Shown piece by piece: positions 1 through 42,504 of a stretch of DNA of 42,504 nucleotides. Positions within the stretch are counted from its first letter, which is position 1. Each line of letters begins with the position of its first letter. The DNA is from Candidatus Villigracilaceae bacterium. GTDB lineage: Bacteria > Chloroflexota > Anaerolineae > Anaerolineales > Villigracilaceae. The notes under the pieces were generated by a model. The model saw only the letters and a list, made by a program, of their open reading frames with translations, was not told the DNA's origin and did no database searches. The DNA lies in the NCBI GenBank assembly GCA_026645935.1, contig JAPKMP010000028.1, positions 1 through 42,504 on the forward strand, in the 5' to 3' direction. The translations under genes were made by a program, and so were the position numbers.

Positions 1-152
1 GGTAAGGTTTCATTGGTTGTGACCGTAGTCGTCGAATCCCCGTCGATGACGATGACTGTGGGCGGCGTGAACGCGCTGCAGCCGATTAGAATGACGGCAA
101 ATAAAACCGCCTGCAAACGATACAGTTCCATAAGTGCAATTATAAACGCCAT
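1..152 (-). CDS. Lipoprotein, N-terminus only, possible DUF348 (YabE-like) domain
   Basis: The reading frame runs off the left edge, so only about 50 residues are visible. The start at 152 is preceded by AAAGGA seven bases upstream. A second in-frame ATG at 131 has no ribosome binding site. After a hydrophobic stretch (LQAVLFAVILIGC) comes a lipobox-like LIGC, so the protein is probably a lipid-anchored export product. The residues just after it (TVIVIDGDSTTTVTTNETL) resemble the repeat of DUF348, a ubiquitin-like domain known from YabE and Rpf-type cell-wall proteins that often also carry G5 and 3D domains. The family assignment is an inference from one short motif. The lipoprotein call is firmer. 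The gene diverges from the trmH-type gene at 184. Confidence 0.55.
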   Translation of the reverse strand, partial: MAFIIALMELYRLQAVLFAVILIGCSAFTPPTVIVIDGDSTTTVTTNETL

Positions 153-183
153 CGCCGGTTCCTTTTCGGATACAATTCCCCGT

Positions 184-963
184 ATGGACCTGCTTACCAG
201 CGCCTCGAACCCGTTTGTCAAATACGTCCGCGGTTTGCGGCAGAAAAAGGCGCGCAGCGAATCCGGTTCCTTCCTCGTGGAAGGCATACATCACGTCGGG
301 GAAGCCGTTGAGGCGGGTTGGGAAGTGGAGGCGATTCTATATTCGCCGGAGCAACTGACGAGCAGCTTTGCAAAGGATCTGCTCTCCCGTGCCCGTCACC
401 TCAATTTGAGGATTCAGCCCGTGTCTATAGAGGTGATGGAATCCCTTGCAGACAAGGAAAATCCGCAAGGCATTCTGGCGGTCGTTAAGCAAAAGCGTTC
501 TGTTTTCGATGATCTGAAAACCCTGGAACTTGGCGTGGCATTGGTCTCACCGCAGGACCCTGGTAATCTTGGTACGATCCTTAGGACAATGGATGCGGTA
601 GGTGTCGAGAGTCTATTTCTGCTCGATGGGGGAGTGGAACTCTATCATCCGACCGTGATCCGTGCGAGTATGGGAACAATATTCTGGAAAAGGGTCATTC
701 AATCGTCATTTGGCGATTTCATGGTTTGGTCGCGCAAAAACAACATCCAGGTGATCGGCACTTCATCCAGGGCAGATGTGGATTATCACACCCTCGTCCC
801 GCAGGAACGCTGGGTGTTGGTGTTGGGGAACGAACAAAAAGGGCTTTCCTCCGAACAATCCTCCGCCTGTGATGTGACCGTCTCCCTGCCCATGCGTGGG
901 AGGGTCAGCTCGTTGAACCTTTCAGTGGCGGCAGGCATATTGCTCTACCAGTATGCGAGATAG
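184..963 (+). CDS. TrmH/SpoU-family RNA 2'-O-ribose methyltransferase
   Basis: The 259-residue protein has the two-part layout of SpoU enzymes. The N-terminal substrate-binding domain opens with LTSASNPFVKYVRGL and contains GSFLVEG near residue 33. The C-terminal SPOUT knot has all three motifs: DPGNLGTILRTMDAVG, VLGNEQKGLS and LPMRGRVSSLNLSVAAG. It should transfer a methyl group from S-adenosylmethionine to a ribose 2'-OH in rRNA or tRNA; the target base cannot be told. The frame is open further upstream, but homology begins at the ATG at 184. No Shine-Dalgarno is visible; TACAAT ends seven bases before the start, so the message may be leaderless. It converges with the acyltransferase gene, only about 10 bases apart. 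Confidence 0.88.
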   Translation: MDLLTSASNPFVKYVRGLRQKKARSESGSFLVEGIHHVGEAVEAGWEVEAILYSPEQLTSSFAKDLLSRARHLNLRIQPVSIEVMESLADKENPQGILAVVKQKRSVFDDLKTLELGVALVSPQDPGNLGTILRTMDAVGVESLFLLDGGVELYHPTVIRASMGTIFWKRVIQSSFGDFMVWSRKNNIQVIGTSSRADVDYHTLVPQERWVLVLGNEQKGLSSEQSSACDVTVSLPMRGRVSSLNLSVAAGILLYQYAR

Positions 964-973
964 ATATTAACTC

Positions 974-2014
974 TCAGATGGATCGCCTGGTCAGTTTCAA
1001 CAGAGGGGTTTCGATAAACCGGTAACTGATGAACCCGACGACCAAGGCGAGAACGAAAGCCGCGCTCAAACCGATGAGATTGTCAATGATTGGATCGATT
1101 GCGAAAAGACTCCAAACCCTGCCCACAACGTTCACGGTAAAGAGATGGGAAAGATAGATCGAATATGAAGCATTCCCCGCTTGTATCAAAAAAGGTGCAA
1201 GGACAGTTCCATTTCGCTCGGCGTGGGTGACGCAAAAGACGATCACAGTTGCGGGGACTCCGTAATACAAAGCTTCCGACCATTCGAGCGGCGAGAGACC
1301 CGTCACTTTATTGTATTGGATATAGCCAAATACTGCCGCGATCAAGGCGATTCCGGCAATGACAAACAACAAAATCCCGTTCGCCTTGATTTCTTTATAA
1401 TCATGATAATGCACAGCGAGCAGGCACCCGGCAATGAATTCAAGGGTCAATGGGTGAAAAATCACAAATTCGAACGGATTCCCGCCTGGCGAATGGAAAA
1501 ACACGATGATCGCCCCCCAGATCAAGAGTGCGGGAACGAGTAACCTTTCCGGGAAAAGGAGAAGGATGAAAAACAAAACAAGATAGAAATACATTTCATG
1601 GATCAACGTCCATCCGACCAGAACGATTGGGAGCAGGTTGCTTGGAATGAGCAAATAGGAGGCGACGATGTTCACCTGGTTTCCCTGCGCGCTGTTCACC
1701 CATGAGGGCTGGACGATGAACACGATCAGCGCCAGCGTGGTGTACACCCAATAAAGGGGATAGATTCGGGAAACCCGGTGGTAAAGGAAAAGCAGGCTTT
1801 GTTTCAGGTCGCGGAACTTCCCGCGGGTCACTGTGACCATCACAAACCCGCTGATGACGAAGAAAAGGTCCACGCCGAACATGCCGAATCGCAGCCAGTC
1901 CGGGAGGATGGTATTCGTCCCCCCGTATTTTTTTTCGATAACTACCAGATGGAACAGCACGACGGAGAGCACGGCGATCCCCCGCAAAGCCTGGATGTTT
2001 TGAAGTTTGATCAT
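974..2014 (-). CDS. Acyltransferase 3 family membrane protein (OafA/YrhL-like)
   Basis: This 346-residue integral membrane protein starts with NIQALRGIAVLSVVLFH, the signature first helix of acyltransferase-3 enzymes with the conserved Arg and His. About ten hydrophobic segments follow, with FVISGFVMV near residue 55, and the chain ends in the usual RFIETPLLKL motif. Members move acyl groups (often acetyl) onto surface sugars, lipopolysaccharide, peptidoglycan or exported small molecules. There is no fused periplasmic SGNH domain. The neighbours are unrelated housekeeping genes and give no clue to the acceptor. The ATG at 2014 begins the family homology, so the start is secure. Confidence 0.88.
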   Translation of the reverse strand: MIKLQNIQALRGIAVLSVVLFHLVVIEKKYGGTNTILPDWLRFGMFGVDLFFVISGFVMVTVTRGKFRDLKQSLLFLYHRVSRIYPLYWVYTTLALIVFIVQPSWVNSAQGNQVNIVASYLLIPSNLLPIVLVGWTLIHEMYFYLVLFFILLLFPERLLVPALLIWGAIIVFFHSPGGNPFEFVIFHPLTLEFIAGCLLAVHYHDYKEIKANGILLFVIAGIALIAAVFGYIQYNKVTGLSPLEWSEALYYGVPATVIVFCVTHAERNGTVLAPFLIQAGNASYSIYLSHLFTVNVVGRVWSLFAIDPIIDNLIGLSAAFVLALVVGFISYRFIETPLLKLTRRSI

Positions 2015-2187
2015 ATCGGGTTCGTAATTTTACCCTGTCTTCTCCGTCTTAAAGATCACAGTGAATGATTATCTGGAGAGATGTTCTCCAATATTAATGC
2101 GCTCCCCAAGACCTTTGGGTTACAATAAACCCAGCGAGATGAGTCGTAAATCATTCGATTTGTAAAGTTAAACTATCACTATCACCA

Positions 2188-3747
2188 ATGAAACTTGTCA
2201 CGGTCAACCAAATGCGCGCCATCGAAAGAGAAGCCGACGCGGCAGGCCTTTCGTATTCGCAGATGATGGAAAACGCCGGGCGGGGTCTCGCAGAGATCGT
2301 CCATTCGTTGGGAAATGAAAACGGGTGGGATTCCGTCATGGGCATTGTCGGGTCGGGGAATAACGGCGGCGATACGCTTGTTGCCCTTTCGTGGCTTGCC
2401 GAAGCAGGCTGGCGCACACATGCATATCTCGTCAACCGTAAATCTACCAACGATCCACTCACCGTACGCTATCTTGAATCCGGGGGCGAACTGACCCAGT
2501 TTTCCGCTGATCCAGGCCGGGAATCCCTGCTCGCTTTTTTGGAAGACTCAGACATCCTGATGGACGGCCTGCTTGGGACGGGATTCAAACTTCCGTTAAA
2601 GAATGAGGCGGCGCTTTTCCTGCGTGAAACTTCGTTAATCCTCCAAAAGTTGGAGGACCCGCCTTTTGTCATTGCCGTGGATTGCCCCTCCGGGGTCGAT
2701 TGCGATTCCGGCGCTTGCGCGGATGAAGCCTTGAGAGCTGACCTGACTATCACCATGGCTGCGGTCAAACAGGGTTTATTAAAATTTCCCGCATTCGAAC
2801 ATATCGGAAATCTCGAACTTGTTGACATTGGTCTGCCTGATGGACTCGACAGTTGGAAAATCTTGGATGCCGATGTGGCGGATCCGAAGCTGGCTGCTCG
2901 TTTGTTGCCGGAGCGAAACCCCGCCTCTCACAAAGGGACGTTTGGTACAGCCCTCGTGACGGCGGGTTCCACATCCTATTCAGGAGCGGCTTTGCTTGCA
3001 GGCAAAGCTGCCTGTAAAGTCGGAACGGGACTCGTGACAATGGCTGTTCCCGAGCCATTGCATGCCGCGCTTGCGGGTCATCTTCCCGAAGCGACCTGGA
3101 TCATCCTGCCCCATGAGCATGGTTTCATATCAGAAGGAGCGGCATATCATGTGTCGGTTGGTCTTGAGCGCGCCACGGCAATCCTGATCGGACCGGGATT
3201 TGGGGGCAAGCACACCACAAAATTATTCATCGAACATCTCCTGCCAACTCTCGACCTCCCGGTTGTTTTCGATGCAGACGGCTTGCGGCATCTCGCCTCC
3301 ATACCCGGCTGGCAGGAAAAAATAAAACAATCCGCGGTTCTCACACCGCATCCCGGCGAAATGTCTGCCATGACAGGTTTATCGCGCGCCGAGATCCAAT
3401 CGAATCGCGAGGAAATTGCGGGAAAATATGCAAACGAGTGGGGTCATGTTGTCGTATTGAAAGGCGCGTTTACAGTAATCGCCGCGCCGGATGGACGAAA
3501 GACCATCATTCCTGTTGCGACACCGGCGCTCGCTCACGCCGGGACAGGCGACGTGTTGGCTGGTCTCATCGTTGGTCTTCGCGCGCAGGGTTTGAATGCT
3601 TATGAATCCGCGGTTGCGGGCGCTTATATCCATGCCCAGGCGGGTCTCCGCGCTGCGGACTTGCTCGGCACCACAGCTTCAGTGCTGGCAAGCGATGTGT
3701 TGGATTGCGTTTCTGATGTGATTGCGGAACTTGAGGAATTTACTTGA
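2188..3747 (+). CDS. nnr: Bifunctional NAD(P)H-hydrate epimerase / ADP-dependent NAD(P)HX dehydratase
   Basis: The 519-residue protein is the usual fusion that repairs hydrated NADH and NADPH. Residues 1 to about 220 are the YjeF_N epimerase (MRAIEREADAAGLS, then GSGNNGGDTLVALSWL, and a later AVDCPSGVDCDSG). Residues about 230 to 519 are the ribokinase-like dehydratase, with PASHKGTFGTALV, LTPHPGEMSAMTG and the nucleotide/catalytic motif HAGTGDVLAGLIVGL. Both halves appear intact and the length is normal. It should act in the cytoplasm. It is a single gene bounded by the terminator hairpin at 3797-3828. The old annotation of such proteins as carbohydrate kinases is superseded. Confidence 0.93.
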   Translation: MKLVTVNQMRAIEREADAAGLSYSQMMENAGRGLAEIVHSLGNENGWDSVMGIVGSGNNGGDTLVALSWLAEAGWRTHAYLVNRKSTNDPLTVRYLESGGELTQFSADPGRESLLAFLEDSDILMDGLLGTGFKLPLKNEAALFLRETSLILQKLEDPPFVIAVDCPSGVDCDSGACADEALRADLTITMAAVKQGLLKFPAFEHIGNLELVDIGLPDGLDSWKILDADVADPKLAARLLPERNPASHKGTFGTALVTAGSTSYSGAALLAGKAACKVGTGLVTMAVPEPLHAALAGHLPEATWIILPHEHGFISEGAAYHVSVGLERATAILIGPGFGGKHTTKLFIEHLLPTLDLPVVFDADGLRHLASIPGWQEKIKQSAVLTPHPGEMSAMTGLSRAEIQSNREEIAGKYANEWGHVVVLKGAFTVIAAPDGRKTIIPVATPALAHAGTGDVLAGLIVGLRAQGLNAYESAVAGAYIHAQAGLRAADLLGTTASVLASDVLDCVSDVIAELEEFT

Positions 3748-3796
3748 ACCGAACAAGGCGGATTATTAAATTCAATATCAAGCTCAAAACACAATC

Positions 3797-3828
3797 AAAA
3801 ACAGGCTGTTTCATTACAGCCTGTTTTT
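3797..3828. terminator. Bidirectional Rho-independent terminator
   Basis: A 12-base stem (AAAAACAGGCTG paired with CAGCCTGTTTTT) surrounds an eight-base loop. It has a U-run on either strand, so it can end both the rightward nnr transcript and the leftward SPFH transcript, which converge here. Confidence 0.85.
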
Positions 3829-3873
3829 CACTTTCCGTTACTTATCTCGAACCTCTAATCGCTTCTTACTTTA

Positions 3874-4917
3874 TTAGCCATTCATGAAAGCTTCAAGATT
3901 ATCCTTGCTGATGCGGAAAGCCTTGCCAACCTTCTTGGCTTTCAGGCTGCCATCCTTGATCGCTGCCATGATATCGTCTTCCGTCACCTTCATCACTTGC
4001 GCCGCCTCAGCCGGGGTCATGATATCGGGAATCTTTGCGCCGCCTCCAGCCGCAGTTCCGGGACCTTGATAGCCGCCTTGAAGCGCCTGCCCCATGATAT
4101 TTCCGATTCCCATGCCAGCGCCAATGCCTGCGGTAAGGCCTGCGCCTCCGCTGGGATTGTTCGCCGCCTCTCGCATCGCGTCTGCCGCCTGCAACTGGGC
4201 GTAGATCGCCGGGTCGAGCAGACCTGCGTCTCGCAGTTCCTGAGCCGACTTGGTGCTCGGTTTCAGATTGCCGACATAGAATGTCTTGAGAGTTAGACCA
4301 AGCGCTTCGAAATCATCCTTGCCTTTCGACCGCACCGCCGCGCCGACTTCCTCGTTCATGCCACTCAACTTGCTGGCGAAGCTTTGGGTGGTATTGCTGA
4401 ATTCGCCCAGCACATCGGTCAGTTTTGAGACAAGCATCGTTTTCAACCGGTCCTCGATCTCGCTTGTGCGGTAGGAACCGGTCGCACCAACGACCTGCGT
4501 AACGAATTGCTGTGGATCCTTCACCTGGAAGGAATACGTGCCAAAGCCCTGCAAGAACAAATACCCGAGACCCTTTCCAGGAGTTTCGACTAGGATCGGA
4601 GCCGATGTTCCCCATTTCTTGTTGGTGAATTCCTTCCTTGAGACGAAATACACCTCGGCGGGGAAAGGCGTGCGGTCATTGAAAGCCTTGCCAATGAAAT
4701 CTATCAGTTTGGGGATGTTCGCCGTGGCAATGGTGTGCCGGCCCGGTTTGAAGACATCCAATGCGTTGCCATCACGGAAAAATACCGCGCTCTGGCTTTC
4801 GCGAACGATCACCTGTGAACCGATGCGGAAATCGCCAAAACCCTCCTCGGGGAAGCGATGCACGATTTCGTCGTTCATTTCGTTGGGATATTCAATGACA
4901 TCAAAAATTCTAGCCAT
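3874..4917 (-). CDS. SPFH-domain protein with C-terminal excisionase-like helix-turn-helix
   Basis: The 347-residue protein belongs to the virion-core-protein/YdjI-like branch of SPFH (stomatin/prohibitin) proteins. The N-terminal part has IVHRFPEEGFGDFRIGSQVIV and FKPGRHTIAT, and the band-7 region follows to about residue 240. A Gly/Ala-rich linker (about 250-295) leads to a final 52-residue segment, IPDIMTPAEAAQVMKV through GKAFRISKDNLEAFM. This matches the HTH_17/excisionase fold used for DNA binding or as an adaptor. Relatives usually end in a zinc ribbon or short oligomerisation tail, so the HTH end is unusual. No transmembrane helix is seen. Start at 4917 chosen because AAGGAG lies just upstream and family homology (MARIFDVIEY) starts there; a sigma70-type promoter is at 4949-4976. 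Confidence 0.8.
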   Translation of the reverse strand: MARIFDVIEYPNEMNDEIVHRFPEEGFGDFRIGSQVIVRESQSAVFFRDGNALDVFKPGRHTIATANIPKLIDFIGKAFNDRTPFPAEVYFVSRKEFTNKKWGTSAPILVETPGKGLGYLFLQGFGTYSFQVKDPQQFVTQVVGATGSYRTSEIEDRLKTMLVSKLTDVLGEFSNTTQSFASKLSGMNEEVGAAVRSKGKDDFEALGLTLKTFYVGNLKPSTKSAQELRDAGLLDPAIYAQLQAADAMREAANNPSGGAGLTAGIGAGMGIGNIMGQALQGGYQGPGTAAGGGAKIPDIMTPAEAAQVMKVTEDDIMAAIKDGSLKAKKVGKAFRISKDNLEAFMNG

Positions 4918-4948
4918 GGTTACTCTCCTTTGAGTGAATAGCGATTTG

Positions 4949-4976
4949 ATTATAGTCCAACTGTTTCTCCGGTCAA
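4949..4976 (-). promoter_or_regulatory. Sigma70-type promoter of the SPFH gene
   Basis: On the minus strand TTGACC (4971-4976) and TATAAT (4949-4954) are separated by 16 bases. The start codon at 4917 lies about 30 bases downstream with a good ribosome binding site. Confidence 0.7.
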
Positions 4977-5028
4977 GCACCGTTTATCCTATTCATCTAC
5001 GACGGCGCTGTGATTCCGTTTCCGCTTC

Positions 5029-5823
5029 CTACCTCTTTCCCATTTGTTTTCCCGTTCCTTTGTCTCTCAGCATCAACACTTCCGCCATGATACTGACGGC
5101 GATCTCTTCCGGCGTTTCCGCTTGCAGTTCAAGACCCATAGGCGAATGGACCTTTGCGATCAAATCGTCGGTCACACCCTTTTCTTTCAGCGCTTTTACG
5201 GTGGTTGCCCAGCGGCGTTTCGAACCGATGACGCCGATATACGCCGCATCCGATTTCAGCAGACCTGGCAAACCGTGCGCATCCACGCTGGACCCGCGGC
5301 TTGTGACCACCAAATAGGTTCGATTCGTGATCTTGAGCGACTCTGCCAATTTTCCCATCTCGATTGGGAGGTATTCATCCGCGCCGGGGGTTGCTACGGG
5401 GGTACAAAATTCTTCTCGGTCGTCGCTGACGGCAACCTTGAATCCCAGCCACTTGGCGAGGTGAACGACAGCTTTCCCAACATGACCCGCGCCGATCACG
5501 ACAAGGGTCGGAGCCGGAAGGATCGGTTCCACAAACACCTCCACTTGGCCGCCGCAAACACCGGGGTCTCCGCGCGATGGGTCGGACATGTTGTAGTGCA
5601 GATACCGCGGTTTCCCATCGCTCATCGCCATCCAAGCTTCATCGAGGACGCGGTGTTCCAGGTCTCCACCGCCGACAGTGCCGACAAATTTGCCGTCCGG
5701 GTAGACGAGCATTTTGCTGCCCACGTGTCGCGGCGTGGAGCCTTCGCTCTTCACCACTGTGCATAGCACGGCAGGTTGATTGTTCTTTTCGAGTTCCGAT
5801 AAGGCTTGGAAGATTGAAGTCAT
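5029..5823 (-). CDS. XdhC/CoxF-family molybdenum cofactor maturation factor
   Basis: The 264-residue protein has both domains of the XdhC family. The N-terminal part (residues about 1-75) contains KSEGSTPRHVGSKMLVYPDG and TVGGGDLEHRVLDEA. The C-terminal Rossmann fold starts at LVVIGAGHVGKAVVHLAKWLG (about 108-128) and includes VVTSRGSSVDAHGL and IGVIGSKRRW. XdhC proteins bind Mo cofactor, promote its sulfuration and insert it into xanthine-dehydrogenase-type enzymes. It is the last gene of the molybdenum hydroxylase operon, 53 bases after the molybdopterin subunit gene, which is its probable client. A perfect palindrome (5836-5868) occupies that gap. Confidence 0.9.
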   Translation of the reverse strand: MTSIFQALSELEKNNQPAVLCTVVKSEGSTPRHVGSKMLVYPDGKFVGTVGGGDLEHRVLDEAWMAMSDGKPRYLHYNMSDPSRGDPGVCGGQVEVFVEPILPAPTLVVIGAGHVGKAVVHLAKWLGFKVAVSDDREEFCTPVATPGADEYLPIEMGKLAESLKITNRTYLVVTSRGSSVDAHGLPGLLKSDAAYIGVIGSKRRWATTVKALKEKGVTDDLIAKVHSPMGLELQAETPEEIAVSIMAEVLMLRDKGTGKQMGKR

Positions 5824-5835
5824 TTTTTTCAGGAA

Positions 5836-5868
5836 AGACCTGACAGGATTTCAAATCCTGTCAGGTCT
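5836..5868. repeat. Perfect 16-bp palindrome between the molybdopterin subunit gene and xdhC-like gene
   Basis: AGACCTGACAGGATTT is followed, after one base, by its exact reverse complement. No U-run follows on the minus strand, so it is not a classic terminator. It may be a dispersed palindromic element or an RNA hairpin that tunes expression of the downstream xdhC-like gene. Confidence 0.7.
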
Positions 5869-5876
5869 AATACGTA

Positions 5877-8081
5877 TTAATTTATCTTTCCCAACGCACG
5901 TAATACGCGTTCCGGCGTGAATGGGAACTCGTCGATCCACACACCGGTCGCGTTGTGAATTGCCGCCGCGATTGCCGGAGCCACCGGAAGGTAGGGAAGT
6001 TCACCCATGCCGCGCGCGCCCCACGGACCGTTCGGGTCCGGCACTTCCACCAATATGGATTCCACTTTTTCTGGAATATCCAGTATTGTGGGCAGGAGGT
6101 AGGTGCTGAGTTGATCGGTTAAAACGCGTCCGTCTTTCGTCTTGAATTCTTCCATCACCGCGTAGCCGTGCGCCTGTACGATTCCGCCTTCGATCTGGCT
6201 GACGACCAGGTCCGGGTTGATGGCTTTGCCTACATCGTCCGCTGAAACAATCCTTTTCACGCGCACGTGCCCGGTCTCGATATCCACTTCCACATCCACG
6301 GCTTGCGCCACATAAGCATATTGGAAGTTCGGCATCGAATAGCCGGTTTCCTTATCCATAGGAGTCGTCGGCGGGGCAAAATATTGGAACTCGGCAACTG
6401 CGGGTCGTTCTTCCGCCTTCCATTTTTCCAGCGCCGCTTCCGCCGCACCTTTGACAGAGTTGCCCGCCATAAACGTCAGGCGTGATGCGGATGCCGAACC
6501 CGGGTTTCCCTGTGTTGCCGAGTCAGATGTCTTCATCTCGATCATGCCGATCGGCACACCGAGGACTTGAGATGCGACCTGCACCATGACAGTTTGGAAA
6601 CCCTGCCCAACTTCAGCGCCCGCATGATGGAGCACGACACGTTCCATCTCGGTATTTCCGTGGATCTCGATTTTTGCCCAGCAATTTTCCTTATAGCCGA
6701 AGGAAAAACCGACGTTCTTGAAACCAGCAGCGAATCCGCGACCTTTCAGAATTCCTTTCAAATTTTTTTCGTTTGATGTTTTTGATTTTCGTTTTGTCGT
6801 TCTCTTCCACTTGAATGCGTCCCGCGCCGCTTCTATACACTGGACAATGCTGGTGGGATTCGGGGTCGGCGTGCCGACCCCAAGGGTATCACCGTCCCGC
6901 AAGGCGTTCTTAAGTCGGAACTCCACCGGGTCCATACCGAGTTTTTCAGCGAGCTTATTCATCTGTGTTTCTGCCATGAACAAAGCCTGCGGCGCCCCGA
7001 AACCGCGGAAGGCCGCCCCGGGGATGTTGTTTGTGTAAACGCCGTACACATCGGTTTTGACGTTCGGTACTGCATACGGTCCTGTGGAAGTAATGCTGGA
7101 ATTACCGAGCACTTTGTTCGTTGTGTACATGTACGCGCCGCCATCGCCGATGATCTCGTTTTGAACCGCGACCAGCTTGCCGTCTTTCGTCGCTCCCCAT
7201 TTGGCGCGCAATATGACAGCATGTCGTTTGCCATGTCCAATGATCGACTCGCGCCGCGACCAAATGATTTTCACTGGTCTCTTCAATTTCATCACTGCCA
7301 ATGCAAGGATGATCTGTACAGATAGATCTTCCCTGCCGCCGAATGCGCCACCGATGGCGGGATAAATGACGCGCACCTGCTCTTCCGGCACATCCAAAGC
7401 GTGCGCGATGGACTTGCGATCGGCGTGGGTCCATTGACCGGCGCTTTCGACGACAATCCTTCCTTCTTCATCGAGGTACGCCAATCCCGCCTCGGGCTGG
7501 AGGAAGGCATGTTCCTGCACTGGTGTGTGATACTCGCCTTCGACGATGACGTCCGCTTGGTTAAAGCCTGCATCCACATCCCCTTTGCGGATTTTGTAAT
7601 GGACACAAATGTTCGAGTCGCCCCGGTCCGGGTGGAGGAGAGGTGCATCGGGGCGCATCGCAGTGACCGGGTCCGTGAGAGGCGGGAGGTCTTCGTAATC
7701 CACTTCTATGAGCTTCATCGCTACGGCTGCTTGCGTTTCGTTCTCTGCGACGACGACTGCCACCTGGTCTCCGACAAAACGGACGATATCTGTGTATGGT
7801 TTGTCCGCGCCGGGACCGCATAATACCGGTTGGTCGGGAATCTGCAAGCCATATTCATTTACAGGCAGGTCTTTTGCGGTGTAGACAGCGACGACACCGG
7901 GCGATGCTAGCGCTTTGTCAATTCGAATATCCAGGACGCGCGCATGAGGACGCTCAGCCATCAGTACTTTCATGAATAGCATGCCGGTCACGGCACGGTC
8001 GCCAGAGTATTGTGATTCGCCTGTGACCTTGCCAAGCGCATCGATGCGGTTGAGAGAAGTTCCTACTGATTCGATGGACAT
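5877..8081 (-). CDS. Molybdenum hydroxylase, molybdopterin-binding large subunit (xanthine dehydrogenase family)
   Basis: The 734-residue protein is the catalytic subunit. The N-terminal a/b hammerhead (residues about 15-120) is followed by the Moco domains. Visible motifs are GGAFGGRED (first Moco-binding loop), GAAFRGFGAPQALF (the xanthine-dehydrogenase-type active-site loop) and GARGMGELPYLP with the presumed catalytic base Glu694. The AYRCSFR selenium/copper loop of true CO dehydrogenase is absent, so a purine, aldehyde or N-heterocycle substrate is more likely; the exact one cannot be read from sequence. The enzyme hydroxylates with water and passes electrons through the [2Fe-2S] and FAD centres encoded at 8519-9922. 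The gap to the upstream membrane protein gene is three bases, so they are cotranscribed. Confidence 0.9.
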   Translation of the reverse strand: MSIESVGTSLNRIDALGKVTGESQYSGDRAVTGMLFMKVLMAERPHARVLDIRIDKALASPGVVAVYTAKDLPVNEYGLQIPDQPVLCGPGADKPYTDIVRFVGDQVAVVVAENETQAAVAMKLIEVDYEDLPPLTDPVTAMRPDAPLLHPDRGDSNICVHYKIRKGDVDAGFNQADVIVEGEYHTPVQEHAFLQPEAGLAYLDEEGRIVVESAGQWTHADRKSIAHALDVPEEQVRVIYPAIGGAFGGREDLSVQIILALAVMKLKRPVKIIWSRRESIIGHGKRHAVILRAKWGATKDGKLVAVQNEIIGDGGAYMYTTNKVLGNSSITSTGPYAVPNVKTDVYGVYTNNIPGAAFRGFGAPQALFMAETQMNKLAEKLGMDPVEFRLKNALRDGDTLGVGTPTPNPTSIVQCIEAARDAFKWKRTTKRKSKTSNEKNLKGILKGRGFAAGFKNVGFSFGYKENCWAKIEIHGNTEMERVVLHHAGAEVGQGFQTVMVQVASQVLGVPIGMIEMKTSDSATQGNPGSASASRLTFMAGNSVKGAAEAALEKWKAEERPAVAEFQYFAPPTTPMDKETGYSMPNFQYAYVAQAVDVEVDIETGHVRVKRIVSADDVGKAINPDLVVSQIEGGIVQAHGYAVMEEFKTKDGRVLTDQLSTYLLPTILDIPEKVESILVEVPDPNGPWGARGMGELPYLPVAPAIAAAIHNATGVWIDEFPFTPERVLRALGKIN

Positions 8082-8084
8082 GGT

Positions 8085-8507
8085 TTATCTTTTATACGTT
8101 TTCACTTTTACATTCGGTCGCGGCGCGTCGAGCGGGCCGTACGTTGAGGGACCAACCAAACGATAGATCAAGGCATAGACGAAGGACAGAACACCGCCCA
8201 TCAAGGTCATGTATATGAAACTTGCCGCAGCGTAGGCATAGAAATTGTTGATTCGAGCGATCGGACCAAAGATAGTCATCAAACCGCTCGATCTATAAAA
8301 TATGGCGGGCAATTCCGGTCTGCCGAGAAGTTGATAAGGGATGGTGTATCCCTGCTCGAGAGCTATATCGATCGTCATTACCCCAGCCGCAATGGACATT
8401 GCCGGGATCACGATCATCATCACGCATCCGATCCCCCGCCATAGATAATGAGGCTGTCGTGTCCTTTCCTTGACTTTTACAAGGGCTGAACTTCTGTATT
8501 TGCTCAT
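8085..8507 (-). CDS. Small two-helix membrane protein within the molybdenum hydroxylase operon
   Basis: This 140-residue protein has no family I recognise. It has a basic N-terminus (MSKYRSSALVKVKERTR), a hydrophobic helix at about 27-50 (GIGCVMMIVIPAMSIAAGVM), a loop of about 45 residues, a second helix at about 90-120 (AAASFIYMTLMGGVLSFVYA) and a basic tail. Both ends are probably cytoplasmic. The start at 8507 has GAGG upstream. It lies 11 bases after the FAD/[2Fe-2S] subunit gene and three before the molybdopterin subunit gene, so it is cotranscribed with them. A membrane anchor or electron-transfer docking role is conceivable but is only guessed from position. Confidence 0.65.
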   Translation of the reverse strand: MSKYRSSALVKVKERTRQPHYLWRGIGCVMMIVIPAMSIAAGVMTIDIALEQGYTIPYQLLGRPELPAIFYRSSGLMTIFGPIARINNFYAYAAASFIYMTLMGGVLSFVYALIYRLVGPSTYGPLDAPRPNVKVKTYKR

Positions 8508-8518
8508 GATCGCCTCTA

Positions 8519-9922
8519 TTAAACCTTGCTCGCTTCCTCTATGGCTTGTACGATCTTGTAATATCCGGTGCAACGGCATAGGTTTCCAGTGATGGCTTGT
8601 TCGATCTCATTGCGGGTCGGATTCGGTTTTTCCTGTAGTAGTTTTGCGCCAGACATGATAAAGCCCGGGATGCAATATCCACATTGCACGGCGTTATATT
8701 CGATGAACTTTTCCTGGACCGGATTAAGCTTTTCTCCGTCGGCTAATCCTTCGATCGTCACGATCTCCGCCTTATGCGCGCGGGGTGCGGGTACGAGACA
8801 GGACATGACCGCCTGTCCATCCAAGAAGACAGTACATGCGCCGCATTCGCCCTCCGCACAGCCTTCCTTTGTCCCGATCAACATACCTTCTTCGCGCAAT
8901 AATCGGAGCAGCGTCTTTTCGTGACCGCTCGCAAAGGTATATTTCCTGCCGTTGATCGTTGTTTCGATGTTATTCCTTGGAAAATAAACGGGATCCTGCA
9001 ATTGTCCGTTTCCATTAAGTGCGGATGAAAGCAACACCGGTTTCTTTGGCATCCCCGCTTCTTCCTTCCCATCGCGGATGGCGGTCAGGCCCCGGCGGGT
9101 GATGACGCGTACCATCTCACTGCGGTAATTTGCCGAGCCGCGCACATCGTCGATCGGCTTTGCAGATTTCGCCGCCAATTCCGCGGCTTGGTCAATATTT
9201 TTTTCGTTGAGTTTCTTTCCGATGAGGAATTTTTCCGCTTTGGTCGCATGGACTATGATCGGCGTCACAGCGCCCAGTGTGATGGATGCCGACCGAACGG
9301 TCTCTCCTTTAAGATCGAGAATGATCGCCACGTTGACGAGGGAGATCGCCTGTGCGCGGCGTAATGCCAATTTTACAAACGTCCCATGTTGACTTTTTGA
9401 CATCGCCGGGAAGGAAATATCCACGAGCATTTCGTCGGGTTCCATGACAGTCTTGCGCACGCCGAGATAGAATTTCTTGAACGGGACCACTCGCGCTCCC
9501 CTGGCGGAGACCAGGGTCACTTTTGCGCCAAGCGCCATCAATGGGGTGATGGTGTCGTTGGCGGGAGAGGCGGTGATGACATTTCCGGCGATCGTCCCCC
9601 GGTTTCGAATCTGCGGAGCACCAACCTCCCATGCCGCCCTTGCCAACGGATATGCCCGCGTGCGAATAAGTTTTGACGCAGCACAATCGTTATGTGTAAC
9701 AAGCGCTCCAAGGTGAATTCCTTCGTCTTCGTCGATGGTGATCTGATTCAAACTGGGAATTCGGGTCACATCGATGAGTGTATCCACCCCTTTGCGAACC
9801 CCTCGCTCGAGTTCAAGGATGAGGTCGGTGGCTCCCGCCACCACCCGCGCGCGATCGCGTTTCTCCGCGAGGACGCGAATTACCTCGTCAATGGAAGTTG
9901 CGTTTATGTAGTTATGCCACAT
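8519..9922 (-). CDS. Fused FAD-binding and [2Fe-2S] subunit of molybdenum hydroxylase (CoxM-CoxS-like fusion)
   Basis: The 467-residue chain joins two subunits that are commonly separate. Residues 1 to about 290 are the FAD-binding medium subunit, with [15 protein letters not shown] and [19 protein letters not shown]. From about residue 320 a complete small subunit follows: a plant-type ferredoxin fold with [15 protein letters not shown] and a later Cys, then the helical domain with CGYC and NLCRCTGYY for the second [2Fe-2S] centre. The order FAD then Fe-S is the reverse of eukaryotic xanthine dehydrogenase. It should relay electrons from the Mo site to an acceptor via FAD. It is the first enzyme gene of the leftward operon. 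A hairpin (9933-9960) sits just upstream of its start. Confidence 0.88.
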
Positions 9923-9932
9923 ATTGATATCT

Positions 9933-9960
9933 GCAGGGGCGAGCTATAACTCGCCCCTGC
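9933..9960. repeat. 11-bp inverted repeat upstream of the molybdenum hydroxylase operon
   Basis: GCAGGGGCGAG and its exact reverse complement flank a six-base loop. There is no U-run on the minus strand. It lies between the stop of the 9968-10489 gene and the start of the FAD/[2Fe-2S] subunit gene, so it could partly terminate the first, shape the leader of the second, or be a dispersed palindrome. Confidence 0.6.
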
Positions 9961-9967
9961 TTCATGA

Positions 9968-10489
9968 TTATTGGCTGCCTGTCACAACCTCAGACCGACG
10001 ATCAAAGGTTTCCACCGCGAGGCGCGCAAGGGAGGTGATATTGCGGATCGCGGCCGGCAGGGCAGTCTCATCGCCCATGCTCGCCTCTACATTGTCGAGA
10101 GCATTCTTGACCTGGTCGCTCAGGTCGAAGAACGCTGCATCGAACTGATAAATGGCTTCGAGTTCCTTTTCGTTGATCTTGACGGCGTCGAACAGCCCGG
10201 AATATCCGCGCGCCGCGCCGCTGATCTTATCGATGAAGGTACGCAGGGCGAGAGAGGCCTTTTCCATGTCGTCCACGGAAGTAAGCATACTTTTGCTGAC
10301 CATCTCCGCCTGCAGGTTGGAAGCGCGACCCCAATGCTCCTCGAAGCGTCGCGCCACGGTGTCGCGAAGGAGCTTGTCCGCGTCGCGGCGGTTTTGTCTT
10401 TCCACGTATCCGCCGAAACCGGGGATGTAGGATGCCAGTTTTTTGAACGGATCGATCTGACTGCTGACTTTCTCGAAAAAATCGCTCAT
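9968..10489 (-). CDS. Conserved-looking helical protein of unknown function
   Basis: The 173-residue protein starts at an ATG with an ideal AGGAGG site eight bases upstream. It is soluble, rich in charged residues, and predicted by eye to be almost entirely helical. It opens with SDFFEKVSSQIDPFKKLASYIPGFGGYVERQNRRDADKL-like sequence: an amphipathic start, then a Pro/Gly kink, then long charged helices. There is no signal peptide, transmembrane helix, Cys cluster or nucleotide motif. It points away from the aldolase gene with overlapping promoters (10544-10573) and lies upstream of the molybdenum hydroxylase genes, but a hairpin separates them, so a functional link is uncertain. I do not recognise the family. 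Confidence 0.7.
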   Translation of the reverse strand: MSDFFEKVSSQIDPFKKLASYIPGFGGYVERQNRRDADKLLRDTVARRFEEHWGRASNLQAEMVSKSMLTSVDDMEKASLALRTFIDKISGAARGYSGLFDAVKINEKELEAIYQFDAAFFDLSDQVKNALDNVEASMGDETALPAAIRNITSLARLAVETFDRRSEVVTGSQ

Positions 10490-10543
10490 GGGAGCCTCCT
10501 GCCAGAATATACGTGCAAGGATTCAATTCGTTTCCACCCTTCG

Positions 10544-10573
10544 ATTATATCGTTTAATTCAAGTTATAATCAA
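10544..10573 (-). promoter_or_regulatory. Sigma70-type promoter, overlapping a divergent promoter
   Basis: On the minus strand TTGATT (10568-10573) and TATAAT (10544-10549) are 18 bases apart, feeding the gene that starts at 10489. On the plus strand a second TATAAT (10565-10570) lies in the same interval, 28 bases before the aldolase start at 10599. The two promoters therefore overlap and may compete. Confidence 0.55.
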
Positions 10574-10598
10574 GTTACATATTTCCCAGGAGATCATT

Positions 10599-12017
10599 AT
10601 GTCCGACCCTGTTACACAATTACTCGACCTTGTCGGGAACAGTATTTCACTCGAAGGCGCGCGGGTGCGCGTCCTAGACGCGGGGGAGTTCCGGAAGAAT
10701 ATCCGCAAGCTGGTGGAACGCTCTGCTCTCGCCTCCGACTCTACTGCCGGCTGGTCCCGTTTCCTGATTCGCAGTGCAGCCCTCGAAATGGGAATCTACC
10801 CGGCGTCGATCCATGAGTTGTATATGGCTCGCGGTCGCGGTGATGCGCCGATGACCTTCACAACCCCCGCCTTCAATTTGCGTGCCCTGTCCTACCATGC
10901 CGCATGCGCCATGTTCCGCGCGGCAAAGCGGATAAACGCAGGCGCATTTATCTTCGAACTCGCCCGTTCCGAAATGAGTTACACGGATCAGCGCCCTTCC
11001 GAATATGCGACGAATATTTTAGCCGCAGCCATCACTGAGGGGTTTACCGGCCCGGTGTTCATTCAAGGCGATCATTTCCAGGTATCGGCAAAAAAGTTCA
11101 AGGCAAATCCTGAAGAGGAAATATCTGCTGTAAGGGATCTTTGCCTTGAAGCCATCGCCGCGGGATTTTTCAATATCGACGTCGATACGTCCACGTTGGT
11201 GGATATTGGTCTGCCGACCATCCCGGAACAACAAGCTTTGAACAGCAGATTATCCGCCGAGCTTTCCGCGTACATTCGCGTTCACGAACCTGCGGGTGTC
11301 ACGATCTCCATTGGCGGCGAGATCGGAGAGGTGGGAACGGAAAACTCCACGGAACCGGAACTCCGAGCATATATGGATGCCTATAACGCAGAAATGAAAA
11401 AGGTTGCGCCGGGAAAACCCGGATTGAGCAAGATCAGTGTACTGACGGGCACCTCTCACGGAGGTACGGTCCTGCCTGATGGCTCGATAGCGGATGTCAG
11501 CATCGCATTCGATGTCTTGCGCGATCTCAGCCGTGTTGCCCGGAAGGATTATGGCATGGGCGGCACGGTCCAGCATGGCGCATCGACGGTGCCGGAGGAG
11601 AATTTCAATAAATTCGTCCAACATGAGGCGATCGAAGTGCACCTCGCCACGAACTTTGCCACGATGTTCTTCGATAATGTGCCGCCGGAATTCAAGAGAG
11701 AAATGTATGCCTGGCTCGATGTCAACTCGGCGGGAGATCGCAAACCCGGTATGACGGACGAGCAGTTCTACTATAAGACCCGCAAGAATGCCATCGGTCC
11801 CTTCAAGGCACAATCTTATGCTTTGCCCCTGGAAACGCTCGATAAATTATCCAATGCCTGGGAGGCTCAATTCGCAAAATTGTTTAATTTACTCGGGATC
11901 AAGGACACGCGCCTGCTCACAGATAAATTCATCAAGCCGGTCAAGGTTCAGCCTGTGCTAGCAAATTACGTCAAAGATGCTGTGACCGCGGAAGATGTGA
12001 GCGACTTGTCGGATTAA
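10599..12017 (+). CDS. Class II fructose-bisphosphate aldolase-like protein
   Basis: The 472-residue protein is a zinc-type aldolase relative, longer than the roughly 300-350 residues of typical class II enzymes. Motifs include FIQGDHFQVSA (putative metal-ligand His), FFNIDVDTSTLVDI, SIGGEIGEVGTENST, LTGTSHGGTVLPDG (a second metal-binding His region) and YGMGGTVQHGASTVPEE. It would catalyse reversible aldol cleavage of fructose-1,6-bisphosphate or a similar ketose bisphosphate. The extra C-terminal 100 residues (from about VPPEFKREMYAW) are specific to this long form. The start at 10599 is set by the CCAGGAG site and the beginning of homology. A TATAAT box lies 28 bases upstream. Substrate is inferred from family only. 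Confidence 0.78.
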   Translation: MSDPVTQLLDLVGNSISLEGARVRVLDAGEFRKNIRKLVERSALASDSTAGWSRFLIRSAALEMGIYPASIHELYMARGRGDAPMTFTTPAFNLRALSYHAACAMFRAAKRINAGAFIFELARSEMSYTDQRPSEYATNILAAAITEGFTGPVFIQGDHFQVSAKKFKANPEEEISAVRDLCLEAIAAGFFNIDVDTSTLVDIGLPTIPEQQALNSRLSAELSAYIRVHEPAGVTISIGGEIGEVGTENSTEPELRAYMDAYNAEMKKVAPGKPGLSKISVLTGTSHGGTVLPDGSIADVSIAFDVLRDLSRVARKDYGMGGTVQHGASTVPEENFNKFVQHEAIEVHLATNFATMFFDNVPPEFKREMYAWLDVNSAGDRKPGMTDEQFYYKTRKNAIGPFKAQSYALPLETLDKLSNAWEAQFAKLFNLLGIKDTRLLTDKFIKPVKVQPVLANYVKDAVTAEDVSDLSD

Positions 12018-12064
12018 ACCCCCTTACAAGAGGGCTCCTTGCACGTCGTTTATAGAATATCAAG

Positions 12065-12559
12065 ATGCCAGTCTCAGATCAAGGCATTACAACGGATCGA
12101 TATATGCTCATCCCCCGCACGGCGATCTTCGTCAGACGCGGGGATGAGTATTTATTGCTAAGAGGTTCGCAAGCAAAACGTCTCTGGGCGGGGAAATACA
12201 ATGGATTAGGCGGGCATGTGGAGCGTGGGGAAGATATCCTCTCCGCTGGAAGGCGTGAACTGCTTGAAGAGGCGGGAATCACAGCAGATTTATGGCTCTG
12301 CGGCATGGTTATCGTCGACGCTGGAGATGTGGGAATCTGTCTGTTTGTATTGGTGGGAGAGAATCCCCAAGGCGAAATAAAAAGCTCGAAAGAAGGCACA
12401 CCGGAATGGATCAGGAAAGATGCGCTGAGTCAACTGCCTGTTGTGGAAGACCTGCCGATCCTTCTCGAGCAAATCCATCATATGAAACGCGGCGCTCCGC
12501 CCTTTTCCGCGAGGTCGTTTTATAAGGATGAAATCTTGCAGGTTGATTTCGTCATCTGA
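12065..12559 (+). CDS. NUDIX hydrolase
   Basis: The 164-residue protein contains a perfect Nudix box (residues about 57-79): GHVERGE, seven residues, then RELLEEAGI, giving the GX5EX7REUXEEXGU pattern that binds Mg2+ and hydrolyses a nucleoside diphosphate linked to X. Preceding residues LWAGKYNGLGG are usual for the MutT/8-oxo-dGTPase and ADP-ribose branches; the substrate cannot be decided. The start at 12065 has no Shine-Dalgarno but TAGAAT ends six bases upstream, a leaderless-type arrangement. An alternative in-frame ATG is at 12104 (MLIPRTA). It converges on the histidine kinase gene. Confidence 0.88.
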   Translation: MPVSDQGITTDRYMLIPRTAIFVRRGDEYLLLRGSQAKRLWAGKYNGLGGHVERGEDILSAGRRELLEEAGITADLWLCGMVIVDAGDVGICLFVLVGENPQGEIKSSKEGTPEWIRKDALSQLPVVEDLPILLEQIHHMKRGAPPFSARSFYKDEILQVDFVI

Positions 12560-12561
12560 AA

Positions 12562-12584
12562 AACGTCGCCCTGTGCGCGGCGTT
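12562..12584. terminator. Weak hairpin between convergent NUDIX and histidine kinase genes
   Basis: AACGTCGC pairs with GCGGCGTT (one G-U pair) around a seven-base loop. There is no strong U-run, so termination is only suggested by its position between two converging genes. Confidence 0.35.
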
Positions 12585-12629
12585 GGATATCAGGGTGTCT
12601 TGACCGGGTAAGAAATGATGGCCCCGACA

Positions 12630-13790
12630 TTATTTCAAAAGGGATATGGTAAACGTGCTTCCTTTGCCCGGTGCGCTGTCAATATCCAGCATCCCCCGGT
12701 GTTGCTGTATGACCTGTCGGGTGATCGATAGTCCAATGCCGATGCCGGAGAAAATTTCTTCGCCGCTCTTTTCAAGATGGAAGAAACGATCAAAGATGCG
12801 CGGGCGGATCGCGGGATCGATGCCGATGCCATAATCCACCACGCTTACGCTGACGTGTTTTCCGAGATCTGCAAACCGGATGTCAACGGTCCCGCCTTGA
12901 TGGCTGAACTTGATGGCATTGTCAATCAGTCCCGTGATGGCGCGCTCCAGAGACGGTTCGTCTCCCTGGACTGGAGGAATGTTCGTGTTCCCCCGAACCT
13001 TGATGGTTACCCGGCGGTCTTTCGTCTTATCCTTGTATTTTTCCAATACCTTTTCCACGAGTGTCACAAGGTTTACGGGTTGAAAGTCGCGCAGGACGAG
13101 TTCCTGCTCCTGAAGAAACAGAAGGTCATTTGTAAGGTTGACGATCTGGTCGATATTGCGGCTGACGATCTCCAGTGTGGATTGAAGTTGTTCACCGGAC
13201 AACACACCCTTCTTAAGGGTGTGCAAGTATCCGCTGGCGACCATGAGGGGCGTTCTTAATTCATGCGCGATATTGGTGAGGAATTCATTTCGCGCCATTT
13301 CCTGCTCGGCGAGTTTTTGATACGCATCTGCGATCTCCCGCGCGCGCAGACGCAGGTCTTCGATGGCGAGCTGATCGTTCGCTCTTAACCGGTTGCTGAT
13401 CTCGGAAACCATGGCGGTCGCCACGCTGGGACTATGCTTTAATACACGGTTGAACCCGTCTTTTTCCAGTTCGAGCACGACAACCGGGGTCGTCGCTTTT
13501 ACGGTTGCGGCTCGCGGAGCGTTATGGATGAGCGCCATCTCACCGAAGAAATCTCCGGCGCTTAATGTCTTCAGCAGGCGCGCTTCCATGTTGTTGATGG
13601 TTTTGGTGACCTCGAATTCGCCCTCAAGGATCATGTAAAACGTGAATTCGACCGCATCCTCCTGGCAAAGAATCGTCCCAGCCGGATAGGATTTGATCTG
13701 GCTGTTTACGATGATTTCCTGCACTTCATCAGGAGTGATGCCGGGGAATGCGCGCGGGATGATTTTTGCGGGGGTGCGAAGGGTGGTCAT
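12630..13790 (-). CDS. Cyclic nucleotide-binding domain sensor histidine kinase
   Basis: The 386-residue soluble kinase has an N-terminal cNMP-binding fold (about 20-125) with LEGEFEV, GDFFGEMALIHNAPRAATV and VLELEKDGF. A coiled-coil linker (about 130-168) follows, then the HisKA dimerisation domain with IAHELRTPL and phospho-acceptor His176. The HATPase domain has the N box (GLIDNAIKFSH), the G1 box (VDYGIGIDPAIRPRIFDRFFH-type) and the G2 box (GIGIGLSI). No transmembrane segment is present, so it would sense an internal ligand. The phosphate-binding cassette APRAATV looks intact. No response regulator lies beside it; the partner must be elsewhere. The input domain is an uncommon sensor for a kinase. 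Confidence 0.9.
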   Translation of the reverse strand: MTTLRTPAKIIPRAFPGITPDEVQEIIVNSQIKSYPAGTILCQEDAVEFTFYMILEGEFEVTKTINNMEARLLKTLSAGDFFGEMALIHNAPRAATVKATTPVVVLELEKDGFNRVLKHSPSVATAMVSEISNRLRANDQLAIEDLRLRAREIADAYQKLAEQEMARNEFLTNIAHELRTPLMVASGYLHTLKKGVLSGEQLQSTLEIVSRNIDQIVNLTNDLLFLQEQELVLRDFQPVNLVTLVEKVLEKYKDKTKDRRVTIKVRGNTNIPPVQGDEPSLERAITGLIDNAIKFSHQGGTVDIRFADLGKHVSVSVVDYGIGIDPAIRPRIFDRFFHLEKSGEEIFSGIGIGLSITRQVIQQHRGMLDIDSAPGKGSTFTISLLK

Positions 13791-13849
13791 GGAATGAATT
13801 GTGGAATTTTAGCATGGGTTATCCAGCCGTCTTTCACCCATTTGGACTA

Positions 13850-14077
13850 TTATTTTGCCCGCCGCCGCGTTTTCACATTTAGGCTCGCCGGGGTGATTTT
13901 CAATTCTTCTTTCCGGTCATGGATCTCACTGCGGGCATTTTCGAACCATCCAGCGATCCGGGTATCTTTGATGGGTTTTTCAGCCTTCAGATAGCGGATA
14001 AATCCAATCACCTCGATAAGGCGCATCTCATCGAGGGAAGAAATCTCCTCCATGACAATTTTTTCAAGGCTGTTCAT
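13850..14077 (-). CDS. Small antitoxin-like protein (75 residues)
   Basis: The protein begins MNSLEKIVMEEISSLDEMRLIEVIGFIRYLKAEK. This resembles the short helical N-terminus of DUF2281/VapB-like proteins, in which EEI-xxL-xxxxLxEVxxFI is followed by a charged tail. The C-terminus is basic (NVKTRRRAK), fitting nucleic-acid contact. GAGGAG lies upstream of the ATG, so it is likely to be expressed. No toxin gene (PIN or RelE-like) is next to it, so it is an orphan if it is an antitoxin. The preceding lipoprotein gene on the other side ends 15 bases away in the same orientation. The family resemblance is weak and the function is open. Confidence 0.55.
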   Translation of the reverse strand: MNSLEKIVMEEISSLDEMRLIEVIGFIRYLKAEKPIKDTRIAGWFENARSEIHDRKEELKITPASLNVKTRRRAK

Positions 14078-14092
14078 GGCATTCTCCTCGGT

Positions 14093-14578
14093 TTAGGGTG
14101 GATACATGGTGGGCAGGGTTGATACGTCGAAGGAAGGGTCGAAGGTCACATAGGATGCGCTGACCCAGCACATCGATCCGTAAATGGGGTTTTCGATAAC
14201 ATACCAGCCTGGCACACTTCCAATACCCATCACATATACTTCCTCAGTATCCGAGAGGTTGCTGATAAGCCCATATTGGCTGCCGGGACCCGCGTAGCAG
14301 GCGGTATTACCTGAAATTTTCGGAATGCTCGTCACAGCGGGTGTGGGTTCGATAGTTGGCGTATCGGTGAAGAGGGGAATCGGCGTATCAGTGGGCGGAA
14401 GAGGGGTGGGGGTATAGGCCGCGGCCGTTTGAGTGAGCATTATCGATGCAAGTTGGGCGGCGGTCGTTCCAATCACATCGACCGTGGGCGCTGCGTTCGA
14501 TTGTTGCGGCGCGCACGATGTGGACAAAATTGCTGAAACTTGAATTACCAGAATGGGAAATAACTTTGCGCGTCTCAT
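14093..14578 (-). CDS. Lipoprotein with Thr/Pro-rich linker and SH3b-like domain
   Basis: The 161-residue protein begins MRRAKLFPILVIQVSAILSTSC, a signal peptide with lipobox LSTSC at about residue 22. A Thr/Pro-rich linker (about 55-90, with repeated PTPLPPTDTP-type runs) is typical of Chloroflexota surface proteins. The C-terminal portion (ACYAGPGSQYGLISNL to GWYVIENP and MCWVSASYV) is the core of a bacterial SH3 domain, a fold that binds peptidoglycan or peptides outside the cell. The frame is open upstream of 14578 but the signal peptide begins there, with CGGAG upstream. Likely anchored on the outer face of the membrane. Partner unknown. Confidence 0.75.
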   Translation of the reverse strand: MRRAKLFPILVIQVSAILSTSCAPQQSNAAPTVDVIGTTAAQLASIMLTQTAAAYTPTPLPPTDTPIPLFTDTPTIEPTPAVTSIPKISGNTACYAGPGSQYGLISNLSDTEEVYVMGIGSVPGWYVIENPIYGSMCWVSASYVTFDPSFDVSTLPTMYPP

Positions 14579-14677
14579 TTGTTGTCTCCGGGTTTGGGAT
14601 TGAATTTTACCCGTCTTTTTTGTTGTATCGCTGAGAATATCATGAGGGGAGAGTCTAACATCCGACACATCAGATTA

Positions 14678-14764
14678 TGTCGTTGCGAGGAAGGCGGCAG
14701 CCCGACGAAGGAATCTTTCCCTAGAATCTAAGATAGCTTCGCCTTATTGGGCTCGCAATGATAT
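14678..14764. repeat. Imperfect long palindromic interspersed element
   Basis: This 87-base element has long imperfect terminal inverted repeats: TCGTTGCGAG...CGAAGGAATCTT on the left and AAGATAGCTTCG...CTCGCAATGA on the right. The pattern CGTTGCGAGG...GACGAAG...CTCGCAATGA is familiar as a dispersed palindromic repeat in several bacterial groups. It lies in the 318-base gap 14579-14896, which otherwise holds only two hairpins (14834-14865 and 14872-14888). No transposase is present. It may be a non-autonomous mobile element or a structured RNA. Confidence 0.6.
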
Positions 14765-14833
14765 TTCTTATCTTTGATATTGGACACTCCCATGATGAGG
14801 CTCTCCAGTTTGACTTATGCCAAAATAAAATTA

Positions 14834-14865
14834 TAAAGGCAGCCTCCCGGAGAAAGCTGCCTTTA
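14834..14865 (-). terminator. Terminator hairpin after the YeeE/YedE-rhodanese gene
   Basis: TAAAGGCAGC pairs with GCTGCCTTTA over a 12-base loop, followed on the minus strand by an AT-rich stretch. It sits about 30 bases past the stop of the last gene of the leftward sulfur cluster. A second, smaller inverted repeat (TTTCACG/CGTGAAA, 14872-14888) lies between it and the gene. Confidence 0.6.
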
Positions 14866-14896
14866 TTCATATTTCACGAGCCGTGAAATTTGTCAA

Positions 14897-16204
14897 TTAA
14901 CCACAACCACCGCCCGATTTGTCCCGTTTCAACTGCAATTGGATCTTGGCTTCAAATTCCAGTTTTTCATATTCGATCGGGTCGGGCGAGCAGGATTCGT
15001 AGCGGCTGCCCAAAGCCGCGGGGAAGATGTAACCCAATTCATCGTCACCCGGATTCGGCTTGGGTTGAGCCGTGAGCGACTTGTCATCCCTGCCGAAAAA
15101 CGCGATCCAGTTATTTACGCCGCCCTCGAGGATGTATACGTTCGGAACGGCAGACGCTGAAAGAAATTTCCACGCCTCAACTGCTGCCGTTTCGTCGTTG
15201 CTCATCAGTATGAAGACCGTGTTTGCGGGCGGCTCTGTGAGCAGAACGGGGACGACTTCCGCCAGGCGTTCGAACGGAACATTCACCGCATCTTCGATGT
15301 GGTAGAGGTTGTAATCCGCTTCGCTGCGCACATCGAGATAAACCGGATTCATCGCCTGGTTGTACTTTGCCTTGAAGGCTTCTGCCGGTGTGATGAAGGC
15401 AATACGATTTTGAAGCATTTCATCCGCAGTGTATGTATGGGTATTAACGATGGGGTCTGCGTTTTCCTGCGGGATCGTCTCGGTGCGAGTAAAAGCCAGA
15501 CTGGCGTAATTATCTTCGAGCGAGGGGGAACCGATGAACACGACGGCAAGTGCGGCGGCGAAAAGAACGCCTGCTCCGACCAGGCGGGGTTTGGGTTCTT
15601 TGCTCAAATCCTTTTTCCCGAAGATGCGCTCGAGTTGTTCTGCGCCCCAGAACATGAAGAGCGCCATCAGCACGGCCAACAAGACGACTACACCAAGCGG
15701 CAGGTTGAAAACCTGGTCGAGTGTGACGCGCCCAAAGTACCCGGAGTTGTTCCACCAATTGGTGAAGAAACGTTCGGTCTCGCCGAAAAGGAATGCGCCG
15801 ACGAAGCCGCCCAGCATAAAGAACATGCCGTCGATCTTGCCGGTTGAAGCAGAGGCGAGTGACGTGGTGGGGCAAAATCCGCCAATGATGAAGCCGACAC
15901 CCATGATCAAACCGCCGAGAATACCCGAGGATAGGTAGGTGGGATTGACCCAGACCTGGTTGAAGTTCAAAATGCCTAACCCCACGGCGCCGAAGGTCAA
16001 CACCATGGCGGTGACGATCGCGGTGAACATTACTTTGAGCACGGTCATTTCAGTGAAGTAGAACTGCGCCGCAAGTTTGCGCGAGTCACCGAAGCCGGAC
16101 ATCTCAAGCGTGTAGCCAAACGCGAAGCCGATCATTCCAAAGACGATATATGTCCAAGGGTTGGAAGTGCTGACCGCTACAAATTCAGGGAGAGGGAAGT
16201 TCAT
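14897..16204 (-). CDS. YeeE/YedE-family sulfur transporter half with C-terminal degenerate rhodanese domain
   Basis: The 435-residue protein has two parts. Residues 15 to about 225 form several membrane helices of the YeeE/YedE (TsuA-like) family, with EMSGFGDSRKLAAQFYF and GGLIMGVGFIIGGFCPTTS; Cys111 is the type of Cys used to pass thiosulfate. Residues about 265-370 are a rhodanese-like domain (VYLDVRSEADYNLYHIEDAVNVP, later YILEGGVNNWIAF). Its active-site loop reads FILMSNDETAAVEAW, so the catalytic Cys is replaced (Ser335 region). It may bind rather than transfer sulfur. Two Cys near the C-terminus (405 and 434, tail GGGCG) may substitute. It follows the partner YeeE gene by 12 bases. Family members import thiosulfate or reduced sulfur. 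Confidence 0.85.
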   Translation of the reverse strand: MNFPLPEFVAVSTSNPWTYIVFGMIGFAFGYTLEMSGFGDSRKLAAQFYFTEMTVLKVMFTAIVTAMVLTFGAVGLGILNFNQVWVNPTYLSSGILGGLIMGVGFIIGGFCPTTSLASASTGKIDGMFFMLGGFVGAFLFGETERFFTNWWNNSGYFGRVTLDQVFNLPLGVVVLLAVLMALFMFWGAEQLERIFGKKDLSKEPKPRLVGAGVLFAAALAVVFIGSPSLEDNYASLAFTRTETIPQENADPIVNTHTYTADEMLQNRIAFITPAEAFKAKYNQAMNPVYLDVRSEADYNLYHIEDAVNVPFERLAEVVPVLLTEPPANTVFILMSNDETAAVEAWKFLSASAVPNVYILEGGVNNWIAFFGRDDKSLTAQPKPNPGDDELGYIFPAALGSRYESCSPDPIEYEKLEFEAKIQLQLKRDKSGGGCG

Positions 16205-16216
16205 GATAGTTCTCCT

Positions 16217-16762
16217 TTAGTTCCACAACTTGCGGACGAAATATGCCAACCCATACGCGCCGCCGAAGATGGCGAACATCACAACCCACGAACCAGCCGA
16301 GAGCGTTGTGCCGCCCGTTAACGCCTGCCCGGATGTACATCCGCGGGCCATGCGAGCGCCATAGAGGAAGATCACGCCGCCGAGGAACGCCATCAACCAG
16401 CGGGTTCGGTTCGATACATTGGGACCTTTGGTGGTTTCAAATTTCAAACGGCCGTTGAACAATCCCGAGGCAAACCCGCCAATCAGCGCACCAATGTATA
16501 CCGGGACGATCCAGTCATCAAGCGGATTTTTGTCTCCGCCCGCCATTTTGAGTAGATATGGAGTGCGGTCCACATGTGCAGGATCAACGGCGTCGGTCAC
16601 GGCGGTGACAAAGCGACTGGTTGCTCCGGAGGAGCCCAATCCGTTGCCGGTCAGCAAGAGAGCGAGGAAGAGCACAATTCCCAGGACCGACCCGCCAAAG
16701 TATGGATGGACAAAAGGCTTGGGTGTTTTCGGGAAGAGCGGTTTTCGTGTTTGTGCGGTCAT
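16217..16762 (-). CDS. YeeE/YedE-family sulfur transporter half
   Basis: The 181-residue membrane protein has about four hydrophobic stretches (VLGIVLFLALLLTGNG, VPVYIGALIGGFASGLF, WLMAFLGGVIFLYGARM, WVVMFAIFGGAYGLAYF) and the family signature ARGCTSGQALTGG, with Cys142 placed to bind or relay a sulfur compound. YeeE/YedE proteins occur either as one long chain or as two short ones; here this gene and the following one (14897-16204) are probably the two halves of one importer. It lies 86 bases after the cytochrome b fusion gene. That gap holds an AT-rich segment with a repeat shared with the suf operon (16803-16816). Confidence 0.85.
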   Translation of the reverse strand: MTAQTRKPLFPKTPKPFVHPYFGGSVLGIVLFLALLLTGNGLGSSGATSRFVTAVTDAVDPAHVDRTPYLLKMAGGDKNPLDDWIVPVYIGALIGGFASGLFNGRLKFETTKGPNVSNRTRWLMAFLGGVIFLYGARMARGCTSGQALTGGTTLSAGSWVVMFAIFGGAYGLAYFVRKLWN

Positions 16763-16802
16763 TTGTTCTCCTTGGTTAAAAGGTCAAGGTTGAAGATTGC
16801 AT

Positions 16803-16816
16803 GTTACAGGTTGAAG
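16803..16816 (+). repeat. 14-base direct repeat, copy 1 (second copy at 25585-25598)
   Basis: GTTACAGGTTGAAG occurs here in the 86-base gap between the cytochrome fusion and YeeE genes, and identically in the gap between sufB and sufD. The surrounding sequence is AT-rich and contains further ATTGTTCATCATT-type near-repeats. No function is known. Confidence 0.5.
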
Positions 16817-16848
16817 AATTAAGATTGATATTCATTCTTCATTGTTCA

Positions 16849-19548
16849 TCATTCAGATACAGGCACTTCCACCTCTTCATATCCCGTCACCATCCCGCGC
16901 ATCGCCTCGAGCGGAGTTGCGCCTGTCGTGGTGAGATAGACATGCCCGACGATAAACGACGCGAACAACCAGGCCATCAGGGTGTGCATGGGGGCGAGGA
17001 ATGGCAGGCCGCCGAACCAGGTTTGGATGGCGGGAACTTTTTGAACCAGCCACATCAACATGCCGGTCATGCCTTGTAAGGGGAGCAGAATACCGAGCAA
17101 ACCGATATATGTGACCATTTGCAAGGGATTGAACTTTCTCTGCTTCGATTTGTGGAATGGATGCGGTTCATGCTTGAAGATACCCATGATGTAGTATTTT
17201 GCCTGCGCGATCATCTGGTCGATAAACCCATAAGGGTGCGGGATGTATTGCTGAATCTCGCCGCTGATAAAATGCCAGAGGATCGAGATCAGCGCATTGA
17301 GAGCGAGCAATACCGCCAACACGTTATGGATGGTGACGATATTGCGGAAGGAGAATGCGCCGAACAGGTCGGGACGGTGGATGACAAGCCCGGTCAACAG
17401 CAGGATGACGATGGCGGCGGTTTGCAGCCAGTGCCAGAAGCGTTCGTACGCTTCATACATGTAAACGGTTTTGGTTGCCACGTTTGGACGTCTGAGCTTG
17501 CGCGCTGCAAGGAAGCGGAAGGTGGCATGCCCTCCCACGCCGAAGACGGTGCCGACGAAAAGCAGCGCGCCGAACCAGTCGATCCATGCGACGCGGTTGT
17601 GGCCAAAGATATATGTCTTATCGTTCTCGTTGACAGGGTTGTAATATAACGAGCCGTTGTTATTGATGATGCTCCCTGTTGGCGTAACGTTTACGCCCTG
17701 TGAAAATTCGGGCACAACACCAGTTGGTGCTGAGTCTGCCAGCAGGATCGGGGCAGTGACTCGCGAGTCTGTGTTGTGGCAGGTGGCGCAGTCGCTCGTC
17801 GCATCCGTGCTGTCGACCACATTATGGTTGATGGAATAGGGTTGAACCTGACCTTCGATGCGGACATTCTTCAGTCCCAGCGCCTCGAGCTTATCTGCAA
17901 TGAGATTTTGTTTGCCTTCGGTATCCAGGACAAGCTCTTCATCGGAGAGTTTGCCGTCGCTGTCCGCATCGAAGGCGGAAAGCACATCGGCGGAATAATT
18001 GCTGCGGTCGAAGTAAACAGTTTCCAGGTCCATTTTGCGAACCGGGCGAAGATTTCCGTTTGCGTCTTCGTACACCCAGTAGAACGAGGTGATCAGGTTG
18101 TACGGTGCGAAGAGGATTTTTCCGTCAATAATGTCCTCGCGTTGCATCAATACAGGCTGGAAGCCGGTAACGAGATCGGTCGTGGTATTCGAACCTTCGA
18201 TGCCGCGACATTCAGAACGGGCGGACCCATCCAGGCGCAATACGGTCCAGTCCATGGTGGAGAAGGCCGGAGCGTACATTTCCGGAATATGACAGGTCTC
18301 ACAGGCGATGACCTGCATGTGGCGGTCATTGTATGGGAGCCAGCCTGCGTGCGATTTGTTGGTGTCATGGCATGATTCGCAGCGGCGCATGGTGCTTTTT
18401 AATTCAGGCGCGATATTGAACTGCGCGCTCACACCCCGGGCGAAATTGTGATCGGGTCTTTCAAGATATTCGCCGATCTCCAGTTTGCGCGGATCATAAA
18501 CAAGATGGTCGGGGTTATCCTCCTGAGTTTCGAGCACATGCGCAGGATTATTGGGTGCAAAGTGGCAATCAGTGCATTTCAATTGACGTTGCGCGTGAAT
18601 ATCCCACGAGCGGGTCAGATCGGCTTTATTTGAGAGATTCATGCCCGATTCACTGATCTTTTGGGAAGCGATGACCTGACCCGTGGTCGCGGTCTGGAAA
18701 TAATCCAAATCGCAGGCATTGATGGTGAGCGGAATCTCCGTCGCCGCATGGACTTCACCATGACAGGCGGCGCAGTTTTCATTGGTTGGGTCTTGAATAC
18801 CAAGCGATTCGTTCTTGATCTCGCCGTTCTCGTTGAAAATTTCGGGATTGTATGACCAATCTTCCGCGGTTTGACTGACGATGTTCAAGCCAAGCAAGGT
18901 TGCGGTGGTGGCGTTGCCGAATTCGCCCGATTGAATCGCTGCTACGCGGGCATCATTATTTGGCGTTTCAAGATGGCAAAGGAAGCAGTTCATTTCGATC
19001 GTGCCTGATTCATCCCAATTCCAAGCAGTGACATTTCCGTTCTCTTCGAGGATGGCGGTTTCAGGATCGTCTTTATTTGTTTTCAAGTCGATGAGAGGCT
19101 GTCCATCCCGGGAGATTTCAGCGGGTCCGCCGCCGACAACGCGAGAGCCGTTAAGCATCAACCACTCGGCGGTGCTCAGGTCGAGTCGTTCATCGTTCCC
19201 TGTTGAAAGAAATCGATAGGTGAGCGGATTCCATTCGCCAAAGAGACCGTTACTTGTATCGAAATTTGCGCTGGAGGGAGAATAATCGCTCAAACCGAGG
19301 TCAGAGTGGAAGGCGTGCGATTGGATGAACCCGGTGTCGTGACATTGCCCGCAGGTTTGCATGGCGGATACGGTGCCTCCGCTCTCGAGAACGCTGACGC
19401 CATCCGCATCGAGCAGGAGGAAGTCTGGGTGCAATACCGAGGCTTGAGAAGTCGGGACAGTTGTCGGCGCGGCAAGAGCCGCGTTTATTCCGAGGGCAAG
19501 CGCGAGGACAATTAATCCGGCAAGTGTGATGAGAGTGTATCTTTTCAT
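16849..19548 (-). CDS. Multihaem cytochrome c fused to membrane cytochrome b anchor
   Basis: The 899-residue protein has a signal sequence (residues 1-27), then an exported domain with seven CXXCH haem sites (C66, C188, C259, C325, C390, C416, C587), including CETCHIP, also present as CQTCHIP in the adjacent octahaem protein. An EF-hand-type loop DADSDGKLSDEE lies at 527-538. From about 655 to 880 are membrane helices of a cytochrome b561/Ni-Fe-hydrogenase-type b subunit, with RFWHWLQTAAI, VTIHNVLAVLLALNAL, MHTLMAWLFASFIVGHVY. These could hold two haem b and exchange electrons with quinone. It starts three bases after the stop of the octahaem gene. Probable role: quinone-linked redox partner of the octahaem enzyme outside the membrane. 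Substrate unknown. Confidence 0.85.
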   Translation of the reverse strand: MKRYTLITLAGLIVLALALGINAALAAPTTVPTSQASVLHPDFLLLDADGVSVLESGGTVSAMQTCGQCHDTGFIQSHAFHSDLGLSDYSPSSANFDTSNGLFGEWNPLTYRFLSTGNDERLDLSTAEWLMLNGSRVVGGGPAEISRDGQPLIDLKTNKDDPETAILEENGNVTAWNWDESGTIEMNCFLCHLETPNNDARVAAIQSGEFGNATTATLLGLNIVSQTAEDWSYNPEIFNENGEIKNESLGIQDPTNENCAACHGEVHAATEIPLTINACDLDYFQTATTGQVIASQKISESGMNLSNKADLTRSWDIHAQRQLKCTDCHFAPNNPAHVLETQEDNPDHLVYDPRKLEIGEYLERPDHNFARGVSAQFNIAPELKSTMRRCESCHDTNKSHAGWLPYNDRHMQVIACETCHIPEMYAPAFSTMDWTVLRLDGSARSECRGIEGSNTTTDLVTGFQPVLMQREDIIDGKILFAPYNLITSFYWVYEDANGNLRPVRKMDLETVYFDRSNYSADVLSAFDADSDGKLSDEELVLDTEGKQNLIADKLEALGLKNVRIEGQVQPYSINHNVVDSTDATSDCATCHNTDSRVTAPILLADSAPTGVVPEFSQGVNVTPTGSIINNNGSLYYNPVNENDKTYIFGHNRVAWIDWFGALLFVGTVFGVGGHATFRFLAARKLRRPNVATKTVYMYEAYERFWHWLQTAAIVILLLTGLVIHRPDLFGAFSFRNIVTIHNVLAVLLALNALISILWHFISGEIQQYIPHPYGFIDQMIAQAKYYIMGIFKHEPHPFHKSKQRKFNPLQMVTYIGLLGILLPLQGMTGMLMWLVQKVPAIQTWFGGLPFLAPMHTLMAWLFASFIVGHVYLTTTGATPLEAMRGMVTGYEEVEVPVSE

Positions 19549-19551
19549 GGC

Positions 19552-20988
19552 TTATCTCCCGCCCCATTCAATTGGGTCGCCGGGGTAACCAAGAGTTACC
19601 CAATCCATGCGGCCATTCTCGCCGTGGCAGGATTCGCATTGCAAGGCGTTCTCTGCCGGCTGGACCATATGGGTGGAGGGGTAGTACATGTATGTGGTGG
19701 TAAATCCGTATTCGCCGCTGTAATCGAGTCCGACAACAGGTTCGGCAAGTTCGAAGGCGGCATCCCAATCGAATTCGCTCCAGTAACCACCTTCGCCTGC
19801 AGTAATGGGTTGGAGCAGGTAATTATTCACGACATCGTAGGGTTGTTTGGCAATGTGTAGTTTGAAAGGGAACACTTTGGCTGAGGGGTCGTCGATACCA
19901 CCCGCGGGTTTGTTGATGTAGGTAATGCCATCCTTGCCGAGCGGGTCGCCGAGCAGATAACGGTATTCGTTGTTTCCGTTGAACCAGAGATAGGCAGGCG
20001 CGAAGTTCTTCTCGTAAATAAACTCGCCTTTGATCTTGAGGTAGATGAAGTGATCGTCTTCGCGTCCATCCTGACCGGCTTGTGACCAGTCCCAGTAGAC
20101 TTTGGTGGGATCTTCCAGCGCGAGCGCAGGAATGTGGCAGGTCTGGCAGGCAACGGAAGCAAGATGGGTGTTTATGCGTTCGTCTTCGTGCTGTTGGTCG
20201 ATGTGGCATTGCTCACAAGAAACCTGTTCTTGTGGGTCAATGGTGTAATTATCAGGGAGCAATCGTCCGAGGATTTGGTGATCTTTTGTCCAATGGCAGT
20301 CGGTGCATAGCAAGTTCAGTTCGCCGCCCATGTGGACATCGAGATTGTTGGAGGGAAAATACAGGCTCTCGTCGAGATCGCCATGTTTGACACCGTTGCC
20401 GCCGCCACCGTCGAAATGACAGGCTCCACAGTTATCGCGGGTTGGCGCGCGCACACTTCTCGCCGCGGCGAGCAGGTCGATCCCTGCGGCAGGATTGCCG
20501 AATTCGCCTTTCCCATAAACGCCAAGGTCGGCATGACAGGCGAGGCAGTCAACGTTTTCTGGGTTGGCTTGCTGAACTTCACGTCCTTCTTCCCAGCCGT
20601 ATCCGGCATGACAAGCCATGCATTTGTTCTCGTTGCCTTGTGAGCCGATGCAGAAGTTATTAATCTGATTGGCTTTGCCTATGGTGGCAGGTTCGTCGCG
20701 CCAGGGAACATCGAATTCCTTCGATTCCCAAGTCCAGTGGGTGGTAGCCATTAATTCAGTTGCGGCGTTTTCGTGACATTCGAGGCAGGCGCGGGTAACA
20801 TCCTGCCCGGTGATAAATTCACCCTGAACGATATCGGCGTGGTCCACATGGATTGGTTTTTCGGGCAGATACGCTGCAGGATCATTCTTGGTTTGAGTGC
20901 GGGGTAGGAAGTACAAAATTGGGGCGAGAATCAGCAAAAGAATGCCGACCAGTCCCAGTGTCCAGGAAGGGAGGCGAAGATTTTTCAT
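19552..20988 (-). CDS. Octahaem cytochrome c, tetrathionate reductase (OTR)-like
   Basis: The 478-residue protein has an uncleaved-looking N-terminal membrane anchor (about 10-29) and eight CXXCH motifs (C68, C123, C148, C187, C228, C258, C281, C451). The segment NNFCIGSQGNENKCMACHAGYGW (in pieces, residues 111-132) matches the region around the active-site haem of octahaem tetrathionate reductase, in which a lysine is the distal ligand. CQTCHIP and the final CESCHGENGRMDW are also family-like. Relatives reduce tetrathionate, and also nitrite or hydroxylamine in vitro, so the physiological substrate is open. Its start codon overlaps the stop of the ArsR gene (ATGA), so the two are translationally coupled. 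The next gene supplies a b-type membrane partner. Confidence 0.85.
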   Translation of the reverse strand: MKNLRLPSWTLGLVGILLLILAPILYFLPRTQTKNDPAAYLPEKPIHVDHADIVQGEFITGQDVTRACLECHENAATELMATTHWTWESKEFDVPWRDEPATIGKANQINNFCIGSQGNENKCMACHAGYGWEEGREVQQANPENVDCLACHADLGVYGKGEFGNPAAGIDLLAAARSVRAPTRDNCGACHFDGGGGNGVKHGDLDESLYFPSNNLDVHMGGELNLLCTDCHWTKDHQILGRLLPDNYTIDPQEQVSCEQCHIDQQHEDERINTHLASVACQTCHIPALALEDPTKVYWDWSQAGQDGREDDHFIYLKIKGEFIYEKNFAPAYLWFNGNNEYRYLLGDPLGKDGITYINKPAGGIDDPSAKVFPFKLHIAKQPYDVVNNYLLQPITAGEGGYWSEFDWDAAFELAEPVVGLDYSGEYGFTTTYMYYPSTHMVQPAENALQCESCHGENGRMDWVTLGYPGDPIEWGGR

Positions 20989-21332
20989 ACATTCTCCTGA
21001 ATGTTTTCGTTGATCAGGTTGGATTGATACGCAAGCCGGTCGCGCATGATACTGCGCATCAAATCCAGCGCCTGGATGAGTCTGTTATCGCTCAGGTGAT
21101 ACGTGATGGTTGTCCCACTGCGTACGGCGGTCACCAGGCCGCGCTCGCGTAAAACCTTGAGATGGCGCGACGCAGTGGGTTGGTTCAAGCCGAGTTCGCC
21201 GGAAAGCTCTGTTACATTGTGGGCTCCCTCATTCAACGCGTACAAGATGAGCAGCCGGTTTGGATCGGAGAGCGCCGCGCAAAAATTGGCTTCGAGCTGG
21301 GTGATTTCCTGTTTGAGAGTGGGGGTTACCAT
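20985..21332 (-). CDS. ArsR-family winged-helix regulator of the sulfur-redox cluster
   Basis: The 115-residue protein has an ArsR/SmtB winged helix: ANFCAALSDPNRLLILYAL, then VTELSGELGLNQPTASRHLKVLRERGLV (recognition helix) and the wing SGTTITYHL. One Cys (C19) is in helix 1; there is no CVC metal box, so a redox or sulfide/persulfide signal is more likely than metal. The start at 21332 is chosen because AGGAAGG is nine bases upstream; the frame is open further but that part lacks homology. It overlaps the octahaem gene by four bases (ATGA) and probably represses its own operon. An AT-rich region with inverted repeats lies upstream. Confidence 0.88.
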   Translation of the reverse strand: MVTPTLKQEITQLEANFCAALSDPNRLLILYALNEGAHNVTELSGELGLNQPTASRHLKVLRERGLVTAVRSGTTITYHLSDNRLIQALDLMRSIMRDRLAYQSNLINENIQENV

Positions 21333-21409
21333 GCTCACCTTCCTATATACATATAAACGAATATTTACAACAGCATCATAATATTGTGACAGTTTGTACA
21401 ATAGTGAGA

Positions 21410-21440
21410 TGTGTCATATTAAGTTTCGTTTAATGTCACA
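21410..21440. promoter_or_regulatory. Candidate operator between divergent ArsR and XRE-cupin genes
   Basis: TGTGTCATATTAA and TTAATGTCACA form an imperfect inverted repeat around a short spacer, in the 168-base intergenic region. The site is AT-rich like ArsR/SmtB operators. It is about 78 bases upstream of the ArsR start and about 60 upstream of the XRE start, so either protein could use it. This is a pattern match only. Confidence 0.3.
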
Positions 21441-21500
21441 AAAAGATTGTATAATTTTGAGGAACTTAGTAAAATTTGACCCAAGGTTTTGGAGGCGATT

Positions 21501-22106
21501 ATGGAATCATTTCAGCGGGATGCTATTTCTGTGGATGTGTCTTCCCGGTTGCGCGAACTCCGTGAGGCGCGCGGCATTTCGATGCGCACACTTGCCGCTC
21601 GAAGCGGGCTTTCTGCAAATGCGTTATCGATGATCGAGCGGGGAAAAACGTCACCCTCGGTGAGCACGTTGTACAAGCTGGCAAGCGCCTTGGGGATTTC
21701 GATCACTGCTTTTTTCAGCACTGAGAACGAAAAGAAACAGGTGGTTTTCCTGAAGGGCGATGAACGTACGCGTCTGTCTTTCACTCGCGGCGTGTTCGAA
21801 GCCTTGGGCGGCGAAAATTTCGTGGGGCGTGTGGAACCGTTCATGCTGACAATGGAAAGCGGTGCCTCGTGCGGCCCGCATGACATTGTCCATACCGGAC
21901 ATGAATTTGTCTTTTGTTTGCGGGGAAAGCTGGATTACACAGTCGAAAGGCAGACGTACCGCCTCGAAGCGGGGGACAGCCTGCTCTTCGCGTCCAGGCT
22001 TCGTCATCGCTGGAAGAATCCCACCAACACGGTCACGAACGCGCTGATCATCATCTCGGGCTTTGCCGAGGGTGAAGAACCCCATGCAATGCACTGGAAG
22101 AAATAA
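21501..22106 (+). CDS. XRE-family regulator with C-terminal cupin domain
   Basis: The 201-residue protein has an N-terminal helix-turn-helix (LRELREARGISMRTLAARSGLS, then NALSMIERGKTSPSVSTLYKLA) and a C-terminal cupin_2 barrel (about 120-190) with VHTGHEFVFCLRGKLDYTV, YRLEAGDSLLFASRLRHRW. Such proteins are transcription factors whose cupin binds a small ligand or metal. The ATG at 21501 has GGAGG seven bases before it; an earlier in-frame TTG (21489) overlaps that site and is rejected. It is divergent from the ArsR/octahaem operon and is followed by a terminator, so it may control either neighbour or a remote gene. Confidence 0.88.
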   Translation: MESFQRDAISVDVSSRLRELREARGISMRTLAARSGLSANALSMIERGKTSPSVSTLYKLASALGISITAFFSTENEKKQVVFLKGDERTRLSFTRGVFEALGGENFVGRVEPFMLTMESGASCGPHDIVHTGHEFVFCLRGKLDYTVERQTYRLEAGDSLLFASRLRHRWKNPTNTVTNALIIISGFAEGEEPHAMHWKK

Positions 22107-22122
22107 TAGGATGAAATAAAAT

Positions 22123-22146
22123 AACGCCGCCCGAAAGGACGGCGTT
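22123..22146. terminator. Terminator-like hairpin between XRE-cupin gene and sufT-like gene
   Basis: AACGCCG pairs with CGGCGTT around CCCGAAAGGA, itself able to extend pairing (CC/GG). It lies between the rightward XRE gene and the leftward sufT-like gene. A short U-run (GTTT) follows on the plus strand. Confidence 0.6.
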
Positions 22147-22185
22147 TCGACTATTAAACCACCTGACTAGCCAACCATCGAACTA

Positions 22186-22533
22186 TTACGCGTACATTCC
22201 CCAATCAAGCGCGGAGGGATCTTCCATCATGGAGAAATCCCACATGTCCATTCCCATTTCCACCGTGACCGGCATGTTCAGCCCTTCCGTGGCTTTGGCT
22301 TTGGTCATCTCGATCATGGCAGGTCCGTAAGGGCAGAAAGGAGTGGTCAGGATCATTTTGAGGCGAGCCATGCCATTCTCAATTTCAATATTGCGCACCA
22401 ATCCTAGCTGGATGATGTTCATACCGATTTCAGGGTCCACGACCTCTGAAAGGCTTGCGCGCGCGGGTTTGACCAAATCAGGATGAGTGGCGTGGATGGT
22501 CCATTGGATTTCGTTCACTTGAGATTCGCTCAT
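22186..22533 (-). CDS. SufT/MIP18-like Fe-S assembly factor (DUF59)
   Basis: The 115-residue protein has the DUF59 fold: SLSEVVDPEIGMNIIQLGLVR (about 28-47) with the DPE signature at 33-35, and LTTPFCPYGPAM with the conserved Cys67. It is close to the PaaD/SufT/MIP18 group that delivers Fe-S clusters to client proteins. The C-terminus (MWDFSMMEDPSALDWGMYA) is Met/Trp-rich and unusual. It is the second gene of a two-gene leftward transcript with sufR (14-base gap), divergent from sufCBD, which supports a role in cluster carriage. Whether it is SufT proper or a related carrier is not certain. Confidence 0.82.
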   Translation of the reverse strand: MSESQVNEIQWTIHATHPDLVKPARASLSEVVDPEIGMNIIQLGLVRNIEIENGMARLKMILTTPFCPYGPAMIEMTKAKATEGLNMPVTVEMGMDMWDFSMMEDPSALDWGMYA

Positions 22534-22547
22534 AAAAAACCTCTTCG

Positions 22548-23171
22548 TTATTTTGTTTTACCGACAGGCTGAACCACATAGGTGCAATGCGACCCGCCGC
22601 TGAGAATACATTGCACCTTGTTTGCCGGAAGAGCCAGCATCTTGGAGATCAGGGTCTGATCCACCGTACAGACTTCCGGGTGCGTCACACCGATCTGGTA
22701 ATAGGGACATGAGATCTCGTGGATCTGGTATTGCCCGTCTTTCTTCTCCCATTCCACAGTAAAGCCTTCCTGAGCCAGCATTTCCTTGACGAGGTCGAGG
22801 CGCTCTTCCATACTCAAGCCCTTGATGTCTTTCGCATATTCACTTACAAGGTCTTCAGCGATCTGCCCGAACAACTTGTTGACCATTGGTCCGGGAATGG
22901 ATTCTTTCATTTGCGAAATTAACCGGGTGGTGAGACTCAAATACCGCGTGGGGAAGCGCTCCATCCCTTCGCTTGTCAACAAATAGACCAGGCGCGGACG
23001 TCCAACCCCGTGCCGTTCCTCCTGCGATTCGACCAGACCTTCCATTTGAAGGTTGTTCAAATGGTGGCGGACAGAGATGGGGTTGATCCCAACCGCCTCT
23101 GCCATGTCGTTGATCGTGGATTTGGGCTTTTTTAGCAGGGTTTGTAAAATCTTGTCTCGCGTGGATTTCAT
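22548..23171 (-). CDS. sufR: SufR-like Fe-S cluster-sensing transcriptional regulator
   Basis: The 207-residue protein starts with a winged helix (KILQTLLKKPKSTINDMAEAVG and VRHHLNNLQMEGLVE), followed by RHGVGRPRLVYLLT, the typical wing of SufR/DeoR-like ArsR relatives. The C-terminal half has four Cys: 155, 168, 188 and 196 (C-X12-C-X19-C-X7-C), enough to hold a [4Fe-4S] or [2Fe-2S] cluster; the spacing differs from the cyanobacterial form. SufR represses suf genes when it carries a cluster. The start at 23171 is where homology begins; an upstream in-frame ATG at 23207 is rejected. A promoter and inverted repeat lie in the 166-base divergent gap to sufC. The first 36 codons of the longer frame would overlap the operator. 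Confidence 0.88.
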   Translation of the reverse strand: MKSTRDKILQTLLKKPKSTINDMAEAVGINPISVRHHLNNLQMEGLVESQEERHGVGRPRLVYLLTSEGMERFPTRYLSLTTRLISQMKESIPGPMVNKLFGQIAEDLVSEYAKDIKGLSMEERLDLVKEMLAQEGFTVEWEKKDGQYQIHEISCPYYQIGVTHPEVCTVDQTLISKMLALPANKVQCILSGGSHCTYVVQPVGKTK

Positions 23172-23201
23172 GGACGGCAGTATATCAGTAGCCCCACCTC
23201 C

Positions 23202-23238
23202 TGTCAATATACTAGAAAATTATCATAAATATTTGACA
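23202..23238. promoter_or_regulatory. Candidate SufR operator overlapping the suf promoter
   Basis: TGTCAATAT and ATATTTGACA form a near-perfect inverted repeat (one extra base in the right arm), about 17 bases apart. The right arm contains the -35 box TTGACA of the suf promoter. SufR binding there would block RNA polymerase, and the left arm is about 31 bases upstream of the sufR start, allowing autoregulation. Supported by sequence pattern only. Confidence 0.5.
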
Positions 23239-23261
23239 ATTCCTCCCAGCCCTGCTATAAT
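23233..23261 (+). promoter_or_regulatory. Consensus sigma70 promoter for the suf operon
   Basis: TTGACA (23233-23238) and TATAAT (23256-23261) are separated by 17 bases and the -10 is preceded by TGC, an extended -10. All 12 bases match the consensus, so the operon should be strongly transcribed unless repressed. sufC starts about 77 bases downstream. Confidence 0.85.
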
Positions 23262-23337
23262 GCCGCCGACTTAAATTAAAAACGCCAGATTTGGCTTAAT
23301 TTGTACCGTAAATGCGGTAATTTTCAGGAGTACCAGA

Positions 23338-24111
23338 ATGTCGCAGTTAGAGATCAAGGATTTGCACGTCAGCATCGAAGATAAGGAGATCCTCAAGGGA
23401 CTGTCTCTCAACGTCGCGCAGGGAGAAATTCATGCCATTATGGGTCCGAACGGGACGGGGAAGTCCACGTTGGCATACACGTTGATGGGTCACCCCAATT
23501 ATACCGTCACCGGTGGGGAAGTGCTCTTGGACGGCAAGAACGTCCTCGAAATGGAACCGGATGAACGCTCGCGCGCAGGTATTTTTCTCGCTTTTCAATA
23601 TCCGGTCGCCATTCCCGGTGTGACCGTGGCGAATTTCTTGCGCTCCGCAATCAACTCCCGCCGTCGTGCCGATAACCCCGAAGACAAGGGCATGCCAATT
23701 CCCGAATTCCGCAAGATGCTAAAGGAAAAGATGGACATGCTCAAGATGGATCATAACTTTGCCGGCCGTTACCTCAACGACGGTTTCTCCGGCGGTGAGA
23801 AGAAACGCGCGGAGATTCTTCAGATGGCGACCCTTAAACCGAGTTTCGCAATTCTGGATGAAACAGATTCAGGTCTGGATATCGATGCGCTGCGCGTCGT
23901 AGCGGATGGAGTCAACGCTCTTTCCGGACCCGAACTTGGGGTGCTCGTCATCACGCATTATCAACGCCTGTTGAATTACATCAAGCCGCAGTTCGTGCAT
24001 GTGATGATGGGCGGGCGCATCGTCGAATCCGGCGGACCCGACCTCGCCCTGCACCTTGAGGAGCACGGTTACGATTGGCTGCGCGAAAAGACCGCTGAAG
24101 AAACCGCCTAG
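23338..24111 (+). CDS. sufC: Fe-S cluster assembly ATPase SufC
   Basis: The 257-residue ABC ATPase has the Walker [13 protein letters not shown], the ABC signature [14 protein letters not shown], Walker B with [16 protein letters not shown] and the H-loop VITHYQR. The DETDSGLD sequence is the SufC hallmark. SufC forms a complex with SufB and SufD to build clusters using cysteine-derived sulfur. CAGGAG is eight bases upstream of the ATG. It is the first gene of the rightward suf operon; sufB begins 60 bases after its stop. Confidence 0.96.
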
Positions 24112-24171
24112 CGTAAGGCATTGCTAGCCCGCATACTGGCAAGCAATCCTCAACATTTATAGGAATGTACA

Positions 24172-25581
24172 ATGTCTGACGATACCAAGATTCTCGATGA
24201 GATCGGCGAATACAAATACGGCTTTCACGACCGCGACGATTACTACACGTTCAAGTCCCGAAAAGGGCTGGACCGTGAAGTGGTGGAACAGATCTCGCGT
24301 ATGAAGGGCGAGCCGCAGTGGATGCTCGACTTCCGTCTCAAGGCTCTCGATCATTTTCTTAAACGACCCATGCCCAATTGGGGTCCTTCACTGAAAGAAT
24401 TAAATCTTGATGATATCTACTACTACGTCAAGCCGACCGAAAAGCAGGAAAAATCCTGGGATGATGTTCCCGACGACATCAAGCGCACCTTCGATAAGCT
24501 CGGCGTGCCCGAAGCGGAGCGCAAATTCCTGGCGGGTTTGGGTGCTCAGTACGAATCCGAAATGGTGTATCACTCCATTCAGGAACATCTCGAAAAGCAA
24601 GGCGTGATCTTCCTTTCCATCGAAGATGGATTACGCAAACATCCCGATTTGTTTCGCGAATATTTCGGCACCGTAATTCCCATCGAAGATAATAAATTTG
24701 CAGCACTCAACTCTGCTGTTTGGTCTGGCGGTTCGTTCGTGTACGTGCCCAAGGGTGTAAAGGTCGACCTGCCCTTGCAGGCGTACTTCCGCCTCAACAC
24801 CGCCAATGTTGGTCAATTCGAGCGGACTCTTATCATTGTAGATGAAGGCGCTTCGGTTCACTACGTGGAAGGCTGCACCGCTCCACAATACACCACCGAC
24901 TCGTTCCACTCCGGCGTGATCGAGATCATCGTCAAGAAAGGCGCACGTTCTCGTTACTCGACCATTCAGAACTGGTCGACCAACGTCTACAACCTTGTAA
25001 CCCAGCGCGCCAAGGTCTTCGAGAACGCCACTCACGAATGGGTGGATGCCAACCTCGGCTCCAAGGTCACCATGAAATATCCGTCCTGCTACCTGATGGA
25101 ACCCGGCGCGCATGGAGAGATGCTTTCGATGGCGTTTGCCAGCGTAGGTCAAATTCAAGATGCTGGCTCCAAGATGGTTCACTTCGCGCCCAACACCACC
25201 AGCAAGATCACATCCAAGTCCATCTCCAAGGGCGGCGGGCGCGCTTCCTATCGCGGCTTGCTCAAAGTGTATAAAGGCGCGAAGGGCGTCAAGTCCAACG
25301 TCGTTTGTGATGCGTTGTTGCTCGATCCCAAATCCCGCTCCGATACTTATCCCTACATCGAGATCGACGAAGACGATGTGACCATCGGTCACGAAGCCTC
25401 GGTCAGCAAAGTGGGCGAGGAGCAACTCTTCTATCTCATGTCTCGCGGTCTTTCTGAAGAAGAAGCCACCACCATGGTCGTCTCCGGCTTTATCGAACCG
25501 CTCGTCAAAGAACTCCCCATGGAATACGCGGTCGAAATGAACCGCCTCATCCAACTTCAAATGGAAGGCTCCATCGGTTAG
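24172..25581 (+). CDS. sufB: Fe-S cluster assembly scaffold SufB
   Basis: The 469-residue protein is a full-length SufB with [20 protein letters not shown] near the N-terminal third, the b-helix region [19 protein letters not shown] (conserved Cys), and the C-terminal [30 protein letters not shown] typical of SufB/SufD. It is the main cluster scaffold of the SufBCD complex. The start has AGGAAT about five bases upstream. The 67-base gap to sufD holds an inverted repeat (25592-25618) that might reduce readthrough. Confidence 0.95.
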
Positions 25582-25584
25582 AAA

Positions 25585-25598
25585 GTTACAGGTTGAAG
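25585..25598 (+). repeat. 14-base direct repeat, copy 2 (first copy at 16803-16816)
   Basis: GTTACAGGTTGAAG is repeated exactly from 16803-16816. Here it begins four bases after the sufB stop and runs into a hairpin-forming segment, so the element is inserted between cotranscribed genes. Confidence 0.5.
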
Positions 25599-25618
25599 GT
25601 TGAAAAATAACCTTCAAC
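25592..25618. repeat. Inverted repeat between sufB and sufD
   Basis: GTTGAAGGTT and AACCTTCAAC form a 10-bp stem around a seven-base AT loop (GAAAAAT). More copies of the CCTTCAAC and TTGAACC words follow up to about 25640. It could act as a partial terminator or processing site that lowers sufD relative to sufCB. Confidence 0.6.
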
Positions 25619-25648
25619 TTTGAACCTTAAACCTTCAACGGATAAAAC

Positions 25649-26986
25649 ATGCAAGAGAAACCAAAAGTTACCGTATCACGAGGACGACGCGCCGAGGCGG
25701 CCGCCAAGGAATTTAAATTTACGCAGGCAGATGTCCCCTCCGCGAACGGACTCGCTTCATTCCGTGCCGGGGCTTGGGACTCCTTTCAGAAGCTTTCCCT
25801 CCCCGTAGCCACCGACGAAGCCTGGCGCCGCACCGACTTGCGTCTCCTGCCGGCGTCGGATTTCAAACTTCCCAAAGCAGACGCATTCGAAGACCTGCCT
25901 GTTGTTCCCGAGGAATTGCTCAAGCCATTGACAGGCGAGCAGCACGGCGGGCAGATCACTCTGCTCCCCGGCGGCTCCAACGTGGAGTTGGATGAGACCC
26001 TTGCCAAAAAAGGTGTGGTCTTCACCGACTTCCGCACCGCAGAAAAGATTCACTCCGACCTGCTCAAGAAACTGATCGGTCAGATCGTCAAGCCGGAAGA
26101 CGGCAAATTTGCCGCAATGGCATCGGCACTTTCTGAAAATGGCGTTTTGCTCTACGTTCCAAAAGGCGTGGAAGTGGAATATCCGCTTCACTCCGTGCTG
26201 TGGGGACCGGGAACTGACCTCGCTCATTTCTCACATCTCATTGTTTACATAGAAGATGGCGCTTCAGTAACCTACGTCCATGAAGCGGCTTCACCCGATG
26301 AAACCGGTCATGCCATCCATGCAGGCATTGTCGAAATTTACGTTGGCAAGGATGCCAATCTGCGGTTTGTGGAATTGCAGTCCTGGGGACGACATGTGTG
26401 GAACTTCTCGCACGAGCGTGCCCGTGTGGAACGTGGCGGCAACCTCGATTGGATCTTTGGCGCTGTCGGTTCGCGCCTGACCAAGAACTTCTCCGATCTT
26501 GATCTGGCTGGCGAGGGCGCCCAGGGGCGTATGTCCGGCTTCTACTTTACGGATGGAACCCAGCACCTCGATCATGATACCCAGCAGAATCATCTTGCTC
26601 CGCACTGCACGAGCGATTTACTATTCAAAGGCGCATTGAAAGGAAAAAGCCGTTCTGTCTGGCAGGGGATGATCTACGTTGCCCCCGGCGCGCAAAAGAC
26701 CGACGGCTATCAGGCCAACCGCAACCTTGTCCTCGACGACCTGGCGCGCGCGGACTCGATTCCAGGTCTTGAAATTCTTGCTGACGATGTGCGTTGCACA
26801 CACGGCGCGACTGTTGGTAAGCTGGAGCAGGAGCCTCTCTTCTATTTGAAGTCTCGCGGCATTCCCCAAAAGGAAGCGGAGCGTCTCGTGGTGGAGGGAT
26901 TCTTCGACCCCATCATGCAGCGTATCCCGTTTGAAGGTGTTCGCGAACGATTTCAGCAGGCGATCGAAAAAAAATTGTCGGGGTAG
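25649..26986 (+). CDS. sufD: Fe-S cluster assembly protein SufD
   Basis: The 445-residue protein shows the SufD architecture: a variable N-terminal helical part with LPVATDEAWRRTDLRLLP (about 50-67), a b-helix with IVYIEDGASVTYVHE, and the C-terminal block DVRCTHGATVGKLEQEPLFYL followed by SRGIPQKEAERLVVEGFF. It partners SufB and SufC. The start at 25649 (MQEKPKVTV) has only a weak binding site; the repeat element just upstream may have replaced a stronger one. The next gene in the operon is about 130 bases downstream. Confidence 0.93.
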   Translation: MQEKPKVTVSRGRRAEAAAKEFKFTQADVPSANGLASFRAGAWDSFQKLSLPVATDEAWRRTDLRLLPASDFKLPKADAFEDLPVVPEELLKPLTGEQHGGQITLLPGGSNVELDETLAKKGVVFTDFRTAEKIHSDLLKKLIGQIVKPEDGKFAAMASALSENGVLLYVPKGVEVEYPLHSVLWGPGTDLAHFSHLIVYIEDGASVTYVHEAASPDETGHAIHAGIVEIYVGKDANLRFVELQSWGRHVWNFSHERARVERGGNLDWIFGAVGSRLTKNFSDLDLAGEGAQGRMSGFYFTDGTQHLDHDTQQNHLAPHCTSDLLFKGALKGKSRSVWQGMIYVAPGAQKTDGYQANRNLVLDDLARADSIPGLEILADDVRCTHGATVGKLEQEPLFYLKSRGIPQKEAERLVVEGFFDPIMQRIPFEGVRERFQQAIEKKLSG

Positions 26987-27117
26987 GTTTTTGAAGTAGA
27001 GCCTGCCGGGTTTACTGCAGGTGAGTTGTCAGCGTGGGGTACGGCCGGATGGTGGCGGCAGTTCCCCTGTCAAAATGAGGCGGAGGGCGTCTCGAGTTCA
27101 TAATCAGGATGTGAGTG

Positions 27118-27774
27118 ATGGTTATAAAATCCAAAACGAAACCAAAGAGAAAAATCAAAGCGGCGGTCAAGGTTAAATCGCCCGCCAGGAAAAAGTTGAC
27201 GAAACCAGTGGCGGGAAGAAAACCGCAGATCAAAAGAGCGCAGGCGAAAACCCAGGCCATCCGGAAGGCAGCGTCAAAAACCACGTCGAAGGCGAAGGCA
27301 TCGGTTAAGAAGTCCACTCTGGCAGGGTCTTTCAAAGCGCCTTCCCGCAGACGTTCTTCTTTCAGCGATAAACCAGTCGAAGTGACCCGGTCCATAAATC
27401 TGACGAATCAAATTCGCCAGCCTGTTAAACCTGTTTTGCGCAGGTCGTCGGTCAACGTCAGCTCGACAAATTCGAACGTATTCAATTTCATGAAAGCCCC
27501 GCGTCCCGAATATGCATTCGAAGTGGGCGATGGAGTGGACGTGTTCTGCGATCACGAAAAGGGACGCGAACGCGTGCGCGGCTGGATAAAGGGGATTGTG
27601 GTGCAGGTTGATAACAAGATGGTTGCGGTGCAGTTCCGTTCGAATGTTTTTCTTACCGACGGCTGGATGGTGCCTGACCGCATCCTTTGGTATCCGCTGA
27701 ATTCGGAACACATTCGGCCGGCTTCAACTGGCAAGAAACCCGCCTTGAAGAAAGAAATCATCCCGGATTATTAG
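27118..27774 (+). CDS. Lysine-rich tail plus SH3/Tudor-like domain, unknown protein in suf operon
   Basis: The 218-residue protein is not a known Suf component. Residues 1 to about 80 are very rich in Lys/Ala/Arg with KAAVKVKSPARKKL-type runs, like histone H1 tails or AlgP. Residues about 110-130 are Ser/Asn-rich. The C-terminal part (about 133-200, EVGDGVDVFCDHEKGRERVRGW, IVVQVDNKMVAVQFR, WYPLNSEHIRP) reads as a small b-barrel of the SH3/Tudor type. No signal peptide or transmembrane segment is visible. ATG at 27118 is used; GTG at 27115 is possible. It sits between sufD and sufS and its stop is 16 bases before the sufS start, so it is cotranscribed with them. It may bind nucleic acid; that is inference from composition. 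Confidence 0.75.
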   Translation: MVIKSKTKPKRKIKAAVKVKSPARKKLTKPVAGRKPQIKRAQAKTQAIRKAASKTTSKAKASVKKSTLAGSFKAPSRRRSSFSDKPVEVTRSINLTNQIRQPVKPVLRRSSVNVSSTNSNVFNFMKAPRPEYAFEVGDGVDVFCDHEKGRERVRGWIKGIVVQVDNKMVAVQFRSNVFLTDGWMVPDRILWYPLNSEHIRPASTGKKPALKKEIIPDY

Positions 27775-27790
27775 TGCGTTTGGAGGTTTC

Positions 27791-29041
27791 GTGCCGCGAA
27801 CGCTTACCCCTTTCATGTCCATAAATGTAGATCAGATTCGGAAAGACTTTCCCATCCTCGAACGCGAAACGGCTAACGGCAGGCGCGTTATCTATCTCGA
27901 TTCGACGGCGACATCGCACAAGCCGCTCGAAGTGATCGATGCGATGAACGATTACTACCGTCGGTCGAACGCGAACATCCATCGCGGTGTGCATACGCTT
28001 GCGGAGGAAGCGACGGCACTGTATGAAAACGCGCGCGAACGGATCGCCCGGTTCATCAATGCAGCCTCTTTCCGTGAGGTTGTCTACACACGCAATACGA
28101 CGGAATCAATTAATCTTGTTGCTTATTCCTGGGCTCGTGCGAATTTGAAATCCGGTGACCTTGTTATTCTGACGGAGATGGAGCATCACAGCAACCTGGT
28201 CCCGTGGCATATGCTTCAAATGGAGCGCGGAATCGAACTAGAGTTCATCCCTGTGACCGATGAAGGCCTGCTTGATTTGGATGCTTACAAATCGCTTCTA
28301 GGCCGGAACCCAAAACTGGTCTCATTCACGCACATGTCCAATGTGTTGGGGACGATCAACCCTGCGGCGGAGATCATCCATCTGGCTCATTCGGCAGGCG
28401 CATTAACCCTCGTGGATGGGGCGCAGTCCGTTCCTCATCTTTCTGTGGATGTCCAGGCTCTGGATGCAGATTTTTATGCTTTCTCGGCGCACAAGATGTG
28501 CGGTCCCACGGGGATCGGTGTCTTGTACGGCAAATCTGCTTTATTGGAGGGAATGCCGCCGTTTTTGGGCGGCGGCGATATGATCAAGGAAGTGAAACTG
28601 AGATCCTTTCGCGCGAACACGCTTCCGCACAAGTTCGAGGCGGGCACACCTGCGATTGCCGAAGCAGTCGGTTTTGGCGCTGCGGTGGATTATCTGACGA
28701 AAGTGGGCATGGATGATATTGCGGCACATGAGCACGGGATCACTGAATATGCGCTTGAGCGTCTCGAAGAGGTTCCCGGCGTGAAGGTCTTCGGCCCCCC
28801 TGCGGAAAAGAAAGGCGGCGTTACCGCATTTACGCTTGCGGGGGTTCATCCACATGATGTAGCGCAGATCCTGGATCAGGATGGGATCGCCGTTCGTGCA
28901 GGTCATCATTGCGCCCAGCCATTGCATGAAAAATTCGGCATTCCCGCCACAAGCCGCGCGTCCTTCTACCTGTATTCCACAAAAGAAGAAGTGGATTTAC
29001 TGATAAAAGGTTTGTATAAAGTAAAGGAAATTTTCGGGTAA
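27791..29041 (+). CDS. sufS: Cysteine desulfurase SufS
   Basis: The 416-residue PLP enzyme is a group II (CsdA/SufS) desulfurase: IYLDSTATSHKPLEVIDAM near the N-terminus, HHSNLVPW at about 132-139, and FYAFSAHKMCGPTGIG with PLP-binding Lys235. The catalytic Cys374 lies in RAGHHCAQPLHEKF. It takes sulfur from cysteine and passes it to SufU. The GTG at 27791 is preferred because GGAGG lies four bases upstream; an ATG at 27815 (MSINVDQIRK) has no binding site but is closer to the family start, so the true start is uncertain by eight residues. sufU follows seven bases later. Confidence 0.94.
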   Translation: MPRTLTPFMSINVDQIRKDFPILERETANGRRVIYLDSTATSHKPLEVIDAMNDYYRRSNANIHRGVHTLAEEATALYENARERIARFINAASFREVVYTRNTTESINLVAYSWARANLKSGDLVILTEMEHHSNLVPWHMLQMERGIELEFIPVTDEGLLDLDAYKSLLGRNPKLVSFTHMSNVLGTINPAAEIIHLAHSAGALTLVDGAQSVPHLSVDVQALDADFYAFSAHKMCGPTGIGVLYGKSALLEGMPPFLGGGDMIKEVKLRSFRANTLPHKFEAGTPAIAEAVGFGAAVDYLTKVGMDDIAAHEHGITEYALERLEEVPGVKVFGPPAEKKGGVTAFTLAGVHPHDVAQILDQDGIAVRAGHHCAQPLHEKFGIPATSRASFYLYSTKEEVDLLIKGLYKVKEIFG

Positions 29042-29048
29042 ATGAAAA

Positions 29049-29444
29049 ATGGACGACCTCTATCGTGAAGTCATCATCGAGCATTACAAGAACCCCTCGT
29101 ATCGAGGCAAACTTGATCCGCACGATATTTCCTTTGCGGATAACAACCCTCTTTGCGGCGATCATATCCAGATCGATCTGCGGGTGAATCCAGAAGGCAT
29201 CGTCACCGAGGCGATGTTCGACGGGCACGGCTGCGCCATCTCTCAAGCCTCCGCCGACCTGTTGATGGAATCGATCATCGGGAAACCGCTCGAGGAAGTG
29301 AAGGAACTGAATCGACAGGACATTCTTGACATGCTGGGGATAGACCTGGGTCCCGTCCGTTTGAAATGCGCGCTGCTTTCCTTGAAAGTTTTGAAGGCCG
29401 GCGTATATGGTTTGGGTGAAGCGAGTGACTCGCTGGTGGAATAA
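29049..29444 (+). CDS. sufU: Sulfur acceptor/scaffold SufU, short form
   Basis: The 131-residue protein has the IscU/SufU fold with Cys36 and Asp38 (PLCGDH), Cys62 (GHGCAIS) and Cys107 (RLKCALLSL). The residue before Cys107 is Lys, as in SufU, not the His of IscU, and there is no LPPVK chaperone motif. SufU of Firmicutes has an insertion of about 18-21 residues between the second and third Cys; here the spacing is 45 residues, as in IscU, so the insertion is missing. SufU accepts persulfide from SufS with zinc help. It follows sufS by seven bases, and a lipoprotein gene overlaps its 3' end by 38 bases. Confidence 0.9.
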   Translation: MDDLYREVIIEHYKNPSYRGKLDPHDISFADNNPLCGDHIQIDLRVNPEGIVTEAMFDGHGCAISQASADLLMESIIGKPLEEVKELNRQDILDMLGIDLGPVRLKCALLSLKVLKAGVYGLGEASDSLVE

Positions 29445-29862
29445 CCTGTTTTTCGTTCTGGCGGCTGTTCTCCTCCCCGCTTGCAAACCTGACCTGGGTG
29501 AACCTTTAGGTAAAATATGCACATTGGCGGGCTGCGTCGGCGGGATTTCCATCGATATTACAGGCATATCTCTGAAGAATGGAAATACAGTAAACCTGAT
29601 TTTCCCAAATGGGGAAATGATCGCCATGGTATGTGATGAGTCTCCCGAAGATGGCTTTGAAAAATTGTGTCACGGATCCGGCGCATTTTTTGCCCTCCCT
29701 CCCGATGTTGAACCCCCGGTGACTGTCACTGTCGAAATTATCGTGAATGGCGAAACCCACCGGCGGGAGTTTGTCCCTGCCTACGAAAAATTCCAGCCTA
29801 ATGGTGAAGATTGTCCACCCGTTTGTTACAACTCCACTTTGGCTTTTCAGGTGACAAAATAA
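29407..29862 (+). CDS. Putative lipoprotein overlapping the 3' end of sufU
   Basis: The 151-residue product starts MVWVKRVTRWWNNLFFVLAAVLLPAC, a basic signal peptide with a lipobox (LLPAC, Cys at about 26). The mature part has six further Cys (CTLAGC, MVCDE, KLCHG, EDCPPVC) and a b-rich pattern (GGISIDITGISLKNGNTVNLIF), so several disulfides are possible outside the membrane. I do not recognise the family. The ATG lies 38 bases inside sufU in another frame, with AGGCCGG before it; a start at a GTG just downstream is possible. It ends five bases before the Rieske gene start. An exported protein in a suf operon is unexpected. Confidence 0.65.
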   Translation: MVWVKRVTRWWNNLFFVLAAVLLPACKPDLGEPLGKICTLAGCVGGISIDITGISLKNGNTVNLIFPNGEMIAMVCDESPEDGFEKLCHGSGAFFALPPDVEPPVTVTVEIIVNGETHRREFVPAYEKFQPNGEDCPPVCYNSTLAFQVTK

Positions 29863-29867
29863 CGAAA

Positions 29868-30215
29868 ATGTTCAATTACACGTCATTCGATGAATCAAAG
29901 GCGGATTTCGTAGAAATCGCGCCGGCATCCGAGTTGCCGAATGGGGAGCGGCTGTTCGTTGAGTTGGGCGACAAACCGATCGTCGTGTTCAATATCGCCG
30001 GGCAGTTCTTTGCCATTGGCGATGTTTGTTCTCATGACGATGGTCCGCTCGGAGATGGGGTGATAGAGGGTTTCAATGTGGTTTGTCCGCGCCATGGAGC
30101 CGAATTCGACATTCGCACAGGGAAGGTGATGCAAATGCCCGCGGTGGTGGATATTCCCGCCTACCCGGTCATCGTGCGGGATGGGACGATCTTCATCGGG
30201 GTTCCAAAATCGTGA
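29868..30215 (+). CDS. Rieske-type [2Fe-2S] ferredoxin
   Basis: The 115-residue soluble protein has the two Rieske cluster motifs: CSHDDGPLGDG (Cys54 and His56) and CPRHGAEFDIRTG (Cys73 and His76). The surrounding sequence (VFNIAGQFFAIGDVC, then PAYPVIVRDGTIFIG) is like the ferredoxin components of aromatic-ring dioxygenases and related NirD-like proteins. No oxygenase is nearby. It is the last gene of the suf operon. Similar Rieske genes have been seen in suf clusters, where an electron-supply role is thought possible; that is inference. The ATG at 29868 begins homology; the frame is open 19 codons upstream inside the lipoprotein gene. Confidence 0.88.
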   Translation: MFNYTSFDESKADFVEIAPASELPNGERLFVELGDKPIVVFNIAGQFFAIGDVCSHDDGPLGDGVIEGFNVVCPRHGAEFDIRTGKVMQMPAVVDIPAYPVIVRDGTIFIGVPKS

Positions 30216-30294
30216 TGACCCGTCCATCCTGAGGAATTCGCAGTCCAGGTGGAAAAAATTTTATACGATTTCCTGCAAGAGTCACAATTTTATC

Positions 30295-30340
30295 TTGCTC
30301 AAGGCGGCGTCCCCGCCGCCGGGGACTGCGGCGGGAGCAA
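30295..30340. repeat. GC-rich imperfect hairpin after the suf operon
   Basis: TTGCTC/GAGCAA form the outer stem and GTCCCC/GGGGAC the inner stem with a GCCGCC loop; the middle part mispairs. No U-run follows. It lies in the 172-base gap between the Rieske gene and the GNAT gene, and could end the suf transcript by a Rho-type route or be a dispersed repeat. Confidence 0.5.
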
Positions 30341-30387
30341 TCATGCAAGAGGTTTATTGAAAGAATGATCAGATAACGGTTCCGCCA

Positions 30388-31266
30388 ATGCCATCCTCGA
30401 TAAGCAACGCATATGAATTGATCTCAGCCGGCAAATTTTCGATCGACCAGCTGACTAATATCTATAACCAGACCCGGGTGGGTTATATGATTCCCATGCC
30501 GATGGATGCCGCAACGCTTGCGGAGTACATAAAGAAATATGACGTCGACCTGGATCACTCCCTGGTTGCGTCTCACAAGGGCAGCTTGCGCGGAATTGCC
30601 TTGCTGGGAGTCCGCGTGGACCGAACCTGGATCACCCGTCTTGGAGTGATACCGTCAACACGGCGGAGCGGCGTGGGCGAAGTGTTGAGCCGAAGTTTGC
30701 TCGAACAATCCAGATCGTTGGGAATCGCTTTCACGATGTTGGAAGTCATCAAAAACAACACACCCGCGCACCACCTGTTTTCGAAACTCGGGTTTTATGA
30801 AGTTGGGGAACTTTTGATTCTCCGTCGGTCTCCTGCCAGGCAGGCGATCAAGCCGGTCATTGCCGAATCCCATCGGTTGGGACGTAACGAAGCGCTCGAC
30901 CTTATCGGACTTGATCGCGGAATCCAACCCTGGACGAATCAATTCGAATCGATGGCGCATGCCGAAAATGTATCAGGGATGCGAATCGCACTTCCCGATG
31001 GCAGCCGCGGATCTCTTGTATATCAACGCGAAAAAAATACGCTGACCCATTTCATTTACAAAACTGAAGAAGGCGATCCGGAACTCGTGGCAATTGCCCT
31101 TCTCTCTCATTTGCATCATCTGTATCCGCGCCTTGATGCGCATATCGAGAATATTCGGATCAACGACCCGCACCTGCTCGGCTTCTATAAAATGGGATAT
31201 GTCGAATCTTTTCGCAGAATCGAAATGTGGCACGGAACGCCCCCTCTTCGCTCGATTGGAAGCTGA
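30388..31266 (+). CDS. Tandem GNAT-like N-acetyltransferase
   Basis: The 292-residue protein has an N-terminal GNAT domain (about 10-150) with the acetyl-CoA loop VIPSTRRSGVGEVLSRSLL and the following LEVIKNNTPAHHLFSKLGFYEVGEL. The second half (about 155-285, ending in ENIRINDPHLLGFYKMGYVESFRRIEM) resembles a second, degenerate GNAT fold without the pyrophosphate-binding loop. It would transfer an acetyl group from acetyl-CoA to an amine; the acceptor is unknown. No clear Shine-Dalgarno precedes the ATG. It stands alone between the suf operon and the convergent DinB gene. Confidence 0.8.
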   Translation: MPSSISNAYELISAGKFSIDQLTNIYNQTRVGYMIPMPMDAATLAEYIKKYDVDLDHSLVASHKGSLRGIALLGVRVDRTWITRLGVIPSTRRSGVGEVLSRSLLEQSRSLGIAFTMLEVIKNNTPAHHLFSKLGFYEVGELLILRRSPARQAIKPVIAESHRLGRNEALDLIGLDRGIQPWTNQFESMAHAENVSGMRIALPDGSRGSLVYQREKNTLTHFIYKTEEGDPELVAIALLSHLHHLYPRLDAHIENIRINDPHLLGFYKMGYVESFRRIEMWHGTPPLRSIGS

Positions 31267-31285
31267 CGACAGGTAACTGTCTTTT

Positions 31286-31795
31286 TTACCAATCCCCGGC
31301 GTATCGAATCTTATGAGGCTTGGTCTTTCGTTCGATCAACATCCTGCGCAACTCCACAAGTTGACGGATGTGCAAATTGTCGTGCGCGACCCACGAAGCG
31401 AACATATCACCTGCTCGCATCGGACCCCATTTCGATTTGTATGTAACATTCCAATCCGCGTTCTTTAATCTCTTGATCCAGGTCAATGACTTTGCCCGTT
31501 CGCGGAAGAACTTTGCTTCCATTGTTTTGAAATCCCGCTCGTTATATTTGCGAGTCTTCACCCACATCATTGGCGATATGAATTTCCATTCCTCGTGTTG
31601 ACGATGAAGGATGAAATCCAAATGCTCGCGGAAATCTTCGCGCTCTTCGTCGCACAGATGACAGACGACTTCCAGGATTGACCAGTTGCCCCGGTTCGGT
31701 TTGATTCGCGCCTCCTTCTCACCGACGCCTGCCAGCAAAGCCCGGATCATTTCCGCGCTGTGGGTAAGTTCTTGATATAGCGTCTTGAAATCCAT
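31286..31795 (-). CDS. DinB/YfiT-family metal-dependent protein
   Basis: The 169-residue protein is a four-helix-bundle DinB member. Putative metal ligands are His46 (EVVCHLCDEERED) and two His in SWVAHDNLHIRQL near residue 141, the usual three-His set. DinB-fold proteins include bacillithiol S-transferases and mycothiol-dependent isomerases, as well as many of unknown role. The ATG at 31795 is one base after the stop of the PIG-L gene, so the two are translationally coupled. An upstream in-frame ATG (31843) would overlap the PIG-L gene and is rejected. It converges on the GNAT gene with a 19-base gap. Confidence 0.82.
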   Translation of the reverse strand: MDFKTLYQELTHSAEMIRALLAGVGEKEARIKPNRGNWSILEVVCHLCDEEREDFREHLDFILHRQHEEWKFISPMMWVKTRKYNERDFKTMEAKFFRERAKSLTWIKRLKNADWNVTYKSKWGPMRAGDMFASWVAHDNLHIRQLVELRRMLIERKTKPHKIRYAGDW

Positions 31796-31796
31796 C

Positions 31797-32426
31797 TTAT
31801 TCGAATTTCCCGACGATGCGGAGGATATCGAATCCCTCTGCAAACGGGCACTCCGCCAATGCGCCGTGACGCACCATGATGGAACGAGTCAATTCAGCGT
31901 TGAAGTAGTAACGGTCGCGGTAGGTTTCGTATTTCGCCAACGCTTCGATCTTTTTATTCACATCGTCTTCCGTGACCTCGACCAGGAAATGGGGGAAGAA
32001 TCCGTAGGATGAACGCACCACGTCGAAACCAAGCACGGTGATGCCGCGAAAAGCGCGTAATGATTCGTCCGTCATCGTGAGATGATCCTGGTGAACATCC
32101 TGTTTCGAGTGGGTGAAGATCAGGTCAGGCTTGAACGTTCTGCGCAGATCGAGGAAGTACTCGAGGATATCCTGCCGGGAATCAGGGAATACGCGCGTGA
32201 CGAACCGGCCGAAGACGATTTTCTCCTCCGTCACGCCCAACACATTCATCGAAGCGTAATGTTCATCTTTCACATTCTTCAACTGGGGATTCTTCTGGTT
32301 GTCCGAGAGCGTAACGCACATAATCTCCGTCTTGTCGACGATGTTGTGAATCAAAGCCCCGCACCCAATCTCGATATCGTCCGGGTGTGCGCCAAGGAAA
32401 AGGACTCGTTTGCCAAAGAAGTTCAT
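31797..32426 (-). CDS. PIG-L (LmbE)-family N-deacetylase
   Basis: The 209-residue protein starts RVLFLGAHPDDIEIGCGALI with the zinc-binding AHPDD motif at residues 13-17 and has the second motif THSKQDVHQDHLTM. Members remove N-acetyl groups from sugars (for example MshB and BshB in mycothiol and bacillithiol synthesis, or LmbE-type antibiotics and glycan enzymes). The likely start is 32426; an ATG at 32453 adds nine poorly fitting residues. The next gene encodes a DinB protein, a pair that recurs in thiol chemistry, but glycosyltransferase and cysteine-ligase partners are not in this window. A repeat segment lies just upstream. Confidence 0.88.
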   Translation of the reverse strand: MNFFGKRVLFLGAHPDDIEIGCGALIHNIVDKTEIMCVTLSDNQKNPQLKNVKDEHYASMNVLGVTEEKIVFGRFVTRVFPDSRQDILEYFLDLRRTFKPDLIFTHSKQDVHQDHLTMTDESLRAFRGITVLGFDVVRSSYGFFPHFLVEVTEDDVNKKIEALAKYETYRDRYYFNAELTRSIMVRHGALAECPFAEGFDILRIVGKFE

Positions 32427-32433
32427 GGAAATG

Positions 32434-32494
32434 GGCGATGGACACTGGACCACGAATGATGGCTTTTATCGTCCATCGTCTATGGTCCATCGTC
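32434..32494. repeat. Short repeats of GTCCATCGT in intergenic sequence
   Basis: GTCCATCGTC occurs twice (32471-32480 and 32485-32494), and GCGATGGAC near 32436 is an inverted version. The segment lies between the methyltransferase and PIG-L genes and looks like low-complexity repeat spacer, not coding. Confidence 0.4.
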
Positions 32495-32497
32495 AAT

Positions 32498-33301
32498 TTA
32501 TTTTGCCGCCAAAATCCCGCCGACGACCTTGGTCATCACCAACTTGCCGTCACGGTTGAACCAGCGTGTGGCCACATCGGTGATCTTGCCGATCAACGCT
32601 TCATACTCGTCCTTGCCGTTGAACATGGAGGTCCACAGTTTGCGATCTTCGCTCAGTGAGGCGCGGACGTACTCGATGAACGGCTCCACTGCGGGGAACG
32701 TAATCGGGTTTTCGAATTTAAGCAATTCGGTTTTTGTAAAAATACTTTCGATCGTCTGATAGATGTCGCCTTTGAAACGCGAGGAACCCGGCATCGGTGG
32801 GATGGGCTGGCTTGTGGCTTCTTTGATGATCTCGTAAAACATCTGCTTGTTTTCCGGAAGGGGTCCGGTGACGAAGAGCCGTCTGCCCGGCTTAAGCACG
32901 CGATGCGCCTCGGTAAATGTAAATTTCAGGTCGGCGGCGTAATAAATGGCGAATGCGCTTGAAAGAAGATCGAAACTGTTATCTTCAAAGTCGAAGCGTT
33001 TGTTGAAATCCATAAAACCGAACTTGATGTTTTTATCGCCGCGCAAGGCGAGCTTCTCGATTGCCTTGCCAAGCAATTCGTCGGAAAAGTCAGTGCCGGT
33101 GATATCCGCCTGGCGATTCGTGAAATCGCTGTAGAGGAAGCATTGTTTTCCTGCGCCGCAGCCCACGTCGAGAATCTTCATCCCGGCGGTGGGATTGAGC
33201 ACCTCTGTGTTCCATTGGTCGATATTGCGTGCGCCATAGGTTTCATGGATCCGAATTCGAGTCAAAAGGTCGTTGCTGGTTTCCTGATAGTTGATTTCCA
33301 T
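32498..33301 (-). CDS. SAM-dependent methyltransferase (class I)
   Basis: The 267-residue protein has the Rossmann methyltransferase core: MKILDVGCGAGKQCFLYSDF (motif I), ITGTDFSDELLGKAIEKL (motif II), FDLLSSAFAIYYAADLKFTFTEAHRVLKPGRRLFVTGP (motifs IV-VI, split here). It belongs to the UbiE/Methyltransf_11 type. Substrate unknown. The start at 33301 has AAGGAG about seven bases upstream; MFKENH from 33319 is an upstream extension that would include the binding site and is rejected. A good promoter is at 33331-33358. The gap to the PIG-L gene is 71 bases, so co-transcription is possible. Confidence 0.85.
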   Translation of the reverse strand: MEINYQETSNDLLTRIRIHETYGARNIDQWNTEVLNPTAGMKILDVGCGAGKQCFLYSDFTNRQADITGTDFSDELLGKAIEKLALRGDKNIKFGFMDFNKRFDFEDNSFDLLSSAFAIYYAADLKFTFTEAHRVLKPGRRLFVTGPLPENKQMFYEIIKEATSQPIPPMPGSSRFKGDIYQTIESIFTKTELLKFENPITFPAVEPFIEYVRASLSEDRKLWTSMFNGKDEYEALIGKITDVATRWFNRDGKLVMTKVVGGILAAK

Positions 33302-33330
33302 GTGGTTCTCCTTGAACAATAGTGGCTTGG

Positions 33331-33358
33331 ATTATACCAAAATAAAATCAAAATTCAA
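33331..33358 (-). promoter_or_regulatory. Sigma70-type promoter of the methyltransferase gene
   Basis: On the minus strand TTGAAT (33353-33358) and TATAAT (33331-33336) are 16 bases apart, and the -10 has an extended TGG before it. The start codon at 33301 is 30 bases downstream. Confidence 0.65.
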
Positions 33359-33378
33359 CCACTGAATTTTGAAGGATA

Positions 33379-33413
33379 AAAAATAATTGCCGGATCAACC
33401 GGCAATTATTTTT
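33379..33413. terminator. Terminator after the hydrogenase operon
   Basis: AAAAATAATTGCCGG and CCGGCAATTATTTTT form a stem with a five-base loop (ATCAA), with U-runs on both strands. It overlaps the stop codon of the maturation protease gene, so it ends the leftward hydrogenase transcript. Confidence 0.85.
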
Positions 33414-33882
33414 ACAGCAACGCGTGTACCTCGTTTTCGATCACATCGCAGAGATCAGGCATGGCATCTTCGACCGGTTTGCTCAACAAGGCGCCAAGTT
33501 CCATTTGTTCAGCCTCGATGCCAATGATGCGGATGTTGACTTCCGCGTCGGTCAGTTGGTTTCGCATGTGAAGCGTCTCTGCCACGCCCCAGCCATGCGC
33601 TGATCTTGAACCCGACCCAAAGGAAGCAAGATCACTTTCATCAAGACGATGGATGGTACCCGGATTCCCGGTGCTTTGGACGGCATCCACCAGGATCGCC
33701 GCATCGATATCGTTTAGCAGGTCGATCAGCGCGAGACCGGGCAGCTCGCACGCCTCGACCTGGACCTCAAGCCTGTTTGCGGTTTCAGGGAATTTTTCCT
33801 GCCATCGGCGAACCGCTTCCAGCCCGGCAGCATCGTCGCCGCGAAGACTTTGACCGATGCCGATTACCGCGACCTTCTTCAT
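33412..33882 (-). CDS. NiFe-hydrogenase maturation endopeptidase
   Basis: The 156-residue protein is a HybD/HoxW/HycI-like protease: KVAVIGIGQSLRGDDAAGLEAV at the N-terminus with the conserved Asp (GDD), and DAAILVDAVQST with the second acidic ligand. These enzymes clip the C-terminal peptide of the large subunit after the NiFe site is assembled. The start at 33882 overlaps the large-subunit stop by four bases (ATGA); homology starts there, so the longer reading frame from 33930 is rejected. Its substrate is the HydA C-terminus just upstream in the same operon (site after His418). Confidence 0.9.
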   Translation of the reverse strand: MKKVAVIGIGQSLRGDDAAGLEAVRRWQEKFPETANRLEVQVEACELPGLALIDLLNDIDAAILVDAVQSTGNPGTIHRLDESDLASFGSGSRSAHGWGVAETLHMRNQLTDAEVNIRIIGIEAEQMELGALLSKPVEDAMPDLCDVIENEVHALL

Positions 33883-35162
33883 TTCTCTGCAATCTTCAAT
33901 TTCAAGAAATGCGTCGCACACGAGATGCAAGGATCATATGATCGCACAAGATGTTCGGCAATGAGAGTTGCCTCCGCTTCAGGCAGGCTGACGATCTTGG
34001 GAGTTAGTTTGAACAGATCGGCTTCGATGCGCGGCAGGTTCTGCGCGGTGGGCGGGGTGATCTTGGCAAACTGCACCATGCCTCTGGCATCGATCTTGTA
34101 GCGGTGATAGAGTAGTCCGCGCGGGGCTTCGGTAGCGCCAGAGCCTTCACCGGCTATGAGTTTCAGGTCAAGGTGGGCAGGTCCGCCTGGTTTGTATTCT
34201 TTGATGAGCCGGATGGCTTCCTCGTAGAAGTTGACCAGTTCGATGGAGCGTGCGATCAGGGACTTGTACGGATTCTTGATCGGCAGCCGAATGCCAAACT
34301 CCTGTAGGGCTTTCTTCGCTCTCGGCATCAATTGTTCATGGTTCAAGTTCAGGCGAGCCAGCGGTCCGACAAGATAGGTATTGTTATCCACGGTACGGCT
34401 GTGCAAGGCGTTCGAGTGCCTGACGTGCTCTTCGATATAGCCGTTTTCGTATTCAGATATCGAAAGCTTGCGCCCGTTTGACGAAAGGACATCGCCTTCG
34501 ATCACGCCGTATTCGTCGGGGTGGTGGAGGGCTACGAATTCATAGTCAATTTCCAGGTCCGGGTAGGGAAGCGTAAGCGCCAGCTTGACCGTGTCGATGG
34601 CGGCGTTCAATCCCCATTCCATATCGGGGAGCAAAGCCTTGATCACTCTCGCATCAGGCCAGCTGTAAAAACCGCCGACACACACATTGACGGGATGTAC
34701 GGAACGTCCGCCAATGGCCTTGAGCAGTTCGTTGCCGATCTTCTTGAGACGCAGGGCGGTCTTCACGACATCGGGCGCTTCTGCCGCCACCTCCAAAACA
34801 GATTCTTTGCCTAGCAAGTCGGGAGCCTGGAGCATATAAATATGCAGCGCGTGACTTTCGATGTATTCGCCGCAGTACATCAACCGGCGGAGGGCACGCA
34901 CCTGAGGGGAGATTTTCACTCCCAATGCATTCTCGAGCGCGTACACGGCGCTCATCTGATATGCCACTGGGCAAATACCGCAGATACGGGCGGTGATATC
35001 GGGAACTTCCTGCAGGTATCGGTCTTTTAAAAAACCTTCGAAGAATCGCGGCGGCTCGTAAATGTCGAGGCGGATTTCCACTGCCTTGCCGTTTTTCAAG
35101 CCGATGTAAAGACCGCCTTCTCCTTCCACGCGCGCGAGGGCGGGAACTTTTATGTTTTTCAT
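33879..35162 (-). CDS. hydA: Group 3b-type NiFe hydrogenase large (alpha) subunit
   Basis: The 427-residue protein carries both NiFe-binding motifs: RICGICP (Cys61, Cys64) and DPCISCATH (Cys412, Cys415, His418), followed by a nine-residue C-terminal extension for the protease. Sequence such as ARVEGEGGLYI and GGRSVHPVNVCVGGF is usual for cytoplasmic group 3 enzymes. The operon composition (HydBGDA) indicates group 3b, a bidirectional NAD(P)-linked hydrogenase that can also reduce polysulfide or S0 to H2S (sulfhydrogenase). It overlaps hydD by four bases and the protease gene by four bases, so translation is coupled. Soluble enzyme with no export signal. Confidence 0.92.
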   Translation of the reverse strand: MKNIKVPALARVEGEGGLYIGLKNGKAVEIRLDIYEPPRFFEGFLKDRYLQEVPDITARICGICPVAYQMSAVYALENALGVKISPQVRALRRLMYCGEYIESHALHIYMLQAPDLLGKESVLEVAAEAPDVVKTALRLKKIGNELLKAIGGRSVHPVNVCVGGFYSWPDARVIKALLPDMEWGLNAAIDTVKLALTLPYPDLEIDYEFVALHHPDEYGVIEGDVLSSNGRKLSISEYENGYIEEHVRHSNALHSRTVDNNTYLVGPLARLNLNHEQLMPRAKKALQEFGIRLPIKNPYKSLIARSIELVNFYEEAIRLIKEYKPGGPAHLDLKLIAGEGSGATEAPRGLLYHRYKIDARGMVQFAKITPPTAQNLPRIEADLFKLTPKIVSLPEAEATLIAEHLVRSYDPCISCATHFLKLKIAEK

Positions 35163-35953
35163 TGCGCCTCCTCGTTTGCCGGAAGAATATCATCGACAAT
35201 GGTGCGGAAGGTCGGAGCGTAGCCGCTGATGCCGCGGAAGAGGCGGGCGGTCTCACCCGGATAGCGTTCCAGTTGTCGGAGCATGGTTGCCATCGCGCCG
35301 GGGTTGACATCGCGTGCAGGACCGAAACAGCCGTAGCAGCCGCGTCCTATGGTTGGGCAGATCGCGCCGCATCCCGCCTGTGTCGCGGGTCCGATGCAGG
35401 GAATACCTTTATCCACAAGGACGCAAATGGTTCCGCGCCGCTTGCACTCCAAACAGACAGAATAGGGCGGCAGGTTGGGAAGACGGTTGTTCAGCAGCGC
35501 CACGATGACTTCGATCACCTGTGCCTTGTTGACCGGACAGCCCCACAGTTCGAGATCGACGGGAATGTGCTCGGAGAGGGGTGTGGCAGTTTCGAGATAG
35601 TGAAGATATTCAGGATGCCCGTACACCACTCTGGCAAATTCTTCCGCATTGGCAAAATTGCGAAGCGCCTGAATACCTCCGGCAGTGGCGCATGTACCAA
35701 GAGCGACCACCGTTTTTGCGGTGGCACGTACCTCCTTGATGCGCTCAATTTCATGCGGCGTGGTGATCGAACCTTCGACGATCGCAATATCATAAGGTCC
35801 GGGTTTCTGTGCGCGTGTGGCTTCGAGGAAATATGCGATGTCGATTGCGTCGGCAAGATCGAGCAGATCATCTTCCATGTTCAAGATCGAAAGCTGGCAC
35901 CCGTCACAGGATGAAAACTTATACACGGCAACGGTTGGTTTTTTCGTGGTCAT
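35159..35953 (-). CDS. hydD: Group 3b-type NiFe hydrogenase small (delta) subunit
   Basis: The 264-residue protein has the small-subunit proximal cluster motif SSCDGCQLSIL (Cys16, Cys19), LGTCATAGG and WGCPVNK, then a medial/distal cluster region with CLECKRRGTIC, PCIGPATQAGCGAICP and GCYGCFGP. It should hold three [4Fe-4S] clusters and pass electrons between the NiFe site and the HydBG module. There is no Tat signal peptide, so the complex stays in the cytoplasm. It shares bases with both neighbours: one base with hydG and four with hydA. Confidence 0.92.
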   Translation of the reverse strand: MTTKKPTVAVYKFSSCDGCQLSILNMEDDLLDLADAIDIAYFLEATRAQKPGPYDIAIVEGSITTPHEIERIKEVRATAKTVVALGTCATAGGIQALRNFANAEEFARVVYGHPEYLHYLETATPLSEHIPVDLELWGCPVNKAQVIEVIVALLNNRLPNLPPYSVCLECKRRGTICVLVDKGIPCIGPATQAGCGAICPTIGRGCYGCFGPARDVNPGAMATMLRQLERYPGETARLFRGISGYAPTFRTIVDDILPANEEAQ

Positions 35954-36819
35954 TAAAACTCCTCGACATTGAAGAAGGACTGTAATTCGTCAAAACGAAA
36001 GACCGGTCCTTCCTTACAGATGAAGTAGGGTCCCAACTGACAGTGACCGCAGGAGCCCTGGCCGCATTTCATATTGCGTTCGAGCGAGACGTAGATGCGA
36101 TCCAGCGGAACGCGGCGCGCCATGGCTTCGAAGATGACAAACCGGATCATGATCTCCGGTCCGCAGGTGAGGATGGTGGTCTTGTGCGGGTCGATGCGGA
36201 ACTGGTAAAACCACATCGGAACCACGCCGACGCGTCCATTCCAGTTGGCGTCCCCACGGTCAACCGTCACCTCGACGTCGATGCCGGCTTTGCGCCAATC
36301 CTCATATTCCTTCGGGAACATCAGGTCGCCGGAAGTACGGGCGCCGTAGAGTAACGTGACCTTCCCGTACTTGTCGCGGTTCTGAATAATGTGATACAAC
36401 GCCGGGCGGAGGGGAGGCAGGCCAATGCCGCCGCATGCGATGAACACATCCTTGCCTTCCATTTCTTTCATGGGCCAATGAGAGCCGAACGGTCCACGCA
36501 AGCTAACGATGTCACCGACTTTCAGGCGACTTACCGCGCGTGTGACATTCCCAACGAAGCGGACGGTGTGCCCGATCTTCTCGTGATCTTGCGGATCGGA
36601 ACTGATCGAAATCGCAGATTCGCCAAACCCGGGCAGGTACAGCATGTTGAATTGACCCGGTTCGAAACGGAATGCCTCTTGTTCGTCAGAATCTACGAAG
36701 CGGATCCAGTATGTAGCGATGTCGGCTGCCTCGGGGATGATGGATTTAATCTCCGCCCAGTGCGGTTCGAGCAGCAGGTCAGCGTGCGTTCTGACAATTT
36801 CTGTGGCAAGCATGGTCAT
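35953..36819 (-). CDS. hydG: Hydrogenase gamma subunit: FAD/NAD(P)-binding oxidoreductase
   Basis: The 288-residue protein is a ferredoxin-NADP reductase-like flavoprotein. FEPGQFNMLYLPGFGESAISISS is in the FAD domain; KDVFIACGGIGLPPLRPALYHII is in the NAD(P)-binding domain; and a C-terminal [2Fe-2S] site is RNMKCGQGSCGHCQLG, followed by FICKEGPV with a fourth Cys. It links NAD(P)H to the hydrogenase. It is homologous to dihydroorotate dehydrogenase electron-transfer subunits, but position between hydB and hydD fixes the role. It overlaps hydB by four bases. Confidence 0.92.
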   Translation of the reverse strand: MTMLATEIVRTHADLLLEPHWAEIKSIIPEAADIATYWIRFVDSDEQEAFRFEPGQFNMLYLPGFGESAISISSDPQDHEKIGHTVRFVGNVTRAVSRLKVGDIVSLRGPFGSHWPMKEMEGKDVFIACGGIGLPPLRPALYHIIQNRDKYGKVTLLYGARTSGDLMFPKEYEDWRKAGIDVEVTVDRGDANWNGRVGVVPMWFYQFRIDPHKTTILTCGPEIMIRFVIFEAMARRVPLDRIYVSLERNMKCGQGSCGHCQLGPYFICKEGPVFRFDELQSFFNVEEF

Positions 36820-37943
36820 CGGTTCACCTCATTTCGCAGGGCGGCGATCTCCTCCGTGATATCGATCTCTGCCGGGCACCATGTAATACAGCGTCCGCAT
36901 CCAACACAACCCAGGGTTCCGAATTGTTCTTTCCATGTGCCAAGCTTATGAGAGAGCCACTGGCGGTAGCGGGAATAGATCGTCGGGCGGGTATTACCAC
37001 CTGCCTGGTGTGAATACCCGGGGTTGAAGCAGGAGTCCCACAAGCGGTTGCGTCTGGTGGTCTTTCCATCGAGGCTCATCTCATCCTGTGTATCCCAACA
37101 GAAGCATGTCGGGCAGACCTGGGTGCAGTTCGTACAACTAAGGCACCGCTTTCCGATCTCGAGCCAATAGGGGTGATCGAGGTGATCAATAATGAGGTTT
37201 GGCAGATCGGAGCTATCGAGTTTTCTTGTCATTTGATGTTCGGCGTGCTCAAGTTTCCGCTCGACATTCGAGAGGATGTAACCGCTGGCGTCATCAAATG
37301 GAATTCCAGCCAGCAATCTTCGTGCAACCTCCGACCCGATGGTTAATACAAACACATCATCAAGCTCGGTCAGATTCACGTCGAATTCCTCCTTCACGCG
37401 CGGACCGGTGCCCATCGATGTGCAGAAACAGGTTCCAGCGGGCTGGGTGCAGTTAACTGAGATCACGAATGCGTGTATTCTCCGCGCCCGGTAGTGTGGA
37501 TCGGTAAAATCTTCGCGCATGAATATCCCGTCTTGTATCTGGATCGCTGCCAGTTCACAGGCGCGGACCCCAATAAACGCATACTTGGGGGGTTCCATTG
37601 GTTGAGAGGAAATTTCCCAGCTCTTTCCGTTTTTTCGCATGGCGAACAATTCCGTATGTGACGGGAAAAGAAATTGTTTCCAGGACTGGGCTCCGGGGAT
37701 GATATCGAAGAAGCGGGAATGTTTTTCATGCACCAATCGAAAGTTGCCTGGCTTTTGCTTGGTGCTGTATCCCTGTGGAAGGTCATCGATACTCTCGATT
37801 TCATCATAAACAAGCGTCTCATTCTTGACGCGCGGCCCAATCGGCAAATATCCTTCCTCCTTCAATCGGGATAAGAGCAAATTAAAAACCGGCTTTTCGA
37901 TCGTGATGGTGCTTCCCATGTCCGGGATGCGCTCATTTGGCAT
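36816..37943 (-). CDS. hydB: Hydrogenase beta subunit: iron-sulfur protein
   Basis: The 375-residue protein is a HydB/AsrA-like subunit. Early residues about 35-150 form the variable domain (FNLLLSRLKEEGYLPIGP, KYAFIGVRACELAAIQIQDG). Two [4Fe-4S] sites are near the C-terminus: KRCLSCTNCTQVCPTCFCWD and LGCVGCGRCITWCPAEID. The middle has HAFVISVNCTQPAGTCFC with further Cys. It is the electron-transfer partner of HydG and is also related to anaerobic sulfite reductase subunit A. The start at 37943 has GGAGG upstream and overlaps the cNMP-binding protein gene by 11 bases; the further upstream ATG at 37964 is rejected. Confidence 0.9.
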   Translation of the reverse strand: MPNERIPDMGSTITIEKPVFNLLLSRLKEEGYLPIGPRVKNETLVYDEIESIDDLPQGYSTKQKPGNFRLVHEKHSRFFDIIPGAQSWKQFLFPSHTELFAMRKNGKSWEISSQPMEPPKYAFIGVRACELAAIQIQDGIFMREDFTDPHYRARRIHAFVISVNCTQPAGTCFCTSMGTGPRVKEEFDVNLTELDDVFVLTIGSEVARRLLAGIPFDDASGYILSNVERKLEHAEHQMTRKLDSSDLPNLIIDHLDHPYWLEIGKRCLSCTNCTQVCPTCFCWDTQDEMSLDGKTTRRNRLWDSCFNPGYSHQAGGNTRPTIYSRYRQWLSHKLGTWKEQFGTLGCVGCGRCITWCPAEIDITEEIAALRNEVNR

Positions 37944-38424
37944 TTTTGTCCTCCGGTGATGCAAACATATCGATCAATTGCAGGCGGGTGACCAGCAAAC
38001 GGCTGGCGACAATGTTCGATAATCGCCGCATGACAAGATAGCCCAGGTCGTGGTCGGCGTCACAGGCTTCGCGTAATTTTGCGGAATCGATGCCGACCAC
38101 CAAACCATCCACCACGGCAACGGCTCCCGCCGTTCGTTGGTAGATATTCGGGATAACGCTTGACCAACCGAACAGGTCCCAAGGTTCGGCGGTAAAGATT
38201 CGAATCTTGCCTCGGTGGGGGATAAAGATATCGAGTGCCACCCGCCCCTCGATAACGATGTAAAGATAGTCTTCCTGGTCGCCTTCGCGGAACAGGATTT
38301 CCCCCGCCCGTACATGTCTTAAATGTGATATGTCTGAAATCCGTTGCAAGTGTTTGCGTTCGATCTCCTTGAACCAGGGAATTTTTTCAAGTTCCCTGCT
38401 CACATCTGCCTTGTCATACCTCAT
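37933..38424 (-). CDS. Cyclic nucleotide-binding domain protein heading the hydrogenase operon
   Basis: The 163-residue protein is a single cNMP-binding (Crp/Fnr effector) domain: LFREGDQEDYLYIVIEGRVALDI at about 47-69, FTAEPWDLFGWSSVIPN, and YQRTAGAVAVVDGLVVGI. There is no C-terminal helix-turn-helix after the long helix (SNIVASRLLVTRLQL), so it is unlikely to bind DNA. It may regulate the enzyme or bind a partner. The phosphate-binding Arg/Thr region YQRTAGAV is partly kept. ATG at 38424 has AAGGAG eight bases upstream. It overlaps hydB by 11 bases, so the two are cotranslated. Similar solitary domains have been noted beside group 3b hydrogenases. Confidence 0.85.
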   Translation of the reverse strand: MRYDKADVSRELEKIPWFKEIERKHLQRISDISHLRHVRAGEILFREGDQEDYLYIVIEGRVALDIFIPHRGKIRIFTAEPWDLFGWSSVIPNIYQRTAGAVAVVDGLVVGIDSAKLREACDADHDLGYLVMRRLSNIVASRLLVTRLQLIDMFASPEDKNAK

Positions 38425-38480
38425 AGTGGACTCCTTGTCTTTGGAGGGATAAAGCCAATCCTGATTTATTGTACCATTTT

Positions 38481-38493
38481 TCACAAGCTGTGA
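38481..38493. promoter_or_regulatory. 13-base perfect palindrome upstream of the hydrogenase operon
   Basis: TCACAAGCTGTGA is a complete palindrome, about 60 bases upstream of the cNMP-binding protein start. A TACAAT hexamer is on the minus strand about five bases closer to the gene. The TCACA/TGTGA halves resemble Crp/Fnr sites, but the spacer is short (3 bases), so a different regulator may be involved. Confidence 0.35.
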
Positions 38494-38589
38494 TAGTGCG
38501 TTCCTTCCTCTACTCAATAGGCGACTTGTCATACCAATTCACTGGTTCAAATATGCTACAATGCGGGACAATTCATCTGGAGAATCATT

Positions 38590-39867
38590 ATGAAAACAAC
38601 CGTTCAGACCGTAAAAGGTGTGCGCGAGTTCTATCCCGAAACCATGTCGCTTCGAAACTATCTTTATGAGAAAGTTCGAAGCGCTTCTCGGTCATTTGGC
38701 TATCAGGAATGGGATGGTCCGTTCATCGAGACGATCGATCTTTACGCGGCAAAATCTGGCGAAGAACTGGTGAAAAAACAATCGTTCGTGTTCGAGGATC
38801 GCGGTGGGGACTTGGTGACCTTACGTCCCGAGTTGACGCCCAGCCTGGCACGCATGATCGCGGCAAAACAGGGACAGTTGACTTTTCCCGTCCGCTGGTG
38901 GTCGTTCGGTCCATTCTGGCGCTACGAACAGCCGCAAAAAGGCCGCACGCGGGAATTTTTTCAATGGAATATCGATATGGTCGGAGCAGATTCCCCCGAA
39001 GCAGACGCGGAGATGATCGCCATTGCCGCGACCTTCCTGCGCTCGGTCGGGCTGGACCCGACGCGTGTTTCCATATTCGTGAATGATCGCAGCCTGATGA
39101 CCTCCCAGTTTGACAGGCTGGACGTCTCAGTTGAGAAACGCGTCGATGCGTCGAACCTGATCGACCGACGCTCGAAAATGAAGCCGGATGCCTGGGAGGC
39201 ATACGGCTTGGAGATGGGATTAAGCCAGAGGCAGATCGATGGTCTGAAGCAAGTGCTTGAAGATTACAACCTTTGGAAACAAAGCGATAATCTTCAGAGG
39301 GTTTTTGCAGCACTGGACGCGCTGGGAGTTAGAGAATATATTAAATTCGACCCTGCAGTCATGCGCGGACTGCTGTATTACACCAGCACCGTTTTCGAGG
39401 CATTCGATCTCACTGGATCAGTCCGCCGCTCGATCCTGGGCGGAGGGAGGTACGACAATCTGCTGGAAGATGTCGGCGGTGATTCCCTGCCGGCAACGGG
39501 ATTTGCAATGGGCGATGTGGTCATTGGAATTGTTTTGCAGGAAGCGGGGCTGGTCCCTGATTTCGAACCCAGCCCGGCACAGGTGTTGGTGACCGTCTTC
39601 GATAAGAACCTATGGGTGCAGTCCCTTTCTCTTGCGTCCGAATTACGCCAGGCGGGACTCAATGTGATGGTTTATCCCGAACCCGTCAAATTGCCGAAGC
39701 AATTCAAGTTTGCAGACAAAATGAAGATGCGGGTCGCGATGGTGCTTGGACCGGACGAGGTAGAAAAAGACCTGGTCGTGGTCAAGAACCTTGGGACGGG
39801 AGATCAGTTACAAGTCAAGAGGGAGGCGGTTCTTGAGTCGATTAAGGGGATTTTGAAAAATGCCTGA
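38590..39867 (+). CDS. hisS: Histidyl-tRNA synthetase
   Basis: The 425-residue class II synthetase has TVKGVREFYPE at the N-terminus, VTLRPELTPSLARM (motif around the catalytic fold), motif 2 region FWRYEQPQKGRTREFFQWN, the histidine-binding MRGLLYYTSTVFEAFD and GGGRYDNLL, then FAMGDVV. A C-terminal anticodon-binding domain is present (QVLVTVFDKNLWV to GPDEVEKDLVVVKNL), which separates it from the regulator HisZ. The usual histidine-pocket sequence is GLDYY; here it is GLLYY, so an Asp is replaced by Leu. The start has GGAGA upstream. An extended -10 box TGCTACAAT (38555-38563) lies upstream. The GNAT gene and tRNA-His gene follow. Confidence 0.9.
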   Translation: MKTTVQTVKGVREFYPETMSLRNYLYEKVRSASRSFGYQEWDGPFIETIDLYAAKSGEELVKKQSFVFEDRGGDLVTLRPELTPSLARMIAAKQGQLTFPVRWWSFGPFWRYEQPQKGRTREFFQWNIDMVGADSPEADAEMIAIAATFLRSVGLDPTRVSIFVNDRSLMTSQFDRLDVSVEKRVDASNLIDRRSKMKPDAWEAYGLEMGLSQRQIDGLKQVLEDYNLWKQSDNLQRVFAALDALGVREYIKFDPAVMRGLLYYTSTVFEAFDLTGSVRRSILGGGRYDNLLEDVGGDSLPATGFAMGDVVIGIVLQEAGLVPDFEPSPAQVLVTVFDKNLWVQSLSLASELRQAGLNVMVYPEPVKLPKQFKFADKMKMRVAMVLGPDEVEKDLVVVKNLGTGDQLQVKREAVLESIKGILKNA

Positions 39868-40324
39868 GATTCGCCCCGTCTTGATCGATAACTGGCGGGA
39901 ACTTATCGATTTGAAAGTTCGCGAAGATCAGAATCATTTTGTCGCTTCAAATTTATATTCGATTGCCCAATCAAAATTCGGCGATGAATACGAGGGGCAC
40001 TGGGATTTGTACCCCTTTGGAATCTACGACGATGAAGGCAAGCCTGTGGGGTTTTTGATGTATGCTGTTAATTTCTCGCATCCCACCCATCAAGCATTCA
40101 TTCAGCGGTTGATGGTGGATGAAAAGTTTCAGGGCCGGGGCTATGGAAAGTTCGGCATGAAGTGGATGTTGGACTTGTTCCATGCCGACGAGCGGATTCA
40201 AGCAGTGGGCATTTCTTATGCGCCGCAAAACAAAGTCGCTCGAAAGTTGTATGCAAGTTTGGGATTCGAGGAGACCGGCAGAATCGTTGACGATGAGACT
40301 GAAGCGATGCTGAAACTACGTTGA
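39860..40324 (+). CDS. GNAT-family N-acetyltransferase
   Basis: The 154-residue protein has the GNAT fold with the acetyl-CoA-binding segment RLMVDEKFQGRGYGKFGMKWML (QGRGYG loop, about 86-92) and the closing GISYAPQNKVARKLYASLGFEETGRI. It is similar to diamine (spermidine) acetyltransferases by the N-terminal REDQNHFVASNLYSIAQ pattern, so a polyamine-type acceptor is possible. It overlaps hisS by eight bases and is therefore cotranscribed and probably translationally coupled with it. tRNA-His follows 30 bases later. Confidence 0.85.
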   Translation: MPEIRPVLIDNWRELIDLKVREDQNHFVASNLYSIAQSKFGDEYEGHWDLYPFGIYDDEGKPVGFLMYAVNFSHPTHQAFIQRLMVDEKFQGRGYGKFGMKWMLDLFHADERIQAVGISYAPQNKVARKLYASLGFEETGRIVDDETEAMLKLR

Positions 40325-40354
40325 TTTGTGGTAAAATAGCAACCGCTTTTGTAT

Positions 40355-40427
40355 GGCGGATGTAGCTCAATGGCAGAGCACCTGACTGTGGCTCAGGTGG
40401 TTGTGGGTTCGAGACCCATCATCCGCC
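40355..40427 (+). tRNA. tRNA-His (anticodon GTG)
   Basis: A cloverleaf is seen by eye: acceptor GCGGATG/CATCCGC, D-stem with AGCTCAATGGCAGAGC, anticodon stem CCTGA/TCAGG around CTGTGGC with anticodon GTG (40388-40390), and T-arm with GGTTCGAGACC. G-1 is encoded at 40355 and faces C73, as expected for tRNA-His. The CCA end is not encoded (CTG follows). A TAAAAT hexamer is 18 bases upstream. It lies directly behind hisS and the GNAT gene and is followed by a terminator. Confidence 0.95.
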
Positions 40428-40431
40428 CTGA

Positions 40432-40472
40432 AAAAAAGACATCCGAAGCCAAACACTTCGGATGTCTTTTTT
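40432..40472. terminator. Strong bidirectional terminator after tRNA-His
   Basis: AAAAGACATCCGAAG and CTTCGGATGTCTTTT pair perfectly across a seven-base loop, with A/U runs on both sides. It ends the rightward hisS/GNAT/tRNA-His transcript and the leftward BNR protein transcript. Confidence 0.92.
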
Positions 40473-40476
40473 AACT

Positions 40477-41895
40477 CTACTCTCCTCTTACATACCATAT
40501 CGATCCGGGCGAATCATAACTGTAGCCTTCGCCCATGATGATATGGGTAGTGCCTTCTTCGTCGATATCCATTTCATAATAATCACCGAAGGGAAAGCGG
40601 AATCCATCTGCAGTGATGTAGCTGGAATAACCGTCCACGAATGCGGAAACGTCCTGTTCGTTTGTCCAGGTTGAGCCGCCATTTGTGGATGAGCGGTAAT
40701 AGGTATTCCACCAGCCATTGGTCCTTTCGTCCATCCACGAGATGCGTACGTCGCCGTTGCCGGTTGCTGTGATGGCGGGGAAGTTATGCGAAATGTTAGG
40801 ACCGGCAGTAGAGACTTCTACACGTGAACTCCACGTACTTCCATTGTTTGTTGACTTGTAAAAGTAGATGCGGGCTGGTCCAAAATCCGCATTGTTCGCA
40901 TTCGACAGGGCGTACGCATTGCCTGCTTCATCGCCTGCCATGACGATCTGCGCCCCGAGATAAGCCCATCCGCATAAGTAATCGGCGGGGCATTTTTCAG
41001 GGGCGCGGGAGACATCGACGACTTTGTTTGTCCAGGTGGCGCCGCCGTCAGTGGATTTGCTGATGACGAGATTTACATTTCCTTTCGCGCCGCCATTTTG
41101 CTCATAACCTGCCCATGACATAAATGCGGTTCCGTTTGGGGCAACATAGCCGCCTCCAGCCATTGGCCACCCAAGTTTTCCCTTGAATTTTATTTCGGTC
41201 TGAGTAAAGGTCTGCCCGCCATCGTGCGATGAGGCGACAAATAACTTCTGGGTATGCGTATAGGAAATGTACACATCCTGCCCGCGCACAGCGAGGATGG
41301 GTTTGTCAACTGCGGCATTGGTGGAGTCGGCGATCACAACCGACCAGGTCGCGCCAAAATCGGTGGATTTGGCGACTGCGATATCGCTCTTATTCGCTTC
41401 CATCCACACAGCATAGACCGTTCTTCCATCAAGAGGATCAACGGCGATTTGAGAATCCCATTGACCGGTGTTCGCACCGTCGGTGTATATCGGAGCGGGC
41501 GCTCCCCAGGTTGATCCGTGATCGTTGCTGATTTGAATGACCTGGGTGGGATTGCCGCAGGTATTGCATCCCGGCACGCCGTAGTATTGCGCGTAAAGCA
41601 TGTAAACGTGTCCGAAGCGGTCCGCTGCAATGGCGGGTTCCCATTGATCGCCATCGAAGAATCCAAGGCGCGTCTGGGTTGAAAATCCGCTGGGCGGTGC
41701 GGGTGGCGCTTTGACTCCCGAGGGAATCGGCGCGGCGATGACGGATGCCAGAGGACCCACTGTTTTTCGTTTGGCTTTTGCAGGGGTTTCTTCCCCGGTG
41801 GGAGGTAATGCGCCCATGTTTGCTGCCGTTAGTGCAGCAAGGGCAATCAGGACCAACAGGACGAGCAATTGCGTGCGGGTAGCGCGTGCAGACAT
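40477..41895 (-). CDS. Exported BNR-repeat (sialidase-fold) protein
   Basis: The 472-residue protein has an N-terminal membrane/signal helix (QLLVLLVLIALAALTAANM, about 9-27). Its body is a b-propeller with at least six Asp-box repeats of S-x-D/N-x-G-x-T-W: SNDHGSTWG, STDFGATWS, SHDGGQTF, STDGGATWT, STNNGSTWS and STNGGSTWT. The fold is that of sialidases and other glycosidases or binding proteins, but the Arg triad and Tyr/Glu of true sialidases cannot be confirmed by eye, so enzymatic activity is open. A TTGACA-N18-TAAACT promoter is at 41944-41973 and GAGGAG is upstream of the ATG. It diverges from glgA. Confidence 0.82.
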   Translation of the reverse strand: MSARATRTQLLVLLVLIALAALTAANMGALPPTGEETPAKAKRKTVGPLASVIAAPIPSGVKAPPAPPSGFSTQTRLGFFDGDQWEPAIAADRFGHVYMLYAQYYGVPGCNTCGNPTQVIQISNDHGSTWGAPAPIYTDGANTGQWDSQIAVDPLDGRTVYAVWMEANKSDIAVAKSTDFGATWSVVIADSTNAAVDKPILAVRGQDVYISYTHTQKLFVASSHDGGQTFTQTEIKFKGKLGWPMAGGGYVAPNGTAFMSWAGYEQNGGAKGNVNLVISKSTDGGATWTNKVVDVSRAPEKCPADYLCGWAYLGAQIVMAGDEAGNAYALSNANNADFGPARIYFYKSTNNGSTWSSRVEVSTAGPNISHNFPAITATGNGDVRISWMDERTNGWWNTYYRSSTNGGSTWTNEQDVSAFVDGYSSYITADGFRFPFGDYYEMDIDEEGTTHIIMGEGYSYDSPGSIWYVRGE

Positions 41896-41943
41896 GGCAC
41901 TCTCCTCAAGAATTGGTTTTATCCGATGGGCTGGATATACAGT

Positions 41944-41973
41944 AGTTTACAGAATCGGCAGGGTGGTTGTCAA
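41944..41973 (-). promoter_or_regulatory. Candidate promoter of the BNR-repeat gene
   Basis: On the minus strand TTGACA (41968-41973) and TAAACT (41944-41949) are 18 bases apart. The -35 box is perfect and the -10 matches four of six. The start codon at 41895 is about 50 bases downstream. Confidence 0.5.
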
Positions 41974-42006
41974 GCAGGAAGGCCGTTTTCATGTAAAATA
42001 GCCTCC

Positions 42007-42504
42007 ATGCCCAAAACCATCAATGTGCTATTCCTCGCCGCCGAAGCGGATCCTTTCATCAAGGTCGGCGGTTTGGGGGATGTTGCGGGGGTTCTGCCGC
42101 GTGAACTGCGCGCGCTTTCCACCGATGAAGTGACGCTCGACGTGCGGCTCGTGTTGCCGTATCACCAATCTGTGAAGGCGGAGAATCTCCGTCCCGTGGA
42201 ACTCTTTTCCATACCGCGAGGCGATTCCGAGGTCGGGGTGGAGGCGTTCGAGACGTCGCATGACGGCATGCCCGTCTATTTGATCAACGGCGACCCCATA
42301 CGCTCGGGAGGCTCGGTCTATTCGCTCGACACAAAACTGGACACGGAAAAATATGTGTTCTTCTCGCTGGCGGCAATCGAGCTGACGAAACATATCAACT
42401 TTCAACCGGATGTGATACATGCGAACGATTGGCATACGGCGTTGAGCGTATATGTAAACCTGACGAAACGTTGGGAAGCCGGTGCGAAACATGTGGCGGG
42501 ATTG
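42007..42504 (+). CDS. glgA: Glycogen/starch synthase, N-terminal part (cut at the window edge)
   Basis: The first 166 residues are visible with no stop before the edge. They begin MPKTINVLFLAAEADPFIKVGGLGDVAG. KVGGLGDV (Lys19, Gly21, Gly22) is the ADP-glucose-binding motif at the start of GT5 glycogen synthases, and FQPDVIHANDWHTAL (about 133-147) is also typical. It would elongate a-1,4-glucan from ADP- or UDP-glucose. A full protein would be about 480-500 residues. No Shine-Dalgarno is visible; TAAAAT ends seven bases before the ATG, so translation may be leaderless. It diverges from the BNR gene. Confidence 0.93.
   Translation, partial: MPKTINVLFLAAEADPFIKVGGLGDVAGVLPRELRALSTDEVTLDVRLVLPYHQSVKAENLRPVELFSIPRGDSEVGVEAFETSHDGMPVYLINGDPIRSGGSVYSLDTKLDTEKYVFFSLAAIELTKHINFQPDVIHANDWHTALSVYVNLTKRWEAGAKHVAGL

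Follow-up and report, generated by a model that had tools for sequence, protein, structure and literature searches.

Octahaem cytochromes c of the OTR family reduce their substrates at a lysine-ligated haem. In Beggiatoaceae, where a thiosulfate-reductase-type cytochrome b is encoded downstream of otr, a recombinant family member has been reported to reduce tetrathionate at up to 93 µmol/min/mg (PMC6449678), and otr transcripts of an Acidobacteriota bin given tetrathionate rose 36-fold by day 8 (p < 0.0488), the change on day 1 not being significant (PMC8528874). The genes have also been reported from Anaerolineae bins, with no mention of the gene block analysed below in the accessible portion of that paper (PMC7887784). 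Two further systems are relevant here. The YeeE/TsuA-YeeD/TsuB system takes up thiosulfate, and for YeeE from Spirochaeta thermophila (StYeeE) a thiosulfate relay along Cys293, Cys91 and Cys22 has been proposed (PMC11073785). The sulfur carrier SoxY has a C-terminal arm with the sequence GGCGG (PMC6067878).

Here we analyse a locus from an uncultured member of the Villigracilaceae (Anaerolineales, Chloroflexota), in which an OTR gene is accompanied by the gene of a haem c-b fusion protein and by two genes of the YeeE/YedE family. The whole stretch of 42,504 nucleotides that was analysed is referred to as the window. No description of the gene block was found among the titles and abstract openings listed in a search confined to open-access papers.

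Layout and conservation of the gene block

The block (14897-21332) consists of five genes, all on the minus strand (Table 1). The stop codon of the ArsR gene and the start codon of the OTR gene overlap by four bases (20985-20988), and the two cytochrome genes are three bases apart (19549-19551), which confirms the single direction, ATGA overlap and 3-base gap of the original prediction. An alternative TTG start of the ArsR gene at 21401 is likewise open. A hairpin is located about 30 nt past the stop codon of the last gene; because the scan found 9 terminator-like sites where shuffled sequence gave 7.9 on average, this hairpin has only its length and place in its favour.

Table 1. Features of the five-gene block and its flanks (positions in the window).
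Feature	Position	Strand	Remarks
ArsR/SmtB-type regulator	20985..21332	-	ATG start; 115 aa; PF01022, NF033788
Octahaem cytochrome c, OTR-family	19552..20988	-	TIGR04315, PDB 1sp3
Seven-haem c domain (OTR/MmcA-like) fused to cytochrome b561-type membrane domain	16849..19548	-	PF01292, hhalign
YeeE/YedE later part	16217..16762	-	PF04143, 6leo alignment
YeeE/YedE earlier part, Cys-less rhodanese domain and GGGCG tail	14897..16204	-	PF04143, PF00581
Terminator-like hairpin	14833..14866	-	15 pairs and T-rich tail
Imperfect palindrome ATATTCG-TTTAT-ATGTATAT, probable ArsR operator	21345..21364	-	12 nt upstream of ArsR start
Conserved promoter block TGACATTAA...TTAATATGACAC	21375..21439	-	Crp/Fnr-like element, by eye

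The five neighbouring genes are inherited as a block in many uncultured Chloroflexi and in some proteobacteria. In a survey of 400 Chloroflexota genomes (thresholds: OTR above the model cut-off, c-b fusion above 1000 bits, last protein above 450 bits), an identical set of 16 genomes carries OTR, the full fusion and the full last gene, at adjoining places, and neither the full last protein without OTR nor the block's OTR without the last protein was seen. Among the named loci with room, OTR is present in 67 of 67, the YeeE half in 76 of 76, the last gene in 65 of 65 and ArsR in 54 of 64. The earlier claim that the genes form one unit is thus borne out, as their homologues cluster in other genomes.

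The OTRs of the block form one clade (SH-aLRT 99), and six proteobacterial copies, one of them from Parasulfuritortus cantonensis strain LSR1, nest within the Anaerolineales. Wherever the locus leaves room to see it, this OTR clade is thus accompanied by a quinone module, a channel of thiosulfate type and a thiol arm. The clade thereby acquires a physiological setting that can be tested, both among uncultured Anaerolineae and in one or more named strains such as P. cantonensis LSR1, where physiological or genetic work could be attempted.

The two multihaem cytochromes

The octahaem protein matches TIGR04315 with 536.7 bits (cut-off 375; positions 2-440 of the 440 in the model) and PDB 1sp3 with an E-value of 1.6e-128, and carries eight CXXCH motifs, in agreement with its earlier assignment as an OTR-type protein. 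The equivalents of Cys64 and Lys153 of 1SP3, the enzyme from Shewanella oneidensis, are kept in the window's OTR and in all readable alignment rows (Lys153 in 70/70), and Lys153 would be the ligand of the second haem. The two proteins therefore share family, motif number and both residues. In contrast to the Shewanella enzyme, the OTR of the block belongs to its own clade, has constant gene partners and carries Asn at the position of Asp150, as do 68 of the 70 readable rows of cluster OTRs, which sets these apart from ordinary OTRs. We take this position to lie beside the active site, and the substrate may have shifted as a result of the exchange. Shewanella OTR is described as soluble and periplasmic (PMC6449678), whereas the hydrophobic N-terminus of the block's OTR is probably a membrane anchor.

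The fusion protein has seven CXXCH motifs and matches PF01292 at residues 698-889 (84.2 bits), consistent with the seven haems and the cytochrome b anchor assigned to it before. Its c domain aligns with the OTR alignment at an hhalign probability of 97.4% (E 1.4e-11); in the profile alignment its haems 2-6 correspond to OTR haems 3-7, and the lysine stretch of OTR is without a counterpart. The match to the MmcA model TIGR04314 is below the cut-off (41.6 against 250 bits), as is that of an EF-hand-like stretch at 521-539 (17.9 bits against the Pfam value of 25.9). From these comparisons, the c part looks like an OTR/MmcA-type conduit devoid of the catalytic lysine. It resembles Methanosarcina MmcA, an electron conduit (PMC11024163), in being seven-haem and OTR-like and in showing no equivalent of that lysine in the profile alignment, but is joined to a cytochrome b and adjoins OTR instead of Rnf. 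MmcA lacks the second haem of OTR together with its lysine; in the fusion, the missing haem may be OTR haem 1 or haem 2. When a structural model of the fusion was compared with the PDB using Foldseek, no OTR-like structure was among the best 50 of 76 matches, and the plausible partners listed matched the cytochrome b part only (6g94, E 0.028; 1kqf, E 0.039). The haem core of the model (283-427) has pLDDT values below 50, presumably because the haems were not modelled. The relation between the c domain and OTR therefore rests on the profile comparison together with weak model matches.

In 22 of the 30 loci with room (three further loci lacked it), an ordinary OTR gene is followed within 900 nt by a separate gene whose product is homologous to the cytochrome b of the fusion. 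This arrangement argues that the OTR of the block is quinol-linked, as had been proposed for it. In this arrangement, found in the order of Parasulfuritortus, as in the block, an octahaem enzyme is combined with a quinone module of the b561 type; in the block, however, the b module is fused to a seven-haem domain and followed by a split YeeE.

Split YeeE and the proposed reaction

The two YeeE genes match PF04143 with 74.8 and 59.4 bits (gathering 27) over complementary parts, the first gene at 176-309 and the last at 10-195 of 310 positions, which suggests that together they cover one channel. The family assignment made earlier is therefore correct for both genes, but the supposed pair consists of the halves of one split YeeE, and two features of the last gene had gone unlisted, a rhodanese domain devoid of cysteine and a terminal GGCG sequence. 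Cys142 of the first gene, in ARGCTSG, corresponds to StYeeE Cys293 in the 6leo alignment and is kept in 75/76 rows; Cys111 of the last gene, in GGFCP, is kept in 72/72 rows and is accompanied in the window's protein by Cys405 and Cys434 only. Thus, equivalents of two of the three StYeeE relay cysteines, Cys293 and Cys91, are retained. No counterpart of Cys22, at the cytoplasmic exit, is found in the last protein, which makes full inward transport by the split YeeE doubtful. The first gene scores 31.6 and 12 bits with TsuA models (cut-offs 400 and 645), and the profile search gave no TsuA match for the last. That protein reaches StYeeE weakly by profile search (E 0.016-0.03); Foldseek found rhodanese folds for it (best E 1.1e-3) and no YeeE fold among the best 50 of 387 matches.

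The rhodanese domain of the last protein (PF00581, 45.1 bits, cut-off 22.2) spans about residues 286-368. Its loop is MSNDE-like and its columns contain no cysteine in 72/72 rows, three of which are gapped there, so the catalytic cysteine of rhodaneses is absent. Charged loops, the only guide to its membrane side, suggest that the domain faces outwards. All 66 complete last proteins end in GGCG, like the C-terminal Gly-Gly-Cys-Gly thiol arm of SoxY, but the SoxY profile is not among the profile matches and the tail follows the rhodanese domain of a membrane protein. No TusA/YeeD-like partner is encoded in the cluster; the genome of the window has three TusA, a possible cytoplasmic acceptor. 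In comparison with YeeE/TsuA-YeeD/TsuB, the channel is split over two genes and lacks Cys22, and the partner thiol, cytoplasmic YeeD in that system, would be provided by the GGCG tail, which probably lies outside.

We propose, with moderate confidence, that the five-gene unit uses quinol to reduce a sulfur oxyanion outside the cytoplasm, tetrathionate being the likeliest candidate, and that the product is captured by YeeE. Another compound with an S-S bond, for instance a longer polythionate or an S-thiosulfonate carried on a protein, might take the place of tetrathionate. Judging by homology, the fusion would oxidise menaquinol through its cytochrome b part; judging by the haem correspondence, electrons would cross its seven c haems, those of a non-catalytic OTR relative, to reach OTR, which would reduce the substrate at its Lys-ligated haem. 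The sulfane-carrying product, in the simplest case thiosulfate, could then be taken up by the last protein at its outer face, held or positioned by the Cys-less rhodanese domain, and handed to the pore of the split YeeE with its two cysteines, the flexible GGCG tail serving as a thiol arm comparable to the GGCGG end of SoxY. ArsR, with its single invariant cysteine, may switch the unit by sensing sulfur species.

More tentatively, and with considerable doubt, we speculate that the split pore, the extracytoplasmic non-catalytic rhodanese cradle and the SoxY-like arm form a membrane-embedded carrier that shows Cys-bound sulfur to OTR and then delivers what is left of it to the membrane. In that case the substrate of OTR would be sulfur bound to a protein, and the complex would be driven by quinol. 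We know no example of such respiration elsewhere; at a single regulatory site, it would be exchangeable with a PhsA-type complex whose YeeE pore contains selenocysteine.

Sibling cassette, rival substrates and regulation

In one genome, G023, the same chromosomal site beside suf genes, with a 72%-identical ArsR and a 75%-identical promoter, instead carries another YeeE pair, with TGA as the codon of the pore cysteine, and a PhsA-like reductase (585 bits against 694). Elsewhere, sibling ArsRs are 50-68% identical, no ArsR was found in sibling G086 and the shared promoter was not seen in G429. The cassette recalls the PhsABC/PsrABC thiosulfate or polysulfide reductases, with a molybdenum enzyme in place of the octahaem cytochrome. 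The swap amounts to a natural experiment pointing to sulfur, and because of it we favour sulfur over nitrogen, as did the original prediction.

That the block encodes a nitrite or hydroxylamine reductase for ammonification or nitrogen-stress detoxification, with the YeeE proteins as passengers or as a sulfur supply for repair, is improbable. OTR-family enzymes reduce both compounds in vitro (PMC6449678, PMC11024163), and nitrite may be available externally. Against this, the same-site cassette is PhsA-like, the full last protein and the block's OTR were never seen apart among the 400 genomes of Chloroflexota surveyed, NIR_SIR, the siroheme sulfite/nitrite reductase family, is without a match in the window's genome, and the four molybdenum enzymes scanned, of seven in that genome, all stay below the NarG and NapA cut-offs.

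We also consider it unlikely that the unit runs in reverse, the octahaem protein oxidising sulfane or thiosulfate on the GGCG arm and the quinone pool receiving the electrons, as in sulfur oxidation or disproportionation. Some proteobacterial carriers belong to the Parasulfuritortus and Thiobacillus groups, which are sulfur oxidisers, and a soxY, whose product carries the GGCGG arm (PMC6067878), adjoins otr in lucinid symbionts (PMC11237559), but the sibling cassette contains a member of a reductase family. The potential of menaquinone is about -80 mV. With that of tetrathionate/thiosulfate quoted as +198 mV (PMC8528874), thiosulfate oxidation by menaquinone would be uphill.

The pore cysteine codon of the sibling YeeE is TGA in five genomes and a cysteine codon in two others, and tRNA-Sec scores above the cut-off in 9/9 genomes tested (controls 5/14). 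These observations suggest that the TGA probably encodes selenocysteine. Hairpins after the TGA, folded for three of the five genes, gave z-scores of -0.35, -0.26 and -1.71 against shuffles (Cys version, -0.11) and thus do not stand out clearly as SECIS elements. The probable selenocysteine, together with the ArsR family membership of the regulator and the involvement of some YedE proteins in selenium metabolism, could be taken to mean that the unit reduces and detoxifies an oxyanion of selenium, tellurium or arsenic, controlled by a metal sensor of the ArsR type and served by selenium transport of the YedE kind. We regard this as very improbable: the matches to the selenium models NF033796 and TIGR04112 are weak and far below the cut-offs (33.5 against 350 and 20.3 against 200 bits), and none of the five genes belongs to the ars, sel or metal export kinds. 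Metals are usually bound by cysteine groups in ArsR proteins, and the regulator, with one cysteine, does not have them.

The regulator matches PF01022 (62.1 bits) and NF033788 (82 bits, cut-off 55), and its only cysteine, Cys18, is kept in 60/60 aligned rows. A role as BigR/SqrR-type persulfide sensor was discarded on account of the single cysteine and of scores far below the equivalog cut-offs (BigR, 51.1 against 155; TsoR, 60.4 against 115). A link to Tso, to which the TsoR match had pointed, was likewise dropped, since this match stays below the cut-off and the Tso operon is a different selenoprotein operon (PMC13188914).

The palindrome upstream of ArsR is probably its operator. A loose version of the pattern fits 33 of 53 ArsR upstream regions (L079-L158); by eye, it is clear in the sibling loci L242 and L248, degenerate in L245 and L246, and not seen in L243. 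Over the 150 nt upstream of ArsR, 114 of 153 alignment positions are identical in G023 (score 69; the best of 200 shuffles reached -10), as are 58 of the 65 bases of the promoter block. A loose Crp-like pattern is present in 32 of the 53 upstream regions.

Organization and conservation of the block

Gene calls place the five genes on the reverse strand at the positions proposed in the original prediction. The ArsR and OTR (octahaem cytochrome c) genes overlap by four bases (ATGA), and three bases separate the OTR gene from that of the c-b fusion, as had been noted. Some 30 nt 3' of the stop codon of the last gene there is a long hairpin, and sufT, sufR and the suf operon are located beyond the XRE-cupin regulator.

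Features of the block, its surroundings and related loci (G, genome, with G000 the genome of the window; L, locus)
Feature	Location	Strand	Remarks
ArsR	window 20985-21332	-	
OTR	window 19552-20988	-	
c-b fusion	window 16849-19548	-	
YeeE, later part	window 16217-16762	-	
Last gene (YeeE, earlier part)	window 14897-16204	-	
Small lipoprotein-like protein (by eye)	window 14093-14668	-	Weak SH3 match, below cut-off; 3' of the unit in several relatives
Histidine kinase, N-terminal cyclic-nucleotide-binding domain	window 12630-13790	-	Follows the block in several relatives too
XRE-cupin regulator, divergent	window 21501-22106	+	Intergenic region common with ArsR in many loci
Fusion gene of G031	L015, G031:C72:20756-23440		One in-frame TGA within the match
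Block remnant of G154	L247, G154:C18		Fragments of fusion and last gene, some with stops
15-haem OTR relative, 771 aa	L054:10248-12563	+	Divergent to the block in G042
423-aa gene	L209:7655-8926	+	Divergent to an ordinary OTR; weak match (18 bits) to YeeE half
Sibling YeeE earlier-part genes, TGA at GGFCP position	L242, L243, L244, L245, L248; e.g. L242:3017-3544	- (L242)	Adjoin the PhsA-like reductase
Sibling YeeE earlier-part genes, Cys at GGFCP position	L246, L258		
Molybdopterin-oxidoreductase gene of the window's genome	L225, G000:C3:42637-44004		In-frame TGA; formate-dehydrogenase-like by eye

The five genes form one unit, and their homologues cluster in other genomes, as the original prediction implied. 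In a single set of 400 Chloroflexota genomes, searched separately for each protein, OTR exceeded its cut-off in 16, the fusion scored above 1000 bits in 16 and the last protein above 450 bits in 16; all three sets consist of the same genomes, in which the matches adjoin one another. In the same search, G154 had no OTR match, G163 lacked a fusion match and had an OTR-like protein that scored 283.6 bits, under the cut-off, and two further genomes had only weak matches to the OTR model (23 and 18.5 bits). The block is also kept together in the loci of relatives. From 270 confirmed fusion relatives in the genome collection the best 80 were retained, which favours close relatives in the counts; among their loci with room on the contig, OTR is beside the fusion in 67 of 67, the YeeE half is present in 76 of 76, the last gene in 65 of 65 and ArsR in 54 of 64. 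Five of the ten loci without ArsR are proteobacterial (L126, L130, L131, L132 and L143), and L151 has ArsR-like matches on the opposite side.

The octahaem cytochrome and its cytochrome b partner

As predicted, the octahaem protein belongs fully to the OTR family, TIGR04315 (536.7 bits, cut-off 375), and aligns with Shewanella OTR (1sp3) with an E-value of 1.6e-128. We take Cys64, Asp150 and Lys153 of 1SP3 to be active-site residues by role. Among 72 cluster OTRs, Cys64 is retained in all 69 readable rows and Lys153 in all 70, whereas Asp150 is replaced by Asn in 68 of 70 readable rows, compared with Asp in 32 of 33 ordinary OTRs, located outside the block. Because of this replacement, the substrate may be other than plain tetrathionate. 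A conserved Lys ligand has been described (PMC11024163).

A tree of 66 rows from the OTR family was built by a quick method with SH-aLRT support and no bootstrap. In it, a single branch (SH-aLRT 99) splits off the 31 cluster OTRs, separate from Shewanella OTR. The 30 ordinary proteobacterial rows form one other group apart from them, and a few outlier rows, one with a very long branch, also stand apart. Six proteobacterial rows (Parasulfuritortus cantonensis LSR1, Thiobacillus, Gallionellaceae, Rubrivivax, Lysobacterales and G720) group together (100), inside a larger group of 12 rows (99) whose remaining members are the window and further Anaerolineales. On the simplest reading, the block would have been transferred out of Anaerolineales into proteobacteria. 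Four of the six rows are metagenome bins, and the Parasulfuritortus entry is listed as a strain. OTR is over the cut-off in 35 of 399 genomes from the order of Parasulfuritortus; a non-exhaustive search of these, via the weak match of the fusion to the OTR model, placed a fusion beside OTR in G451 and G720, and this was confirmed in G720. Searches of the six proteobacterial genomes placed a second or third OTR at another position in three of them.

The fusion has the seven CXXCH motifs and the cytochrome b anchor originally assigned to it, the latter a b561-type domain (PF01292, residues 698-889). Among NCBIfam models it fits best to PRK15006, a thiosulfate reductase cytochrome b, with 135.1 bits, under the cut-off of 204. 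Of 33 ordinary-OTR loci (30 from the order of Parasulfuritortus, three from proteobacterial carriers), 30 have room behind the gene; a match to the cytochrome b of the fusion lies within 900 nt behind OTR on the same strand in 22 of these and was not found within that range in eight. Where printed, these proteins are stand-alone, with about 200 residues. A thiosulfate-reductase-type cytochrome b likewise follows otr in Beggiatoaceae (PMC6449678). OTR and cytochrome b are therefore a recurrent pair, and the b module of the block carries seven extra c haems.

In a profile comparison, haems 2-6 of the fusion align with haems 3-7 of OTR (97.4%, E-value 1.4e-11), leaving the Lys segment of OTR without a partner; the result fits loss of either OTR haem 1 or haem 2. 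The OTR relative MmcA is a conduit with seven haems, in which the second haem and the Lys are absent (PMC11024163). On these grounds we take the c domain to be a probable conduit and not an enzyme. An EF-hand-like stretch within the haem c part (residues 521-539), below Pfam's cut-off, is largely conserved in relatives by eye.

An apparently divided YeeE and a proposed electron path

The original prediction of a YeeE/YedE pair stands in that both last genes match PF04143; each gene covers a different stretch of the family model, so that together they look like a single YeeE divided over two genes. The route proposed for thiosulfate in Spirochaeta thermophila YeeE (StYeeE) leads over Cys293, Cys91 and Cys22 to YeeD at the cytoplasmic face (PMC11073785). 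In the first YeeE gene, Cys142 (retained in 75 of 76 rows) aligns on Cys293, and the GGFCP cysteine of the last protein, Cys111 (72 of 72 rows), was matched manually to Cys91 of the StYeeE chain, whereas Cys22 has no counterpart. The missing third relay cysteine allows for a pore that ends short of the cytoplasm, in which case the role of the YeeE part may be limited to holding or sensing sulfur.

In the last protein of the window, the YeeE part is followed by a rhodanese domain and a terminal GGGCG. Cys is absent from the rhodanese domain in all 72 rows, three of them gapped there, and all 66 complete last proteins end in GGCG. SoxY carries sulfur on a C-terminal GGCGG (PMC6067878), similar to the GGCG end here, and in lucinid symbionts a divergent soxY adjoins otr (PMC11237559). 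The positively charged residues that separate membrane helices five and six suggest an outside position, on the haem side of the membrane, for both the rhodanese domain and the tail; the model of the protein is of modest confidence (mean pLDDT 69.4).

The genome of the window is 98.7% complete, with one OTR, three TusA, no match to NIR_SIR and seven Mo-oxidoreductase matches. Four of these seven were scanned: one passes the DMSO/selenate-family cut-off and one that for formate dehydrogenase, and none of the four reaches the cut-off for NarG or NapA.

We propose that the cytochrome b part would oxidize menaquinol and deliver electrons through the seven c haems to OTR, which would pass them to a sulfur oxyanion, and that the GGCG arm and YeeE pore would catch the product. 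The potential of menaquinone is below that of tetrathionate. Quinol-driven reduction of tetrathionate (+198 mV; PMC8528874) is thus downhill; in sulfur-oxidizing carriers, electron flow could be reversed. On balance we lean slightly towards the block being a sulfur reductase system.

A sibling cluster, at the same site in one relative

The sibling cluster, read in seven relatives, comprises a three-haem protein, the later and earlier parts of YeeE and a PhsA-like Mo-enzyme (585 and 597 bits in the two scanned, against a PhsA cut-off of 694), with FeS and membrane subunits recognized by eye. ArsR precedes it in six of the seven and was not found in the G086 cluster. In G023 the sibling cluster occupies the place of the OTR block, flanked by the XRE-cupin gene (81%), sufT (79%) and sufR, with sufC and sufB on the far side of a single large reading frame. 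Its ArsR is 72% identical to that of the block, and 114 of 153 positions align with the window in the 150 bases before ArsR (core block, 58 of 65). ArsR likeness is lower in G303, G429, G039 and G113 (50-68% identical), and a common promoter was not seen before ArsR in G429. Both clusters occur together, on separate contigs, in G429, G280 and G113. In G023, site, regulator type and promoter are shared while the reductases exchange, which argues that both clusters respond to a similar compound; the PhsA-like enzyme points to sulfur.

At the position of Cys111, five siblings have a TGA codon and two encode Cys, and tRNA-Sec is over the cut-off in all nine genomes tested. The TGA-containing genes probably encode a new selenoprotein form of YeeE, which, if true, would single out Cys111 as a chemically active residue. 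A selenoprotein YeeE that contains a GUxSG motif has been listed before (PMC13188914); since the site reads G[FY]UPGT here, the sibling form may differ from it. The in-frame TGA of the L225 gene fits selenocysteine use in the window's genome.
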